A stretch of DNA of 64,000 nt, taken from the NCBI GenBank assembly GCA_017308135.1, contig JAFKFM010000008.1, forward strand, positions 372,001-436,000. Direction: 5' to 3'. Under the pieces are notes generated by a model that saw only the letters and a program-made list of their open reading frames with translations, was not told the origin of the DNA and made no database searches. This document shows, one piece after another, positions 1-64,000 of the stretch. Position 1 is the first letter of the stretch; every line of letters begins with the position of its first letter. Made by a program: the position numbers and the translations under genes. Source of the stretch: Alphaproteobacteria bacterium. GTDB taxonomy: Bacteria > Pseudomonadota > Alphaproteobacteria > CACIAM-22H2.

Positions 1-289
1 CGTCTTCCTTCGCCGCGGCCGCCGCGCGCGCGGCGACGTCGTAAGCTCCGGCGTCGCCCGCATAGATCTCGACCAAATCGTGGACCAGCACCATCGACAG
101 CATCCGGGCAAGATCGCCGGTGAACTTGGTTTCGCGCGCCAAAACCATGGCGACCAACGCCATATGCCAGGAATGCTCGGCCGAATTCTCGCGCCGGGAC
201 ATATCGCCCAGCAACGCACGGCGTTCGACCTTCTTGAAACGGTCGACGAGAGCGAGAAAATCGAGGATAGAGTCGAGGCGGTCGGTCAT
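1..289 (-). CDS. HD-domain phosphohydrolase (YfbR/HDDC2-like), 3' end cut by window
   Basis: Read on the minus strand from an ATG at 287-289, the first 96 residues are visible and the rest lies outside the window. They contain the HD-superfamily signature: a helix with ENSAEHSWH (about residues 33-41), then HDLVEIYAGD (about 70-79). This arrangement is typical of the HD_3 / YfbR-HDDC2 group, metal-dependent 5'-deoxynucleotidases that remove phosphate from dNMPs; that activity is family knowledge. The gene is divergent from the antiporter gene, with only about 27 bases between the proposed starts. No good ribosome binding site is visible. The family call is good; the exact substrate is not known. 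Confidence 0.8.
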   Translation of the reverse strand, partial: MTDRLDSILDFLALVDRFKKVERRALLGDMSRRENSAEHSWHMALVAMVLARETKFTGDLARMLSMVLVHDLVEIYAGDAGAYDVAARAAAAAKED

Positions 290-316
290 GGCACCGAGTT
301 TATCAGGGGCTTTCCT

Positions 317-1897
317 TTGGCGTTGCTCGAAATCGTTCTGATCATGCTGGCGGTCGCCGTCGCGTTGGGCCGCTTTTCCGACGTGCTGCGCCTGCCCTAC
401 CCGGTGCTGCTGGTCTTCGCCGGCATGGGGCTCGCTTTCGTGCCCGGCCTGCCGGATGTGCGCCTCGACCCCGAACTGACGCTGGCGCTGTTCCTGCCGC
501 CCTTGCTGTTCGCCTCGGCCTTCTACACATCGTGGCGCGATTTCCGCATGTATATAAGGCCGATCCTGCTGCTCGCGATCGGCCTCGTCTTCGCGACGAC
601 GCTCGGCGTCGGGCTCGTGTTCAAATGGCTGGTGCCGGACGTGCCCTGGGCGGCGGCGTTCCTGCTCGGCGCCATCGTCTCGCCGCCCGATGCGGTCGCG
701 GCCGCCGCGATCATGGAGCGGTTGAAACTGCCAAGGCGCATCGTCGCGATCCTGGAGGGCGAAAGCCTCGTCAACGACGCGACCGGCCTTGTGCTCTACA
801 AATTCGCGCTCGCCGCCGTGTTGACCGGCACGTTCTCGGTCTGGGAAGCGGCGGCGACGTTCACGATCTACGCCGCCGGCGGGACGGGACTGGGCGTCGC
901 GTTGGGATTCGGCGCCGTCGCGGTGATGAAACGGCTCGACGAAACGCTGTTGCAGATCGTCGCCTCGTTCATCATTCCCTATGTCGCCTTCCTGCTGGGC
1001 GAGCAGATCCATGTCTCGGGCGTTCTCGCGGTCGTCGCCGCCGGCCTGGTGATCGGCTGGCACGTGCCCGAACTCGCCAGCGCCGAAGCGCGCATGCAAA
1101 GCAACATGGTGTGGGGCGCGGTCGTGTTCGTGCTCAACGCCATCGTGTTCATCCTGATCGGATTGGAGCTCGACGGCATTCTCGGCCGCTTGAGCGCCTA
1201 TTCCATGACCGAGCTGATGACCTGGGCAGGCGCGATCTCGGTCGCCGCGATCGTCATCCGGATGCTTTGGGTCTTCCCCAACGCCTATGTCCCGCATCTG
1301 TTCGAAGCGGTGCGCCGTATCGAGCCCAAGCCGCCGGTCGCGATGACGCTCATCATCGGCTGGTGCGGCATGCGCGGCGTGGTCAGCCTCGCGGCCGCGC
1401 AAGCGATCCCGCATTTCGCGGCGGCGGGCGAGCCGTTCCCGGCGCGCGACCTGATCGTGTTCCTCTCCTTCGCGGTGATCTTCGCCACGCTGATCGTGCA
1501 AGGCACGACGCTGGGGCCCCTGATCCGCATGCTCAAATTCGGCGGCGACCGCAACGAGGAAGCCGAAGAAGAAACCGCGCGACGCAAAATGGCGCATGCG
1601 GGTTTGACCGAGCTCGAAGATCAAGCGCAGCACGATATTGTGGCACTGGATTTGGCGCCGACGCTGCGGCGCATCTATCAGGCGCGCTTGCTGGAACAGG
1701 CGCCGACGCAGGACGATTTGGATTTCGCGCAAGCCCGCGCCCAGGCGCGCCATGTGCGCGAGGCGCTGCTGGCGGCCGAACGCAAACGTCTGTTGAAGCT
1801 GCGCCGCGAGCGCGAAATCGGCGACGGCGTGCTGCACAAGCTGCTGCGCGAACTCGATATCGAGGAAATGCGCCTCGCGACCAACCGCGATTTCTGA
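317..1897 (+). CDS. CPA1-family Na+/H+ (monovalent cation/proton) antiporter
   Basis: Integral inner-membrane exchanger of about 526 residues. The first ~405 residues are a run of hydrophobic helices; the SPPDAVAAAA motif (about residue 123) and GESLVNDATG (about 148) are the ion-binding and signature segments of the CPA1 NhaP/YjcE family. Residues ~410-526 are charged and cytoplasmic, rich in Glu/Arg, probably a coiled regulatory tail. The start is uncertain: TTG at 317 has an AGGGG box six bases upstream; TTG 323 and ATG 344 are alternatives. An open frame continues upstream to position 80, but that part overlaps the divergent HD gene and reads as non-coding. Likely role: pH and sodium homeostasis. 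Confidence 0.88.
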   Translation: MALLEIVLIMLAVAVALGRFSDVLRLPYPVLLVFAGMGLAFVPGLPDVRLDPELTLALFLPPLLFASAFYTSWRDFRMYIRPILLLAIGLVFATTLGVGLVFKWLVPDVPWAAAFLLGAIVSPPDAVAAAAIMERLKLPRRIVAILEGESLVNDATGLVLYKFALAAVLTGTFSVWEAAATFTIYAAGGTGLGVALGFGAVAVMKRLDETLLQIVASFIIPYVAFLLGEQIHVSGVLAVVAAGLVIGWHVPELASAEARMQSNMVWGAVVFVLNAIVFILIGLELDGILGRLSAYSMTELMTWAGAISVAAIVIRMLWVFPNAYVPHLFEAVRRIEPKPPVAMTLIIGWCGMRGVVSLAAAQAIPHFAAAGEPFPARDLIVFLSFAVIFATLIVQGTTLGPLIRMLKFGGDRNEEAEEETARRKMAHAGLTELEDQAQHDIVALDLAPTLRRIYQARLLEQAPTQDDLDFAQARAQARHVREALLAAERKRLLKLRREREIGDGVLHKLLRELDIEEMRLATNRDF

Positions 1898-1903
1898 CGT
1901 TTG

Positions 1904-1980
1904 CGTCATCCCGGCCGAGCACCGCGAGAGCCGGGATCCCGGGTCGCGCGCGGGCTTCGCCGCGCTTGCCCGGGATGACG
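1904..1980. repeat. REP-like palindromic element between convergent genes
   Basis: The ends are a perfect 11-bp inverted repeat, CGTCATCCCGG at 1904-1914 and its complement at 1970-1980; GC-rich nested repeats fill the middle. Elements beginning with GTCATCCCGG and closing with CCGGGATGAC are commonly seen dispersed in alphaproteobacterial genomes (general knowledge). It fills the gap between the convergent antiporter and TSUP genes, so it may also serve as a bidirectional transcript end. I did not see a second copy in this window. Confidence 0.7.
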
Positions 1981-1988
1981 ATTAGGGC

Positions 1989-2759
1989 TCAGCCAAAGAC
2001 GCCGACGATTCCGTCATAGGCGAGTTTCAAGCCCGCCAGGAACAGCAGCACGTAGCAGATCCGGTAGAGCTGCGGTCCGTCGAGCCGGTCGTGGAATTTG
2101 CGCCCCAGCCACACGCCCAGCGGTACCGACGGCGACAGGATCAGCGCCATCCACAGCAGATGCGGCGTCGAACCGGCGATATAAAGATAGGGCGGCAGCT
2201 TCAGCACATTGCCGACCGCGAAGAACACCGCCGACGTGCCGGCATAGACGGTTTTGTCGAGGCCGCGACGCAGCATGTAGATGTTCAAAGGCGGCCCGCC
2301 CGAATGCGCGACGAAGGTCGTGAACCCGGCCATCGCGCCCCACGGCATCGCGTTGCGCAAGGATGCGGCGATCGGCGCGACGTTCGATTTTCCGCCGCCC
2401 AGAAACCAGCGAATCGTGAAGATCAGCGTGATCGCCGCGATGGCAAGCTCGATCAGATGCTGATCGACATAGACGAACGCCAAAAAGCCGATCGCCAGCC
2501 CGACGAGCAGCCCGGGAATCAGAAACTTGAGATCGGGCAAGCTCCATGTCGCGCGCCGGAACGAGTTCAGCGTGAACACGTCCATGAACGCGACCAGCGG
2601 CGCCATCATGATCGCGGCGTCGATCGGCGACATGACGAACGCCAAAAACGGAATGCCGAGCGTGGCGAAGCCGCCGCCGAAACCGCCCTTGAAGAAGGAG
2701 ATGACGAAGATCGTCGTGAATGCGACGGCGTAAAAGGCGGGATCGGTCGGAATGTCCAT
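1989..2759 (-). CDS. TSUP (TauE/SafE) family membrane permease
   Basis: A 256-residue polytopic membrane protein. The N-terminus has the TSUP pattern of a glycine-rich first helix (KGGFGGGFATLG, about residues 19-30) followed by repeated hydrophobic segments; a second GG-containing half (AHSGGPPLN) mirrors the first, as expected for the duplicated TauE/SafE fold. TSUP proteins export or import small sulfur-containing or organic anions; the substrate here cannot be told. The ATG at 2759 is chosen; a GTG at 2795 is in frame but has no better ribosome site. It converges on the antiporter gene. A second TSUP gene lies at 20187-20975. Confidence 0.85.
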   Translation of the reverse strand: MDIPTDPAFYAVAFTTIFVISFFKGGFGGGFATLGIPFLAFVMSPIDAAIMMAPLVAFMDVFTLNSFRRATWSLPDLKFLIPGLLVGLAIGFLAFVYVDQHLIELAIAAITLIFTIRWFLGGGKSNVAPIAASLRNAMPWGAMAGFTTFVAHSGGPPLNIYMLRRGLDKTVYAGTSAVFFAVGNVLKLPPYLYIAGSTPHLLWMALILSPSVPLGVWLGRKFHDRLDGPQLYRICYVLLFLAGLKLAYDGIVGVFG

Positions 2760-2858
2760 GTCGGAAGCGACTTTCGAACGCGATCGCGGTGCCACGCAAA
2801 CGAAACTTCGTCAGGCCTGATATTCCGCCGTCTATTCAATATCTTATCGCCGACCGCA

Positions 2859-2887
2859 TTGTTGTCACAATGCCGCTTCACTATATC
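2859..2887 (+). promoter_or_regulatory. Candidate sigma70 promoter overlapped by inverted repeat
   Basis: TTGTTG at 2859-2864 and TATATC at 2882-2887 are separated by 17 bases. The -35 side sits inside the inverted repeat GCATTGT/ACAATGC (2856-2873), which would be a natural repressor site. It would start transcription near 2894, just before the small ORF at 2908 and upstream of the amine oxidase. The call rests on motif match only. Confidence 0.4.
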
Positions 2888-2907
2888 GGTCGTTGAGGTT
2901 TCGTATC

Positions 2908-2991
2908 ATGTCGACCGACAAATTCATGTTCGATCGTTTCATGCGCGATGTCGCATCGCGCGCCGCCTATTCGCCCGAACCGGACCGTTAG
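2908..2991 (+). CDS. Possible 27-residue leader or small protein
   Basis: ATG at 2908 follows a GAGG ribosome-binding sequence by about nine bases and reads 27 residues to a TAG, beginning MSTDKFMFDRF and ending PEPDR. It is charged, with no membrane segment or known domain. It lies just after a promoter-like sequence and 106 bases before the amine-oxidase start, so it could be a leader peptide or simply a small protein. I do not recognise it, and so short an ORF can arise by chance. Confidence 0.3.
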   Translation: MSTDKFMFDRFMRDVASRAAYSPEPDR

Positions 2992-3097
2992 CGTCCGCGC
3001 GTTCGAATAGCGCGCGTTCACGCGCACCCTCGATCCATCCCTTTATCGAAAAGCAGCGGACGGCCCCGATCGGGCCGGCCGCCGGAATTGTTGTGTC

Positions 3098-4270
3098 ATG
3101 TCTTCCCTTCGTACCGAAATCTGCGTCGTCGGCGCCGGTTATGCCGGTTTGTCGACGGCCCTTCACGCCGCCAAGCGCGGCTACGACGTCGCCATCCTCG
3201 AAGCGACGCGCGCCGGGGCCGGTGCCTCCGGCCGCAATGGCGGCCAAGTGCTGCCCGGCTTCGCCGCCGATCCCGCCGCGATGATCGCCGAGTTCGGCGA
3301 AACCCGCGCGCGCGAGTTGTGGCAAATCAGCCTGCGCGGGCTCGACAAGGTGCGCGCCCTCGCGGGCAACGCCTGCGATATCCGCGACCATGTCGCGGTC
3401 GTCGCCGCGACGAAAGCCGATCTGCCGCGTCTCGCGCGTCAGGCCGAATTGCGCCGCAATGTCTTCGGCGACGACGCGACGGCGACTCTCGACGCCGCCG
3501 CATTCAAGCGCGCATTGCCCGGTCTCGCCGGGTACGGCGCGTTGATCGACAAGCGCGCCTTCTCGATCGATCCGGTGAAATACGTCGCGGCCTTGGTGGC
3601 GCAAGCCAAGGCGGCGGGTGCGGGCTTGCACGAGCGCCGCCCCGCGACCGGGATCGCGCGCGACAACGGCAAATGGCGTGTCGCCACCACCAAGGGCGAC
3701 GTGATCGCCGATCGCGTCGTGCTCGCCGCCAATGTCGATCTGCCGGGGCTCGAAGCGGGTACCGACCGCCTGCTCGCCCCCGTGCGCACCTTCATGCTGG
3801 AAACGGCCCCGCTGGCGAAGTTCCCCGCCTGGGCGACCGGGGCCGCGTACGACACCAGCCCGGCGCTACGTTATATGCGCCGCACCGCCGATGGGCGTTT
3901 GCAATTCGGTGCCGGTGGATGGCCGGGACGCGGCAACCCGCCGCTCGCCGAAACTTGGCTGCGCCGGGCGCTGCGCAAAGCCTTGCCCGATCTGGCGCAG
4001 GCGAAGATCGCGCGCGCGTGGAGCGGCTTGGTCGACGTGACGACCGACGGCATGCCGCGCTTCGCCGATCGCGAGGGCCTGATCCATCTGGTCGGGTTCT
4101 GCGGCCATGGCGTGGCGTTGACCACGCTGGCGGGCCAGATCGTCGCCGACGCGATCGAGGGCGAGGATGCGGATTTCCGCCGCTTCGCAGGCCTGCCGCA
4201 AACGCCGACCTGGCCGACCTCGTTCGGCCAAGCGGCGCAGCTCATCCTCGGCCGCGCGGCACCGGTGTGA
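3098..4270 (+). CDS. FAD-dependent amine/amino-acid oxidoreductase (DAO family, PuuB/OrdL-like)
   Basis: A 390-residue D-amino-acid-oxidase-fold flavoprotein. The N-terminal Rossmann dinucleotide motif GAGYAG (residues 12-17) follows a beta strand, and the ASGRNGGQV segment (about 43-51) is the FAD contact typical of the gamma-glutamylputrescine oxidase (PuuB/OrdL) and glycine-oxidase relatives. The C-terminal GFCGHGVALTTLAGQ block is the second FAD-binding region. The enzyme would oxidise an amine with transfer of electrons to oxygen or a quinone; the substrate is not evident and no glutamylputrescine synthetase is nearby. The CoA-transferase gene follows after about 40 bases in the same direction, so the two may be co-transcribed. 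Confidence 0.85.
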   Translation: MSSLRTEICVVGAGYAGLSTALHAAKRGYDVAILEATRAGAGASGRNGGQVLPGFAADPAAMIAEFGETRARELWQISLRGLDKVRALAGNACDIRDHVAVVAATKADLPRLARQAELRRNVFGDDATATLDAAAFKRALPGLAGYGALIDKRAFSIDPVKYVAALVAQAKAAGAGLHERRPATGIARDNGKWRVATTKGDVIADRVVLAANVDLPGLEAGTDRLLAPVRTFMLETAPLAKFPAWATGAAYDTSPALRYMRRTADGRLQFGAGGWPGRGNPPLAETWLRRALRKALPDLAQAKIARAWSGLVDVTTDGMPRFADREGLIHLVGFCGHGVALTTLAGQIVADAIEGEDADFRRFAGLPQTPTWPTSFGQAAQLILGRAAPV

Positions 4271-4313
4271 TCGAACTTGCATGCGCGCAAGCGGGGCGGC
4301 ATGGTTCGCCGCC

Positions 4314-5540
4314 ATGACCGCCCTGCCCCTGTCCGGAATCCGCATCTTCGACCTCACCCGTATTCTCGCGGGCCCCACCTGCACGCAGCTCCTCGGCGAT
4401 CTCGGCGCCGATGTGATCAAGATCGAGCGCGCGGGGGCCGGCGACGATACGCGCAAATGGGGCCCGCCTTACGTCACCGGCAAGGACGGCAAGGCGACCA
4501 GCGAGAGCGCTTATTATCTCTCCGCCAATCGCAACAAACGCTCGATCAGCCTCGATCTCTCGAAGCCGGAAGGCCAAGCGATCGCCAAGCGCTTGATCGC
4601 GAAGTCCGACGTGTTCATCGAGAATTTCAAGACCGGCGATCTGAAGAAATTCGAGCTCGACTACCAAACCCTGTCGGCGGAATTCCCGCGCCTCGTCTAT
4701 TGCTCGATCACCGGCTTCGGCCAGACCGGGCCTTATGCGCCGCGCGCGGGCTACGACATGCTGGCGCAAGGTTTGGGCGGCATCATGTCGATCACCGGCC
4801 CGGCCGAGGGTACGCCCGGCGGCCAGCCGCATAAGGTCGGTGTCGGCATCGCCGACATCATGACCGGCATGTACGCCGCCGTGTCGATCCTGGCGGCGTT
4901 GCGCCATCGCGACAACACGGGCGAAGGCCAGCAGATCGATATGGCGCTGCTCGACACGCAAGTCTCGTGGCTCGCCAACGAAGGTCTCAATTATCTCGTC
5001 TCGGGCAAAGTGCCCAAGCGCCAAGGCAACGCGCATCCGAACATCGTGCCCTACGAAGTTTTCGAATGCGCCGACGGGTTCGTAATCTTGGCCGTGGGCA
5101 ATGACGGCCAATTCCGCAAGCTATGCGAATTCGCAGGGCACGGCGCGCTGGCCGACGATCCGCGCTTCGCGACCAATCCGCAACGCGTCGCCAACCGCCA
5201 GGAGATCGTGCGCTTGGTCAACGCGTTCATGCGCACCAAGCCGCAAGCGCATTGGGTCGAAGGTCTCGCCAAAGCGGGGGTGCCCTGCTCGCCCGTCAAC
5301 GATATCGGCCAAGTTTTCGAGGATCCGCAAGTCCTCGCGCGCGGCATGAAGATCACGATGCCGCACGCGTCGGGCGTCGACGTGCCGCTGATCGCCAGCC
5401 CGATCAAAATGTCGAAGACGCCGCCCAGCTATCGCCGCGCCCCGCCGGTGTGCGGCCAGCATACCGACGAAGTACTGGCGGAATTGCTGGGCCTCGACGC
5501 CGACGAACGCGCCGCGTTGCGCGGCCGGGGCATCGTTTGA
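4314..5540 (+). CDS. Class III (CaiB/BaiF) acyl-CoA transferase
   Basis: A 408-residue member of the formyl-CoA transferase / CaiB-BaiF family, which moves CoA between carboxylic acids through an enzyme-bound aspartyl thioester. The N-terminal block GIRIFDLTRILAGP and the following TQLLGDLGADVIKIE are the family hallmark; the catalytic Asp is probably in VGIADIMTG (about residue 180). The start is the ATG at 4314; the frame is open further upstream but that part overlaps the oxidase gene. A small membrane-protein gene overlaps its stop codon (TTGA). The acid substrate is unknown. Confidence 0.88.
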   Translation: MTALPLSGIRIFDLTRILAGPTCTQLLGDLGADVIKIERAGAGDDTRKWGPPYVTGKDGKATSESAYYLSANRNKRSISLDLSKPEGQAIAKRLIAKSDVFIENFKTGDLKKFELDYQTLSAEFPRLVYCSITGFGQTGPYAPRAGYDMLAQGLGGIMSITGPAEGTPGGQPHKVGVGIADIMTGMYAAVSILAALRHRDNTGEGQQIDMALLDTQVSWLANEGLNYLVSGKVPKRQGNAHPNIVPYEVFECADGFVILAVGNDGQFRKLCEFAGHGALADDPRFATNPQRVANRQEIVRLVNAFMRTKPQAHWVEGLAKAGVPCSPVNDIGQVFEDPQVLARGMKITMPHASGVDVPLIASPIKMSKTPPSYRRAPPVCGQHTDEVLAELLGLDADERAALRGRGIV

Positions 5541-5722
5541 GCCTGCTGCTGACGCCGGATTTCGGCGGGCCGATTCTGTTGCTGGTCGGCGTGATGGCGA
5601 TGATCGCAGCGCTGCTGCTGCGCGGCAGATTGTCGCTGGTGCTGGGAATTGCCGCCGCCGCGCTGTTGGCGGGCGGGCTCTGGGCGACGGCGCTTCTGGT
5701 ATTTCGCGAAGTCTCCCGCTAG
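5537..5722 (+). CDS. Small two-helix membrane protein
   Basis: A TTG at 5537 overlaps the CoA-transferase TGA and opens a 61-residue frame. It is mostly two hydrophobic segments (about residues 10-27 and 34-55) separated by the basic turn LLRGRLS, ending FREVSR, as in a small inner-membrane hairpin protein. No family is recognised. Translational coupling through the TTGA overlap would tie it to the transferase. Frame and membrane character are clear; whether TTG is really used is not. Confidence 0.5.
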   Translation: MSLLLTPDFGGPILLLVGVMAMIAALLLRGRLSLVLGIAAAALLAGGLWATALLVFREVSR

Positions 5723-5752
5723 AACATTTCCCCAAGGGAAACGTTCCGCCGC

Positions 5753-6106
5753 ATGAATCCGTTCCGCCGCCTCTGGACGCGCGAACTGGGCCTCTACGCC
5801 ACGGCTCTGGCGCTGCTTGTCCAGATTCTGATGGCGGTGGCGCATACGGTTCCCGCGCGCGCCGGTGGCCTCGACCATTCGGCGTTCTGCGTCGTCGATA
5901 CCGGCGAAACGCAAGATCCCGCCCTGATCGCGCAGAGCTGCCCGCTTTGCCATATCCCCGATCCGATGGCGTTGAAGCCGCGCGATCCGTCGCTGACGGT
6001 CGCGTTGCTTTGGACGCCGGTCGTCTACGCGCCTGCGCAAAGACGCATCGACGCGCAATCGGATTTCGTCAACCCGCCCGCGCGCGGCCCCCCAGCTCCG
6101 GCCTGA
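5753..6106 (+). CDS. DUF2946-like cysteine-containing exported/membrane protein
   Basis: A 117-residue protein with one N-terminal hydrophobic helix (about residues 12-36), then a short periplasmic part with a CPLCH cluster (about 64-68), and a C-terminal ARGPP motif. The CPxC cluster plus the ending RGPP are features I associate with DUF2946, whose genes are often found beside copper-handling genes. That fits here, since YcnI and CopC-CopD follow directly in the same direction. It may bind metal through the cysteines and histidine, which is inference. The coding start is ATG 5753. Confidence 0.65.
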   Translation: MNPFRRLWTRELGLYATALALLVQILMAVAHTVPARAGGLDHSAFCVVDTGETQDPALIAQSCPLCHIPDPMALKPRDPSLTVALLWTPVVYAPAQRRIDAQSDFVNPPARGPPAPA

Positions 6107-6148
6107 GAAACCTTTTTCGCTTTTTCTCAAGATCCGGAGTCTTTCCGA

Positions 6149-6670
6149 ATGTCGAAGAACATCCTCGCGGCCGCGTGCGCGGCCGCTCTCCTGTCGTTGT
6201 CCGCTCCCGCCTCGGCGCATATCACCCTCGAACAGGGCCAAGCCATCGCCGGTTCGACCTATAAGGCCGTGCTGCGCGTGCCGCATGGCTGCTCGGGTTC
6301 GGCCATCACCGCCGTGCGCGTGAAAATTCCCGACGGCATGGTCAGTGTGAAGCCGATGCCCAAACCCGGCTGGCAGCTCTCCACGACCAAGGGCAAGCTC
6401 GCCACGCCGATCAGCGACGGCCATGGCGGTCAGATCACCGAAGGCGTGACCGAAGTTCTGTGGAGCGGCGGCAAGCTGCTCGACGAACATTACGACGAGT
6501 TCGTGTTCCGCGGCGCGCTGCCCAACACGCCGAACACGGTCGTCTATTTCCCGACCGTGGCCGAGTGCGAAAAGGGTGTGGATCGCTGGATCGAAATCCC
6601 GGCCGCGGGTCAATCGTCCAACGATCTGAAATATCCGTCGCCGGCGCTGCGCCTGACGCCGAAGCCGTAA
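6149..6670 (+). CDS. YcnI-family (DUF1775) periplasmic copper-binding protein
   Basis: A 173-residue exported protein. A signal peptide (residues 1-23, ending ASA) is followed immediately by HITLEQGQ, so cleavage would leave an N-terminal histidine, the copper ligand of the YcnI/DUF1775 family together with a nearby acidic and tryptophan site. The VLRVPHGCSGS and later GGKLLDEHYDEF blocks match the family. YcnI is a periplasmic copper chaperone partnered with a CopC-CopD protein; here that gene begins two bases after the stop. The arrangement supports a copper import or tolerance operon. Confidence 0.88.
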   Translation: MSKNILAAACAAALLSLSAPASAHITLEQGQAIAGSTYKAVLRVPHGCSGSAITAVRVKIPDGMVSVKPMPKPGWQLSTTKGKLATPISDGHGGQITEGVTEVLWSGGKLLDEHYDEFVFRGALPNTPNTVVYFPTVAECEKGVDRWIEIPAAGQSSNDLKYPSPALRLTPKP

Positions 6671-6671
6671 G

Positions 6672-8207
6672 ATGCGGTTCCTCGTTTCCATCCTCGCCGC
6701 TTGGCTGCTGATTGCCGCCGGGCAAGCCGCAGCGCATGCGGTGCTGCTGGAAACGGCACCGGCTGAAGGGGCGCGTCTGACCGACGCGCCCCGTTCGGCG
6801 GCGCTGCGTTTCAACGAACCGGTGACACCCGCCGCGATCCGCTTGGTCGGCCCCGGTATCCAGCAAGAGCTCGTCGCGCGCGCCGAGAACGACCGCATCG
6901 TCGTCGACCTGCCCGTCGATCTGAAGGCGGGCGGTTATTATCTCGTGTGGCGCGTCGCGTCCGCCGACACGCATCCCATCGCCGGCACGATCAGTTTCGC
7001 GATCGGCGATGCGGCCCTGCCCGTCCCGCCGCCGGATTCCGGCGCGCATGCGTTCGATCCGCGCACGCCCATCGCGATGTTCGTGCGCTTCGCGCGCGAT
7101 CTTGCTTTGGCGATCGGCGTCGGCGGGCTCGCTTTTCTCGCCTTCGTCAATGCGGGATCGCGCGAAGGGCCGCGCCGCGCGATCCGTGCAGCGCTTTTCG
7201 TCGCATTCGCCGCCGCCGCTTTGTCGCCCGCGATGGCGGGAGCACGCATCGCCGATTTGGCGCCCTGGACCGCGCAAGCCTGGCGCGCGGGCTGGCATTC
7301 GAGTGCGGGCCCCGCCGCGATCGCGATGCTGATTAGTATCGCTTTGGCTTTCGTGCCCAAGCGGATCGCGGCGTTCGGGGCGTTGATCCTCGCCGGTCTT
7401 GGCACCGCCTTGACCGGCCACGCGACCGCCGGCGGAATGCCGATCCAAGCCGTCCAAACGCTGCACAGCGTCGCGGCGTTGTTCTGGCTCGGTGCGTTCG
7501 TGCCGCTGTTCCATGCCGTGCGAAACAGCCCGGTCACGGCCGCGCATTGGGGCACGGCATTTTCGCCCGCCGGAATCGCCGCCGTCGTTATTGTCGCTGT
7601 CAGCGCGATGTGGCTGGGCGTGCCGCGTTTGGAAGGCGAGCTTGGCCGATACGCGGCGCTGATGGCGATCAAGGCGGCGTTGTTCGCGGGGCTCATCGCC
7701 ATCGCCGCGCATAACCGCCAACGCGCCGTGCCGCAGGCCAAGGCGGGCGATCCCGCAGCGCTGGGTCGCAATCTCAAACTCGATCTTGCTTTCGGTCTGG
7801 CATTGGTCGGCGCGACCGCGATGCTGACTCACACGCCGCCCGCCGTGCATCTGCACGGGCAAGGCGGCCACGATCACGATCATGCGCAGACGCATGCGCC
7901 ACGCAGCGGCTTGTCGCTGATCGCCACGCAGGCGAACCGCATGCTGTGGATCGAAGCGTCGGGTACGCGCCTGGAAATGCGTTTGCTCGACGCCAGCAAC
8001 GCGCCGGTTGCGCCAAAGGAATTCGAGATCGAGCTAAAGTCGTCCGCCGCCGGGATCGAAGGTTTGCGCCGCCAGCCGGCGATCCTGGGACCGGGTTATT
8101 ACGGGATCGACGAAGCGGCCTTGGCCTTGCCCGGCCCCTGGACCTTGCGTGCCGAAGCGCTGATCGACGATTTCACCAAAGTGATTTTCGAGATCGAATT
8201 GCGTTAG
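6672..8207 (+). CDS. CopC-CopD fusion copper transport protein (YcnJ-like)
   Basis: A 511-residue protein. After a signal peptide (1-22) comes a CopC-type beta domain: AHAVLLETAPAEGARL near the mature N-terminus supplies the N-terminal His copper site, and SADTHPIAGTISFAI (about 95-109) the second His. From about 130 to 390 there are roughly eight membrane helices of the CopD domain, then a His/Asp-rich loop (HLHGQGGHDHDHAQTH, about 393-408) and a C-terminal YtkA-like beta region to 511. It would move copper across the inner membrane. Its stop overlaps the end of the convergent small gene by four bases. Confidence 0.88.
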   Translation: MRFLVSILAAWLLIAAGQAAAHAVLLETAPAEGARLTDAPRSAALRFNEPVTPAAIRLVGPGIQQELVARAENDRIVVDLPVDLKAGGYYLVWRVASADTHPIAGTISFAIGDAALPVPPPDSGAHAFDPRTPIAMFVRFARDLALAIGVGGLAFLAFVNAGSREGPRRAIRAALFVAFAAAALSPAMAGARIADLAPWTAQAWRAGWHSSAGPAAIAMLISIALAFVPKRIAAFGALILAGLGTALTGHATAGGMPIQAVQTLHSVAALFWLGAFVPLFHAVRNSPVTAAHWGTAFSPAGIAAVVIVAVSAMWLGVPRLEGELGRYAALMAIKAALFAGLIAIAAHNRQRAVPQAKAGDPAALGRNLKLDLAFGLALVGATAMLTHTPPAVHLHGQGGHDHDHAQTHAPRSGLSLIATQANRMLWIEASGTRLEMRLLDASNAPVAPKEFEIELKSSAAGIEGLRRQPAILGPGYYGIDEAALALPGPWTLRAEALIDDFTKVIFEIELR

Positions 8208-8440
8208 CGCTTCGGTTTCGCGCCGTCGAAAGGCGCGATGTCGAGCGCTTGGAAATGCCGCCCGACCGATTGCGACAGCTCGTCGGCGAGCATTCGCGAC
8301 AGCTTGGCTTTCGCTTTGGGCGATTGGTGCTGGTTCTCCGCGATCGCCAGCAACCGGTCGAGGGCGGCCGTCGCGGATTCCGGCGCGATGCCGATATCTT
8401 TACGGCCTGTCTTGGGCGGCGTATCGCGGACGACCGTCAT
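8204..8440 (-). CDS. Small hypothetical protein
   Basis: From ATG 8440 the protein has 78 residues. It starts MTVVRDTPPKTG and has one amphipathic helical stretch (ATAALDRLLAIAENQHQSP, about residues 21-39, continuing to LADELSQSVGRHFQ). A GAGAG box about nine bases upstream supports this start over a longer frame from 8566. No family is confidently recognised; the ALDRLL helix is faintly like DUF7673 proteins. It faces the CopC-CopD gene and is divergent from pyrB. Confidence 0.55.
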   Translation of the reverse strand: MTVVRDTPPKTGRKDIGIAPESATAALDRLLAIAENQHQSPKAKAKLSRMLADELSQSVGRHFQALDIAPFDGAKPKR

Positions 8441-8546
8441 GGGCTGGGCTCTCGCGAGTCGTGGAAACCGATCCGAATTATCCACCGGATCGGTTAACCG
8501 CAGATTAGCGGAATTCCGGGGTTTTGGCGCGGTTCGCGCAGCCGCC

Positions 8547-8575
8547 TTGCGGGGGGCCGGGGGCACGCTTATAAC
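8547..8575 (+). promoter_or_regulatory. pyrB promoter giving a near-leaderless mRNA
   Basis: TTGCGG at 8547-8552 and TATAAC at 8570-8575 are spaced by exactly 17 bases. The pyrB ATG is at 8585, only nine bases after the -10 box, so transcription should begin at or within about three bases of the start codon. There is no Shine-Dalgarno sequence in the intervening CGCCGCTTTA. Motif-based call. Confidence 0.55.
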
Positions 8576-8584
8576 GCCGCTTTA

Positions 8585-9559
8585 ATGTCCGCCGTCCAGT
8601 TAGCGCCGACGCGCTTCCGCCCCCGACACCTGCTGGGTATCGAGGGGCTTTCCCGCGAGGAGATCACCCTCCTCCTCGACCTTTCCGATTCCTACGTCGA
8701 GCAAAACCGCGCCAGGGAAAAGAAATCGACCCTGCTGCGCGGGCGCACGATCATCAACCTGTTCTTCGAGAATTCGACGCGCACGCGCACCTCGTTCGAA
8801 CTCGCCGGCAAGCGCCTGGGCGGCGACGTCGTGAACATGTCGGCCGAAGCCTCGTCCATCAAGAAGGGCGAGACGATGACCGACACGGCGACGACGCTAA
8901 ACGCCATGCTGCCGGACGTGCTGATCGTCCGCCATGCTGACTCGGGTGCGGTAAAACTTCTTTCCGAGAAGGTCGATTGCGCGGTCATCAACGCGGGCGA
9001 CGGCACGCACGAGCATCCCACGCAGGCGCTGCTCGACGCGCTCGCCATCCGCCGCCACAAGAAGCGCCTGGAAGGGCTGCTGGTGGCGATCTGCGGCGAT
9101 ATCCTGCATAGCCGCGTCGCGCGCTCGAACATCCATCTGCTGTCCACGATGGGGGCGCGCGTGCGCGTCGTCGGCCCGCCGACGCTGATGCCCTCGCAGA
9201 TCGAGCGCATGGGCGTGGAAGTCTTCCACGACATGAAGAAGGGTCTGGCCGACGTCGACATCGTGATGATGCTGCGCCTCCAAACCGAGCGCATGCAGGG
9301 CAATTTCGTGCCGTCGGTGCGCGAATATTTCCGCCATTACGGCCTCGACTACCAGAAGCTGGAGGTCGCCAAGCCCGACGCGCTGATCATGCATCCCGGC
9401 CCCATGAACCGGGGCGTGGAAATCGACTCCGAAGTCGCCGACGACGTCGATCGCTCGCTGATCCGCGAACAGGTCGAACTGGGCGTGGCCGTGCGCATGG
9501 CGTGCCTGGACGTGCTTACCCGCAATCTGCTCTCCAACACCGAGGGGAACGGCAAATGA
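8585..9559 (+). CDS. pyrB: Aspartate carbamoyltransferase catalytic subunit
   Basis: Catalyses carbamoyl phosphate + aspartate to carbamoyl-aspartate, the committed step of pyrimidine synthesis, in the cytoplasm. The 324-residue protein carries the carbamoyl-phosphate loop STRTRTSFE (about residues 63-71), the HPTQALLD block (about 144-151) and the C-terminal [11 protein letters not shown] segment that includes the aspartate-binding loop. Length is normal for the family. No pyrI gene is present. The pyrC-like gene overlaps its end by ATGA, so the two are translationally coupled, consistent with the dodecameric PyrB-pseudoPyrC enzymes known from Pseudomonas. Confidence 0.97.
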
Positions 9560-10896
9560 GACTCCCCGAAGGTGCCATCGCCGGCCGCACGCCCGGCGGG
9601 CGCGGCGGCCCCGCGCTCGCCTACGTCAACGCGCGCTTGCTCGATCCCGCGACCGGCATGGACGCGCCCGGCGGTTTGGTCGCGCGCGACGGCATGATCG
9701 CCGATATCGGCGCGCATCTTTCTAAGGCCGGCGCGGTCGCCGCCCAAGGGATCGAGACGATCGATCTGGGCGGCAAATGCCTCGCCCCCGGTCTTGTCGA
9801 TATCCGCGTGCAGTTGCGCGAGCCGGGCGACGAGCACAAGGAAACGATCTCGACCGCGTCCGCCGCCGCCGCCGCTGGCGGCGTCACCACGATGGTGGCA
9901 CTTCCCAATACGCATCCCGCGATCGACGACGCGGCGCTGGTTGAATCGGTCGCGCGTATCGCGCGCGAAACGAGCCTCGTGCGCGTCGAAACCTACGCGG
10001 CGCTGACGCGAGGGCTTCAGGGCAAGGAAATGACCGAGCTCGGCCTGCTGGCCGAAGCCGGCGCGCTCGGTTTCACAGACGGGACGCAAGCGACCAAGGA
10101 CGCGCAGTTGATGCGCCGCGCCTTGTCCTACGCGAAGGTCTTCGGCAAGCCGATCCTGCAACATCCCGAAGAGCCCACGCTGTCGCGCGGTAGCATGAAC
10201 GAGGGCGAGATCTCGACCCGCCTGGGCCTGCCCGGCATTCCGGCGGCGGCCGAGATCATGCAGATCGAACGCGATCTACGCCTCGTCGCGTTGACCGGCG
10301 GGCGCTTGCATATCCCTTGCGTGACCACGGCCGAATCGCTGCGCGTGATCCGCGAGGGCAAAGCGCGCGGGCTCAACGTCACCTGCGATACGGCGGCACA
10401 TTATTTCGCGCTGAACGAACTCGCGGTCGGCGATTATCGCACTTTCAGCAAGGTCGCCCCGCCCTTGCGCACCGAGGACGATCGCCGCGCGGTCGTCGCG
10501 GCACTGAAGGACGGCACGATCGACGCGATCGTTTCCGACCATGCGCCGCATGATCAGGACTCCAAGCGCCTGCCCTTCGCGCAGGCCGCGTTCGGGACCG
10601 TGGGCCTCGAAACCTTGCTGCCGATCACGCTGGAACTCGTCCATAAGGGCGAACTCACGCTGCTCGCCGCCCTCGATTTGCTGACCGCGCGTCCGGCGAA
10701 GCTGCTGGGCCTGTCTTCCGGACGGCTAGCCAAGGGCGTGCACGCCGATTTCGTGGTCTTCGATCCCGACACGCCGTGGAAGGTCGACGCCAAGAAACTG
10801 CTGTCGAAATCCAAGAACTCGGCGTTCGACGACCGGCTGGTGCAAGGACGCGTTTTGCGTACGGTGTGCGGCGGCCTGACCGTGTATAAAGTCTGA
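9556..10896 (+). CDS. pyrC: Dihydroorotase-like protein, probably inactive (PyrC'/pseudo-DHOase)
   Basis: A 446-residue amidohydrolase-fold protein placed as class I dihydroorotase. The metal-binding HxH expected before LREPG is R84-V85-Q86, and the next His in the HIxH-type motif is C255 (HIPCVTT, 252-258). H203 (LQHPEEP) and the SDHAPH aspartate (about 328) remain. With the HxH pair and a third ligand gone, it should not bind zinc normally. Known counterparts, such as the pyrC' product of Pseudomonas, are non-catalytic and needed for PyrB assembly and activity; I infer the same here, so another dihydroorotase gene should exist elsewhere. The start overlaps pyrB (ATGA). Confidence 0.88.
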
Positions 10897-10900
10897 CATC

Positions 10901-11572
10901 GTGTTCGCACCCCAGCTCCTCATCCATGCGTGGCCGTTCTATTTGGCCGCGATCATCGGCGGCTATCTGCTCGGCTCGATCCCGTTCGGGTTGGTGCTGA
11001 CGCGCGCCGCCGGTCTTGGCGATATCCGCAAAATCGGCTCGGGCAACATTGGTGCGACCAACGTGCTGCGCACCGGCAACAAGCCGCTGGCGTTGGCGAC
11101 CTTGCTGCTCGACGGCGGCAAGGGCGCGATCGCGGTTTTGATCGCGCGTTATTTCTGGGGCCCAGATGCGGCGTTGCTGGCCGGTGCGGGTGCCATGCTC
11201 GGGCATCTCTTCCCCGTGTGGCTCGGCTTCAAGGGCGGCAAGGGTGTGGCGACGACACTCGGCACGCTGCTCGCCGCCGATTTCCCCGTCGGGATCGCGG
11301 CGTGCCTCACTTGGGCGCTGGTCGCCGCGATCTTCCGCTATTCATCACTCTCGGCGCTCGTCGCGGTCGCCCTCGCCCCGGTCTATGCCTATTTCCTGCC
11401 GTTGATCTGGGCACCGGGCGTGGAGCGCATCGGCGATCTGCAAATGGCGTTCTTCGCCGCCTTCCTCGCCGTGCTGGTGTGGATCAAACACCATAGCAAT
11501 ATCGCGCGGCTGCTGAAGGGCGAGGAACCGAAGATCGGCGCGAAGAAAAAAGACACGAACACTTCCGGTTGA
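10901..11572 (+). CDS. plsY: Glycerol-3-phosphate acyltransferase PlsY
   Basis: Membrane enzyme that transfers an acyl group from acyl-phosphate to glycerol-3-phosphate, the first step of phospholipid synthesis. The 223-residue sequence has the three PlsY motifs: [13 protein letters not shown] (about 22-34), the [13 protein letters not shown] block (about 45-57), and the second loop [19 protein letters not shown] (about 106-124), along with about five membrane segments. The C-terminus is a basic tail ([13 protein letters not shown]). The start is the GTG at 10901, four bases after the pyrC-like stop; no ATG in frame is better placed. Confidence 0.95.
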
Positions 11573-11603
11573 CCGCGACGCGCGGCCGCGCTTTAACAAG
11601 CGC

Positions 11604-12713
11604 ATGGCCGCAAAGCAATTGAGCGACGCCGAACGCAGCCTATGGCTGCGCCTCTACCGGTCCGAGAATGTCGGGCCGATCGCATTCCGCCAATTGCTGC
11701 AACGCTACGGCTCGGCGCAGGAAGCGCTCGACGCATTGCCCGATCTCGCCAAACGCGGCGGCAAGCGCGGCTTCAAGGTTTTTGCGGCCGCCGACGCCGC
11801 GCGCGAGATCGAAACGCTGGGCAAGCTCGGCGCCAAGCTGATCGCTTCTTGCGAACCCGACTACCCCGCCTTGTTGCGCGAGGCCGAAGACGCGCCCGCC
11901 TTGGTCGCGGTGCTCGGCCATCCGCATCTCTGGTCCAAACCAAGTGTGGCCATCGTCGGGGCGCGCAACGCGTCGTTCAACGGCTTGCGCCTCGCCGAGG
12001 ATCTCGCCCGCGATCTGGGCGACGCGGGGCTATGCGTCGTCTCCGGGCTTGCGCGCGGGATCGACACGGCCGCGCATAAGGGGGCACACGCCACCGGCAC
12101 GGTCGCGGTCATGGCCGGCGGCGTGGATGTCTGCTACCCGCCCGAGAACAAGGGTCTCTATGACCGCATCGCCCAGGGCGGCGCGCTTATCTCCGAACTG
12201 CCGCCGGGCATACAGCCGCAAGCGCGCCACTTCCCCCGCCGCAACCGGATCGTCGCCGGCATGACGCTCGGTACGGTGGTGGTCGAGGCGGCCTTGCGCT
12301 CGGGTTCGCTGATTACCGCACGCCTCGCCGGCGAGTATGGGCGGGAGGTTTTCGCCGTCCCCGGATCGCCCCTCGACCCGCGCGCCAAGGGGACCAACGA
12401 CCTGATCCGCAACGGCGCCACGTTGATCGAAACGGCCAAAGACGTGCTCGACGTGGTGCTGCGCCGGTCGCTGGCAGAGCCCTCGAAAGAACACGAGGAA
12501 CTCTACGCAAGCCTTTCTTATTTAAAGGATAAAGATGTCGAACAAGCCCGCCTTGCGATCCTCGAGCGGCTGGGCCCTGTCCCGACCAATGTTGACGAAA
12601 TCGTCCGCGAGTGCCAATTGTCCGCCCCCGCAATCCTGGCCGCCCTCCTCGAATTGGAGCTGGCTGGGCATATTGAGCGGTACCCGGGTAACAAGGTCGC
12701 CAAGCGCGCCTGA
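11604..12713 (+). CDS. dprA: DNA-processing protein DprA
   Basis: Cytoplasmic ssDNA-binding protein that loads RecA on incoming DNA during transformation. The 369-residue sequence has a SAM-like N-terminal part, the Rossmann-like DprA core with GARNASFNG (about 115-123), SGLARGIDTAAHKGA (about 148-162) and the PRRNRIVAG block, then a C-terminal winged-helix domain (about 310-369). A perfect 6-bp inverted repeat GCGCTT/AAGCGC (11588-11603) abuts the ATG and could fold over the initiation site; no ribosome site is seen. topA follows after 42 bases, the common alphaproteobacterial order. Confidence 0.95.
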   Translation: MAAKQLSDAERSLWLRLYRSENVGPIAFRQLLQRYGSAQEALDALPDLAKRGGKRGFKVFAAADAAREIETLGKLGAKLIASCEPDYPALLREAEDAPALVAVLGHPHLWSKPSVAIVGARNASFNGLRLAEDLARDLGDAGLCVVSGLARGIDTAAHKGAHATGTVAVMAGGVDVCYPPENKGLYDRIAQGGALISELPPGIQPQARHFPRRNRIVAGMTLGTVVVEAALRSGSLITARLAGEYGREVFAVPGSPLDPRAKGTNDLIRNGATLIETAKDVLDVVLRRSLAEPSKEHEELYASLSYLKDKDVEQARLAILERLGPVPTNVDEIVRECQLSAPAILAALLELELAGHIERYPGNKVAKRA

Positions 12714-12755
12714 CGGTCCGGGCTCCGGCTCCGGACGAAGGGCCTTCTAGTCTCG

Positions 12756-15446
12756 ATGAAGCTGGTTATCGTCGAATCGCCCGCGAAGGCGAAAACGATC
12801 AACAAGTATCTCGGCACCGATTACACGGTGCTGGCGTCGTTCGGCCATGTCCGCGATTTGCGCGAGAAGGACGGCGCGGTCGAGCCGGATCGTGAATTCG
12901 CGATGCACTGGGAAATCGGCGACCGCGCGCGCAAGCCGGTCAACGAGATCGTCAAGGCGCTGAAGGGCGTCGACACCCTTATTCTCGCGACCGACCCCGA
13001 TCGCGAGGGCGAAGCGATTTCCTGGCACCTGAAAGAGGTGCTGGAGGAAACCAAGAAGCTGAAGAACGTCGACGTGAAACGCGTCGTGTTCAACGAAATC
13101 ACCAAGAACGCGATCTTGGAGGCGATGCGCCATCCGCGCGACCTCGACCGCGATCTGATCGACGCCTATATGGCGCGCCGCGCGCTGGACTATCTGGTCG
13201 GCTTCAACCTGTCGCCCGTCCTGTGGCGCAAGCTGCCGGGCAGTCGCTCGGCCGGCCGCGTGCAATCGGTGGCTTTGCGCTTGATCTGCGAGCGCGAGAA
13301 CGAGATCGAGCGTTTCAAGGCGCGCGAATATTGGTCGATCGCGGGCACGTTCAAAGCGCCGGGCGGCGAGTTGTTCGACGCCAAGCTCACGCATATCGAC
13401 GGCGTGCGTCTCGACAAATTCGATCTGCCCAACGAAGACGCCGCGCGTGCGGCCGTCGCCAAGATCGAAGCGGGCGATCCCTTCCGCGTCGGCTCCATTG
13501 AGAAAAAGCGCACGCGCCGCAATCCGATGGCGCCCTTCACGACCTCGACGCTGCAACAGGAAGCCTCGCGCAAGCTCGGCTTCGGCGCCTCGCGCACCAT
13601 GCGCTTGGCCCAGCAGCTTTACGAAGGGGCCGATATCGGCGGCGAGACCGTCGGCCTCATCACCTATATGCGAACCGATAGCGTGACGCTGTCGCAGGAA
13701 GCCGTGCGCGCTGCGCGCGCGCTGATCGCGGACCAGTACGGGAAGAAATTCCTGCCCGACCAGCCGCGCGTGTGGAAGACCCAGGCGAAGAATGCCCAGG
13801 AAGCGCACGAAGCGATCCGTCCGACCGATCTGCTGCGCCGCCCCGACGATGTGCGCCGCTATATTTCCGACGATCAGTTGAAACTCTACGAACTGATCTG
13901 GCGCCGCACGGTCGCCTCGGAAATGGAAAGCGCGCAGCTCGACCAGACGGCCGTCGATCTCGTGTCGAAGGACGGCAAGACGACGTTGCGCGCGACGGGC
14001 TCGATCATCGTGTTCGAAGGCTTCCTCGCCCTCTATCGCGAGGACAAGGACGACGCCTCGCCCGAGGACGACGAGGAAAATCGCCTGCTGCCGCCCTTGG
14101 CCGAAGGCGACGCGACCCCGCGCCAATCGGTGAAGCCCGAGCAGCATTTCACCCAGCCGCCGCCGCGTTATTCGGAAGCGAGCCTGGTCAAGCGCATGGA
14201 AGAACTGGGCATCGGCCGCCCGTCGACCTACGCATCGACGCTGGAGACGTTGCAGGAGCGCGGCTATGTCCGCCTCGACAAGCGCCGCTTCATCCCCGAG
14301 GATCGCGGCCGCGTCGTCACGACCTTCCTCGAGCATTATTTCCGCCGCTACGTCGAATACGATTTCACGGCGAAGCTCGAAGATCTGCTCGACGAGATTT
14401 CCGGCGGCCGCGCCGATTGGCGCAAGGTGCTGACCGATTTCTGGACGCTGTTCTCGAAATCGATCGACGACACCAAGGAACTCAAGATCCGCGACGTCAT
14501 CGACGCGCTGGACGAGGCGTTGGGCCCGCATTTCTTCCCCGACAAGCCGGGCGGCACCGATCCGCGCGTATGCCCGGCCTGCAACGACGGCCGCTTGGGC
14601 CTGCGTTTGGGCAAGCGCGGCGCCTTCATCGGCTGCTCGCGTTATCCCGAATGCAGCTTCACGCGTCCGCTCAGCGTCGATACAGGCGACGGCGACGGCA
14701 CGTCCGCGGGCGGCATCGCCAACAAGGTGCTCGGCGTCGATCCCGAAACGAACGAGGAAGTGCATCTGAAGAACGGACCTTACGGTCCCTATCTTCAACT
14801 CGGCACGGGCGGCGCGAAGGAAAAGCCCAAGCGCGTCTCCATTCCGCGCGACATCAATCCCGGTGACGTGACGCTCGAACTGGCACTGAAACTGCTGACC
14901 CTGCCCCGCCCCGTCGGCACGCACCCGACGGACGGGTTGCCGATCGTCGCGGGCCTCGGCCGCTTCGGGCCCTACATCAAGCACGGCGACAAATACAAAT
15001 CGATCCCGACCACGCAGGACGCGCTCGAAATCGGGCTGAACCGCGCGGTCGACATTCTGGCGCAACCGTCGACCGGACGGCGCTTCGGCCGCGCGGCGGG
15101 CCCGGTGGGCCGTGTCGTCGGCAACCATCCCGATGACGGCCAGCCGATCACCGCCGCCGCCGGCCGCTACGGGCCTTACGTGAAGCACGGCTCGACCTAC
15201 GCGAACCTGCCCAAGGACGGCTCGCCCGATACGGTGACGCTGGACGAGGCGGTTGCGCTGCTGGCCGAACGCCGGGCGCGCGAAGCCGCCAATGGCGGGC
15301 CCAAGGTGAAGCGCGGTGCCGCGAAGAAGGCCGCCAAGCCCAAGGCCGAAAAGGCGCCGAAGGCCGAGAAAGCCGAGAAGCCCGCGAAGGCCGCGCCTAA
15401 GGCGAAAAAGGCGAAGAAGGCTCAAGCCCCCGCCGAAGAAGGCTGA
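12756..15446 (+). CDS. topA: DNA topoisomerase I
   Basis: Type IA topoisomerase that relaxes negative supercoils. Of 896 residues, the first ~120 are the Toprim domain (VIVESPAKAKTINKYLG at 4-20, DPDREGEAISWH near 87). The active-site tyrosine is Y304 in GLITYMRTDS. One Cys4 zinc finger follows (CPACNDG ... CSRYPEC, about 605-630), then three short Topo C repeats with FGPYIKHG-type motifs to about 840. The final ~50 residues are a Lys/Ala-rich tail, probably a DNA contact. Its stop is two bases before the rnr start, so the two are likely co-translated. Confidence 0.97.
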   Translation: MKLVIVESPAKAKTINKYLGTDYTVLASFGHVRDLREKDGAVEPDREFAMHWEIGDRARKPVNEIVKALKGVDTLILATDPDREGEAISWHLKEVLEETKKLKNVDVKRVVFNEITKNAILEAMRHPRDLDRDLIDAYMARRALDYLVGFNLSPVLWRKLPGSRSAGRVQSVALRLICERENEIERFKAREYWSIAGTFKAPGGELFDAKLTHIDGVRLDKFDLPNEDAARAAVAKIEAGDPFRVGSIEKKRTRRNPMAPFTTSTLQQEASRKLGFGASRTMRLAQQLYEGADIGGETVGLITYMRTDSVTLSQEAVRAARALIADQYGKKFLPDQPRVWKTQAKNAQEAHEAIRPTDLLRRPDDVRRYISDDQLKLYELIWRRTVASEMESAQLDQTAVDLVSKDGKTTLRATGSIIVFEGFLALYREDKDDASPEDDEENRLLPPLAEGDATPRQSVKPEQHFTQPPPRYSEASLVKRMEELGIGRPSTYASTLETLQERGYVRLDKRRFIPEDRGRVVTTFLEHYFRRYVEYDFTAKLEDLLDEISGGRADWRKVLTDFWTLFSKSIDDTKELKIRDVIDALDEALGPHFFPDKPGGTDPRVCPACNDGRLGLRLGKRGAFIGCSRYPECSFTRPLSVDTGDGDGTSAGGIANKVLGVDPETNEEVHLKNGPYGPYLQLGTGGAKEKPKRVSIPRDINPGDVTLELALKLLTLPRPVGTHPTDGLPIVAGLGRFGPYIKHGDKYKSIPTTQDALEIGLNRAVDILAQPSTGRRFGRAAGPVGRVVGNHPDDGQPITAAAGRYGPYVKHGSTYANLPKDGSPDTVTLDEAVALLAERRAREAANGGPKVKRGAAKKAAKPKAEKAPKAEKAEKPAKAAPKAKKAKKAQAPAEEG

Positions 15447-15448
15447 GC

Positions 15449-17638
15449 GTGGCGAAGGTTGAAGACGGTTCCTGGCCGACGAAGGAACGCGTCCTCGAAA
15501 CCTTGAAGCATTCGAACAAGCCCGTCGAAAAGCGGCGTTTGGCGAAGTTCCTTCACCTCAAAGGCCCGGCGCGCGATGCGCTGAAGAACTTGCTGCGCGA
15601 CATGCTGCGCGACGGCGATCTGATCTCGCTCGACGAAGGCAAAGTCGCCTTGCCGCGCCGCGACGGCGTGCCCGTCGGCGCGCAAATGGTCGAGATCGTT
15701 GAAGCCGATATCGAAGAAGGCGTGTTGCGTGCGAAGCCCATCGATTGGGAGGGCGACGCCCCCGCCCCGCTCGCCCGCGTGCGCTTGCCGCATGGGCATC
15801 CCGTCCCGCCGGTGGGCGCACATGCGCTCGCGCGACTGAAGCGCGACGACGCTAGCAAGGAAGATGGGGGTTGGCTCGCGGATGTGTTGCGCATCGCCGA
15901 TCGTCAATCGGAACGCTTGGTCGCAAGGCTCGACCGCGTGGGTGCGGGCTGGCGCTTGATCCCGACCGACCGCAAACTGCGCGTCGAGTTCGGTCTCGTC
16001 GGCGATCCGCCCGACGACGTGAAGCCGGGCGATCTGGTGCTGGCGGAAGTCAGCCCCGCGCGCCGCTTGGGCTTGCCGCGCGCCAAGATTTTGGAGCGCG
16101 TGGGCCACGAGCGCGATCCGAAGGCCGCGAGCCTGATCGCGATTTTCAGCCAAGACATTCCGACCGTTTTCTCGCCCGCCGCCTTGGCGCAGGCGGAACG
16201 CGCCAAGCCCGCCACGCTCGGCGACCGGCTCGATCTTCGCGATCTGCCGATCGTGACGATCGACGGCATCGACGCACGCGATTTCGACGACGCGGTCCAT
16301 GCCCGCCCCGATCCCGAGAACCCCGACGGATTCGAATTGATCGTCGCCATCGCGGACGTCGCGTATTACGTGCGGCCGGGCGACGCCCTCGACCGCGACG
16401 CCTACGATCGCGGCAATTCCTGCTACTTCCCCGATCGCGTCGTGCCGATGCTGCCCGAGCGTCTGTCGAACGATCTGTGTTCGCTGCGCCCCAACGAGGA
16501 TCGGCCCGTGCTGGGCGTGCGCGTGCGCATCGACGCGAGCGGGCGCAAGATCGCGCATAAATTTTTCCGCGGCCTGATCCGCTCGGCCAAGCGCTTTACC
16601 TACGAGGAAGTGCAGGACATCGCCGACGGGAGCCCGCACGAGTTGGCGCCCATCGTCGCACCGCTTTACGCCGCCTATCGCGCGTTGCTGAAAGCGCGCC
16701 AGGATCGCGGCGCGCTCGATCTCGACCTCGAGGAACGCAAGGTCGAGATCGACGATTTGGGCCGTGTGGCGTCGATCAAGCCGCGCAAACGCCTCGACAG
16801 CCATAAGCTGATCGAGGAGTTCATGATCCTCGCCAATGTCTGCGCCGCCGAGACGTTGGAGAAGCGCAACCGGCCGTGCATGTATCGCGTGCACGAGCCG
16901 CCGGCCGAAACGCGCATCGACGCGCTGCGCGAAGTGCTCGACGGCCTCGATTTTCATTTGGCCAAGACCGCACTACGGCCCAAGGATTTCGGCCGCATCA
17001 TCGAATGGGCGGCGGACAAGCCGTGGCGCCACATGGTCAACACGATGGTGCTGCGCTGCCAATCGCTCGCCGTCTACGCCCCCGAAAACGCCGGGCATTT
17101 CGGCCTGTCGCTGGCGCGCTACGCGCATTTCACCTCGCCCATCCGCCGCTACGCCGATCTGCTGATCCATCGCGCGTTGATCGACGCGGAGAAGCTGGGC
17201 GACGGCGCGTTGACCGAAGGCCATGTCCCCGATTTCGAGAAGGCGGGCGAACATATCTCCGCGACCGAGCGCCGGGCCGTCGCCGCCGAGCGCGACGCGA
17301 TGGCGCGCTACATGGCCGCCTATCTCGCCGACAGGCAGGGTGCCGCCTTCCCCGCGCGCATCTCGGGCGTGCAGAAATTCGGCGTCTTCGTCACGCTGGA
17401 CGAGATCGGCGCCGACGGTTTGGTCCCGGTGCGCGCTTTGCCCCAGGATTTCTATCATTTCGACGAGCGAAGCCATGTGCTGAGCGGAGCGCGCACGCGG
17501 CGCACCTTCAGCCTGGGACAAGCGGTCGATGTCCGCCTGCGGGAAGTTGACGCATTGACCGGCTCGCTGACCTTCGATCTGCTCGATGGCGGCGGCCGCC
17601 CCTCGGGCCGTGGGAAATTCCCCCGGAAAAAGAGGTAA
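15449..17638 (+). CDS. rnr: Ribonuclease R
   Basis: Processive 3'-5' exoribonuclease of the RNB family, active on structured RNA. The 729-residue protein has an N-terminal winged-helix region, cold-shock OB domains (about 90-240), the RNB catalytic centre with IDGIDARDFDDAVHA (about 271-285, the metal-binding aspartates), HFTSPIRRYADLLIHR (about 560-575), and a C-terminal S1 domain (about 635-715) followed by a basic tail. The GTG at 15449 lies two bases after topA. Two hairpins sit directly after its stop codon. Confidence 0.96.
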   Translation: MAKVEDGSWPTKERVLETLKHSNKPVEKRRLAKFLHLKGPARDALKNLLRDMLRDGDLISLDEGKVALPRRDGVPVGAQMVEIVEADIEEGVLRAKPIDWEGDAPAPLARVRLPHGHPVPPVGAHALARLKRDDASKEDGGWLADVLRIADRQSERLVARLDRVGAGWRLIPTDRKLRVEFGLVGDPPDDVKPGDLVLAEVSPARRLGLPRAKILERVGHERDPKAASLIAIFSQDIPTVFSPAALAQAERAKPATLGDRLDLRDLPIVTIDGIDARDFDDAVHARPDPENPDGFELIVAIADVAYYVRPGDALDRDAYDRGNSCYFPDRVVPMLPERLSNDLCSLRPNEDRPVLGVRVRIDASGRKIAHKFFRGLIRSAKRFTYEEVQDIADGSPHELAPIVAPLYAAYRALLKARQDRGALDLDLEERKVEIDDLGRVASIKPRKRLDSHKLIEEFMILANVCAAETLEKRNRPCMYRVHEPPAETRIDALREVLDGLDFHLAKTALRPKDFGRIIEWAADKPWRHMVNTMVLRCQSLAVYAPENAGHFGLSLARYAHFTSPIRRYADLLIHRALIDAEKLGDGALTEGHVPDFEKAGEHISATERRAVAAERDAMARYMAAYLADRQGAAFPARISGVQKFGVFVTLDEIGADGLVPVRALPQDFYHFDERSHVLSGARTRRTFSLGQAVDVRLREVDALTGSLTFDLLDGGGRPSGRGKFPRKKR

Positions 17639-17779
17639 ATTCCGGCATACATTCTCCGATCCCGGGGAGTGTTGCCGGATTGCCGCGCCTGCGCGACCTT
17701 TCTGCCATGCTTTGGCGGAAGGGGTGGCCGGACGCCGTCCGGCCTATATGATGTGCATTCGAGAAGGAGTTTCGGAAGA
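17639..17779. other. Intergenic region with two hairpins between rnr and DUF983 gene
   Basis: The first, 17641-17679, pairs TCCGGCA with TGCCGGA and has an inner CTCC/GGAG pairing. The second, 17726-17744, is a perfect 8-bp stem GGCCGGAC/GTCCGGCC around a 3-base loop, followed at once by TATATGATG. Neither has a clear T-tract, so they may be RNA-processing or stability structures rather than terminators. An AGGAG ribosome site (17765-17769) precedes the next start. Confidence 0.45.
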
Positions 17780-18154
17780 ATGTCCGCCGATCTGCAAGCG
17801 CCCGCCGCCCGCGACTGGTCAAAGTCGTTCTGGCGCGGTCTGGCGTGCAAATGCCCCGCCTGCGGCGAGGGTCCGGTTTTCGCCGGCTATCTGCGCGTGA
17901 CGCCGAAATGCGCCGCCTGCGGCGAGGCGCTCGACGATCTGCGCGCCGACGACGCCCCGCCTTATTTCACGATCTTCTTGGTCGGCCACATCATCGTACC
18001 GCTGATCCTGATCGTGGAACGCGCCTATATGCCGCCTATCTGGCTCCACATGGTGGTGTGGCTGCCGCTGACGACGCTGCTGAGCCTCGCCTTCCTGCGC
18101 CCGATCAAGGGTGCCGTGGTCGGCGTATTATGGGCGCAGCGCGAGAAACCGTAA
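17780..18154 (+). CDS. DUF983 family membrane protein
   Basis: A 124-residue protein. The N-terminal soluble part has two zinc-ribbon-like cysteine pairs, CKCPACGEG (about 23-31) and CAACGEA (about 45-51). Two membrane segments follow (about 63-82 and 90-108). That is the DUF983 layout. Its function is not established. The ATG at 17780 follows a strong AGGAG, so I reject the longer frame from 17669. It sits between rnr and the S41 peptidase, a neighbourhood common in Rhodospirillales. Confidence 0.88.
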   Translation: MSADLQAPAARDWSKSFWRGLACKCPACGEGPVFAGYLRVTPKCAACGEALDDLRADDAPPYFTIFLVGHIIVPLILIVERAYMPPIWLHMVVWLPLTTLLSLAFLRPIKGAVVGVLWAQREKP

Positions 18155-18166
18155 CGGACCCAAGAC

Positions 18167-19768
18167 ATGCGCGCCGCCTATCGCCCCTCCTCTCTGCGTA
18201 AGCCGCGTTCGCGGCTGGGGGTGTTGGCGGCGGCGCTGGTGCTGTTCGCGACCGCTTGTGCCGGCCCGCGCGAAACCGTGCGCCCCGAACAAGCGGCGGT
18301 TCCCGCGCCGCGTGCGGCCCAGGTTTCGCCCACGCAGTTCTTCCATCGCGCTTACGACGAACTCGCGGTGCGCTACATCCAGCCGATCGATATGCCCGTG
18401 CTGGCGAGCACCGGCTTGAACGGGCTGTCGAAGATCGATCAGCGCGTCGCGGTCAAACGAACTGATACGCGATTGCAGGTGATGGACGGCGCCATCGTCG
18501 CCGCGAGCTACGATCTGCCCCGGCGCGACGATGCGCTCCGCTGGGCCCAGTTGACCGCCGCCGCGATCGACTCGGCCCGCAATATTTCGCCGACATTGCG
18601 CGACACGCCGAACGAGCGCGTGTTCCGCGCGGTGATGGACGAAGCGCTCGCCCCGCTCGACGCCTATACGCGCTACGACGATCCCGACCGTGCGCGCGAC
18701 GCGCGCGCTTCGCGCGACGGATTCGGCGGCATCGGCGTGACCGTGGGGTTCGAGCAAGGCGAAGTCCGCGTCGATGCGGTGACGCCCGATTCCCCCGCCG
18801 CGCGCGGCGGCATCCGCGTGGGCGATCGTTTGGTCGCCGCCGACGGCCGCGCCTTTCTGGGCATGCCCGAGCGCGACGTGATCTCGCGTCTGCGCGGGCC
18901 GATCGGCAGCGAGGTGCGGATCGAAATTCGCCGCCCGCCGGCCGAGACGCGCAGCGAAATCAAGCTGACGCGCAGCCATATTGTGTCGCCGACGGTCACC
19001 TATCGGCGCGACGGCGATATCGCCTATTTCCGCGTGACCGGCTTCAACCAGCGCACGACCGATACGCTGACCGACGCGGTGCGCCGCGCGAAGGCCGAGA
19101 TCGGCCCGAAATTGCGCGGCGCCGTGCTCGACCTGCGCGGCAATCTGGGCGGCCTGCTCGATCAGGCGGTCGGCGTCTCCGACCTGTTCCTGGCGCGCGG
19201 CACGATCGTGTCGACGCGCGGGCGCCATCGCGGCGCGCTGCAATCGATGACGGCGCAGCAAGGCGACATCGGCGAGGACGTGCCCTTGGTCGTGCTGGTC
19301 AACGGGCAATCGGCTTCGGCGTCGGAAATCGTCGCGGCCGCGTTGCAGGATAACGGCCGCGCCGTGGTCGTGGGCACCACGTCCTTCGGCAAGGGGTCGG
19401 TCCAGACGCTGGTGCCGATGCCCAATGACGGCGAGCTCGTCATCACCTGGGCGCGCTTCCACGCCCCCACGGGCTATCCGCTGGCCGATCTGGGCGTGAT
19501 ACCGGCCGTGTGCACGTCGGGCAACGATCAGATCGCCCCGGCGCTCCAGGCGATCAACCAGGGCCGCACGACCGGCCCCGAGGTGATGGTGCGCTGGCGT
19601 GCCGCCGATCATTCGGACATGGACGGCTTGAGGCGCCTGCGCCAGATTTGCGCGCCCGAAAACGCCAACCGCGAAAGCGATCTGGGTATCGCCGAAGCGC
19701 TGCTGCGCGACCGCACTTTGTTCTCCCGCGCGCTCGAATCGGTCCAACTGGCCGCCGAGGCGCGCTGA
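18167..19768 (+). CDS. S41-family carboxy-terminal processing peptidase, probable lipoprotein
   Basis: A 533-residue serine protease of the CtpA/tail-specific group. The N-terminus is a basic signal peptide ending LFATAC, an acceptable lipobox, which suggests membrane anchoring in the periplasm. A PDZ domain (about 180-265, with GGIGVTVGFEQG and RGGIRVGDRL) is followed by the S41 core: the nucleophile serine is in NGQSASASE (about 379-387) and the general-base lysine in TSFGKGSVQ (about 405-413). Such enzymes trim the C-termini of envelope proteins and amidase regulators. It is followed by rpmG, which has its own promoter. Confidence 0.9.
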   Translation: MRAAYRPSSLRKPRSRLGVLAAALVLFATACAGPRETVRPEQAAVPAPRAAQVSPTQFFHRAYDELAVRYIQPIDMPVLASTGLNGLSKIDQRVAVKRTDTRLQVMDGAIVAASYDLPRRDDALRWAQLTAAAIDSARNISPTLRDTPNERVFRAVMDEALAPLDAYTRYDDPDRARDARASRDGFGGIGVTVGFEQGEVRVDAVTPDSPAARGGIRVGDRLVAADGRAFLGMPERDVISRLRGPIGSEVRIEIRRPPAETRSEIKLTRSHIVSPTVTYRRDGDIAYFRVTGFNQRTTDTLTDAVRRAKAEIGPKLRGAVLDLRGNLGGLLDQAVGVSDLFLARGTIVSTRGRHRGALQSMTAQQGDIGEDVPLVVLVNGQSASASEIVAAALQDNGRAVVVGTTSFGKGSVQTLVPMPNDGELVITWARFHAPTGYPLADLGVIPAVCTSGNDQIAPALQAINQGRTTGPEVMVRWRAADHSDMDGLRRLRQICAPENANRESDLGIAEALLRDRTLFSRALESVQLAAEAR

Positions 19769-19812
19769 AAACCGCAGTTAAACCCCTGAAACAAGGGCGC
19801 TTCCCCCGCGCT

Positions 19813-19840
19813 TGACATTGCGGCACAGGCGGTTATGTTC
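19813..19840 (+). promoter_or_regulatory. rpmG promoter
   Basis: A perfect -35 TTGACA (19813-19818) and a -10 TATGTT (19835-19840) are separated by 16 bases and lie about 48 bases before the rpmG start. This is among the best sigma70 matches in the window and fits a strongly expressed ribosomal protein gene. Confidence 0.7.
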
Positions 19841-19888
19841 CGCGCCCTGCCGCCCTTTCCGGGGCCACCCAATTTCGAGAACGCGATC

Positions 19889-20056
19889 ATGGCAAAGTCC
19901 AAGCAACTGCTCATCAAGCTCAACAGCACCGCGGACACGGGTTACTACTACGTGACCCAGAAGAACCCGCGTAAGACCACGGAGAAGCTTGAGCTGCGCA
20001 AATACGACCCCGTCGCGCGCAAGCACGTCGTGTTCAAGGAAGGCAAGATCAAGTAA
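19889..20056 (+). CDS. rpmG: 50S ribosomal protein L33 (zinc-independent type)
   Basis: A 55-residue protein of the large ribosomal subunit, beginning [19 protein letters not shown]. The [31 protein letters not shown] pattern is typical of L33. No cysteine is present, so this is the C-minus form that does not bind zinc. The ATG at 19889 is chosen over an upstream in-frame ATG at 19835, which lies in the promoter -10 box. A strong terminator follows. Confidence 0.97.
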
Positions 20057-20093
20057 CTCGCGGCCTTCGGGCCCGCGTTTACTTTCTTCGCGT

Positions 20094-20132
20094 AAAAGCC
20101 GGGACCGTCCCTGACGGCCCGGCTTTTCGTTT
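20094..20132 (+). terminator. Rho-independent terminator after rpmG
   Basis: AAAAGCCGGG-A-CCGTC pairs with GACGGCCCGGCTTTT with one bulged A and a three-base loop, followed by a T-rich run (CGTTTGT). Confidence 0.8.
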
Positions 20133-20145
20133 GTGGCGCTCCGAC

Positions 20146-20173
20146 TTCGTTATATTCTTATGAACATAACGAA
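20146..20173. promoter_or_regulatory. 28-bp near-perfect palindromic operator
   Basis: The two 14-base halves match at 12 of 14 positions. The outer arms TTCGTTAT and ATAACGAA are perfect complements and the centre contains TTC-N4-GAA. It ends 13 bases before the TSUP start (20187) and covers the expected promoter/leader. The TTC-N4-GAA core is reminiscent of ArsR/SmtB-type sites, but no regulator gene is adjacent, so the binding protein is unknown. Confidence 0.6.
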
Positions 20174-20186
20174 GGAATCCCGTTCG

Positions 20187-20975
20187 ATGACGACGACCAG
20201 AAATGCGCCGAGCGCGATCGGCAGCGGCGCGCTGATCGGCGTTCTCGGCGGGTTGATCGGCCTGGGCGGCGCGGAATTCCGCCTTCCGCTGCTGATCGGC
20301 TATTTTCGTTTCGCGGCGCTCGAAGCCGTTATCGTCAATAAGGCGACGAGTTTGATCGTCGTCCTGACGGCGCTCCCATTCCGGGCGGAAACGATTCCAT
20401 TCTCCGCGATCGCCGAGCGTTGGGATGCGATCCTTGCTTTACTGCTGGGATCGCTTCCCGGCGCTTGGCTCGGCGCCGGATGGGCGACGCGTTTGCGGTC
20501 GGCGGCCCTTCATAAGGTCATCGCGATCATGCTGATCGCGATCGCGGCGATATTGCTGTTCGGCCACGAGGCGACCGCATTCGGGCAAATGCCGCTTCCG
20601 GACGGATACCGCATGTCGATCGGGGTCGCCGCCGGTTTCGGCATCGGCGTCGTCGCCGCGCTTTTGGGCGTTGCAGGCGGCGAATTGCTGATTCCGACCT
20701 TGATTCTACTGTTCGGCGCGGACGTAAAACTCGCCGGCAGTCTTTCCCTGGTCGTCAGCCTGCCGACCATGCTGGTCGGCTTCGCGCGATATAGCCGCGA
20801 TCAGACCTTCTCGGTATTGGGCCGAAACCGCGGCTTCGTTTTTTACATGATGGGCGGTTCCATTCTGGGAACCTTCATCGGCGGCTACATGCTGGGGAGC
20901 GTGCCCGGCAACGTGCTGCTGCCGTTCCTCGCCGTCTTGCTGATTCTGTCCGCCGCGAAAATGTGGCGGCACTGA
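20187..20975 (+). CDS. TSUP (TauE/SafE) family permease
   Basis: A 262-residue polytopic membrane protein from ATG 20187 (AAGGA ribosome site ten bases upstream; an in-frame ATG at 20160 lies inside the palindrome). It shows the duplicated TSUP layout: a first GGLIGLGGAEFRLPLL block (about 21-36) and a second ALLGVAGGELLIPTLIL block (about 156-172). Members move sulfite, sulfoacetate, thiosulfate or related anions; which one is not visible. It has its own palindromic control site and is isolated between the rpmG terminator and pleD, so it is probably a stand-alone regulated gene. Little similarity to the first TSUP gene by eye. Confidence 0.85.
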   Translation: MTTTRNAPSAIGSGALIGVLGGLIGLGGAEFRLPLLIGYFRFAALEAVIVNKATSLIVVLTALPFRAETIPFSAIAERWDAILALLLGSLPGAWLGAGWATRLRSAALHKVIAIMLIAIAAILLFGHEATAFGQMPLPDGYRMSIGVAAGFGIGVVAALLGVAGGELLIPTLILLFGADVKLAGSLSLVVSLPTMLVGFARYSRDQTFSVLGRNRGFVFYMMGGSILGTFIGGYMLGSVPGNVLLPFLAVLLILSAAKMWRH

Positions 20976-20985
20976 CCACGGCGGC

Positions 20986-22368
20986 TCACGCCTCCGGTGG
21001 GCCTTCGACGCGATTGCGCCCGCCTTGCTTGGCGCGATAAAGCGCCTCGTCCGCCGCGCGGATCAGATCGGGCAGATCGCTCAAGCCGCCATCCGTCGCC
21101 GAGACGCCGACCGATATCGTCACCTCGACGCCGTCGTCTTTGCCGTCGATCGAGATACGTTCGGCGGCCACTTTGCTGCGCAAGCGTTCGCCCACCATGC
21201 GGCCGATCTTCGCATCGGCCTCCGGCATCACGACCAGGAATTCCTCGCCGCCCCAACGCGCGACGGTGTCGAACGGGCGCAGATTGCGTTGCAGACGATT
21301 GGCGACGACGCGCAACGCCTCGTCGCCCGCCAGATGGCCGTAGGTGTCGTTGACCGTCTTGAAATGGTCGATATCGATCATCAACAACGCCAAGGGCCGG
21401 CGCGAATGCGCCGCGCGCTGCACGAGGCTGGACAGATGCGCTTCCATATAGCGCCGGTTATGCAGGCCCGTCAGCGCGTCGGTCAGCGCCAGCGCCATGT
21501 TGCGTTCGAAATTGGCGCGCAGCGCGTCCATATAGCGCTTGCGGCGGATTTGAGTGCGCACGCGCGCGACCAATTCGTTGGGCTCGATCGGCGTCAGCAG
21601 ATAATCGGTGACGCCCAGATCGAGCGCCTTGGCCAAACGCGGATCGTCGCCGTCGTCGAGCACCGCGACCAAGGGCACGTTGCGCGCGCGCTCGCTCGCC
21701 CGCAATTCCGCGCAGAGGCGCAGGCCGTCGGTCTTGCGCATCAGCGTATTGACCAGCAGCGTGTCGCACGTGCCGCTTTCCGCCAGCGCGCGCGCCGCAC
21801 CGGCATCGGCGACGAGTTCGACCGTCGAGTTGTCGCCCGCGACCGCCTTGCCCAGCGTGCGCGCCAAGCCCGGCATGTCGTCGACGACGCAGATCTTGGC
21901 GTTGGTGACGGGCAATTCGCGCTCGACCGTATCGGCGCCATCGGGCATGTCGAATTGGCCCGATGTCACGGAGCGCAGGCGCCATTCGTCGCCCAACATT
22001 TTCAAGCGGACCAACGAACGTATCCGCGCGTAAAGCGCCAAATCGCGCACCGGCTTGGTCAGGAAATCGTCGGCGCCGCTTTCGATGCCGCGCAAGCGGT
22101 CTTCGGCGGCGGACAAGGCCGTGACCATCACGACCGGAACATGGCGTGTGCGCTTGTCCGCCTTCAGGCGGCGGCAAACTTCGAAACCGTCCATGCCCGG
22201 CATCATGACGTCGAGCAGCACGATGTCGGGCGGGTCAGCGATCGCCTTTTCCAGCGCCTCGGGCCCGGAAAACGCCGTCGCGACGTTGAAATACTCGGCC
22301 GTCAGCCGCGCTTCGAGCAGCTTGACGTTCGGCAGGAGATCATCGACGACCAGGACCCGGGCTGACAT
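20986..22368 (-). CDS. pleD: PleD-type response regulator diguanylate cyclase
   Basis: 460 residues: receiver 1 (1-~120), receiver 2 (~150-270), and a GGDEF domain (~290-460). Receiver 1 has its phosphoacceptor Asp in DIVLLDVMMPGMDG. In receiver 2 the equivalent position reads LLVNTLMRKTDG, with Asn for Asp, so it is an adaptor domain that cannot be phosphorylated. The catalytic loop is GGEEF (373-377) and the product-inhibition I-site RPFD lies at 364-367, nine residues before it. It would make c-di-GMP when phosphorylated. It follows divK after 16 bases, the usual alphaproteobacterial operon controlling the motile-to-stalked type of transition. Confidence 0.95.
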   Translation of the reverse strand: MSARVLVVDDLLPNVKLLEARLTAEYFNVATAFSGPEALEKAIADPPDIVLLDVMMPGMDGFEVCRRLKADKRTRHVPVVMVTALSAAEDRLRGIESGADDFLTKPVRDLALYARIRSLVRLKMLGDEWRLRSVTSGQFDMPDGADTVERELPVTNAKICVVDDMPGLARTLGKAVAGDNSTVELVADAGAARALAESGTCDTLLVNTLMRKTDGLRLCAELRASERARNVPLVAVLDDGDDPRLAKALDLGVTDYLLTPIEPNELVARVRTQIRRKRYMDALRANFERNMALALTDALTGLHNRRYMEAHLSSLVQRAAHSRRPLALLMIDIDHFKTVNDTYGHLAGDEALRVVANRLQRNLRPFDTVARWGGEEFLVVMPEADAKIGRMVGERLRSKVAAERISIDGKDDGVEVTISVGVSATDGGLSDLPDLIRAADEALYRAKQGGRNRVEGPPEA

Positions 22369-22384
22369 TCCGGTACCGTTCCGG

Positions 22385-22750
22385 TCAGTTCAGAAAGCGC
22401 TGAACGGTTTCCAGGAACTTGGCGACCGAAATCGGCTTGGCGATATAGGCCTCGCACCCGCCCTGGCGGATCTTGTCTTCGTCGCCCTTCATCGCGAAAG
22501 CCGTCACCGCGACGACCGGAATCGCGCGCAATTCCGGGTCTTCCTTCAGCCATTTGGTGACTTCCAGCCCCGAAACTTCCGGCAGCTGAATATCCATCAA
22601 AATCAGATCCGGGCGCTTCTGACGCGCGATCTTCATCGCCTCGATCCCGTCTTTGGTCTGCAGGGTCGCGTAGCCATGCGCCTCCAGCAGGTCGTGAAAG
22701 AGCTTCATATTGAGCTCGTTATCTTCGACGATCAGGACGGTCTTCGACAT
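22385..22750 (-). CDS. divK: Single-domain response regulator DivK
   Basis: A 121-residue stand-alone receiver domain. Acidic pocket VEDNE near the N-terminus, phosphoacceptor Asp in [13 protein letters not shown] (about 53), Thr in VAVTAFAM and Lys in YIAKPIS are all present. In Caulobacter relatives DivK carries cell-fate information between PleC and DivJ and controls CtrA; here it precedes pleD on the same strand. The ATG at 22750 is chosen over an upstream in-frame start at 22807 because the extra 19 residues are not part of a receiver fold. Confidence 0.93.
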
Positions 22751-22860
22751 GGAGGGGCTCGCGAGCGCGTTCGCTTCAAGGTATAGAGGCGGCGTATGGT
22801 TTAGCACGGCAATCGGGCGGCGTAAAACCCGCCCGGAGCCCCAAATCGCACGGCGGTAGA

Positions 22861-23772
22861 ATGCGTTACGGAATCGATCTGGGCGGCACCAAAACCGAGC
22901 TGGCGGCGTTGAGCGACGACGGTACGATCGTCCATCGCGAGCGCGTCCCCAGCCCCAAAGGCGATTATCGCGCGACGGTCGAGGCGATCGCCGGGCTGGT
23001 CGAACGGGCGGAGGCCAAAACTGGCCAGCGCGGCAGCGTCGGTGTCGGTATACCGGGAACCATCTCGCCGGTCTCGGGTTTGGTTAAGAACGCGAATTCG
23101 ACGTGGCTGATCGGCCACCCCTTGGACCGCGACCTGTCCGAACGTCTCGGCCGCCCGGTGCGCCTGGCCAACGACGCCGACTGCTTCGCGCTGTCGGAAG
23201 CGTCGGACGGGGCCGCGGCCGGCGCGCGCTCGGTTTTCGGGGTCATCATCGGCACGGGCGTGGGCGGCGGGTTGGTCTTCGAAGGACGGCCGGTCGGCGG
23301 GCCCAATGCGATCGCCGGCGAATGGGGCCATAATCCCCTGCCCGCGATGCGCGTGATCGACGGGCTGGACGAACGCCCCGGCCCGCAATGCTATTGCGGC
23401 CATACGGGGTGTATCGAAACCTATCTGTCGGGTGGTGCGCTCGCCGCCGATCATCTTCGGTATACCGGCAAGAAAATGTCGGCCGAGGAAATCGTCGCCG
23501 CCGATCTCGCCGGCGACAAAGAAGCCGACGCCACGATGCGCCGCTATATTGACCGGCTGGGCCGGGCCCTGGCGACCATCGCCAATATCTTCGATCCCGA
23601 AACCATCGTGCTGGGCGGCGGCCTGTCGAACGCCGCGCGGCTTTATCGCGATGTGTTGCCGGTGATGAAGGCGCATACGTTCACGGACGAGCTCGTCACC
23701 AAGCTCGTCCGCAACAAACACGGCGATTCCAGCGGCGTGCGCGGGGCGGCGTGGCTGTGGCCCGCCGCCTGA
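22861..23772 (+). CDS. ROK-family sugar kinase (fructokinase-like)
   Basis: A 303-residue cytoplasmic kinase. The N-terminal phosphate loop [14 protein letters not shown] (4-17), the [29 protein letters not shown] block (about 137-165) with the catalytic Asp in ANDADCFAL (about 102-110), and the ROK zinc site formed by His in GHNPLP plus CYCGHTGC (about 178-185) are all visible. Overall pattern is closest to Mak-type fructokinases. It phosphorylates a hexose with ATP; fructose is the likely but unproven substrate. No sugar transporter or regulator is next to it. Confidence 0.88.
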
Positions 23773-23791
23773 CGCGCATGCGCCGATCGCG

Positions 23792-24490
23792 TCAGAACCG
23801 GTAGCCGATCCCAGCGCCGAACACCCACGGATCGAGCTTCACGTCGTCGACGCGCAAGCCCGTCGCCGGGTTCAGATTCACCGTCGCCTCGGTCTTCAGG
23901 AAGATCTTCTTCACGTCGACATTCAGCGACCACGGGCCGGTCGTCAGCACGTCCACGCCCGCCTGCAACGCCCAGCCCCAATTGTTCTTGAGCTTGAGGC
24001 CGTTGAAGTTCGCCACGTCCGGCTCGACGTTGTAGAAGAACGTGTAATTCACGCCCGCACCGAAATACGGGCTGAAAGTCGATTTCGGCAGCGGGTGATA
24101 TTGCAACGTCAGCGTCGGCGGCAAAACGCCGACATTGCCGAGCTTGGTGCCGTTGTTGAACGACGGCGCGCCGACACTCAGCTTATGCCGTGTCGTGGCC
24201 GCGATCAGCTCGAACGCGATGTTCGACGTGACGAAATAGCTGAAATCGATTTCGGGCGCCGCGGCATCATCGACGCGTTCCAGCGTCGAGGCCTTCGCCC
24301 CCGTCGTCGCGTTGTTGACCGGCCGCGCGCCGTTGTCCGGCACCACCGCGATGCCACGCACACGAACGTTGAAATCGCCCGCCTGCTTGCCGCGAATTTC
24401 TTGGGCGCCGGCCCCCGCCGCCGCCAGAAGAACGATCGACGCCGCCGTCACGGCCAGCATCTTCGTCGTGTTCAGAACTTCTTTGCGCAT
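23792..24490 (-). CDS. OmpW-family outer membrane protein
   Basis: A 232-residue beta-barrel protein, starting at ATG 24490 after a GGAGG box. The first ~29 residues are a signal peptide (ends GAGAQE). The mature sequence shows OmpW hallmarks: DFNVRVRGIAVVPDNGA near the N-terminus, PPTLTLQYHPLPKSTFSPYFGAGVNYTFF in the middle, and the terminal GAGIGYRF with aromatic C-terminal residue for barrel assembly. OmpW forms a small eight-strand barrel for hydrophobic molecules. The gene converges with the ROK kinase gene. Confidence 0.92.
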   Translation of the reverse strand: MRKEVLNTTKMLAVTAASIVLLAAAGAGAQEIRGKQAGDFNVRVRGIAVVPDNGARPVNNATTGAKASTLERVDDAAAPEIDFSYFVTSNIAFELIAATTRHKLSVGAPSFNNGTKLGNVGVLPPTLTLQYHPLPKSTFSPYFGAGVNYTFFYNVEPDVANFNGLKLKNNWGWALQAGVDVLTTGPWSLNVDVKKIFLKTEATVNLNPATGLRVDDVKLDPWVFGAGIGYRF

Positions 24491-24650
24491 AACCCCTCCG
24501 CTTCGCGCTGACTTCACTCTCGACCGCGCGGCGGACTCCCCGCGCGGCGACGCGAATCAACGTCTCACGGAATTCACTTTCAGAAAGTGTGCAATCTTGC
24601 CGCAGGCGCGTGGACGCGCGCCGGGCGTTGCACCAAATCAACAGTGAAAT

Positions 24651-25436
24651 TCAGCAGCGCGGTTTGGGCAATGCTTCCAGGCGTTCGAGTTTCGCCTTCA
24701 TCGTGAACTCGGGATACTCGAACGTGTAGTCGCCCGCCACACCGTTATCGAGCATCCGCATCGACGTTTCGTATTGCGGCGTGCCGGTCTTGTCGTCGGG
24801 ATTGAAATAAGCCATGCGCACGCGGAACGCCGGGCGCTTGCCGATCTCGGGCGTTTGCGCGCCGATCAGCATCTGCCCCGGCTGCTTGTCGGTGAAGATC
24901 GCGGTCACGTCGAGCGCCCCGTCCAGCGTGGCGCCATCGAAAACGGCGCGCAGAATCACGCGCTCCCCGCCCTCGGCGAGATTGAGCAGCAGCAGCGCAT
25001 GCGCGGTCGGGAACATCGTGCCCGGCGGCAATTCCATCTCGGTCTCGGGCTCGGTGAAGACCGCCTTGCCGCCCTTGTCGGGATCGAGCGTCGCGCGGCC
25101 TTTCAATTCCTCGACGACCTGACCGTCGCGCGCCGTGCGCAAGGTGAAGCGATAGGACGTGCCGTCCTTGGATTCGAACGACGAGAACAGGATGTCGCTT
25201 TCGGTCGTCCCCTCCTCGGCCGTCGTCATCGTGAACCGCATGCGCTGGTTGAGGGTATAACCCTCGCACATTTCCGCCCAGTCGATGACCAACGCGCCCT
25301 CGAGCGCGCCCACCTGCCCCTTGTTGTCGCCCAGCGACAACGAATACGCCGCGCGATGGGGGGCAAGGCTTTGCGCCGCCGCCATGCCCGGCAGGAACCC
25401 GATCAGGGCCGCAACGAACGCGAATAGAAGGCGCAT
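24651..25436 (-). CDS. EipB-family (DUF1849) cell-envelope integrity protein
   Basis: 261 residues with a signal peptide of about 22 residues (ending AAAQ). The mature part matches the DUF1849/EipB spiral beta-barrel: APHRAAYSLSL, the CEGYTLNQRM segment and FEYPEFTMKAKLERL near the end. Two cysteines only are obvious in the conserved places, C57 and the final residue C261, matching the single disulfide known for Brucella EipB. EipB maintains the envelope in alphaproteobacteria by an unclear mechanism. The start ATG 25436 follows a GGAG box. Confidence 0.9.
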   Translation of the reverse strand: MRLLFAFVAALIGFLPGMAAAQSLAPHRAAYSLSLGDNKGQVGALEGALVIDWAEMCEGYTLNQRMRFTMTTAEEGTTESDILFSSFESKDGTSYRFTLRTARDGQVVEELKGRATLDPDKGGKAVFTEPETEMELPPGTMFPTAHALLLLNLAEGGERVILRAVFDGATLDGALDVTAIFTDKQPGQMLIGAQTPEIGKRPAFRVRMAYFNPDDKTGTPQYETSMRMLDNGVAGDYTFEYPEFTMKAKLERLEALPKPRC

Positions 25437-25526
25437 GGGGACTCCGGAAAACGGGGGGAATGCCGAATGACCCGACATTCCCCGAACAATATGGCGTTTT
25501 CCGGACCGGTTATCCAGGTACCGGGG

Positions 25527-27317
25527 TCAATCCTTCTTTTTGACCGGCGGCAGATCCGGCTTGATGTGCAGCTCCTTCAACCGGATCGGATCGACCGAGT
25601 TGGGGGCCTGCATCAACAGATCGACGGCGCCCTGGGTCATCGGGAAGGCGACGACTTCGCGGATATTTGGCTCGTCCGCCAGCAGCATAACGATGCGGTC
25701 GATACCGGGGGCCGAGCCGCCATGCGGAGGGGCCCCGAACTTGAACGCGTTGAGCATGCCGCCGAACCGGCTTTCGACGTCGGCTTGGCTATAGCCCGCG
25801 ATCTCGAACGCCTTGTACATGATTTCCGGCAAGTGATTGCGGATCGCCCCCGACGAGAGTTCGACGCCGTTGCAAACGATGTCGTACTGATACGCCTTGA
25901 TCTCCAGCGGATCCTTGGTCGTCAGCGCTTCCAGACCGCCTTGCGGCATCGAGAACGGGTTGTGGCTGAACTCGATCTTGCCGGTGTCTTCGTTGAGCTC
26001 GTACATCGGGAAATCGACGATCCAGCAGAAGCGGAATTCGCCTTCCTTGATGAGCTCCAGCTCCTCGCCCAGCTTCTTGCGCGCGGCCCCCGCGAGCTTC
26101 GCGGCGGCGAGCTTCTTCTTGTCGGCGACGAAGAACACCGCATCGCCCGCCCCTACGCCCGCCAGCGTCTTCAACTTCGCGAGGCGTTCGTCGTTCAGGA
26201 ACTTGGCGATCGGGCCTTTGGCCGTATCGCCTTCGAACACGATATAGCCGAGGCCCGGGGCACCTTCGCTTTGCGCCCAGGCGTTCATCTTGTCGAAGAA
26301 GGAGCGCGGGCGATCGGCAGTCTTGGGGGCCGGAATGGCGCGCACCACGCCGCCGCCCGCGACGATACCGGCGAACACTTTGAAGTCGGAGCCTGCGAAG
26401 ACCTCGCCCACATCGGCGATCACCAGCGGGTTACGCAGATCGGGCTTGTCGGAGCCGTATTTCAGCATCGCATCGTCGAAGGCGATGCGCGGGAATGGCG
26501 GCTTGGTGACCTTGCGGCCCTTCGAGAATTCGTCGAACACGCCGCCGAGCACGGGCTCGATCGCCGCGAACACGTCGTCTTGCGTGACGAAGCTCATTTC
26601 GAAATCGAGCTGGTAGAACTCGCCGGGCGAACGGTCGGCGCGCGCGTCTTCGTCGCGGAAGCACGGCGCGATCTGGAAATAGCGATCAAAGCCCGAGACC
26701 ATCAGCAGCTGCTTGAATTGCTGCGGGGCCTGCGGCAGCGCGTAGAACTTGCCCGGATGCAGGCGCGACGGCACCAGATAGTCGCGCGCCCCTTCGGGCG
26801 ACGACGAGGTCAGGATCGGCGTCTGGAATTCGGTGAAGCCCTGATCGATCATGCGCCGGCGGATCGACGCGATGACCTGCGAGCGCAGCACGATATTGGC
26901 GTGCAAACGCTCGGTACGCAGATCGAGGAAGCGATATTTAAGCCGCATTTCCTCGGGGTAATCGCCTTCTTGCGCGACCTGGAACGGCAGCACTTCCGAG
27001 GCCGATTGCAGCAACGCGGCTTCGATGCGTACTTCGATTTCGCCGGTCGGCAGCTTCGGGTTCACGGTCGAGGGCTCGCGCGCCACGACCTTGCCGGTCA
27101 GCGTCACCACGCTTTCGGGGCGGAAGGCTTCGACCGTTTTGAACGCCGGGTTTTCGGTATCGAGCACGAATTGCGTGATGCCGTAATGGTCGCGCAAATC
27201 GACGAACAGGAGATTGCCGTGGTCGCGCTTGCGGTGGACCCAGCCCGACAGGCGAACCTGGGCGCCCACATCCGTGGCGCGCAATTGACCGCAAGTATGC
27301 GAACGGTAGGCGTGCAT
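25527..27317 (-). CDS. aspS: Aspartyl-tRNA synthetase
   Basis: Class II synthetase that charges tRNA-Asp. 596 residues: N-terminal OB anticodon domain ([22 protein letters not shown], about 20-41), class II core with motif 2 ([20 protein letters not shown]), the bacterial GAD insertion (about 295-410), and motif 3 near the end ([14 protein letters not shown]). The ATG at 27317 is supported by a perfect AAGGAG site; the frame extends further upstream but without one. No gatCAB or asnS is in the window, so whether it is discriminating cannot be judged here. It is divergent from rnd. Confidence 0.97.
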
Positions 27318-27347
27318 CGCGTCGAATCTCCTTTGAAAATCGGGCGT

Positions 27348-27377
27348 TAATGGCCCATGAAGGGCTTCGCTTGTCAA
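27348..27377 (-). promoter_or_regulatory. Candidate aspS promoter
   Basis: On the minus strand TTGACA (complement of 27372-27377) is followed after 18 bases by CCATTA (complement of 27348-27353). The -35 box is perfect; the -10 match is poor. It lies about 31 bases before the aspS start. Confidence 0.35.
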
Positions 27378-27426
27378 CCCCCACGCCCCCTCTTGTTGCG
27401 CCAAAGACGCAAGGTTAAACAAGGAC

Positions 27427-28605
27427 ATGACATTGATCGTCGAGTCCGCCCCGCTGGCGGCGTTCTGCGCCAAGGCGGCCGCGTCCAGTTACGTCACCGT
27501 CGATACCGAGTTCATGCGGGATAAGACCTATTACCCGCAGCTTTGCCTCGTGCAGGTCGCGGGCGAGGACGATGCCGCCGTGATCGACGCGCTGGCCCCG
27601 GGGCTGGACCTTTCGCCGCTGCTGGCGCTGATGGACAACCCGGCCGTCCTCAAAGTGTTCCACGCGGCGCGCCAGGATTTGGAAATCTTCCATAACCTTA
27701 CCGGCCGCGTCCCCGCCCCGTTGTTCGATACGCAAGTCGCGGCGATGGTGTGCGGCTTCGGCGAACAGGTCAGCTACGAAAACCTCGCCGCCCAGCTCGC
27801 CCGCGCGCGGATCGACAAATCGGTGCGTTTCACCGATTGGGCGCAACGCCCGTTGTCGGCCAAGCAGATCAGCTACGCGTTGTCGGACGTGACGCATCTG
27901 CGCCCGGCCTACGAGGCGCTCGCCCGCAAGCTCGGCCAAAGCGGCCGTGCCGGCTGGCTCGCCGAGGAAATGGCGATCCTGATGGATCCCGCGACCTATC
28001 GCGCGGACCCGGAGGAAGTCTGGCGGCGCATGAAGCCGCGCGGCGCCAAGCCGCGTTTCCTCGCGATCCTGAAGGAAGTCTGCGCCTGGCGCGAACGCGA
28101 GGCCCAGCGCCGCGACACGCCGCGCAACCGCGTGGTGCGCGACGAAACGATCCTCGACGTGGCCGCACACGCGCCGGAATCGCTGGAAGATCTCGCGCGC
28201 ATGCGCGGCATCAATCGCGGCTTCACCGAAGGCCGCCTCGGCCAGGAGATGATGGAAGCGGTCAAGCGCGGCTTGGCCACCCCGGTCGACAAAGCGCCCG
28301 CCTTGCCGGAATCGCCCGATCTGCCGCCGGGCCTCGGGCCCGTGGTCGAGCTCCTTAAAGTGCTCCTCAAAATGAAATGCGAGGAACATGGTGTGGCGCA
28401 GAAGCTCGTTGCGACCACGGCGGATTTGGAGCGCATCGCGGCCGACGACGTCGCCGACGTGCCTGCCCTTCAGGGCTGGCGGCGCGAAGTGTTCGGCGAA
28501 GCCGCCCTCGATATGAAGGCGGGCCGGCTCGGCTTCACGCTGAAAGGCAAAAAGATCGTGCTGATGCGCCTGGACGGCGCCGCGACGGCGGTCGCTTCGA
28601 CTTAA
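27427..28605 (+). CDS. rnd: Ribonuclease D
   Basis: DEDD-family 3'-5' exoribonuclease involved in tRNA 3'-end trimming. The 392-residue protein has the Exo I motif [14 protein letters not shown] (about 22-35, acidic D and E), Exo II around [11 protein letters not shown] (about 78-88), Exo III with [10 protein letters not shown] (about 150-160), and HRDC helices after about residue 210. Residues in all three motifs are intact. An AAGG box lies just ahead of ATG 27427. It overlaps the end of a small convergent gene by four bases. Confidence 0.95.
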
Positions 28606-28802
28606 GCCGTGACGTCGACGTTGCGGCCGCGGCCGGAATCCGACGGCGGCGCCGTCAGGTTCTGCGCGGCGGCACCCAGCTGCGGGCGCGCTTCTTCGGC
28701 GGGCGACGCATCCGCACTCGACGGCGCGGGACGCGACGTTTCCAGCGACGACAGCTGGCTGGCGGGCGAATATTGCGTATTGCCGATGGAACTGGCGGCC
28801 AT
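28602..28802 (-). CDS. Small hypothetical protein
   Basis: A 66-residue frame with ATG at 28802 preceded by a GAGAGGAA ribosome site four bases upstream. It begins MAASSIGNTQYSPASQLSSLE and is rich in Ser, Ala and Pro, with no hydrophobic segment or cysteine, so probably largely disordered. Its stop overlaps the rnd stop by four bases on the other strand. I recognise no family. The good ribosome site and the tight packing between neighbours are the reason to call it. Confidence 0.5.
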   Translation of the reverse strand: MAASSIGNTQYSPASQLSSLETSRPAPSSADASPAEEARPQLGAAAQNLTAPPSDSGRGRNVDVTA

Positions 28803-28894
28803 GGTTCCTCTCCCCGAAACGGGATGCGGATAAGATTAGGCTCGGATTCCGCTTTCGGCAAGGCTTCCGGCGCCGAAAACCTCATCCGGTACCG

Positions 28895-29575
28895 TCACTT
28901 CGCCGCGTAAGCATCCAAAAAGATGCGTAAATCCGAAAACGCCGCATCGCGTACGGCTTTGTTATGGGCACTGGCCGCACTCGACCGCCAAAACGCCCAG
29001 CCGGGGCCGACATCGTCGAACCCGTGCGAGGCCCCGCCATAGCGGACCGCCAAAACCTTATCCGCGTCTTGCGCGCGGCTGACGGCGGCCAAGCAGGTCT
29101 CCGGCGGGGCGACGGTATCGTTTTCCCCCATCATCAACAGCACGGGGCCGGTCGGGCGCCATTCGCGAAGCCCCGCGCAAGAAGGATAGAACGCAGCGGC
29201 CGAACGCACGCCGGTGCGCGCCATGGCGACAAGGACCGACGCCCCGCCTTCCGCCCAGCCGACCAGATGCAGCCGCGTACGATCGACACCCGGCACGGCG
29301 GCAAGCCGCAGCACGGCGCGTTCGATCGCCGGCACGCCCGCGGCGGCATCGTCCGCCCGGCAAGCCCCCGACGGCCAATCGAGCGTGGCAACCGCGAAAC
29401 CCGATTGCGTCAAATCCTGCGCGGCACGCGTAATGTGATCGCCGGGCCCCGCGCAGCTGGGCACGAGCAGCACCGCGCCGAAGGGTCCGGCGCGCAAAGG
29501 TGTGGCGATCGGGTTCGGGCGCGCGCACGCGGTCAACGCCATCGCGGCGGCGAACAGAGCGAGGATGGTTTTCAT
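28895..29575 (-). CDS. Alpha/beta-hydrolase-like lipoprotein lacking the nucleophile
   Basis: 226 residues. A signal peptide ends in LTAC, giving a lipid-anchored Cys17. The rest follows the dienelactone-hydrolase fold. The nucleophile elbow reads GWAEGG (106-111) so Ala108 stands where Ser or Cys is expected; the later Asp153 (GENDTVAPP) and His184 (SHGFD) are kept. It should therefore not be a normal hydrolase and may bind a ligand or use another residue. The stop of ppx overlaps its start by four bases (ATGA), so it is part of the ppk1-ppx operon. Confidence 0.7.
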   Translation of the reverse strand: MKTILALFAAAMALTACARPNPIATPLRAGPFGAVLLVPSCAGPGDHITRAAQDLTQSGFAVATLDWPSGACRADDAAAGVPAIERAVLRLAAVPGVDRTRLHLVGWAEGGASVLVAMARTGVRSAAAFYPSCAGLREWRPTGPVLLMMGENDTVAPPETCLAAVSRAQDADKVLAVRYGGASHGFDDVGPGWAFWRSSAASAHNKAVRDAAFSDLRIFLDAYAAK

Positions 29576-31068
29576 CGCGGCCGGATACGCGGTTTCTTGT
29601 CGAAGGCCGAAGCGACGGATTCAAGCCGCCGCCCGACCATCTCGCCCACCATGCCGACATCGCGCTTGGGCACTTCGAGGATAAGCTCGCGGCCGTCCAT
29701 AACGAGCCGCGTGCGCGCGAGCACGGCCGACGCCCCGCCCGACAGGCGATAGGCAAGCCGCAACGCGAGCCCCAAGCGGAACGCCTCGCGCAACGAATCC
29801 TCGTCGAGCATGCGCCAGGAAATCTGCGCGGTTTCCCCGCCCGGCTCGCCGTCGTACCGCGCGAACAAAGCGAGCGCCACATAAGCGCGGCCGGGATGGT
29901 CGATGCCCGCGACGGGCATATAGAGTGCGCGCCGATACGCGATCTCGCCGCGATGATCGGGATGCTCGCTCCAAGCGAGGTCCGACAAATGGCACGTCGC
30001 AAGGCGCAATCGCGCGCGCGATTTGTCCTTGAACAGCGGCTCGATCCAGCGCTGAAGTTCTTCCGCCTTCACGTGATAGCGGCGGTTCTGCGCGGCGATG
30101 GCGGCCACACCCGAGATCAGCGGATCCATCCGCTTCAACGCGGGGCTCAACGAATCGTAGAGGCAGCCTTCGCGCAATCCGTAGGCGGAGAAGACCAGCG
30201 TCTTGGGCTTCATCCGGCGCAATACGCGCTCCAGCACCGTCGCGGCGAGCGGGATCGTCTCCAAGCGCTTGCGCGAAATGCCGCTGAAGCCTTCGAGCGA
30301 GGCGCGGCTTTGCGTCGCCATCAATTCGAGGAAGTCGATCGCCCGATCGCGCGCGATCGTATAGTGGTGGATGATCTCGAGCCCGTAGCCCGCATGCGCC
30401 ATATGCAGCTTGGCGATCGCGCGCCATGCGCCGCCCACGGCGTAGAATTCGGCGTCACGGCCCTTGTCGAGGAAGTCGAGCGGCTTCAAACGCTCGTCGA
30501 TCATGTCTTTAAGACGCCCGCGGCCTTTTTCGGCGTATTCCTTCAAGCGCAGCGGCCCGAAGGGCAGCGTCACATAGCCGCGCGTCTTGCCTTCGCCCAG
30601 CGCCACGAGTTCGAGACTGCCGCCGCCCAGATCGCCCATCGCGCCTTGCGAGCCCGGCGTGCCGGCGAGCACGCCCAGCGCCGAGATGCGCGCTTCGTCC
30701 GCGCCCGACAGGATGCGCACGGGCAGCCCCGTGACTTTCCGCACGCGCGTGATGAATTCGGGGCCGTTGCTGGCGTCGCGCGCCGCGGCGGTGGCGAGCG
30801 CATAGGTCCGGCGCACGCCCATCGCGCGCGCAAGCTCGGCGAAGCGGCGCAGATTGACCAATGCCTGCTCGACGCCCGTTTCGTCGAGCTTGCCGGTGCG
30901 CTCGATCCCCTTGCCGAGGCCGCAGAGGACCTTCTCGTTGAACAACGGCAAGGGTACGCGGCTCGTCCCGTCGAACACGACGAGACGGATGGAGTTGGAG
31001 CCGATATCGACGACCGCGACGGGGCGCCTGTCGATGCTGACGCCGGACGTGGCGCGCCGTACCGCCAT
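29572..31068 (-). CDS. ppx: Exopolyphosphatase / guanosine pentaphosphatase (Ppx/GppA)
   Basis: A 498-residue actin-like phosphatase that removes phosphate from polyphosphate or pppGpp. The N-terminal phosphate-binding motif VVDIGSNSIRLVVFDG (about 19-34) and the second GDLGGGSLELVAL (about 146-158) match the family. The C-terminal part (from about 320) has an HD-like helical region. It is preceded by ppk1 (one base between the ORFs) and followed by the hydrolase-like lipoprotein with a four-base overlap. Whether polyphosphate or pppGpp is preferred cannot be told from sequence. Confidence 0.94.
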   Translation of the reverse strand: MAVRRATSGVSIDRRPVAVVDIGSNSIRLVVFDGTSRVPLPLFNEKVLCGLGKGIERTGKLDETGVEQALVNLRRFAELARAMGVRRTYALATAAARDASNGPEFITRVRKVTGLPVRILSGADEARISALGVLAGTPGSQGAMGDLGGGSLELVALGEGKTRGYVTLPFGPLRLKEYAEKGRGRLKDMIDERLKPLDFLDKGRDAEFYAVGGAWRAIAKLHMAHAGYGLEIIHHYTIARDRAIDFLELMATQSRASLEGFSGISRKRLETIPLAATVLERVLRRMKPKTLVFSAYGLREGCLYDSLSPALKRMDPLISGVAAIAAQNRRYHVKAEELQRWIEPLFKDKSRARLRLATCHLSDLAWSEHPDHRGEIAYRRALYMPVAGIDHPGRAYVALALFARYDGEPGGETAQISWRMLDEDSLREAFRLGLALRLAYRLSGGASAVLARTRLVMDGRELILEVPKRDVGMVGEMVGRRLESVASAFDKKPRIRPR

Positions 31069-31069
31069 C

Positions 31070-33223
31070 TCAATCTTTCGGTTTGGTTTTGACCTTGGCC
31101 TTGCCCGGCTTGTGAAGCGCCTTGCCGCGACCGGAGAGCGAAGGATTGGTCATGAAGAACTCGTGCGCACTGAACGCGTCGGCCCCGCATTCGAGGCGTT
31201 TGTAGTCGCCCGCCGAATCGAGAACCCAAGTTTGCGCCACGTCGCGCAGGTTCGCCACCATGATCTGGTCTTGGATCTGCTCGTGAACCGTCGGGTTTTC
31301 GATCGGCACGAAGGTTTCGACGCGCCAGTCGAGATTGCGCGGCATCCAATCGGCCGACGAAATGAACAGCTTCGATTCCGGATGCGGCAAGCCGAACCCG
31401 TTGCCGAAGCACACGACGCGCCCGTGCTCCAGGAACCGGCCGACCAAGCTGCGCACGCGGATATTCTCCGACATGCCCTTCACGCCGGGCCGCAGACAGC
31501 AAATGCCGCGGATCACCAGATCGATCTGCACGCCGGCGTTGCTCGCCTCGTACAGCTTGTCGATGATCCTGGCGTCGACCAGCGCGTTCATCTTCGCCCA
31601 GATCGCCGCCGGGCGGCCCGCCTTGGCGTGCGCGATCTCCGCGTCGATATGCTTCACCAGCGTCGCGCGCAGGGTCAGCGGCGCGAAGGCGAGCTTCTCC
31701 ATCGCCTCGGGCTTGGCGTAGCCGGTCATGAAGTTGAACAGGCGCGCGGCGTCGGAGCACAGGCCCGGATCGCAGGAGAAGAACGACAGGTCCGTATAGA
31801 TGCGCGCGGTGATCGGGTGGTAGTTGCCCGTGCCGAAATGCACGTAGGATCGCAAGGCCGGGCCTTCGCGGCGCACGACGTAGGAAATCTTCGCGTGCGT
31901 CTTCAAATCCATGAAGCCGTACACGACCTGCGCGCCCGCGCGTTCCAGATCGCGCGCCCAGCGGATATTCGCTTCCTCGTCGAAGCGCGCTTTCAGTTCG
32001 ACCATCGCCGTGACCGACTTGCCGCTTTCGGCGGCTTCGACCAAAGCGCGCACGATCGGCGAGTTATCCGACGTGCGATAGAGCGTCTGCTTGATCGCCA
32101 CGACCGCCGGATCGCGCGCCGCCTGGCGCAGGAACTGGACGACGACGTCGAAGCTCTCGTACGGGTGATGGACGACGATATCCTTGTGGCGGATCGCCGC
32201 GAAGCAATCGCCGCCGAAATCGCGGATACGTTCGGGGAAGCGCGGGTTATAGGGCGGAAACAGCAGATCCGCGCGTTCGGACAGCACGAGCTGCTTCAAA
32301 TCGGCCATGCCGAGCATGCCGCCCAGGCGGAAGCAATCCTCGGGCTTCACTTCCAATTCGCTCAGCACGAAATTCTGCAGATCCTCGGGCATTTCCGCGT
32401 CGAAGGCCAAGCGGATCACCTCGCCCCGCCGGCGGCGCTTCAAGGCGCTTTCGAACACGCGCACGAGATCCTCCGCTTCCTCGTCGATTTCCATTTCGGA
32501 ATCGCGCAACAGGCGGAAGCGGCCGGCGGCCTTCGTTTCGAAGCCCGGGAACAACGTGCCGAGGTTGAGGCGGATCGTCTCCTCGACCGGGATGAAGCGG
32601 ATCGTCTTCCCCGGCAGGCGGACGAAACGTTCGACCTGCTGGGGCACGGGGATCAACGCTTGCAGCACGCGGCTATCGGTCGGCGAAACAAGCCGCGCGA
32701 CGAGGGCAAGCCCCTTGTTCTGAATGAACGGGAACGGGTGTGCCGGGTCGATCGCCAGCGGCGTCAGGACCGGAAATATCGCTTCCTGGAAACGCTGTGC
32801 CAGGAACGCGCGATCGTCGTCGCTGAGCTCGCTCGGCCCCACGACCGCGATGCCCGCGGCGCGAAGCTCCGCGACCAGTTCCATCCACACGTTCTGTTGA
32901 ACGTTCATCAACTGGCCCGCGCGCCGGTTGATCGCGGCGAGCGCTTGGGCGGGCGACAAACCGTCTTCCGACGGCGTGGTCACACCTGCGGCGACCTGGC
33001 CCTTCAGCCCGGCGACGCGCACCATATAGAACTCGTCGAGATTCGACGCCGAGATCGACAGGAAGCGCAGCCGCTCCAACAGCGGATGGTGATGATTGGC
33101 GCATTCCTCGATCACGCGCTCGTTGAACGCGAGCCAGGACAGCTCGCGATTGATGTAGCGCGACGTTTCGATCTCGCCGATGTCGACCCGCTCGGGGGTC
33201 CTGCTCTCGCCGTCCACGGTCAT
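31070..33223 (-). CDS. ppk1: Polyphosphate kinase 1
   Basis: Makes polyphosphate from ATP through a phosphohistidine. The 717-residue protein has the PPK N-domain ([16 protein letters not shown], about 22-37), middle domain, and the catalytic C1/C2 domains: the autophosphorylated histidine is in [16 protein letters not shown] (about 445), and HFGTGNYHP follows about 30 residues later. Length is normal. ppx follows directly, a common arrangement for balancing polyphosphate. The gene is divergent from sixA (82 bases). Confidence 0.97.
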
Positions 33224-33305
33224 TCTCCTTGCCCGAGGCTGATGCCGACGGGCCGTTTATGGTATCACGCGCGGGCGACTCTAGCGGGCGAACGGTGTCA
33301 AGATT

Positions 33306-33839
33306 TTGAAACCCAAGCGACTTTTCCTGCTCCGGCACGCGAAATCCGCGTGGGACGACCCGTTCGTCCAGGATTTCGATCGTGACCTCAACAAGCGCGG
33401 GCGCAAGGCGGCGCGCGGCCTTTCCAAGTGGCTGGAAAACAAGGGTTATACGCCCGATTTGGTGCTGTGCTCGGCGGCGTTGCGCACGCGCCAGACCCTG
33501 GAATTGACCCAAGAGGGGTTCGGCGGCCGCCCCGAAATCTCGATCGAGAAGCGGCTTTACCTGGCCGATGTCGAGGATTTGCGCCGGCGCCTGGCCGAAC
33601 TCGACCGGCGCAGCCCCTGCCCGGACGCCGTGCTGATGATCGGCCATAATCCGGGGCTGGAGGAATTCGCCCTCGACCTGATCCCGCCGGCCGAGGCCGA
33701 CACGCGCGCGCGCATCGCCGCGAAATTCCCGACCTGCGCCTTCGTCGCCTTGCGCTTTGCCGATTGCCCGTGGGGCTCGATCGGGCCCGCGCGCGCCACG
33801 CTCGAAGCCTACCGCATCCCCGCCGACGACGAGGATTGA
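33306..33839 (+). CDS. sixA: Phosphohistidine phosphatase SixA-like
   Basis: A 177-residue histidine-phosphatase-superfamily protein with the RHA signature at residues 10-12 (LLRHAKSAW; catalytic His11), the RTRQTLEL segment (about 60-67) and the second catalytic His in MIGHNPGLEEFA (about 116-127). SixA removes phosphate from histidine phosphotransfer proteins such as ArcB HPt or PTS components. There is no ATG; TTG at 33306 is the only start that keeps the N-terminal beta strand. Its 3' end overlaps the convergent PAS gene by 31 bases. Confidence 0.88.
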   Translation: MKPKRLFLLRHAKSAWDDPFVQDFDRDLNKRGRKAARGLSKWLENKGYTPDLVLCSAALRTRQTLELTQEGFGGRPEISIEKRLYLADVEDLRRRLAELDRRSPCPDAVLMIGHNPGLEEFALDLIPPAEADTRARIAAKFPTCAFVALRFADCPWGSIGPARATLEAYRIPADDED

Positions 33840-34423
33840 AGCAACTCCTCGTAAGGGTAGACCGACTTGAGCTTCAAGTCGTTCGGGTAGCTGCAGGCGA
33901 CGAGGATCATGTCGACATTCCGCCCGTCCGACGCGAGCGGGAAATAGACGCGCTCGCTGTCGATGAATTCGCGGCCCGGATGCGGCATCGGAAAGCGATC
34001 ATAGACCGCCGCGCGCGTGCGCACGACCGTGCGCATATTCACCAGAATGCGATCGACATAGACGGGCAACACCGCGTCCTCGACGAACAGCCCGGTGATC
34101 TCGCGCCGCGCAAGCTCCGTCTGCGTCGTTCCGACCAGACGGAATCGGAACCGCGCCGCGCCGTTCGCGCCGCGCACGACCTCGACCAGATTTACCAGAC
34201 GGAGATTGCCGCGCAGCCAGCACGGATCGAAATCCGCGCGCGATGCGATTCTGCCCGGCCCGGCGATCGAAGCGAGATAGTCGCGGATCGCGGCGAACCA
34301 GGGATGCAGCGCTTCGTAATCCGGCGGCAAAGCGCGGCCGGCGCGATCGCCGTTCCCTTCGCCGGTCTCCGCGGCGGCGTGAACTATCCGAAGATGCTTT
34401 TTGCGCGAAGGGCTGAAAAGCAT
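33809..34423 (-). CDS. PAS-domain protein (PAS_5 type)
   Basis: 204 residues from ATG 34423, which follows a GGAGG box nine to ten bases upstream. After a disordered start comes a PAS-like core (RGNLRLVNLVEV ... ARFRFRLVGTTQTELARREITGLFVED, about 65-115), then a beta region with PLASDGRNVDMILVACSY. This is the layout of the PAS_5 / COG5388 proteins common in Rhodospirillales; their ligands are unknown. There is no output domain. It overlaps sixA at the 3' end and is divergent from the chemoreceptor gene. Confidence 0.75.
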   Translation of the reverse strand: MLFSPSRKKHLRIVHAAAETGEGNGDRAGRALPPDYEALHPWFAAIRDYLASIAGPGRIASRADFDPCWLRGNLRLVNLVEVVRGANGAARFRFRLVGTTQTELARREITGLFVEDAVLPVYVDRILVNMRTVVRTRAAVYDRFPMPHPGREFIDSERVYFPLASDGRNVDMILVACSYPNDLKLKSVYPYEELLQSSSSAGMR

Positions 34424-34733
34424 CGCTTTGGCTCCTCCCATTTACGGCCGGCTGCCGCACGGACAGTATTCAATAGTATGTCACCCGTTTAAGATGATCG
34501 GATATCGAAATCGAGAGAATTTTTTAAAGTCTCGGGCATGCGCTGCAGATTGCAACGCGATCAAACATCCGGTCCGACTTTTTGACCGGCCTTGGAATAC
34601 AAACTCGAGAAAAGTGTACAGCGGCGCAACCGATCATTTCGGCCGCTTCAGAGTCTCTTAATGGGACGTCATTTTAAATCGACGCAACAAACCCCGGGCC
34701 GTTTACGGCTCGCGAATGCCAAGGAGAACCAGG

Positions 34734-36761
34734 ATGTCCGCCCTTTCCGCGATCAACGGCCGTTTCTCGATCGGCACACGCATCGGATTCGGCTTCGCCA
34801 TCGTCCTGACCCTGCTCGCCACATTGGCCATGAATGCTTGGATCGCCCTGCGCGACGTCCAGCATGAATTCACGACGTTTGAATCCATCTCCTCGAACGC
34901 GCTCGCGGTGGAAGACGTCGCGGTCGAATTCAACGAGCTCCGCCGCCAAGTTTTGATCTACGTCGCCAGCGGCAACCCCGACGCGGAGAAGCGCGTATCG
35001 GAAAAGGCCAGGGAAATCCGCGAAACAATCCAAGCCGTGATTCCGAAGTTCGTTTCCGCGCAGCGCCAAACGCAGGCGCGCGAGATCGCGGCGTTGACCG
35101 AGGAGTATGTCGGCAACTTCGCCAAGGCGGTGGAATTGCGCAAGCAACGCGAGGATGCCATTACCGCTAAATACGAGCCGGCCGCGCTCAACGCGCGCCA
35201 GAAGCTGACGGAAGCGTTCGATGGCGCGATGAAAACGGGCGAGGACACGCTCAGCGCCGCCGCCGGAAAATCGCAAGACAATCTCGGTATTCTGCGAATC
35301 CGCGTCGCGCGTTTCCTCGCCAATCCGACCGAAGCCGGCGTCACGTCGATCAATGCCGCATTGACCGACCTCGAAGGCTCGATCGCCGCCGCACGGCAAG
35401 CCGCCGCGCGAAGCCCCGCGCGCGACGCCGTCGAAGCGGCGGCGCAGGCCGTTGCGCCGCTGCGCGGCATGTTGCAGGCGGGAATGCGCGCCTCGCTCGA
35501 AATGGCGGAGTTCGTGAACGTCACCAACGCCCGCGTGGCCGAACGCCTTTCGGGTCGGATCGAAGAACTCGTCAACGCCCAGAAATCCGCTACGGCGGCG
35601 ATCGCAAACGAAGTCCGCGCGGCGGTCGCGGAGGATATCTCGATCACGCTCGCGCTTTCCGCGATCGCCCTCGCGCTCGGTCTTATCTTCGCCTTCCTGA
35701 TCGCCAAGGGAATCACGGCGCCGATCGGCGGCATGACCGGCGCGATGACCAAACTCGCGGGCGGCGCACTCGAGACCGACGTCCCTTCCCTGTCGAACAA
35801 AGACGAAATCGGCGCCATGGCGAAGGCCGTCCAAGTGTTCAAGGACAACGCGCTCAAGGTCCGGGCGCTGGAGGCGGAGCAGAAGGCCGCCGAAGCGCGC
35901 GCCGCCGAGGAGAAGCGCGCGGCCATGAACGCGCTCGCCGACGGTTTCGAGGCGAAAGTCGGCGGCGTGGTCACGGAAGTTTCCACCCAAGCGACGCGCA
36001 TGCAGGAATCGGCGTCGCAGATGACCGCGACGGCGGAGGAGACCAGCCGTCAGGCGACGGCCGTCGCCGCCGCGTCCGAAGAAGCGTCGACCAACGTTCA
36101 GACGGTCGCCGCGGCGACGGAGGAGCTTTCCTCGTCGATCAGCGAGATTTCGCGCCAGGTCACGGAATCGGCGCGCATGTCGAGCAAGGCGGTCGACGAT
36201 GTCGGCAAGACGAGCCAGACGGTCGAAGCGCTGGCGAACGCCGCGCAGAAGATCGGCAACGTCGTGCAATTGATCTCCGAGATCGCGTCCCAGACCAATC
36301 TGCTGGCGCTCAACGCCACGATCGAAGCGGCGCGTGCGGGCGAAGCCGGCAAGGGCTTCGCGGTCGTGGCGTCGGAGGTCAAGAGCCTCGCGAGCCAAAC
36401 CGCCCGCGCGACCGAGGAGATCGGCACCCAGATCAACGAGATCCAGACGGCGACCGGCCAATCAGTGGAAGCCATGCGCTCGATCGGCGAAACGATCGCC
36501 AGCATGAACGCCATCGCGTCCACGATCGCGGCGGCGGTCGAGGAGCAAGGTGCGGCGACGACGGAAATCGCGCGCAACGTCCAGCAAGCGGCCGCCGGCA
36601 CAAGCGAGGTGTCGTCGAACATCACCGGCGTCACGCGCGCGGCCGAGGATACCGGCAGCGCCGCCAGCCTCGTGCAACAAGCCGCCGTCGATCTGGGCTC
36701 GCAGGCCAAAGACTTGCGCGCCGCCGTCGAACAGTTCCTGCTTCAGGTCCGGTCGGCCTGA
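34734..36761 (+). CDS. Methyl-accepting chemotaxis protein with long helical ligand domain
   Basis: 675 residues starting at ATG 34734 (AAGGAG site eight bases before). Membrane helix 1 spans about 18-39; a ~265-residue all-helical periplasmic domain follows, long enough to be a helical bimodular (HBM) sensor; helix 2 is about 303-325; HAMP about 326-380; signalling domain about 400-675 with the conserved tip [21 protein letters not shown] near 515. It would report an extracellular ligand to the CheA kinase. No che genes are near. The upstream 292 bases are the least GC-rich of the window and hold a CCGGTC/GACCGG inverted repeat (34569-34589). Confidence 0.92.
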
Positions 36762-36789
36762 TCGATCGGACGGGGCGTCGGGGTTCGAC

Positions 36790-38541
36790 ATGGATCGCTG
36801 GATACGCAGGGAGCGCCGCGGCCCGATGCGCCACGTGGCACCCGGCAACCTCGCCTTCCTATTCGCGGCGCTGATCGCGGCCGCCGTCTGGTCGCTGGCG
36901 CTGTGGAAAGTCGGCGACGACAGTCGTGAAGTCCACGCGAACGCGCAGTCGGAATTGCTCGGCGCTCAGAATCTGCTGGCCGCGCATTTCGCCCGCGCTA
37001 TCGACACGGCCGTGTTGTTCGCCGACACGACCGACCGCTGGATGTCCGAGCAACGCGTATCGTTCTCGGAATCCGCCGATCAATTGGCGCTCGAGAGTTT
37101 CATCGAGGGCTTCGGCAATCATCAATCCTTTTCGATCCGACTGCGCCTGTTCGACGCCGCCGCCAATCGAATCGCGTTGCCAAGCTTCCCGGAGCCGGAG
37201 TTCAACATCGCGGATCGAGAGTACATCACGGACCTCGAAAACAAATCCTACGATTTCTTCAAAATCGGGCTGCAATCGCGCTCGCGCGCGACCGGCGACG
37301 ACATCATTCCGATCTCGAAGATCGCGCGTCCCAATATTTTCAAGGTTAAGTACATCGTCGCGGTGATCGACGTTCCCGATCTCAACCAATTATTCGACCG
37401 GATATTCATCACTGCGCCCGGCTACGTCGGCGCATTCCGCGAAGACGGTTATCTGATCTATCGCAACCCCGATCCGGACCGCTACGTCGGCATCAAGCTC
37501 GATCTCGATTACTTCATGGGGTCGGAAGTAATGCGGAACGATCTTGGCGTTATCCTCAATCGCAAGGACCCCGACGGACGAGAGCTGACGGTCGCCTACA
37601 AACATATCGAACGACATCCGATCTATGTCTATGCGAGTTTCCGCAATGCTGACTTGGACAAACGCAGCTTGGCGCGACTGCCGATCTATTTCGGATTCGC
37701 GACGCTGGCGACCCTATTGAGTTTCGCTATGGCTGGGCTGATCGCCTATTTTGCGCATATCCGCGAGCGCGAAGCCGCCGCGCTGCGGGCGGCGCTGATT
37801 ACCGCCGACGCCGCGAATATCGCCAAGCGCGACTTCCTCGCGAATGTCAGCCACGAGCTGCGCACCCCGTTGAACGCCATCATCGGTTTTTCCGAGATGA
37901 TCGGCACCGGTATTTTCGGAAAATTGACCGAAAAAAACGCCGAGTACAACGACGACGTCGTCACGGCGGCAAGGCATTTGCTGACGGTCGTCGATCAATT
38001 GCTCGATATCGCGGCGATCGAGGCCGGCCGCGCGCGGCTGCGGCCGGAAGAGTTGGATTTGAATCCCTTCCTGCACGACATCGCCCATATGCTTGCCGCA
38101 AAGGCCGCGTCGCGCAACGTTGCCATCGATGCGATCGCGCCCGACGGCCGGCGCATCCTTTACGCCGATAAGCGCGTGCTACGCCAAATTCTGCTGAACT
38201 TGATCGACAACGCGATCAAGCACAGCCAACCCAATGGCCGCGTACGGGTCGGCTGGCGCGAAAGCGCGCCAGGACGCATCAGCATCTTCGTCGCCGATCA
38301 GGGCGTGGGCATCGCCCCCGACGAATTGCCGCATATTTTCGAGCCGTTTTGGCGCAGTTCGGACGCCTATATCGCCCGGCCCGACGGCGTCGGGCTCGGC
38401 CTGATGGTGACCAAGCAACTCGTCGCCCAGAGCGGCGGCACCATCTCCGTCGAAAGCGCGCTCGGTCGAGGCTCGGAATTCGCCATCGACATTCCCGACA
38501 CGGCCGTTCCGATCGCCGCCGTCCCGTCCCGCGCCGCCTGA
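36790..38541 (+). CDS. Membrane sensor histidine kinase
   Basis: 583 residues. Helix 1 (about 20-40), a ~260-residue extracytoplasmic sensor part (dCACHE-like length, with PEFNIADREYI and GAFREDGYLIYRNPD), helix 2 (about 300-322), then HisKA with the phosphorylated His in SHELRTPLNAIIGF (about 355) and HATPase_c with N box NLIDNAIKHS, DQGVGIAPDELPHIFEPFWR and GVGLGLMVTK. There is no receiver domain and no response-regulator gene adjacent, so it is an orphan. It starts 28 bases after the chemoreceptor and may be co-transcribed. The start may instead be a Met 12 codons later. Confidence 0.9.
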   Translation: MDRWIRRERRGPMRHVAPGNLAFLFAALIAAAVWSLALWKVGDDSREVHANAQSELLGAQNLLAAHFARAIDTAVLFADTTDRWMSEQRVSFSESADQLALESFIEGFGNHQSFSIRLRLFDAAANRIALPSFPEPEFNIADREYITDLENKSYDFFKIGLQSRSRATGDDIIPISKIARPNIFKVKYIVAVIDVPDLNQLFDRIFITAPGYVGAFREDGYLIYRNPDPDRYVGIKLDLDYFMGSEVMRNDLGVILNRKDPDGRELTVAYKHIERHPIYVYASFRNADLDKRSLARLPIYFGFATLATLLSFAMAGLIAYFAHIREREAAALRAALITADAANIAKRDFLANVSHELRTPLNAIIGFSEMIGTGIFGKLTEKNAEYNDDVVTAARHLLTVVDQLLDIAAIEAGRARLRPEELDLNPFLHDIAHMLAAKAASRNVAIDAIAPDGRRILYADKRVLRQILLNLIDNAIKHSQPNGRVRVGWRESAPGRISIFVADQGVGIAPDELPHIFEPFWRSSDAYIARPDGVGLGLMVTKQLVAQSGGTISVESALGRGSEFAIDIPDTAVPIAAVPSRAA

Positions 38542-38554
38542 TGCCGGCGACAGC

Positions 38555-41311
<2,757 letters not shown>

Positions 41312-41327
41312 GGCCGGAAGGGTTTAA

Positions 41328-41344
41328 CCGGGGCTTAGCCCCGG
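41328..41344 (-). other. 17-bp palindrome between popZ and valS
   Basis: CCGGGGCT/AGCCCCGG around a single central base, followed on the minus strand by TTAAACCC. It could be an attenuator or weak terminator after popZ, since valS begins 17 bases downstream. The true loop would need to open the inner pairs. Confidence 0.4.
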
Positions 41345-41345
41345 C

Positions 41346-42020
41346 TCAATAGTCCTGCGACTCACGCGTGATGCGGCGGATTTCCCGCTGCACCATGCGC
41401 TCCACCAGATCGGGCAGATACTGGTCGAGCCACGCTTTGAGGATCGGGCGCAATTCGGCGCGCACCAGATCTTCGATCGTCAGGTCCGAATTGCCCAGCA
41501 GCAGGTTGCGCGGCACGCGCGCCTGCAAGCCTTGCAGCGAATCCGACGCGCGGTTCGCCGTGTCGTCGGACATCAGGCGGCGCGGCTCGTCCGACATCAC
41601 CGGCGGCGGCTTGTCGACGACGTTGGTCAGTTCCAGCACGTCGTCGATCGGCTCCGGCTCCGGCATCGGCATGCGCGGACGCGGCGGCGGAGGGGGTGGC
41701 GGCGGCGGCGGTGGCGGCGGAGGGGGTGGCGGCGGTGGCGGCGCCATCATCTCCATAATGGGTTCGGGCTCCGGCTCCGGCAGCATCGGCTCCGGTTCCG
41801 GCATCATCATGGGCTCGGGCTCCGCCGGCGGCGGCGGCGGCGGTGGAGGAGGTGGCGGCGCAGCCGCAGGGGGTGGTGGCGGCGGCGGCGGCGGCGGCGC
41901 TTCGGCGGCGGGTGCGGCAGGCGGCGCTTTCCCCGCATCGCCGTCTTCGGAAATGATACGGCGGATGGAGGCGAGGATTTCCTCCATCGACGGTTCTTGT
42001 TGGTTCTTCGGATCCGTCAT
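41346..42020 (-). CDS. popZ: PopZ polar organizing protein (DUF2497) with long polyproline linker
   Basis: 224 residues. The N-terminal helix EPSMEEILASIRRIISED (about 9-26) binds client proteins; the C-terminal helices (about 160-224, containing LTIEDLVRAELRPILKAWLDQYLP) drive oligomer assembly. Between them lies an acidic, proline-rich, disordered linker. Here it contains uninterrupted proline runs of 10, 11 and 20 residues broken by Pro-Glu and Met-rich pieces. PopZ forms a cell-pole condensate that anchors the chromosome origin and signalling proteins. It is encoded just upstream of valS. The linker composition is extreme for the family. Confidence 0.93.
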   Translation of the reverse strand: MTDPKNQQEPSMEEILASIRRIISEDGDAGKAPPAAPAAEAPPPPPPPPPPAAAPPPPPPPPPPPAEPEPMMMPEPEPMLPEPEPEPIMEMMAPPPPPPPPPPPPPPPPPPPPRPRMPMPEPEPIDDVLELTNVVDKPPPVMSDEPRRLMSDDTANRASDSLQGLQARVPRNLLLGNSDLTIEDLVRAELRPILKAWLDQYLPDLVERMVQREIRRITRESQDY

Positions 42021-42183
42021 CTTCGTCCGGGTTCCAGTCGCCTGTTCAAACCGCCAGTGCGGTTCGAACGCCGAGGGTTCGAAACCGCCCTAAATTGCCA
42101 TGGCGGAACGGTAAACGCGTGCGAATCGCCGCTAAGCCGTTCCGCGACCAAAGATTAAGCGACAGAACAGCCCGACGCCAGAG

Positions 42184-42209
42184 ATAAACCCCGCCCCCTC
42201 GGGCGGGGT
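42184..42209 (-). terminator. Rho-independent terminator after tolC
   Basis: On the minus strand AACCCCGCCC pairs with GGGCGGGGTT around a 4-base loop (GAGG), followed by TATCTC. It lies eight bases after the tolC stop. The T-run is short. Confidence 0.65.
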
Positions 42210-42216
42210 TAAGGCG

Positions 42217-43647
42217 TTACTTCTTGGCCGCTTCGCCGGGTATGTCGTTACCCGACCACCGGTCACGCGTCGCGCTGAGATTGCTCGCCGGATCGTAGAT
42301 TTCGACCGGCAAACCCAGCTCGCGGGCTTGGAGCTTGCCCACCGCCGACAGCAGCTGGAACGACGCCAGCACTTCGTCGCGCTGGGCTTGGACCAAGCTC
42401 ACGCGGCTATTCAGCAATTCCTGCTCGGCGTTCAGCACGTCGAGCACGGTGCGCGAGCCCACGCGGGCTTCCTGTTCCACGCCTTCCAGCGCGATTTCGT
42501 TGGCGCGGATCTGGGCGGTGAACGATCCGATCTGGGCGCGCGCGGTCGAAAGCTGCTGCCACGCGGTCGTCGCGTCGTTGATCGCCTGGCGCAAAGCCAC
42601 GTCGACCTGCGTGCGGCGCTGACCTTGCGTCTGCTTGGCGCCGCGCACGCGCGCGTCGGTCGCCCCCTGCTGATAGATGGGCACCGAGAAGGTCAGCAAC
42701 ACGTCCACCGTGTCGCGGATTGTGCCGCGCGTCTGGGTTTCCTTGCCGCGGATCGCGTCGGCCTGCAACGCGATGGTCGGCAGCTGTTCGCCTTCGACCA
42801 GCGCCACGTCCTGCCCGGCGGATTCATGCGCGTAGCGCGCCTGGATGATGTTCGGGTTCTGCGCCTGGGCCCAGGCGCGCGCTTCTTCAGCACTGCCCGG
42901 CAAGCCGCGCGGCACCGGCGGCACGCTGACGCGGCCCGCTTCCATACCCGTCGTGCGCAGGAAGGTCGCGCGCGCCGTGTTCACGTCGCCTTCCGACTTG
43001 GTGCGGCTCGCCTGCGATTGCGACAAGCGCGCTTCGGCCTGACTCACGTCCGTCCGGGTGATTTCGCCGACCTGGAAACGGTCGCGCGCGGCGTCGAGCT
43101 GGCGCTGCAACACCTGGACGTTGTTGATGTTGAGGTCCAGCACCGCAAGGGCCTGGGCGAGGTTGATATAGGCGGTCGCGCTATCGAGCAGCACGCGCTG
43201 TTCGACGGCCCCGAGCTGCGCCCTGCCCGCTTGCACGTTGGCTTCGGCGCGCGCGAGTTCGGCGGTCGAACGCCCGCCGCGATAGAGCGGCTGGGTGACG
43301 GTCAGCGTCGCCTGCAACGGCGTGCGGTCGCGCTCGTTCTCGGTCGTCTGCTGATCGCGCGAACCGTTGGCGCCGTAGACCGTGGTGGTGGTCGTGTTGA
43401 AGTCGCGCGCCTTGCCGGTATTGCCCGACAGCGTGACCGACGGGCGCCATTGCGACAGCGCTTGCGGCACGGTTTCGTCGGTCGCGCGCAACGCGGCGCG
43501 CTGGGCGAGCAGTTCGGGATTGCTGCGATAGGCGTTGGCGAGCGCCTCGTCGATCGTCTGTGCGCCGGCCATCGGCGCCAGCGCCATCACGGCCGCCAAG
43601 GCCGCGCCCGCTACCGTCGCCTTCAATGCCATCCGTCGCGTCGCCAT
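42217..43647 (-). CDS. tolC: TolC-family outer membrane efflux channel
   Basis: A 476-residue outer membrane factor with a signal peptide (about 1-28, ending AGAQ). The two internally repeated halves are visible: TIDEALANAYRSNPELLAQRAALRA near the start and AEARAWAQAQNPNIIQARYAHESAG in the middle, along with the alpha-barrel coiled segments (LDLNINNVQVLQRQLDAARDR). TolC forms a trimeric channel for type I secretion and multidrug efflux. ATG 43647 follows a GAAGAGGG site. The rhodanese and PIMT-like genes lie just upstream and probably share its mRNA. Confidence 0.93.
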   Translation of the reverse strand: MATRRMALKATVAGAALAAVMALAPMAGAQTIDEALANAYRSNPELLAQRAALRATDETVPQALSQWRPSVTLSGNTGKARDFNTTTTTVYGANGSRDQQTTENERDRTPLQATLTVTQPLYRGGRSTAELARAEANVQAGRAQLGAVEQRVLLDSATAYINLAQALAVLDLNINNVQVLQRQLDAARDRFQVGEITRTDVSQAEARLSQSQASRTKSEGDVNTARATFLRTTGMEAGRVSVPPVPRGLPGSAEEARAWAQAQNPNIIQARYAHESAGQDVALVEGEQLPTIALQADAIRGKETQTRGTIRDTVDVLLTFSVPIYQQGATDARVRGAKQTQGQRRTQVDVALRQAINDATTAWQQLSTARAQIGSFTAQIRANEIALEGVEQEARVGSRTVLDVLNAEQELLNSRVSLVQAQRDEVLASFQLLSAVGKLQARELGLPVEIYDPASNLSATRDRWSGNDIPGEAAKK

Positions 43648-43666
43648 CGAATAACCCTCTTCCAAA

Positions 43667-44017
43667 TCAGTAACGCGCCATGTCCGGATCGACCTGCGCG
43701 GCCCATTGATCGACTCCGCCCGCCAAGTTGATCGCCCGATCGATCCCTTGCTGACGCAGCCAAGAAACTACGCGTGCGGACCGCCCGCCGTGATGACACG
43801 TCACCACCAAGGGTCCGTCCTTCGGCAAACGATCCAGCGAATCGGGAATCGTTCCCATCGGAATATGTAAGCTACCCGCGATTCGGCAAATTTCGTACTC
43901 CGAAGCTTCGCGGACATCGATAATCGCGGGTTTTTTGCCGTCGTCGAGCCAGCGTTTCAGCTCGGCCACGCCGATTTCGAACGGATACGTTTCGTCTTTC
44001 ACAACAGCGCCGTTCAA
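43667..44017 (-). CDS. Rhodanese-domain protein
   Basis: 116 residues if it starts at the TTG at 44017, which overlaps the PIMT-like stop (TTGA); a GTG at 44002 is the alternative. A single rhodanese domain: AIIDVREASEYEICRIAGSLHIPMG, then active-site Cys in VTCHHGGRSARVV, and LAGGVDQWA near the end. Such proteins carry sulfur as a persulfide or act as sulfur transferases. It sits between a PIMT-like gene and tolC, a neighbourhood repeated in many alphaproteobacteria, though the reason is unknown. Confidence 0.85.
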   Translation of the reverse strand: MNGAVVKDETYPFEIGVAELKRWLDDGKKPAIIDVREASEYEICRIAGSLHIPMGTIPDSLDRLPKDGPLVVTCHHGGRSARVVSWLRQQGIDRAINLAGGVDQWAAQVDPDMARY

Positions 44018-44568
44018 AACACGAAGCCGGGCTGCTTCTCGAAGCCCGGCAGCACCGGCGTCGCGGCGTCGAACATCGTGATGCTCGTCATGTCGCCCGC
44101 GAATTTGCGCCACAGCGTGGCCCGCCCCGGTTCGCCCGGTGCGGCCAGCACGCCCGCGATCCGACCGCCTTCGTTGAGGCGGCGCGTGTAGCTATCGAGC
44201 AACTCGCCGATGGCGCCGGCGAACAGCACCGCGTCGACGGCCGAATCGTCGGCGTCCGACGCGAGCGTAACGCCCATCTCCTTCAGCACCGTGGACGCGT
44301 AGCCGGTGAAGTCGCCCACGACCAGCACGCGCTGGGCCGGCTCGAGTGACAGCGCCTGAACCAAACGCGCGAACACCATCGGCTCCATCAGATATTTGCC
44401 GCCGCCCAGCGCCAGATCCTCGTCGACATAGGCGACACCGGCGAACTTGGCCGGCACGAATTTTTCGCGCGGGACCGAGGACATCGCCGCGATCAAGCGC
44501 TCGTCGATCACCTTGTTGGTGCGCAACTGGCCTTCCACCATGTTGCGGCGGCGTTCGGCGAATTCCAT
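44014..44568 (-). CDS. Short protein-L-isoaspartate methyltransferase-like protein
   Basis: 184 residues, about 30 shorter than typical PCMT enzymes. The N-terminal PIMT block (RRNMVEGQLRTNKVIDERLIAAMSSVPREKFVP) is well kept, but the SAM-binding motif I reads VLVVGDFTGYAST instead of the usual E-I-G-x-G-x-G form, and later SAM contacts are weak. It may have little or no methyltransferase activity (inference). It begins at ATG 44568 with GGGAG upstream and is translationally coupled to the rhodanese. Annotated homologues of this kind often sit upstream of tolC. Confidence 0.75.
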   Translation of the reverse strand: MEFAERRRNMVEGQLRTNKVIDERLIAAMSSVPREKFVPAKFAGVAYVDEDLALGGGKYLMEPMVFARLVQALSLEPAQRVLVVGDFTGYASTVLKEMGVTLASDADDSAVDAVLFAGAIGELLDSYTRRLNEGGRIAGVLAAPGEPGRATLWRKFAGDMTSITMFDAATPVLPGFEKQPGFVF

Positions 44569-44610
44569 GTCTTCGGGCTCCCTTGGGTCGAGCGGTCGGG
44601 GTCGGCGACT

Positions 44611-44639
44611 TATATATGGTGCGTCGCCACAAGGGACAA
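44611..44639 (-). promoter_or_regulatory. Candidate promoter for the PIMT-rhodanese-tolC run
   Basis: On the minus strand TTGTCC (complement of 44634-44639) and TATATA (complement of 44611-44616) are spaced by 17 bases and lie about 43 bases before the PIMT-like start. Confidence 0.5.
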
Positions 44640-44686
44640 CTGAAAGCGCGTAAGTGCCGGTAACGGAACGGCTCTCGGCGGCGATA

Positions 44687-44715
44687 TTGACCCCGGGCGG
44701 CGCCTTGCCTATACG
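44687..44715 (+). promoter_or_regulatory. tRNA-Cys promoter
   Basis: TTGACC (44687-44692) and TATACG (44710-44715) are spaced by 17 bases and end 18 bases before the tRNA-Cys 5' end, exactly where a tRNA promoter is expected. Confidence 0.65.
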
Positions 44716-44732
44716 TGGCGCCCGCGTGGCCC

Positions 44733-44807
44733 GGCCGAGTAGCAAAGTGGTAATGCATCGGATTGCAAATCCGATACGCGGCGGTTCGATTCCGCCCTCG
44801 GCCTCCA
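44733..44807 (+). tRNA. tRNA-Cys (GCA)
   Basis: 75 bases including an encoded CCA. The 7-bp acceptor stem GGCCGAG/CTCGGCC, D arm with GTGGTAATGC, anticodon stem TCGGA/TCCGA with loop TTGCAAA (anticodon GCA at 44765-44767) and the T arm GCGGTTCGATTCCGC are all intact. Confidence 0.97.
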
Positions 44808-44882
44808 CGCGCTTCCGCCCAGGGTTCTTTTCCCTGGCGACGCGCCGGGGCTTCGGCTATAAGCCCCGCCCGTCGTTGCCGT

Positions 44883-44957
44883 TCCCCGGTAGCTCAGCGG
44901 TAGAGCAATCGACTGTTAATCGATTGGTCGCAAGTTCGAATCTTGCCCGGGGAGCCA
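44883..44957 (+). tRNA. tRNA-Asn (GTT)
   Basis: 75 bases including CCA. The acceptor stem TCCCCGG/CCGGGGA, D arm AGCTCAGCGGTAGAGC, anticodon stem ATCGA/TCGAT with loop CTGTTAA (anticodon GTT at 44915-44917) and T arm with GTTCGAATC are all intact. It follows tRNA-Cys by 75 bases and may share its transcript. Confidence 0.97.
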
Positions 44958-45018
44958 ACCTTTCCAATTCGGAATATTTCACGCCGACCGCCCGTTGCCC
45001 TAGCGACGGGAGGCGGAC

Positions 45019-45258
45019 ATGCGCGCGATTATCGGATTGTCTGGCATCGGACTGACCGGCTTGCTGATCGCCGGCGCGGCCGAAGCGGAACCCAAACGGG
45101 AACCGTGCTTACCGCCGGCGGTTTTCGCGCCCAGAGTCCTTTTCATGCCCTGCCGCGATCAGCGCGCCGAGGAACCCAAACCCGCCGACCGGATGCCTTT
45201 CGACCGTTGGCTTTGTCGTGAGGGCGCCAGATCGGCCGAACGACGAACGACATGTTGA
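45019..45258 (+). CDS. Small exported hypothetical protein
   Basis: 79 residues with a clear N-terminal signal peptide (MRAIIGLSGIGLTGLLIAGAAEA) and a GGGAGG ribosome site six bases before ATG 45019. The mature ~56 residues include four cysteines (in EPCLPP, FMPCRD, WLCREG and at the final residue), which suggests disulfides in the periplasm. No family is recognised. Its stop overlaps the start of the following lipoprotein gene (the ATG is at 45252), so the two are translationally coupled. Confidence 0.6.
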   Translation: MRAIIGLSGIGLTGLLIAGAAEAEPKREPCLPPAVFAPRVLFMPCRDQRAEEPKPADRMPFDRWLCREGARSAERRTTC

Positions 45259-45584
45259 TTCTTCGCCCCCTTCTTGCTTTGGCCGCCCTGCTGGCGCTGT
45301 CCGCCTGCGGGCCGCCGATGCGTTGGGAACATCCCGCTTTGTCGGACGCGCAAGCCCAAGCCGAGATGGGCGATTGCCGCCAGCAAGCTTGGAGCGAGGC
45401 GCAGTCGCGCGCTTTCTATAACCGCTTCGCCTATGGCCCCACTTACGTGCGTGGCCGCGACGGGCGGCTTTATATGGCCGACCCGTGGATGCGCCCCGGC
45501 TTCAACGATACCTGGTTCGAAGAACAGCGCCTGCGCGACTTCTGTCTGCGCAACAAAGGCTTCCGCTTGGTGCCGGGGAGTTAG
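45252..45584 (+). CDS. Small lipoprotein
   Basis: 110 residues with a signal peptide ending LSAC, giving lipidated Cys19. The mature part begins GPPMRWEHPALSDAQAQAEM and contains GDCRQQAW and DFCLRNKGF, two cysteines that could pair. The RW.HP.LS start and a following Ala-rich helix with Cys resemble the lipoprotein at 48823-49155, suggesting a small paralogous family. Function unknown. Its stop codon overlaps the convergent hydrolase gene by four bases. Confidence 0.75.
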   Translation: MLILRPLLALAALLALSACGPPMRWEHPALSDAQAQAEMGDCRQQAWSEAQSRAFYNRFAYGPTYVRGRDGRLYMADPWMRPGFNDTWFEEQRLRDFCLRNKGFRLVPGS

Positions 45585-46447
45585 CGCGTCGTCGCCGCGA
45601 CGAACGCCGCAACGCGTTCGCGGATCGCGCGCATATGCGTGAAAAGGCAAACATGCTCGCCGCCCGCGATCGGCATCAAGGCGGCATTGGGAATTTCCCC
45701 CGCCAACCGCGCCGCATGGGCGAACGGCACCACCCGATCCGCGACGCCATGCACGATCAGCACGGGCACGGCGATATCCGCCCCCGCGATATCGGCCTGC
45801 GCCGAAAACACATCCATGTCGTTGACCGTGCCCGGTAAACGTTCGCGAAGCCGGTCGAACGTGCCCGACAGCAGCGCGCGAAATAACGGCCCCGCTTCGG
45901 GATCGGCAAGCGTGCGCGCGGCCACTGCCGGATCGGGGATCGAACGACGCGCGGCCCGCGCCGGGTCTTTCGCCGCGCGCCGGCGCAGCAGCCAAGCGAG
46001 CCCCGGAATGCGCGCGAACCATTTCATCATCGGCATGCGCTTGCGGATCTCAGGCGGAATTTCGAGCCGCCCGGTGCAGCACGAGACAAGGACGAGGCCG
46101 GCACAGCGCGTCGGATGACGGCGCGCGAACGCCAAAGCCGACGGCCCCCCGGCCGACACCGCGACGACATACGCCTGCGCGATCCCCAGCGTATCGAGCG
46201 CGGCGGCGTAAAGATCGGCCTGCGCGTCGGGCGTGCGCGCATCCGCCATCGGCGTGCCGAGATAACCCGGCCGCGAAACGGCGACGATACGCACGGGCGC
46301 TGCGAACGTCGCGTGGCCCAAAATCAGGCTTTGATCGTAACCGCCCATTCCGCCGTGAATCGACAGAACCGGCGATCCATCGCCCGCAAGCGCCACTTCG
46401 ATCGCGCCGCGGCGCGTCGTCAGAATTTCCGTTCGAATGCCGTTCAT
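45581..46447 (-). CDS. Alpha/beta-fold hydrolase
   Basis: 288 residues. The oxyanion region LSIHGGMGGYDQS (about 29-41) precedes the nucleophile elbow VVAVSAGGPS (about 93-102), whose serine is the likely nucleophile. The acid and base come from VHGVADRVVPFAHA and GGEHVCLF. A lid-like insertion with RRRAAKDPARAARR (about 156-170) lies between. The family includes esterases, lipases and peptidases; the substrate is unknown. It converges on the lipoprotein gene and is divergent from the MFS exporter. Confidence 0.85.
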   Translation of the reverse strand: MNGIRTEILTTRRGAIEVALAGDGSPVLSIHGGMGGYDQSLILGHATFAAPVRIVAVSRPGYLGTPMADARTPDAQADLYAAALDTLGIAQAYVVAVSAGGPSALAFARRHPTRCAGLVLVSCCTGRLEIPPEIRKRMPMMKWFARIPGLAWLLRRRAAKDPARAARRSIPDPAVAARTLADPEAGPLFRALLSGTFDRLRERLPGTVNDMDVFSAQADIAGADIAVPVLIVHGVADRVVPFAHAARLAGEIPNAALMPIAGGEHVCLFTHMRAIRERVAAFVAATTR

Positions 46448-46568
46448 CGTCGCGCTCCGCGCGCAGCCTTAACGCGAAATCCTGCGTCCGACCATTCCAA
46501 ATGCGCCGCGTATTGCGGACATCGCTTCCCTCGTCTATACGCGTCGCCCCTTTCCGATCGGCGCCGCC

Positions 46569-47735
46569 ATGCAAGCTCAGACATCGCTCAAGCTTCTGCC
46601 GCTTTTCGTGCTCACCGCGGCGGGCATGCTGACGGTCGATCTCTATCTGCCCGCCGTGCCCACTTTACCCGCCGATCTCGGCGGCACGATCGTCCAAGCG
46701 CAAGCCACGCTCGCGGTGTTTTTCGCGGCGTTGGCGGCCTCGCAACTCGTGTGGGGGGCGGCGGCGGACAAGTTCGGCATCAAGCCCGTGCTGATCGTCG
46801 CGATCACGTTGCAGATCGCGGCGGGCTTCGTTTGCGCCGTGGCGCCAAGCGTGGAAACGCTGATCGCCGCGCGCGGCGTGCAAGGCTTCGGCGTGGGGGC
46901 CGCCGCCGCCGTCGTGCCCGCCCTCATCCGGCGCAATCTCGACGAAGCCGCCTCGGTGCGCGCGATGTCGCTGCTCGCCACCGGCGAAAGCATGATCCCC
47001 GCGATCGCGCCGATCCTGGGCGCGCTGCTGCTGCTGGTGACCGATTGGCGCGCGAGCTTCTGGATCGTGGCGCTGCTGACCATCGCGGCGACGCCCTTTG
47101 CGCTGCGCGCCATTCCCCCGGCCCCGCCGGTGTCGCGCGAAACGCGCAAGGCGGCGGGCGGCTATGGCGCGCTGCTGCGCGACCGCGTCTATTTCGGCTA
47201 CGCGCTGGGCCACGGTCTGTGCTTCGGCGCGCTGCTGGTGTTCGTCGCCAGCGCGCCGCAAATCATCGAATTGTGGCTCGGCGGAAGCCCGCGCGATTTC
47301 GCGATCCTGCAATGCTGCGGCGTGCTCGCCTTCAGCGTTGCCGCGTCGCAAAACGGGCGGCTGACCAAACGCTTCTCGCTCGACGCGATGATCGTGTCCG
47401 GCGTTCTGATTCAAATCGTCGCGACAGTCGCGCTGCTCGCCCTCGCCTGGGTCGATTACAAATCCTTCGTGGCGCTGGGCCTCGTTTGGATGATGTTCTG
47501 CGGGGCGCTGGGCTTGCGCGGGCCGTCGACGATGGCACGCGCCTTGTCGGTCGATTCCGCGATCGTCGGCCGCGCCTCGGGCCTGCTGATGTTCATGGGG
47601 CTGGGCCTGTCGTCGGCGGGCACGCAAGCCGTGGCGCCGTTCCTCGAGCAAGGCCTGATGCCCGTGGCGCTTACGGCCCTCGCCTTCACGCTGGCGAGTG
47701 CGGCCCTCGTGCTGGGCGCCACACGCGCGCGTTAA
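46569..47735 (+). CDS. Bcr/CflA-family MFS drug exporter
   Basis: 388 residues with about 12 membrane helices. The N-terminal VDLYLPAVPTLPADLG (about 24-39) and the MFS loop WGAAADKFGIKPVL (about 62-75) are the Bcr/CflA signature; ARGVQGFGVGAAAAVVPALIRR (about 99-120) is the conserved helix 4 region. It would expel drugs or other small molecules with proton antiport across the inner membrane. Its 3' end overlaps the convergent LpxR-like gene by four bases. Confidence 0.9.
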   Translation: MQAQTSLKLLPLFVLTAAGMLTVDLYLPAVPTLPADLGGTIVQAQATLAVFFAALAASQLVWGAAADKFGIKPVLIVAITLQIAAGFVCAVAPSVETLIAARGVQGFGVGAAAAVVPALIRRNLDEAASVRAMSLLATGESMIPAIAPILGALLLLVTDWRASFWIVALLTIAATPFALRAIPPAPPVSRETRKAAGGYGALLRDRVYFGYALGHGLCFGALLVFVASAPQIIELWLGGSPRDFAILQCCGVLAFSVAASQNGRLTKRFSLDAMIVSGVLIQIVATVALLALAWVDYKSFVALGLVWMMFCGALGLRGPSTMARALSVDSAIVGRASGLLMFMGLGLSSAGTQAVAPFLEQGLMPVALTALAFTLASAALVLGATRAR

Positions 47736-48775
47736 AATCGATACGAGATCGACAGCGCGCCGAAACGGTCGGGCTTGTTCTGATCTTCGAATTCGCGCGT
47801 GCGCATCACGTAGCTGAACGTGCCGCGAATACGCTCGACCACCACCGCGACGCCCATTTGCAGATCGCCGACAAGCGGCCGGCGATTGACGGAATGGCTG
47901 CGCGCGAACGTATTGCCGTCCAGCGTGACGTCGCGCGCCACGGCACGGCCTTCGAAGCCGAAAAACGCGTAATAGGCGTAGCGGTCGAGCGGCGGATCGA
48001 CATGCAGCGAACCCGCAAGGCCCGGCCGGATGCGCGGCGGGCCGTAATCCACGCCCAGATCGCGGCCGATGCGGAACGTGGCGCCGACGGCGCCATAGGT
48101 GAAGACGTTGCCGACCGACGCGCCGACATGCGGCGTCATATCGAGTTCGAGCAGCGGGAAATCGGGCAACGGCGTGCGCATACGGCGCCATTTGCGCTCG
48201 TAGAACAGCGCGACACCCGGCTCGTTCTTCAACTGGTTGCCCCAGCCCATCGGCATACGCGCGCCGATCAGCTTGTGATATTCCTTCTGCGTCTGCTCGG
48301 CGTAGCTTTGCGGGCCGATGATCCCGACCTGCAGTTCCAGCGTGTCGAGACGGCCGCGATTTTGCCCCTCGCCCAGATCCGAGGTCAGCGCCGCCGCGAG
48401 ATACGTCCATCCCGAATAGGGCCGATCGTTGGTGACGAGGTCGCGGCGCGAAATATCCTCGGGCGTATACATGTTCTGCCCGAAGCCAAGCCCCGCGCGC
48501 GTCTTGCCCGAGGCGTCGAACACCGGGATCCAGCCCGCGAGTTCGCGCAGCGGCCCCCAGCGCAAACCGGGCTCCGACATCCAATTGAACCGGATACCGT
48601 TGGTGAAATTGCGGTCGGTCTGCTTGGCCTGATCGAAGGAACTGAACTTGTCGTTCTCGACGATCACCGAATAGGTGCCGCGCCAGCTCCATTCCCCGGC
48701 GTCCCTGGGCGCGTCCTGGGCGGCGACGGGGCTGGCAAGTGCGGCAAAAAGGACGGCCAAAAGGGGGCGACTCAT
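47732..48775 (-). CDS. LpxR-like lipid A 3'-O-deacylase (DUF2219)
   Basis: 347 residues with a signal peptide (about 1-19, VAAQ). The mature protein follows the DUF2219/LpxR outer-membrane barrel: VENDKFSSFDQAKQTDRNFTNGIRF near the start carries the Asn-Asp catalytic pair, and GPQSYAEQTQKEYHKLIG (about 152-169) the conserved Glu and His. The chain ends SISYRF, aromatic as for barrel proteins. LpxR removes an acyloxyacyl group from lipid A in the outer membrane. Convergent with the MFS gene. Confidence 0.85.
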   Translation of the reverse strand: MSRPLLAVLFAALASPVAAQDAPRDAGEWSWRGTYSVIVENDKFSSFDQAKQTDRNFTNGIRFNWMSEPGLRWGPLRELAGWIPVFDASGKTRAGLGFGQNMYTPEDISRRDLVTNDRPYSGWTYLAAALTSDLGEGQNRGRLDTLELQVGIIGPQSYAEQTQKEYHKLIGARMPMGWGNQLKNEPGVALFYERKWRRMRTPLPDFPLLELDMTPHVGASVGNVFTYGAVGATFRIGRDLGVDYGPPRIRPGLAGSLHVDPPLDRYAYYAFFGFEGRAVARDVTLDGNTFARSHSVNRRPLVGDLQMGVAVVVERIRGTFSYVMRTREFEDQNKPDRFGALSISYRF

Positions 48776-48822
48776 GGGAATGCTCTTAACCGAACCCGGC
48801 GGTTGAGGCTAGTTTATCGGCC

Positions 48823-49155
48823 ATGAAACTCGTGAAGATTTGTGGCGCGATTGCGGTTCCGATTGTGGCGGCCTTGGGGCTTTCCGCTTGCGCGCAAGAA
48901 GATCGCTGGTCCCACCCAAGGCTTTCGTCCGAAGCCGCAACCGCCGCGCGCCAGGCCTGCGACATCCGCGCCGAAGCGGCGTCGGGCCCGAGCGAGCTTC
49001 CGCCCCGCCCTTGCGGCAGCGAAATCGACGCCAATGCGCGCGACCGCTGCGCGCGGGAAAACGACGCGGCCTATGCCCGCCTCGCCGCAAGGCTGCGCGC
49101 GCGCGAAACGGCGTTCGCCGCTTGCATGGGTGAAGCCGGCTTCCAACGGCAGTAA
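48823..49155 (+). CDS. Small lipoprotein
   Basis: 110 residues with a signal peptide ending LSAC (Cys23). The mature sequence starts AQEDRWSHPRLSSEAATAARQACDIRAEA, very like the start of the lipoprotein at 45252-45584; five cysteines follow, in QAC, RPCGS, DRCAR, AACMG. A Arg/Ala-rich helix precedes the end. Function unknown. glpD starts 10 bases after its stop, so they may be co-transcribed. Confidence 0.7.
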   Translation: MKLVKICGAIAVPIVAALGLSACAQEDRWSHPRLSSEAATAARQACDIRAEAASGPSELPPRPCGSEIDANARDRCARENDAAYARLAARLRARETAFAACMGEAGFQRQ

Positions 49156-49165
49156 AGTCCGGGTC

Positions 49166-50707
49166 ATGTCCGAGTCCACTCCCCTATACGATCTCGCGAT
49201 CATCGGCGGCGGCGTCAACGGTTGCGGCATCGCGCGCGACGCTTCGGGCCGCGGCCTCAAAGTGCTGCTCGCCGAGCAAAACGATCTTGCGTCCGCCACG
49301 TCGTCGGCCTCGTCGAAGCTGATCCATGGCGGCTTGCGTTACTTGGAGCATTACGAGTTCCGCCTGGTGCGCGAAGCCTTGGCCGAGCGCGATGTGCTGC
49401 TCGAAAGCGCCCCGCATATCGTGTGGCCGATGCGCTTCGTGCTGCCGCATGACGCAAGCCTGCGCCCGGCCTGGCTCATCCGGATGGGCTTGTTCCTTTA
49501 TGATCATCTCGGCTGGTCGCCGAGGCGCAAAACGCGCCTGCCTGGCTCGCGCCAGGTCAATCTGCCTTCCAGCGAATACGGGCGGGGCTTGCGCGCCGAC
49601 GTGCCCACGGGCTTCGTCTATTCCGATTGCTGGGTCGACGATGCGCGTCTCGTCACGCTCAACGCGCGCGCCGCCGCCGATCTGGGTGCCGATATCCGCG
49701 TGCGCACGCAAGTCACCTCCGCGCGGCGCGAGAACGGCGAATGGCGTTTGGCGCTGTCCGACCGCTTGGGCGGCGGCCAAACCGATATCCGCGCCAAGGC
49801 GCTGGTCAACGCCGCGGGCCCGTGGGTGATGTCGACCATCACCGGCGTCATGGGCCAGAACGCGCCCGCGAAGCTGAAGCTCGTCAAAGGCAGCCATATC
49901 GTCGTGGCGCAGCAATACGCGGGCGAGCACGCCTTCATCCTGCAAAACGTCGACCGGCGCATCGTGTTCGTCATTCCCTATGAAGGGCGCTTCACGCTGA
50001 TCGGCACGACCGACGTGGTCTATGAAGGCGATCCAGGCCGCGTCGCGATCTCGACCGAAGAAACGGATTATCTGTGCAAGGCGGCGAACCGCTTCCTCGC
50101 CAGGCCCGTCACGCCGGCCGACGTGGTGTGGAGCTATGCCGGCATCCGCCCGCTTTACGACGACGGTTCCGACAACGCGAGTGCGGTGACGCGCGATTAC
50201 GTGCTGGAACTCGATGCGGGCGAAGGCCGCGCGCCCGCTTTGTCGATCTTCGGCGGCAAGATCACCACGTTCCGGCGTTTGGCCGAACACGCGCTCGAAA
50301 AACTCGCGCCGTTTTTCCCGCAAGCGACGGGCGCTTGGACGGCGGGTGCGAAACTGCCAGGCGGCGAGCTCGACGGAAGCGACGCGGATTTCGAGCGTTT
50401 CGTCGACGATCGCGCGCGCGAATGGACCTGGCTGCCGCGCGAGCATTTGCGCGGCATTCTGCGCCGCCAGGGTTCGCGCGCGTTGAAGTTCCTCTCGGCC
50501 GCCAAATCGCTCGACGATTTGGGCCCGCATTTCGGTGCGGGGCTTTACGGCGCCGAAGTCGATCTGATGGTGCGCGAGGAATGGGCGCGCACGTCGAACG
50601 ACATTCTGTTCCGCCGCACCAAGACCGGCTTGCATCTCTCGCTCGCCGAACAGGCCGTGCTGGGCGGCTATCTCGCGCGCGTTCACGGATTGGGGCAGAC
50701 CGGCTGA
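49166..50707 (+). CDS. glpD: Aerobic glycerol-3-phosphate dehydrogenase
   Basis: A 513-residue membrane-associated flavoprotein that oxidises glycerol-3-phosphate to dihydroxyacetone phosphate and passes electrons to quinone. The FAD motif IIGGGVNGCGIARDASGRG (about 11-29), LIHGGLRYLEHYEF (about 53-66), the AGPWV block and the C-terminal SIFGGKITTFRRLAE are the family signatures. ATG 49166 is chosen. No glycerol kinase or facilitator is adjacent. The dehydrogenase that follows starts with a TGATG overlap. Confidence 0.95.
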   Translation: MSESTPLYDLAIIGGGVNGCGIARDASGRGLKVLLAEQNDLASATSSASSKLIHGGLRYLEHYEFRLVREALAERDVLLESAPHIVWPMRFVLPHDASLRPAWLIRMGLFLYDHLGWSPRRKTRLPGSRQVNLPSSEYGRGLRADVPTGFVYSDCWVDDARLVTLNARAAADLGADIRVRTQVTSARRENGEWRLALSDRLGGGQTDIRAKALVNAAGPWVMSTITGVMGQNAPAKLKLVKGSHIVVAQQYAGEHAFILQNVDRRIVFVIPYEGRFTLIGTTDVVYEGDPGRVAISTEETDYLCKAANRFLARPVTPADVVWSYAGIRPLYDDGSDNASAVTRDYVLELDAGEGRAPALSIFGGKITTFRRLAEHALEKLAPFFPQATGAWTAGAKLPGGELDGSDADFERFVDDRAREWTWLPREHLRGILRRQGSRALKFLSAAKSLDDLGPHFGAGLYGAEVDLMVREEWARTSNDILFRRTKTGLHLSLAEQAVLGGYLARVHGLGQTG

Positions 50708-51552
50708 TGGCAAGGATCGCGTTTTTCGGCTTGGGCCGGATGGGTTCGGGCATGGCGGCGCGTTTGCGCGATGCCGGGCACGAAGTTCGCGTGTGGAACC
50801 GCACGCCGAAGAACGAGCCCGGCTTCGTCGCGAAGATCGAAGACGCCGCGAAGGATGCCGACGCCGCTTTCGCGATGCTGGCGGACGACGCGGCCTCGCG
50901 CGAAGTTTGGGATCGCGCGTTGTCGGTGTTGCCCAAAGGCGCCTTCGCGATCGAGTTTTCGACGCTGTCGCATGACCGCGTGCTGGAACTGGCCGCGCAA
51001 GCGCAAGCCAAGGGCCTGCGCTATATCGACAGCCCCGTGACCGGCCTGCCCGACGTCGCGGCGGCGGGCAAACTCACCTTGTTCGTCGGCGCCGATAAGG
51101 CGGATCTCGACGCCGCGCGCCCGTTGCTCGAACCGCTCTCGGCGGCGATCGCGCATTTCGGTCCCGTCGGGGCGGGCACCGTGTTCAAGCTGATGATCAA
51201 TCTGATGGGGGCCGTGCAGATCGCCGCGGTCGGCGAAGGCTTGGCGCTCGCCGCCAAGGCCGGGCTCGATCTCGAACAGGTCGCCGCGTTCCTCGCGAAA
51301 GGCCAAGCCGCGAGCCCGCAAGCCGTGCGCAATGCGAATTACATCGCCGGCGGCGATCACACGACCAACATCACCTTCACCGGCAAACTGCGCCGCAAGG
51401 ACACGGCCTACGGCGTGGCGCTTGCGCGCAAATTCGATATTCCCGCACGGCTGGGCGAAACGGCGCTCGACGCCTATGACCGCTTGCTGCGCGCCGGGCT
51501 CGGCGATCAGAACGAAAGCAAGATCGTCGCGGTCTACGAAGACAAACTCTGA
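50707..51552 (+). CDS. Beta-hydroxyacid dehydrogenase (3-hydroxyisobutyrate dehydrogenase-like)
   Basis: 281 residues of the 6-phosphogluconate-dehydrogenase superfamily. The NAD(P) motif FFGLGRMGSGMAARL (about 6-20) is followed by the substrate-contact segment DSPVTGLPDVAAAGKLTLF (about 112-130) and the catalytic Lys in GTVFKLMINL (about 159-168). Typical products of such enzymes are tartronate semialdehyde or 3-hydroxyisobutyrate reductions; the real substrate is not known. It is coupled to glpD by the TGATG overlap, and a strong terminator follows. Confidence 0.88.
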   Translation: MARIAFFGLGRMGSGMAARLRDAGHEVRVWNRTPKNEPGFVAKIEDAAKDADAAFAMLADDAASREVWDRALSVLPKGAFAIEFSTLSHDRVLELAAQAQAKGLRYIDSPVTGLPDVAAAGKLTLFVGADKADLDAARPLLEPLSAAIAHFGPVGAGTVFKLMINLMGAVQIAAVGEGLALAAKAGLDLEQVAAFLAKGQAASPQAVRNANYIAGGDHTTNITFTGKLRRKDTAYGVALARKFDIPARLGETALDAYDRLLRAGLGDQNESKIVAVYEDKL

Positions 51553-51560
51553 AACGAAAA

Positions 51561-51588
51561 CGGCCGCCCGAAGGCGGCCGCATTTTTC
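51561..51588. terminator. Bidirectional Rho-independent terminator
   Basis: CGGCCGCC pairs with GGCGGCCG around a CGAA loop, followed on the plus strand by CATTTTTC. The opposite strand also runs into a T-rich stretch, so it can serve both the dehydrogenase gene and the convergent small gene. Confidence 0.8.
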
Positions 51589-51601
51589 GCTGATCCGAAG
51601 C

Positions 51602-51766
51602 TCAGTGCCAGTTCGGGTTCGGCAGCAGCCCGTCTTCGCGCAGGATCTCCTTCATCGAGATCAGCACTTCGCCGATCGGCGGAAGTTCCGCGTTGGACTT
51701 CGTCGCGACCTTCTTCGGGGCGCGGGCGGGAAGCTTGCGGGGGGCGCTGGGCATTGTGGGGCTCAT
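51602..51766 (-). CDS. Small hypothetical protein
   Basis: 54 residues from ATG 51766. The N-terminal half is basic (PSAPRKLPARAPKKVATKS); the C-terminal half (GEVLISMKEILREDGLLP) looks like an amphipathic helix followed by NPNWH. No domain is recognised. There is no clear ribosome site for this start, and an in-frame TTG at 51823 is the alternative. Downstream it shares the bidirectional terminator with the dehydrogenase gene, which supports it being real. Confidence 0.5.
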   Translation of the reverse strand: MSPTMPSAPRKLPARAPKKVATKSNAELPPIGEVLISMKEILREDGLLPNPNWH

Positions 51767-51928
51767 GGCGACCGGGTTGGTTAATCTGGAATTGAATATG
51801 CCCCGCCCTTTCGCATTTTGCAAGGGGGTATACGATCAGTTTTGCTAATTTAAGTGCCATCGAATCGCATTTCGCGAATATGCGAAGGGCGCAAGGTTAG
51901 CTCTTGACGGTTCACGCGGCCGGGATTA

Positions 51929-51960
51929 GAACAAAAACCGAATACGAATGAAGAGTGAAC
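51929..51960 (+). promoter_or_regulatory. Candidate LexA site upstream of imuA
   Basis: Two overlapping spaced half-site pairs: GAAC-N7-GAAT (51929-51943) and GAAT-N7-GAAC (51946-51960). The alphaproteobacterial LexA box is GAAC-N7-GAAC (or its complement), so each has one mismatch. They end 19 bases before imuA, where SOS control of the cassette is expected. Confidence 0.45.
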
Positions 51961-51979
51961 TTTGTGACAGGAGCGGAAG

Positions 51980-52882
51980 ATGAACCTTCAAACCTCGACC
52001 GGTTTTCCCGCGATCATCCGGGCTTTCCCGCCGCCCGCCCCGGCGATGGCGCCGATCCCGGCCCATCGCCAGGAAATGTTCGGCACGCTTCGTAATCCGC
52101 TCCTCGGGAAACATTTCATGAATATGCCGTCGCCGCCCCGCCGCCCCGCCTCGACCACGGTCCAGGAACTCAAGGCGCGACTGGCGAGCTTCGCCGCCCG
52201 CCCCGGTTCGGGCGACGGCAGCGTGGGTTTCGGCATCAAGGCGATCGACACGCATCTGCCCTGGGGCGGCATCCCGCGCGGCGCGCTGCACGAAATCGCG
52301 GGCGTGGAAGCCGACGGCCCGGCGCAGGACGGCGCGGCCGGCGGTTTCGCCGCCGCCCTGCTCGCCCGCTTCGCCAAGGATGCGGCCAAAGGCGGCCCGG
52401 TCGTGTGGATCGCGCGCCGCCCGAATTTGACCCAGGCGGGTCTCGCCGCGCTCGGCCTCGACCCCGCGCGTCTGCTGCTGGTCGACGCGCCCAAACGGAT
52501 CGACGCGCTATGGGCGTTCGAGGAAGCGTTGCGCTGCCGCTCGCTCGCCGCCGTGGCGGCCGAAATCGACGGCGTCGAACTCGTCCAGACGCGCCGCTTG
52601 CAGCTTGCCGCCGAACTCGGCGGCACGGCCGCTTTCCTGCTGCGCCCGCAAGCCGAATTCGCCGAGCCGAGTGCCGCGCGCACGCGCTGGCGCGTGGCGG
52701 GTGCCGCATCGCCGACGAATGCGCGGCGCTGGAACGTCGAACTCTTCCGCGCGCAAAACGCCGCCCCCGGCGCCTGGACGGTCGAACTCGCCGGGCAGAA
52801 CTGGTCCCTCGCCGATGACCAAGCGAATCATCGCGATCTTCCTGCCGTTTCTGCCGACCGATCGCGCCGCAAGGCGGGCTGA
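51980..52882 (+). CDS. imuA: ImuA-like SOS mutagenesis protein
   Basis: 300 residues from ATG 51980 (AGGAG six bases upstream); an alternative start at 52120 gives a form 47 residues shorter. The core, from ELKARLASFA on, is a RecA-like ATPase-derived domain with GIKAIDTHLPWGGIPRGALHEIAG and VVWIARRPNLTQAGLAALGLDPARLLLVDAPK. ImuA works with ImuB and DnaE2 in translesion synthesis after DNA damage in bacteria lacking Pol V (established for Caulobacter and mycobacteria). The gene overlaps imuB by 68 bases, so the two are coupled. Confidence 0.88.
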   Translation: MNLQTSTGFPAIIRAFPPPAPAMAPIPAHRQEMFGTLRNPLLGKHFMNMPSPPRRPASTTVQELKARLASFAARPGSGDGSVGFGIKAIDTHLPWGGIPRGALHEIAGVEADGPAQDGAAGGFAAALLARFAKDAAKGGPVVWIARRPNLTQAGLAALGLDPARLLLVDAPKRIDALWAFEEALRCRSLAAVAAEIDGVELVQTRRLQLAAELGGTAAFLLRPQAEFAEPSAARTRWRVAGAASPTNARRWNVELFRAQNAAPGAWTVELAGQNWSLADDQANHRDLPAVSADRSRRKAG

Positions 52883-54341
52883 GCGTGATGGCGTCCCGCC
52901 GCATTGCCCCCGCGCGACGTTCGCCGCAACCGCCGGCGCGCTGCGTCTGGCGGCGGTCGATGCGCGTTCGCGCCAGGCGGGGCTCCATCCCGGTCTCGGC
53001 CTTGCCGAGGCGCGCGCGCGATGCCCGGATCTGGTCGCGACGCGTCACGATCCCGACGGCGACGATGCGGCGCTGAAATCGCTCGCCCTCTGGGCGCAGC
53101 GCTGGTCGCCGTCGATCGCGCGCGTCGCCGACGGGCTGCTGCTCGACGCGACCGGGGCCGCGCATCTGTTCGGCGGCGAGGATGACTGGCTCGCCGCGAT
53201 CCCGCGCGAACTCGGCCGATTCGGTCTGCAAACGCGCGCCGGTATCGCCGACACGATCGGGGCCGCCTGGGCCGCCGCGCGTTATGGCGCAAGCGCCGCC
53301 ACGCACATCGCGCCCGGCGAAACGCGCACCGCCCTCGCCGATTATCCGCCCGCCGCCTTGCGTCTATCGCCCGATATTCTCGGCGATCTCGACCGGCTGG
53401 CCTTGCGGCGCATCGCCGATCTCGCCGCCCTGGTGCGCGCCAACGATCCGCGCCGCGGCCTCGACGCGCGGTTCGGGCCCGAACCGTTGCGCCGCTTGCG
53501 CCAGGCCTTCGGTGACATCGACGAACCGCTCGATCCCGACATCCCCGTGCCGGCGATGCGCGCCCGCCTCGTTTTCGCCGAGCCCGTGTCGACGCCCGAA
53601 GATCTCGCGCGCATCGTCGAACGCTTGGCGCTCGAACTCTGCGCCAAGCTCGAAGCCGCCGAGCTCGGCTTGCGGCGCGCGCGTCTGATCGCCCTACGCG
53701 CCGACGGCACGGCCGCACATCTCGCACTAGGCACCAGCCGGCCGATGCGCGACGCGAAAGCGCTCGTGCGGCTCTTCGCCGAACATCTACCCAAGCTCGA
53801 TCCCGGTTTCGGCATCGATACGGCCTTGCTCGACGCCGAAATCGCGAGCAAGCTGAGTTTGCGCCAAAGCGCCATATCGCTGCCGGATGGCGATCCCGAT
53901 CTCGGCGAGCTTGCCCCGCTGGTCGATCGCCTGATCAACCGCCTGGGGGCCGCGAGCGTCGTGCGCTTGGCGCCGTTCGAAAGTCACATTCCCGAACGCG
54001 CGCAGATCCGCCTGCCCGCCCTTGGCAGCGTGCCGGCGCATTTGCGTAGCGCCAAGCCGCCCGCCAATCCGCGCCCGCTGCGCTTGTTGGCGTGGCCCGA
54101 GCCGATCGAGGCGTTGGCCGAACTGCCCGACGGGCCGCCGCGCCGTTTCCGCTGGCGCAAGCGTCTGCACGACGTGGTGCGCGCCGAAGGGCCCGAGCGG
54201 ATCGAGCCCGAATGGTGGCGGGCCCCCGCGCCGCCGCGCGATTACTTCGCGATCGACGATCGCGAGGGCCATCGCTTCTGGGTCTATCGCGAAGGGGCCG
54301 CCGGCGGTTTGCGCTGGTTCCTGCACGGGCTGTTCGCGTGA
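52815..54341 (+). CDS. imuB: ImuB Y-family polymerase-like protein
   Basis: A 508-residue Y-family-like protein starting at ATG 52815. It has the UmuC-type N-terminal fold, but the usual catalytic acidic motifs are not seen: the second reads DGLLLDATGAAHLFGGE, the ImuB version. The C-terminal region has the ImuB-C hallmarks PPRRFRWRKRLHDVV and WWR...RDYFAIDDREG.RFWVYREG. ImuB is non-catalytic and brings DnaE2 to the beta clamp; the clamp motif was not located with confidence. Its stop overlaps dnaE2 by GTGA. Confidence 0.93.
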   Translation: MTKRIIAIFLPFLPTDRAARRAERDGVPPHCPRATFAATAGALRLAAVDARSRQAGLHPGLGLAEARARCPDLVATRHDPDGDDAALKSLALWAQRWSPSIARVADGLLLDATGAAHLFGGEDDWLAAIPRELGRFGLQTRAGIADTIGAAWAAARYGASAATHIAPGETRTALADYPPAALRLSPDILGDLDRLALRRIADLAALVRANDPRRGLDARFGPEPLRRLRQAFGDIDEPLDPDIPVPAMRARLVFAEPVSTPEDLARIVERLALELCAKLEAAELGLRRARLIALRADGTAAHLALGTSRPMRDAKALVRLFAEHLPKLDPGFGIDTALLDAEIASKLSLRQSAISLPDGDPDLGELAPLVDRLINRLGAASVVRLAPFESHIPERAQIRLPALGSVPAHLRSAKPPANPRPLRLLAWPEPIEALAELPDGPPRRFRWRKRLHDVVRAEGPERIEPEWWRAPAPPRDYFAIDDREGHRFWVYREGAAGGLRWFLHGLFA

Positions 54342-57300
54342 CAACCCCTCTCTACGCCGAGTTGGGCGTCACGACGAATTTCAGCTTCCTGCGGGGCGCT
54401 TCGCATCCCGAGGAATTCGCGCGCCAAGCCCAAACGCTCGGCCTCGCCGCCATCGGCATCGCCGACCGCGCGAGCTTCGCGGGCCTCGTGCGCGCCCATG
54501 TCGCGGCGAAGGAAGCGGGCATCAAATTGCTGATCGGCGCACGGCTCGATCCCACGGACGCGCCGCCGCTGCGCATCTTCGTCAAAGACAAGATCGGTTA
54601 CGCGGCTTTGTCGCGCGCGATTTCGACGGGCCGTTTGCGCGCGGGCCATAACAAAGGCTGCGTGCTGACCCTCGCCGAACTCGAAACCTTGCGCGGCCAT
54701 GCGCTCGTGCTCGCCCTCGAACCGCGCGGCTTGAACGAACTCCGCAGGCTATTCGGCCGCGACGCCTCTCTCGCCGTCGCGTGCCGTTTCGACGGCAACG
54801 ACGCCGCACATCTGGCCGAATACGCGGCCGCCGCACGTGATGCGCAACTGCGCCTCGTCGCGACCAACGATGCGCATTATCACGTCCCCGAACGGCGGCG
54901 TTTGCACGACGTGCTGGCTTGCGTGCGCGAGGGAACGACGATCGACCAAGCGGGCTATCTGCTCGCCGCCAATGCCGAGCGGCATTTGAAAACGCCCGCC
55001 GAAATGGTGCGGCTATTCCGCGATTATCCCGATGCGATCGCGACGACGGCCGATATCGCCGCCGCCTGCACGTTCTCGATGGACGAGCTGCGCTATCTCT
55101 ATCCCGAATTGCCCGACGCCGAACCGGGATCGAGCCAAGCCACCCTCGAACGCCTGACGCGCGAAGGGGCGCGGAAACGCTATCCCGACGGCGTGCCCGC
55201 GAAAATCGCCGACCAGATCGCGCGCGAATTGGAAATCGTCGCGCGGTTGGGCTATGCGCCCTATTTCCTGACCGTTCACGACATCGTCGTGTTCGCGCGG
55301 TCGCGCGGCATTTTGTGTCAGGGGCGCGGCTCGGCGGCGAATTCGGTGATCTGCTTCATCCTCGGCATCACCGGCGTCGATCCCGAGCAGATCGACGTGT
55401 TGTTCGAGCGTTTCGTGTCCGACGCGCGCGACGAGCCGCCGGATATCGACGTGGATTTCGAGCACGAGCGGCGCGAGGAAGTGATCCAGTTCATCTACGA
55501 ACGCTACGGCCGCACGCGCGCCGGCCTCGCCGCGACGGTGATTTCCTATCGCACGCGCTCGGCCTTGCGCGACGTGGGCAAGGCGCTGGGCCTGTCGGAG
55601 GACGCGGTGCAAGCGCTGTCGGGCTCGGTCTGGGGCCGGTCCGACGGTTTGCAGGATGCGCATGTGCGCGAGGCCGGGCTCGACCCCGATCAGGAACGCT
55701 TGCGCTTGGCGCTGGAACTCGCGCGCGAATTGCGCGGCTTTCCGCGCCACCTCTCCCAGCATGTCGGCGGCTTCGTGATCGCGCGCGGCCGGCTCGACGA
55801 ACTCTGCCCCGTCGTCGACGCGGCGATGGAGGCGCGCACCATCGTCGAATGGGACAAGGACGATCTCGACGCGCTCGGCATCCTCAAAATCGACGTTCTT
55901 GCGCTGGGGATGTTGACCTGTATTCGCAAAGCATTCGATCTGATCGTCGACGCGGGCGGCGAGCGCTACACCCTCGCCGACGTGCCGCGCGACGACGACG
56001 GCGTTTACGACATGCTGTGCAAGGCGGATTCGATCGGCGTGTTCCAGGTCGAAAGCCGCGCGCAGATGAGCATGCTGCCGCGCCTCAAGCCGCGAACCTT
56101 CTACGATCTGGTGATCGAAGTCGCGATCGTGCGCCCCGGCCCGATCCAGGGCGACATGGTCCATCCCTATCTGCGCCGGCGCGAAGGCAAGGACCCGGTC
56201 GAATATCCCAAGCCCGAATTGCGCGCCGTTTTGGAGAAGACCAAAGGCGTGCCGCTGTTCCAGGAACAGGCGATGAAGATCGCCATCGTCGCGGCGAATT
56301 TCCAGCCGTCGGAGGCCGACGCACTGCGCCGCGCGATGGCGACGTTCAAACGCCACGGCGACGTGCATCGCTTCCGCGACAAATTCGTCGGCGGCATGAT
56401 CGCCAACGGCTACACGCCCGACTTCGCCGAACGCTGCTTCAAGCAGATCGAAGGCTTCGGCAATTACGGCTTTCCCGAAAGCCACGCCGCGGCCTTCGCG
56501 CATCTCGTTTATGTCTCGGCGTGGCTCAAACGCCGCCATCCGGCGGCGTTCGCGGGGGCGCTGATCAACAGCCAGCCGATGGGCTTCTACGCGCCCGCCC
56601 AGATCGTGCGCGACGCGCGCGAACACGGCGTCGCCGTCCATCCGCCTTGCGTCAACGCCAGCGACTGGGAATGCAAGCTGGAGGATGCGAACACGCTGCG
56701 CTTGGGGCTTTGCCAGATCAAATCGCTGTCGCAAGCGGCGGCCGAGGAATTGATCGAACGCCGCCCGCCGAATGGCTGGCAAGGCCCGCATGAATTGGAG
56801 TTCCTGCCCCAACGCGATCGCGCGGCCTTGGCCAAAGGCGATGCGTTCGCGTCGCTCGATATCGGGCGGCGACCGGCCTTGTGGCAGACGATGACCAAGA
56901 AACTCGCCCCGTTGCCCTTGTTCGCGAACCTGCCCGCGAAAGCCGAGCCCTTGCCCGATCTACCGGAGATCGGCCCCGGCGAGGCGGTCGCCCTCGACTA
57001 CACGCATCTGCGCCTATCGCTGAAGGCGCATCCGGTCGGCTTGTTGCGCGGCGTACTGGCGAGAACCGGCTTACGGCCCTGTTCGGCGCTGGCCACGGCG
57101 CGCGACGGTTCGACGATCGCGGTCGCGGGACTGACATTGATCCGCCAGCGGCCGGGCACGGCCAGCGGCGTCATCTTCATCACGCTGGAGGACGAAACCG
57201 GCATCGCCAATCTCGTCGTCTGGCCGGCGGTGTTCGAGCGCTTCCGCGCGGTCGTGCTGGGCGCGCGGCTGATGGCGGTGCGCGGCGCCGTGCAACGCGA

Positions 57301-57460
57301 AGGCGACGTGATCCATGTGATCGCGCGCAAACTCGAATCCCGCGACGCGCTGCTGGGCCCGCTATCGTCGGGCGCATTCGACGCCGGTATCGCGCGCGCC
57401 GACGAAGTGCGCCGCCCGGGCGAAGACCGGCGCCGCTTTCCCAGCCGGGATTTTCACTAG
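54338..57460 (+). CDS. dnaE2: Error-prone DNA polymerase DnaE2
   Basis: A 1040-residue C-family polymerase for damage-induced mutagenesis (also called ImuC). The N-terminal PHP domain (TTNFSFLRGASHPEEFA, about 12-28), the palm with PDIDVDFEHERREEVIQF (about 367-384, catalytic aspartates), and the later KADSIGVFQVESRAQM and SHAAAFAHLVYVS blocks match DnaE2 rather than DnaE1. Length is shorter than DnaE1, as usual for the group. The start is a GTG at 54338 overlapping the imuB stop. It ends facing the MaoC gene with a four-base overlap. Confidence 0.95.
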   Translation: MTTPLYAELGVTTNFSFLRGASHPEEFARQAQTLGLAAIGIADRASFAGLVRAHVAAKEAGIKLLIGARLDPTDAPPLRIFVKDKIGYAALSRAISTGRLRAGHNKGCVLTLAELETLRGHALVLALEPRGLNELRRLFGRDASLAVACRFDGNDAAHLAEYAAAARDAQLRLVATNDAHYHVPERRRLHDVLACVREGTTIDQAGYLLAANAERHLKTPAEMVRLFRDYPDAIATTADIAAACTFSMDELRYLYPELPDAEPGSSQATLERLTREGARKRYPDGVPAKIADQIARELEIVARLGYAPYFLTVHDIVVFARSRGILCQGRGSAANSVICFILGITGVDPEQIDVLFERFVSDARDEPPDIDVDFEHERREEVIQFIYERYGRTRAGLAATVISYRTRSALRDVGKALGLSEDAVQALSGSVWGRSDGLQDAHVREAGLDPDQERLRLALELARELRGFPRHLSQHVGGFVIARGRLDELCPVVDAAMEARTIVEWDKDDLDALGILKIDVLALGMLTCIRKAFDLIVDAGGERYTLADVPRDDDGVYDMLCKADSIGVFQVESRAQMSMLPRLKPRTFYDLVIEVAIVRPGPIQGDMVHPYLRRREGKDPVEYPKPELRAVLEKTKGVPLFQEQAMKIAIVAANFQPSEADALRRAMATFKRHGDVHRFRDKFVGGMIANGYTPDFAERCFKQIEGFGNYGFPESHAAAFAHLVYVSAWLKRRHPAAFAGALINSQPMGFYAPAQIVRDAREHGVAVHPPCVNASDWECKLEDANTLRLGLCQIKSLSQAAAEELIERRPPNGWQGPHELEFLPQRDRAALAKGDAFASLDIGRRPALWQTMTKKLAPLPLFANLPAKAEPLPDLPEIGPGEAVALDYTHLRLSLKAHPVGLLRGVLARTGLRPCSALATARDGSTIAVAGLTLIRQRPGTASGVIFITLEDETGIANLVVWPAVFERFRAVVLGARLMAVRGAVQREGDVIHVIARKLESRDALLGPLSSGAFDAGIARADEVRRPGEDRRRFPSRDFH

Positions 57461-57912
57461 ATCGATACCGGCCGCCGCCAGACGAGCAGATCGCAGGTCA
57501 TGATCTGCAACTCGTCGCCGTGTTGATTGCGGGTCGTGACGCGCGCTTTGAGCGTGCCGCGCTCGGGCCTGGAACGCGAGGCGCGCAGCTCCAGCACTTC
57601 GATCCGGATCGACAACACATCGCCCGGTCGCGTGGGGCGCGGCCAGGTCAGCGAACCGCCCGCCCCGATGATCCCGCCGGCGAGTTGCAGGCCGCTCTCG
57701 ACGATCAAGCGCATCGTCATCGCCGCCGTGTGCCAGCCGCTGGCGGCGAGCCCGGCGAAGAACGTGTCCTTGGCCGCATCGGCATCCAGATGGAATATTT
57801 GCGGATCGAACTGACGCGCGAAAGCGACCACGCTTTCCTCGGTCACCGCGATCTCGCCGTGCTCGAACACCTGCCCGACCGCGATATCCTCGAAATGGCG
57901 GCCATCGATCAT
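57457..57912 (-). CDS. MaoC-family (R)-hydratase-like protein
   Basis: 151 residues. A single hot-dog fold with the MaoC hydratase segment FDPQIFHLDADAAKDTFFAGLAASGWHT (about 37-64), which keeps the catalytic Asp and His. Later GGIIGAGGSLTWPRPTRPGDVL (about 81-102) is typical. It may hydrate enoyl-CoA to (R)-3-hydroxyacyl-CoA or an analogous acid. The start is ATG 57912, or a TTG at 57921 overlapping the cupin stop. The cupin gene precedes it on the same strand. Confidence 0.85.
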   Translation of the reverse strand: MIDGRHFEDIAVGQVFEHGEIAVTEESVVAFARQFDPQIFHLDADAAKDTFFAGLAASGWHTAAMTMRLIVESGLQLAGGIIGAGGSLTWPRPTRPGDVLSIRIEVLELRASRSRPERGTLKARVTTRNQHGDELQIMTCDLLVWRRPVSI

Positions 57913-57917
57913 TCGCG

Positions 57918-58247
57918 TCAATCCACGATGAAGAGTTTAGCGCCGGTCGCGGTGCGCGAGCGATGCGGCTCGGCGCCGTCGGCGACCTGATAGCTTTGCC
58001 CGGGCTTCAGCATGAATTTGCGCCCATCGGCGAGTTCGGTTTCCAGCTCGCCCGCGAGAACGAGCAGCACATGCCCCTTCTCGCACCAATGATCGGCCTC
58101 GTAGCCCGGCGAATATTCGACCATGCGCACGCGGATATCGGCGAAGTTCCGCGTGCGCCATTGCGCCTCGCCGGTCGTGCCCGCATGGCGCGTGGGCGTT
58201 ACGTCGGCCCAATCGACCGTGGCAAAAGGAATGCCGCTCATCTTCAT
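57918..58247 (-). CDS. DHCW-motif cupin protein
   Basis: 109 residues of a single cupin barrel. The segment EADHWCEKGHVLLVLAGELETEL (about 51-73) contains the DHWC/DHCW motif that names the family, with the potential metal ligands His and Glu nearby. It begins MKMSGIPFATVDWADV. No enzymatic role is established. The MaoC gene follows almost directly on the same strand, and the amidase pair is divergent across 43 bases. Confidence 0.8.
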   Translation of the reverse strand: MKMSGIPFATVDWADVTPTRHAGTTGEAQWRTRNFADIRVRMVEYSPGYEADHWCEKGHVLLVLAGELETELADGRKFMLKPGQSYQVADGAEPHRSRTATGAKLFIVD

Positions 58248-58290
58248 TCGGCGCTGGCTCCCAGGCTGCGTTTCGGTCCACCATAGCCGC

Positions 58291-58473
58291 ATGGCCGATA
58301 CCGACACCGCAACCGAAATTCTTGCCCGCGCGCGCATGGCGGGCTTGCATCGCTTCGCCGACCTTTACCCCGACGCGTTGATCCGTGCGGGCGAAGGCAT
58401 GGCGCGCCACCTCGCGAATATCCCGGCGAGCGACGATCCGGCGATCGAGCCCGCGACGCGCTTCATTCCATGA
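58291..58473 (+). CDS. Small AtzG-like (DUF4089-type) amidase partner
   Basis: 60 residues starting at ATG 58291. The stop overlaps the amidase start (ATGA). The sequence has a helical middle (ARARMAGLHRFADLYPDALIRAGEGMARHLANIP) and the ending DPAIEPATRFIP, similar in style to the ...EPAPVFRP tail of DUF4089/AtzG proteins that form a complex with AtzE-type amidases (established for AtzEG). I infer the same partnership. Length and place fit well; the similarity itself is modest. Confidence 0.55.
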   Translation: MADTDTATEILARARMAGLHRFADLYPDALIRAGEGMARHLANIPASDDPAIEPATRFIP

Positions 58474-59834
58474 GCGAGGCGTTGCACTATCTGACGATCG
58501 TCGAGATCGGGCGGCGCTATCGTTCCGGCGCGCTCAGCCCCCGCGATTACGTCGAACATCTGATCGCGCGGGTGAAGCGGCTCGACGGCAAGCTCAACGC
58601 CTTCCTGCATCTGGACGAACGCGCCGCGCGCGACGCCGCCGACAAGGCCGGCGCCGAACTTTCGGCGGGCCATGATCGCGGCGCCTTCCACGGCATTCCC
58701 GTCGGCATCAAGGATATCGTCGCGGTCGCGGGCGACGTGACGACCGCGCATAGCCGCGTCCACGATCCCAGCCCTGAAACGCACGACGCTGTCGCCGTCG
58801 CTTCGTTGCGCGCGGCCGGGGCGTTTCCCTTCGGCAAGCTCGCCTTGCACGAACACGCGCTCGGCGGGCCCGCCTTCGATCTGCCCGCCTCGTCCGCGCG
58901 CAATCCCTGGGATCTATCGCGCATGCCCGGCGGCTCGTCGAGCGGTTCGGGTGCGGCGTTGGCCGCCGGTCTGCTGCCCGCCGCGATCGGCACGGATACC
59001 GGCGGCTCGATCCGCGGGCCCGCCGGTTTCTGCGGCATCGTCGGTTTGAAACCGACTTACGAACGCGTCAGCCGCCAAGGCGTGTTGCCGCTCGCCTGGT
59101 CGCTCGACCATATCGGGCCGATGACGCGCGACGTGCGCGACAACGCGCTGATGCTGAACGCGATGACGCACGGCGGCGAGGATTTCGCGCGCGAGATCGG
59201 GCAGCCGATCGCGGGTATGCGCGTCGCCTATGCCAAGCTTTGGCACACGCGCGATGTCCCTTGCGAACCGGCCGTCGCGCAAGCGATGGACGCAGCGGCC
59301 GAACGCTTGCGTCGCTTGGGCGCCGAATTGGTCGAGATCGATCCCGGCGAGTTCGCGGCTTACGGATCGACCAATTGGACGATCCTCGCCGCCGAGGCCT
59401 TCGCGGTGCATGAGAAGGTTCTGCGCGAACGCCCCGAGGATTACGGCGCGCGCGCGAGAGAGTTGTTCGCGGCGGGCGCGTTCGTTTCGGCCGCCGATTA
59501 CATCCGTGCGCAACGCGCGCGCGCCACATTGAAGGCGAATCTCGACACGATCCTCGACAGCCACGACGCGCTGCTCTGCGCGGGGGCGGGGTTGCAGCCT
59601 TGCGCGATCGACGATCCCGCCGCGATCGCGCGCTTGCTGGGATCATCGTTACGCGGCGCTTTCAACTTGAGCGGGCATCCCGCGATCGCGCTTCCCGCCG
59701 GCTTCGATACGCGAGGTTTGCCGCTGCATGTGCAGTTGGCGACGGCAACAAACAGCGAAGCGAAACTTTATCGTCTCGCCGCCGCGTTCGAAGCGGCCGA
59801 TACCGATAAGAGACACCCCGCTGAATTCGCCTGA
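58470..59834 (+). CDS. Amidase signature enzyme
   Basis: 454 residues. The Ser-Ser-Lys catalytic set is complete: Lys81 in GIPVGIKD, cis-Ser156 in GGSSSGSG, nucleophile Ser180 in GTDTGGSIRGP, with the usual 24-residue Ser-Ser spacing. It hydrolyses an amide bond; the family includes AtzE, GatA and aryl or indole amidases. Coupled to a small upstream AtzG-like gene, it most resembles the AtzE-type (biuret/urea-derivative hydrolases), though the substrate is not shown. No GatB or GatC is present, so a GatA role is unlikely. Confidence 0.9.
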   Translation: MSEALHYLTIVEIGRRYRSGALSPRDYVEHLIARVKRLDGKLNAFLHLDERAARDAADKAGAELSAGHDRGAFHGIPVGIKDIVAVAGDVTTAHSRVHDPSPETHDAVAVASLRAAGAFPFGKLALHEHALGGPAFDLPASSARNPWDLSRMPGGSSSGSGAALAAGLLPAAIGTDTGGSIRGPAGFCGIVGLKPTYERVSRQGVLPLAWSLDHIGPMTRDVRDNALMLNAMTHGGEDFAREIGQPIAGMRVAYAKLWHTRDVPCEPAVAQAMDAAAERLRRLGAELVEIDPGEFAAYGSTNWTILAAEAFAVHEKVLRERPEDYGARARELFAAGAFVSAADYIRAQRARATLKANLDTILDSHDALLCAGAGLQPCAIDDPAAIARLLGSSLRGAFNLSGHPAIALPAGFDTRGLPLHVQLATATNSEAKLYRLAAAFEAADTDKRHPAEFA

Positions 59835-59842
59835 CCGGCATT

Positions 59843-59864
59843 CGAGTCGTCCTTGGGCGACTCG
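59843..59864 (+). other. Hairpin after amidase gene
   Basis: CGAGTCG and CGACTCG flank an 8-base loop, 9 bases after the amidase stop and before the first OmpA-family gene. No T-tract follows, so it may be a weak terminator or a leader structure. Confidence 0.4.
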
Positions 59865-59915
59865 GAACCCGTGTGACAGGGTGCTGTGGATAACCTCGAA
59901 TCGGTACGGTTCCAC

Positions 59916-61031
59916 ATGCGCTTGCACATTCTATCCCCAGTCCTCTTGGCCGCGTCGGTGCTGGCCTTCTCGGCCACGCTTCCGCTCGCGTCCAACGACG
60001 TGCACGCGCAGTCCCGTCCGCAATTCTCGGAAGGCATCTATGTCGGCGCGGGTGCGGGCGCGCACAAGCCGCAAAGTGCGGATGTTTCGCGCGCGGGCGG
60101 CAATGGCGGCGGCGTCGATCTCAAAACCGGTTTCGCCGGGGCGGCGGCGGTCGGCTACGCGTTCGGCAACGGTCTTCGCGCCGAAGTGGAATTGGCGCAT
60201 CGCCTGTCGAAAGCCAAATCGGGCGCGTTCGGCCAGCCCGCGTCGGGCAAGCTCGACGCGACCAGCGTGATGGTCAACGGTTTGTACGACATCGCGACCG
60301 GTACGGATTTCGTGCCCTATGTCGGCGGCGGTGTGGGTGCCGCGCGATTGCGCGCCGATAATTTCGGCGCGCTGCCCGGCGGCGTGACCGTCGGCGGCAA
60401 CGACACGGTCTTCGCGTATCAAGGCATTGCGGGCCTCGATTATCTGATCGATCGCAACGTCGCGATCGGTGCTTCGTATCGTTACTTCGCCACGCAGAAG
60501 GCCGAGATCGGTACGTCGGCCGGCGACACGGCGAAGATCCCCTATCGCGATCACGCCGTGTTGGTCGGCATGCGCTGGAGCTTCGGCGCGCCCGCGACCC
60601 CGGCGCAGCCGGTTCAAGCCCAAGCGCCCGCGACGCCCGCACCGGTTGCGGCACCGCCCGCCGCACCCGCCTTGCCCGCCCCGGCCGCTGCGACGGCCGG
60701 CCCGCGCCAATTCACCGTGTTCTTCGATTTCGACAAGGCCGATATTTCGGGCGACGCGAACCGCGTGCTCATTCAGGCCGCCGATTCCGCGAAGTCGGGC
60801 AGCTTCACCCGCATCACCGCGACCGGCCACACCGACACGATGGGCACGCCGCGCTACAACATGGCGCTGTCGATCCGCCGGGCGAACGCCGTGCGCGACG
60901 TGCTGGTCCGCGAAGGCATTCCCGCCTCGGCGATCGTCGTGATCGGACGCGGGGAAACGCAATTGCTGGCGCCCACGCCGGATCAAACGAAAGAACCGCG
61001 CAATCGCCGGGTTGAAATCGTTATTGAATAA
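59916..61031 (+). CDS. OmpA-family outer membrane protein (first of tandem pair)
   Basis: 371 residues from ATG 59916; a GTG at 59886 is in frame. A signal peptide (about 1-32, ending VHAQ) precedes an eight-strand OmpA-type barrel (about 40-225, GIYVGAGAGAHK ... RDHAVLVGMRWSFGAP). A flexible Ala/Pro/Val linker follows (about 226-265), then the OmpA C-terminal domain (about 266-371), which binds peptidoglycan (TVFFDFDKADISGDA, ITATGHTDTMGTPRYN, NRRVEIVI). It would tie the outer membrane to the cell wall. It shares its layout with the next gene. Confidence 0.9.
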   Translation: MRLHILSPVLLAASVLAFSATLPLASNDVHAQSRPQFSEGIYVGAGAGAHKPQSADVSRAGGNGGGVDLKTGFAGAAAVGYAFGNGLRAEVELAHRLSKAKSGAFGQPASGKLDATSVMVNGLYDIATGTDFVPYVGGGVGAARLRADNFGALPGGVTVGGNDTVFAYQGIAGLDYLIDRNVAIGASYRYFATQKAEIGTSAGDTAKIPYRDHAVLVGMRWSFGAPATPAQPVQAQAPATPAPVAAPPAAPALPAPAAATAGPRQFTVFFDFDKADISGDANRVLIQAADSAKSGSFTRITATGHTDTMGTPRYNMALSIRRANAVRDVLVREGIPASAIVVIGRGETQLLAPTPDQTKEPRNRRVEIVIE

Positions 61032-61224
61032 TGGCTTACAAGGTGTTTTTAACCGCAATTCGAGCGTGACCTTCGCGCCACACTCGCCGAAGAACAACCA
61101 TCACTCTCATTTTGCGCTGGGCACCCCGGCAAGCCTTTGTGATACATAATCGTTACGCGAGTCGGTACGCCTTACCGTCGCGCCGAGTTTTTGGTTCTAA
61201 GTTTCGAAAGAAGAGGAACACGAG

Positions 61225-62343
61225 ATGCGCTTGCGCACCGCCCTTTTGACTGCCGCGACCGTCATCGCGCTGGCCGCCCCCGCCGCCGCGCAGAGCACGA
61301 CCGGTTTCTACATCGGCGGCGGCGCCGGCGTGAACTGGCTCCAGGAGCAGGGCGGCAGCACGAGCCCGGCGATCGCCAACACGAATAGCGATTTCAAAAC
61401 CGGTTACGGGCTGCTTGCGGCGCTCGGCTACGGTTACGCCAATGGCTGGCGCACGGAAATCGAAGCCAACTGGCGCGACAACAAGGTCGACGGCGTTTCG
61501 CGTAACTCGGTGGCGCAGACGACCCCGGGCGGCAACACGAGCACGTTCGGCCTGTTCGGCAATGCGCTGTATGACTTCAACCTCGGCTCGCCGTTCGTGC
61601 CGTATTTGGGCCTCGGCCTCGGTTGGGTCCGCTCGAATGCGGAACTCAAGGGCGGTGGCCTGACGATCGCCGACGATCATGACGATCTCGCCGGCTACCA
61701 GCTGATCGCGGGTGTGGCCTATCCGCTCGCCAGCCAGTTGAAGGTCACCCTCGACTATCGCTTCCTGTCGACCTTCTCGAAGCCGGAATACTCGACGACG
61801 GCTGCCTACCGCGCCGCCAATGCCGGTCAGAACACGGTCACACTCGACCGTCCGATGAACCACTCGATCATGCTCGGCCTGCGTTACGAGTTCGGCGCAC
61901 CCGCGCGTCCGGCCCCGGCCGCTGCTCCGGCGCCGGCCCCCGTCGCCGCGCCGGCGCCCGCCCCGGCACCGGCCCCCGCTCCGGCGGCGGCCCCGGCCCC
62001 GGCTCCGCAGATCCAGCGTAACTTCCTCGTCTTCTTCGACTTCGATCGTTCGAACCTGACGCCGGAAGCGACCCGCATCATCGGTCAGGCCGCCACGGCA
62101 TCGCGCCAGGGCAACGTCACGCGCATCACCGCGACGGGCCACACGGATACGTCGGGCACGCCGCAGTACAACCAGCGTCTGTCGGAACGCCGCGCGGCCG
62201 CCGTGCGCGACGAACTCGTCCGCCAGGGCATCCCCGCGAACCAGATCGTTACGGTCGGTCGCGGCGAAAGCGAACTGCGCGTGCGCACCGCCGATGGCGT
62301 GCGCGAGCCGCAGAACCGCCGCGTCGAGATCGTTCTCCAGTAA
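61225..62343 (+). CDS. OmpA-family outer membrane protein (second of tandem pair)
   Basis: 372 residues. A signal peptide (about 1-22, AAAQ), a barrel (STTGFYIGGGAGVNW ... SIMLGLRYEFGAP, about 25-225), then a repeated Ala-Pro linker (about 226-265) and the peptidoglycan-binding domain (LVFFDFDRSNLTPEA, ITATGHTDTSGTPQYN, NRRVEIVL). The start has an AGAGGA site. The barrel differs from the first copy while the C-terminal domain is close to it, so this is an old duplication. A terminator with a GCAA loop follows. Confidence 0.93.
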   Translation: MRLRTALLTAATVIALAAPAAAQSTTGFYIGGGAGVNWLQEQGGSTSPAIANTNSDFKTGYGLLAALGYGYANGWRTEIEANWRDNKVDGVSRNSVAQTTPGGNTSTFGLFGNALYDFNLGSPFVPYLGLGLGWVRSNAELKGGGLTIADDHDDLAGYQLIAGVAYPLASQLKVTLDYRFLSTFSKPEYSTTAAYRAANAGQNTVTLDRPMNHSIMLGLRYEFGAPARPAPAAAPAPAPVAAPAPAPAPAPAPAAAPAPAPQIQRNFLVFFDFDRSNLTPEATRIIGQAATASRQGNVTRITATGHTDTSGTPQYNQRLSERRAAAVRDELVRQGIPANQIVTVGRGESELRVRTADGVREPQNRRVEIVLQ

Positions 62344-62370
62344 CGATCCCGCCTCACGGCGCTACGGAAC

Positions 62371-62399
62371 AGGGCCGGTCGCAAGACCGGCCCTTTTTC
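62371..62399 (+). terminator. Rho-independent terminator of the OmpA pair
   Basis: AGGGCCGGTC and GACCGGCCCT pair around a GCAA tetraloop (a GNRA loop in the RNA), followed by TTTTC. Confidence 0.88.
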
Positions 62400-62428
62400 G
62401 TTGGGCTCTTTGATTTCGCGCAAAGAGA

Positions 62429-62457
62429 AAGGGCCGGTCTTGCGACCGGCCCTTTTT
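62429..62457 (-). terminator. Rho-independent terminator of the 62494-62997 gene
   Basis: On the minus strand the same arms GGGCCGGTC and GACCGGCCC close a GCAA loop, followed by TTTCTCTTT. It is the mirror image of the terminator at 62371-62399, so each convergent gene has a copy with a GCAA loop in its own transcript. Confidence 0.8.
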
Positions 62458-62493
62458 CATTCGGCGCTGGCGCGCGAGGGCGACCCGCGCGTG

Positions 62494-62997
62494 TTAACGC
62501 GCCAACGCGTACTGCATGGCCGGATCGCGGCCGCATTGCTCGCCGGTGCGCAAGCTCCCCTCGCGGCCCAGATTGGCGACATAAGCGCCCAGGCGCCCGC
62601 GCTCGACCGCCGCGATCGCGTCGAACAGCTTGTACGACGTCTCGCAGAAATCGGCCGCCCCCAGCGAGCGGTTCGACGCGTCGTTGGCCAGCGCCGTGGT
62701 GAAGGTGTCGTAGCGGCGCTGGGCGTTGCCGCCCGTCCGGCCGAAATGCTGCTGGATCACGCGATTATGGCGCTGCAGCTCGGCCGAATGCCGATCGATG
62801 AAGCTATTATAGGCGGCCTCGTGGCTGACCGCGCGCCGGCACGACAAAGTCGCAACCATCAGCTCGGTCTGCAGCATACGGGCCTTGATCGCGACGGCTT
62901 CGTCGTTGGTCAGGCAGTTGGCGTTTTGGGCGATGGCGACGCCGGCGCTCAGCAGCGTGGCCAGAGCGGTACCGGCGAGAATGGAACGGAATCGCAC
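62494..62997 (-). CDS. Exported protein of unknown function
   Basis: 167 residues with a signal peptide (about 1-23, AIAQ). The mature part is helical and has four cysteines: NCLTN near the start, LSCRR, DFCET and EQCGR. These could form two disulfides in the periplasm. The motif RHSAELQRHNRVIQQHFGRTGGNAQRRYDTF is a long charged helix. No family is recognised. It is convergent with the OmpA-family gene and has a mirror-image terminator. Confidence 0.8.
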   Translation of the reverse strand: MRFRSILAGTALATLLSAGVAIAQNANCLTNDEAVAIKARMLQTELMVATLSCRRAVSHEAAYNSFIDRHSAELQRHNRVIQQHFGRTGGNAQRRYDTFTTALANDASNRSLGAADFCETSYKLFDAIAAVERGRLGAYVANLGREGSLRTGEQCGRDPAMQYALAR

Positions 62998-63132
62998 GCG
63001 GGTTTGCTCCTCGAAAAAGGTCGCTTCTTATACATCAGCGGCCGCGCCATAAAAATCCTCTTGGCGTAACCGATAAACGGCTGAAATCGGCCGAAATTCC
63101 GTACCGGCAAGGCTTGCGGCGGACGACTCGCG

Positions 63133-64000
63133 TCAGCCCGGGACCGGCGTCGGGAGCTTTCGGCCCTCGAAATGCGCCGTCACGTTCTCGAGCATCAACC
63201 CGGCCATCGCCGCTTCGGATTCCGGCGCAAGCCCCGCGACATGGGGGCTCAGCACGACATTCTCCAGCGCCGCGAGTTCCGGCGGCACGGCGGGTTCGCC
63301 GTCGACCACGTCGAGCCCCGCCCCGGCGATCTTGCCGGACTTCAGAGCATCGATCAGGGCGGCCTGGTCGACGATGCTGCCGCGCGCGATGTTGACGAGA
63401 TAGCCTTCGGGCCCCAAGGCCGCGAGCACCTCGGCGTTCACCAGATGGCGTGTGCCCGGACCGCCGGGCGAAGCGATCGCCAGGAAGTCGGCCCATTCGG
63501 CCAGCGCCACCAGGCTGGGGAAATAGGTCCCCGAAGCGCCTTCGACCGGCCGGCGATTGTGATAGCCGATCTTCATGTCGAAGCCGCCCGCCCCGCGCTT
63601 GGCGATGGCGGCCCCGATCCGCCCCATGCCGAGAATGCCGAGCTTCTTGCCCGTGATCGTCGGGCGCATCTGCTTGCCCTTCGACCAGTCGCCCGTCCGC
63701 GCGATGCGGTCGCCCGGCACGATCAAGCGTGCCGTCGCCATCAACAACGCCATCGCGTGATCGGCGACGGAGGTCACGTTGGTGCCGGGCCCGTGCGTGA
63801 CCGCGATGCCGCGCGCACGCGCCGCCGCGACGTCGATATTCTCGTAGCCCGCACCGATCGCGCAGATGATCTCCAGATTGGGCATGCGGGCGATATCGGC
63901 GGCCGAGAACCCCAGCGTGCCGAAGGTCAGCACGCCGCGGAATTCGGCGCCGCGCGTCGCGATGATTTCGGCGTGATTCTCGACGGCCATATGCAGCGCG
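63133..64000 (-). CDS. D-isomer 2-hydroxyacid dehydrogenase, 5' end outside window
   Basis: The visible ~289 residues form the NAD-binding and C-terminal lobes of a D-2-hydroxyacid dehydrogenase, with roughly 20-30 N-terminal residues cut off at the window edge. The dinucleotide motif GILGMGRIGAAIA, the catalytic Arg (NIARGSIVDQ), Glu (GAGLDVVDGEP) and His (LSPHVAG) are all present. The pattern is nearest to glyoxylate/hydroxypyruvate reductases. It could reduce glyoxylate or a related 2-oxoacid with NAD(P)H. An internal ATG at 63990 is not the likely real start, since coding sequence continues to the edge. Confidence 0.88.
   Translation of the reverse strand, partial: ALHMAVENHAEIIATRGAEFRGVLTFGTLGFSAADIARMPNLEIICAIGAGYENIDVAAARARGIAVTHGPGTNVTSVADHAMALLMATARLIVPGDRIARTGDWSKGKQMRPTITGKKLGILGMGRIGAAIAKRGAGGFDMKIGYHNRRPVEGASGTYFPSLVALAEWADFLAIASPGGPGTRHLVNAEVLAALGPEGYLVNIARGSIVDQAALIDALKSGKIAGAGLDVVDGEPAVPPELAALENVVLSPHVAGLAPESEAAMAGLMLENVTAHFEGRKLPTPVPG

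Follow-up and report, generated by a model that had tools for sequence, protein, structure and literature searches.

In a genus of Tagaea-like Rhodospirillales, the polyphosphate genes ppk1 and ppx are followed by a gene for a predicted lipoprotein with the fold of an esterase, in which the position of the catalytic nucleophile is held in most genomes by Ala or Gly. In the window, the 64,000-nucleotide stretch of DNA analysed here, the gene occupies 28895..29575 on the minus strand and encodes 226 residues from an ATG start. The favoured explanation, given a probability of about 0.6, is an esterase-derived, lipid-anchored pseudoenzyme that was captured once behind ppx, is probably co-expressed with it, and uses its old pocket or surface to bind something in the envelope. 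Its ancestor would have belonged to the dienelactone-hydrolase (DLH)/PETase-like esterase family.

The lipoprotein begins with MKTILALFAAAMALTACARP, a lipoprotein-type signal with Cys17 in the lipobox LTA-C17, which bears out the lipid anchor proposed in the first-pass annotation of this DNA. Lipobox-like sequences, read by eye, are also present in the orthologues. Judged from this signal, the protein should face the periplasm. Lipoprotein sorting in Escherichia coli follows the +2 residue, a rule that may not apply to the present host; under that rule, the Ala at +2 would point to the outer membrane.

The same annotation described an alpha/beta-hydrolase fold that keeps its Asp and His and has Ala108 at the nucleophile, and Pfam, an AlphaFold2 model and structure alignment all agree with it. 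The 226-residue protein matches DLH (PF01738; E=6.5e-10, 39.4 bits, cut-off 21) and, with a lower score, PETase (PF12740; E=4e-8, 33.4 bits, cut-off 28). The solved structures closest in sequence are PBS(A)/PET depolymerases and DLH proteins, 8c65 being the best sequence match (E 2.7e-9). The model, built with 11 relatives as input, has a pLDDT of 85 and a pTM of 0.84, and DLH and related esterases align to it with Z about 21-24 and an rmsd of 2.5-3.2. A strand at 97-107 is followed by a helix at 108-121, the pattern of a nucleophile elbow. Since the motif GWAEGG (residues 106-111, codons at 29243..29260, minus strand) sits at the strand-helix turn 107/108, Ala108 (GCG, 29252-29254) corresponds to the nucleophile. 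The triad partners Asp153 (GENDTV) and His184 (ASHGFD) are retained. By descent the lipoprotein is a member of the DLH family; with Ala108 it lacks the Cys or Ser nucleophile and is, by the usual criterion as read from sequence, non-catalytic.

Other residues were considered as replacements or markers of lost activity and set aside. No conserved Ser lies close to the elbow, and Cys41, Cys72, Cys133 and Cys161 are kept in Ser-bearing homologues too, so these cysteines look structural; disulfides are possibly formed among them and may stabilise the protein. Pro39, at a position that is His in most homologues, was considered as a breaker of the oxyanion hole and dropped, as PETase-type enzymes also carry VPG there. 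Pro39 by itself is no mark of inactivity.

The polyphosphate genes of the window lie on the same strand. The gene for polyphosphate kinase 1 (ppk1, 717 residues, 31070..33223, minus strand) ends just before the start of that for exopolyphosphatase (ppx, 498 residues, 29572..31068, minus strand), and both products are recognised by Pfam and NCBIfam. As previously claimed, the stop codon of ppx overlaps the start of the lipoprotein gene by exactly 4 nt, in the ATGA at 29572..29575 (minus strand). A convergent ribonuclease D-like gene, rnd (27427..28605, plus strand), marks the ppx-rnd junction of other genera, the site that the lipoprotein gene occupies in this genus. A scan for promoters and terminators gave no signal above chance. 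A histidine phosphatase (SixA-like) gene (33306-33839, plus strand) is divergent from ppk1, and occupies this position in each of the six further ppx-linked loci from the genus that were covered with longer flanks. In titles and abstracts of the open-access literature, no description of a lipoprotein in ppk-ppx operons was found.

The genus was sampled through ten genomes besides the window's own, a small set that includes several metagenome-assembled genomes; named records among the ppx-linked genomes are Tagaea sp. CACIAM 22H2 and several Rhodospirillales MAGs. The lipoprotein gene lies immediately behind ppx, with an intact reading frame, in all eight genomes that have a complete ppx, and the pairing is thus conserved within the genus. 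Counting from the earliest available start codon, the two genes overlap by 4 nt in G000, G009 and G010 and by 1 nt in G007 and G008, and are separated by 2 nt in G002, G003 and G004. The G001 contig breaks off within ppx, and neither ppk1 nor ppx was found in the G005 and G006 assemblies. Because ppx is incomplete or the polyphosphate genes are absent from these assemblies, the three genomes are no counter-evidence to the pairing. In G005 (94% complete; L128, contig C42), rnd-aspS is kept, with a nucleotidyltransferase-like gene beside rnd, and the lipoprotein gene is absent along with ppk1 and ppx; the whole polyphosphate locus has possibly been lost.

Outside the genus the association ends. 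Ten genomes from four other genera of the family contain ppk1-ppx. The convergent rnd comes directly next in most of them, with some 700 nt intervening in genus g7, and the at least 1.5 kb searched behind ppx contained nothing that matched the lipoprotein. With ppk1-ppx present in these genera and the lipoprotein gene missing, the simplest history would be that the genus ancestor acquired it once, by insertion between the convergent ppx and rnd. Beyond this genus, the closest relatives are a trio of lipoproteins, with Ala at position 108 in G033 and isolate SJ623 and Ser in SO-S41, and none has its gene near ppx. The SO-S41 gene shares 4 nt with a fumarylacetoacetase-like gene, and in SJ623 the gene lies about 25 nt after a 2-oxoglutarate oxygenase-like gene (both neighbours named from sequence reading), while in G033 several hundred bases separate it from the preceding gene. 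In the first two genomes the gene appears to sit at the tail of unrelated transcription units, suggesting that it settles wherever it can be expressed. Searches with clade profiles in 385 alphaproteobacterial and 398 Pseudomonadota genomes returned no members beyond G033 and an edge case, G301; the remaining matches were weak, with E about 1e-36 at best.

These distributions bear on a stronger version of the link to ppx, in which the coupling is itself functional and the lipoprotein serves as a sensor or binding protein for polyphosphate, for a product of phosphate stress or for an envelope partner. Stop/start-coupled linkage in 8/8 genomes, despite divergence of the lipoproteins to about 40% identity, is consistent with such a role, as are the joint absence of all three genes from the G005 assembly that keeps rnd and the clade-invariant basic residues Arg178 and His103. 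However, one deletion or an assembly gap would explain the G005 pattern, and a tail gene may simply remain at its landing site. The relatives beyond the genus are not near ppx, the other ppk1-ppx genera do without the gene, and linkage to ppk1/ppx beyond one genus, expected of a polyphosphate-pathway component, is lacking. Polyphosphate-pathway enzymes are cytoplasmic. Ppx begins with MAVRRATSGVSIDRRPVAVVDIGSN, where no signal peptide was seen by eye, whereas the lipoprotein carries one; a direct complex between the two is improbable, as they would reside in different compartments. A functional coupling of this kind is accordingly judged unlikely, and a polyphosphate-specific role is a guess from gene position. 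Were the tie functional, an envelope component would have been added to a pathway of cytoplasmic enzymes. The first-pass annotation had envisaged a non-catalytic partner for polyphosphate genes: the apparent lack of catalysis and the coupling to ppx stand within the genus, while a general partnership does not, as other genera have no such lipoprotein.

Residue 108 has a varied history. The earlier proposal would have been undermined if most homologues at the locus kept Ser or Cys; instead, seven of the eight ppx-linked orthologues have no nucleophile. Ala is not fixed, but is present in four (G000, G009, G007 and G008), with Gly in three (G002, G003 and G004) and Ser in one (G010). In 43 outgroup homologues the same column holds 41 Ser and 2 Ala, so nucleophile loss is concentrated in the lipoprotein clade. 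DLH homologues with Ala at the nucleophile position also occur outside the clade, L095 (G380) and L075 (G011), with the elbows GWANGA and GFADGG; losses have thus taken place elsewhere in the family.

When residue 108 was masked, a 22-protein tree recovered the clade with bootstrap/SH-aLRT support of 100/100 with G301 and 96/91 without it. Over the whole tree, four changes between Ser and non-Ser are required at this residue, of which one falls in the outgroup. Two histories fit: several losses of Ser, or a single loss with Ser restored in G010 and SO-S41. The Ser codon TCG of G010 is one base from the GCG of its Ala-bearing sisters. The Gly codons GGA/GGG are one base from GCA/GCG and two from TCN, and Gly108 therefore probably arose via Ala. 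G010 (L003 / L081) is the sole ppx-linked orthologue with Ser and a full Ser-Asp-His set, and represents either a reversion or an enzyme that was retained. Since it and the distant SO-S41 keep Ser together with Asp and His, catalysis may persist in some of the clade. Loss of catalytic residues has gone furthest in the ppx-linked G007 (L004 / L082), where Ala108 is accompanied by Pro in place of His184 in an open frame.

The changeable residue 108 could also be taken as the mark of a relaxed remnant, an unneeded esterase heading for loss, and the lipoprotein does diverge faster than ppx (91% versus 98.6% identity in the same pair). Its dN/dS is nonetheless well below 1 in two lineages, at 0.075-0.09 for G000 and G009, the pair formed with the closest orthologue of the window ORF, and 0.11-0.17 in the Gly-bearing trio; the estimates are restricted to close pairs, as synonymous sites are saturated in deeper ones. 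Values of about 0.08-0.17 argue against decay, as do the frames intact in 8/8 genomes and the invariance of the four cysteines and about 30 alignment columns. The lipoprotein is under purifying selection, though faster-evolving than Ppx, whose gene has a dN/dS of about 0.02-0.035 in G000/G009. Decay of an unneeded gene is already disfavoured and is the least probable of the readings weighed here. The orthologues and dN/dS also rule out a chance or antisense ORF at 28895-29575.

What selection maintains could still be an enzyme, one that works without the elbow nucleophile through water activated by His184-Asp153 or through a new set involving His103 and Arg178. Asp153 is present in 11/11 clade members and His184 in 10/11, the VPG oxyanion-loop motif is shared with PETase-type enzymes such as 8c65, and His103, Arg178 and Asp215 are invariant in the clade and rare or absent outside it (Val38-Pro39 behave alike, and Ser125 and Ala127, also rare or absent outside, are nearly invariant). 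Against such chemistry, G007 has replaced His184 by Pro with its gene intact, and residue 108 switches between Ala, Gly and Ser. With Gly106, Trp107, Gly110 and Gly111 invariant around this variable position, the elbow looks retained for structure rather than chemistry. A rewired hydrolase is doubtful on this evidence, somewhat more so than a functional polyphosphate coupling. Equally doubtful is the proposal that the clade-specific His103, Arg178 and Asp215 form a new binding site through which an envelope pseudo-esterase, recruited to the polyphosphate operon, relays phosphate or polyphosphate state.

The preferred reading of a captured pseudoenzyme with a binding role can be put as a sequence of steps. 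The lipoprotein would be translated as the final gene of ppk1-ppx, so that its supply tracks expression of the polyphosphate genes; the tie to polyphosphate would then consist of shared expression, without contact with Ppx. The protein would sit on the periplasmic side of the envelope, perhaps at the outer membrane, and would use its old substrate pocket or surface to bind a ligand or another protein instead of carrying out hydrolysis.

Among known systems, the DLH family (PF01738) shares with the lipoprotein its fold, the Asp and His triad partners and the position of the elbow, with a Pfam score above the cut-off. It differs in its Cys or Ser nucleophile, where the lipoprotein has Ala, and in that the lipoprotein is lipid-anchored. 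The four conserved cysteines also set the lipoprotein apart from the DLH family, and also occur in the majority of the Ser-bearing homologues gathered from Alphaproteobacteria. PETase and PBS(A) depolymerase-like polyesterases (PF12740; PDB 8c65, 6eqd) resemble it in sequence and in the VPG of the oxyanion loop, but have a catalytic Ser, and polyester cleavage forms no part of the present case. The ppk1-ppx operons of the family's other genera have the same gene order, with the third gene seen in the present genus only.

Pseudoenzymes with the alpha/beta-hydrolase fold seem little described in bacteria; none was recognised in a full-text literature search. In the small clade described here, most members no longer have the nucleophile while selection is maintained, and close relatives that bear Ser are at hand. 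The function of a dead esterase thus becomes addressable by single-residue swaps in natural protein pairs. In eukaryotes, neuroligins and the C-terminal domain of thyroglobulin are alpha/beta-hydrolase folds that have no functional triad and serve in binding (PMC5943944). These proteins belong to the cholinesterase-like branch and have no specific kinship with the lipoprotein, for which they serve as an analogy.
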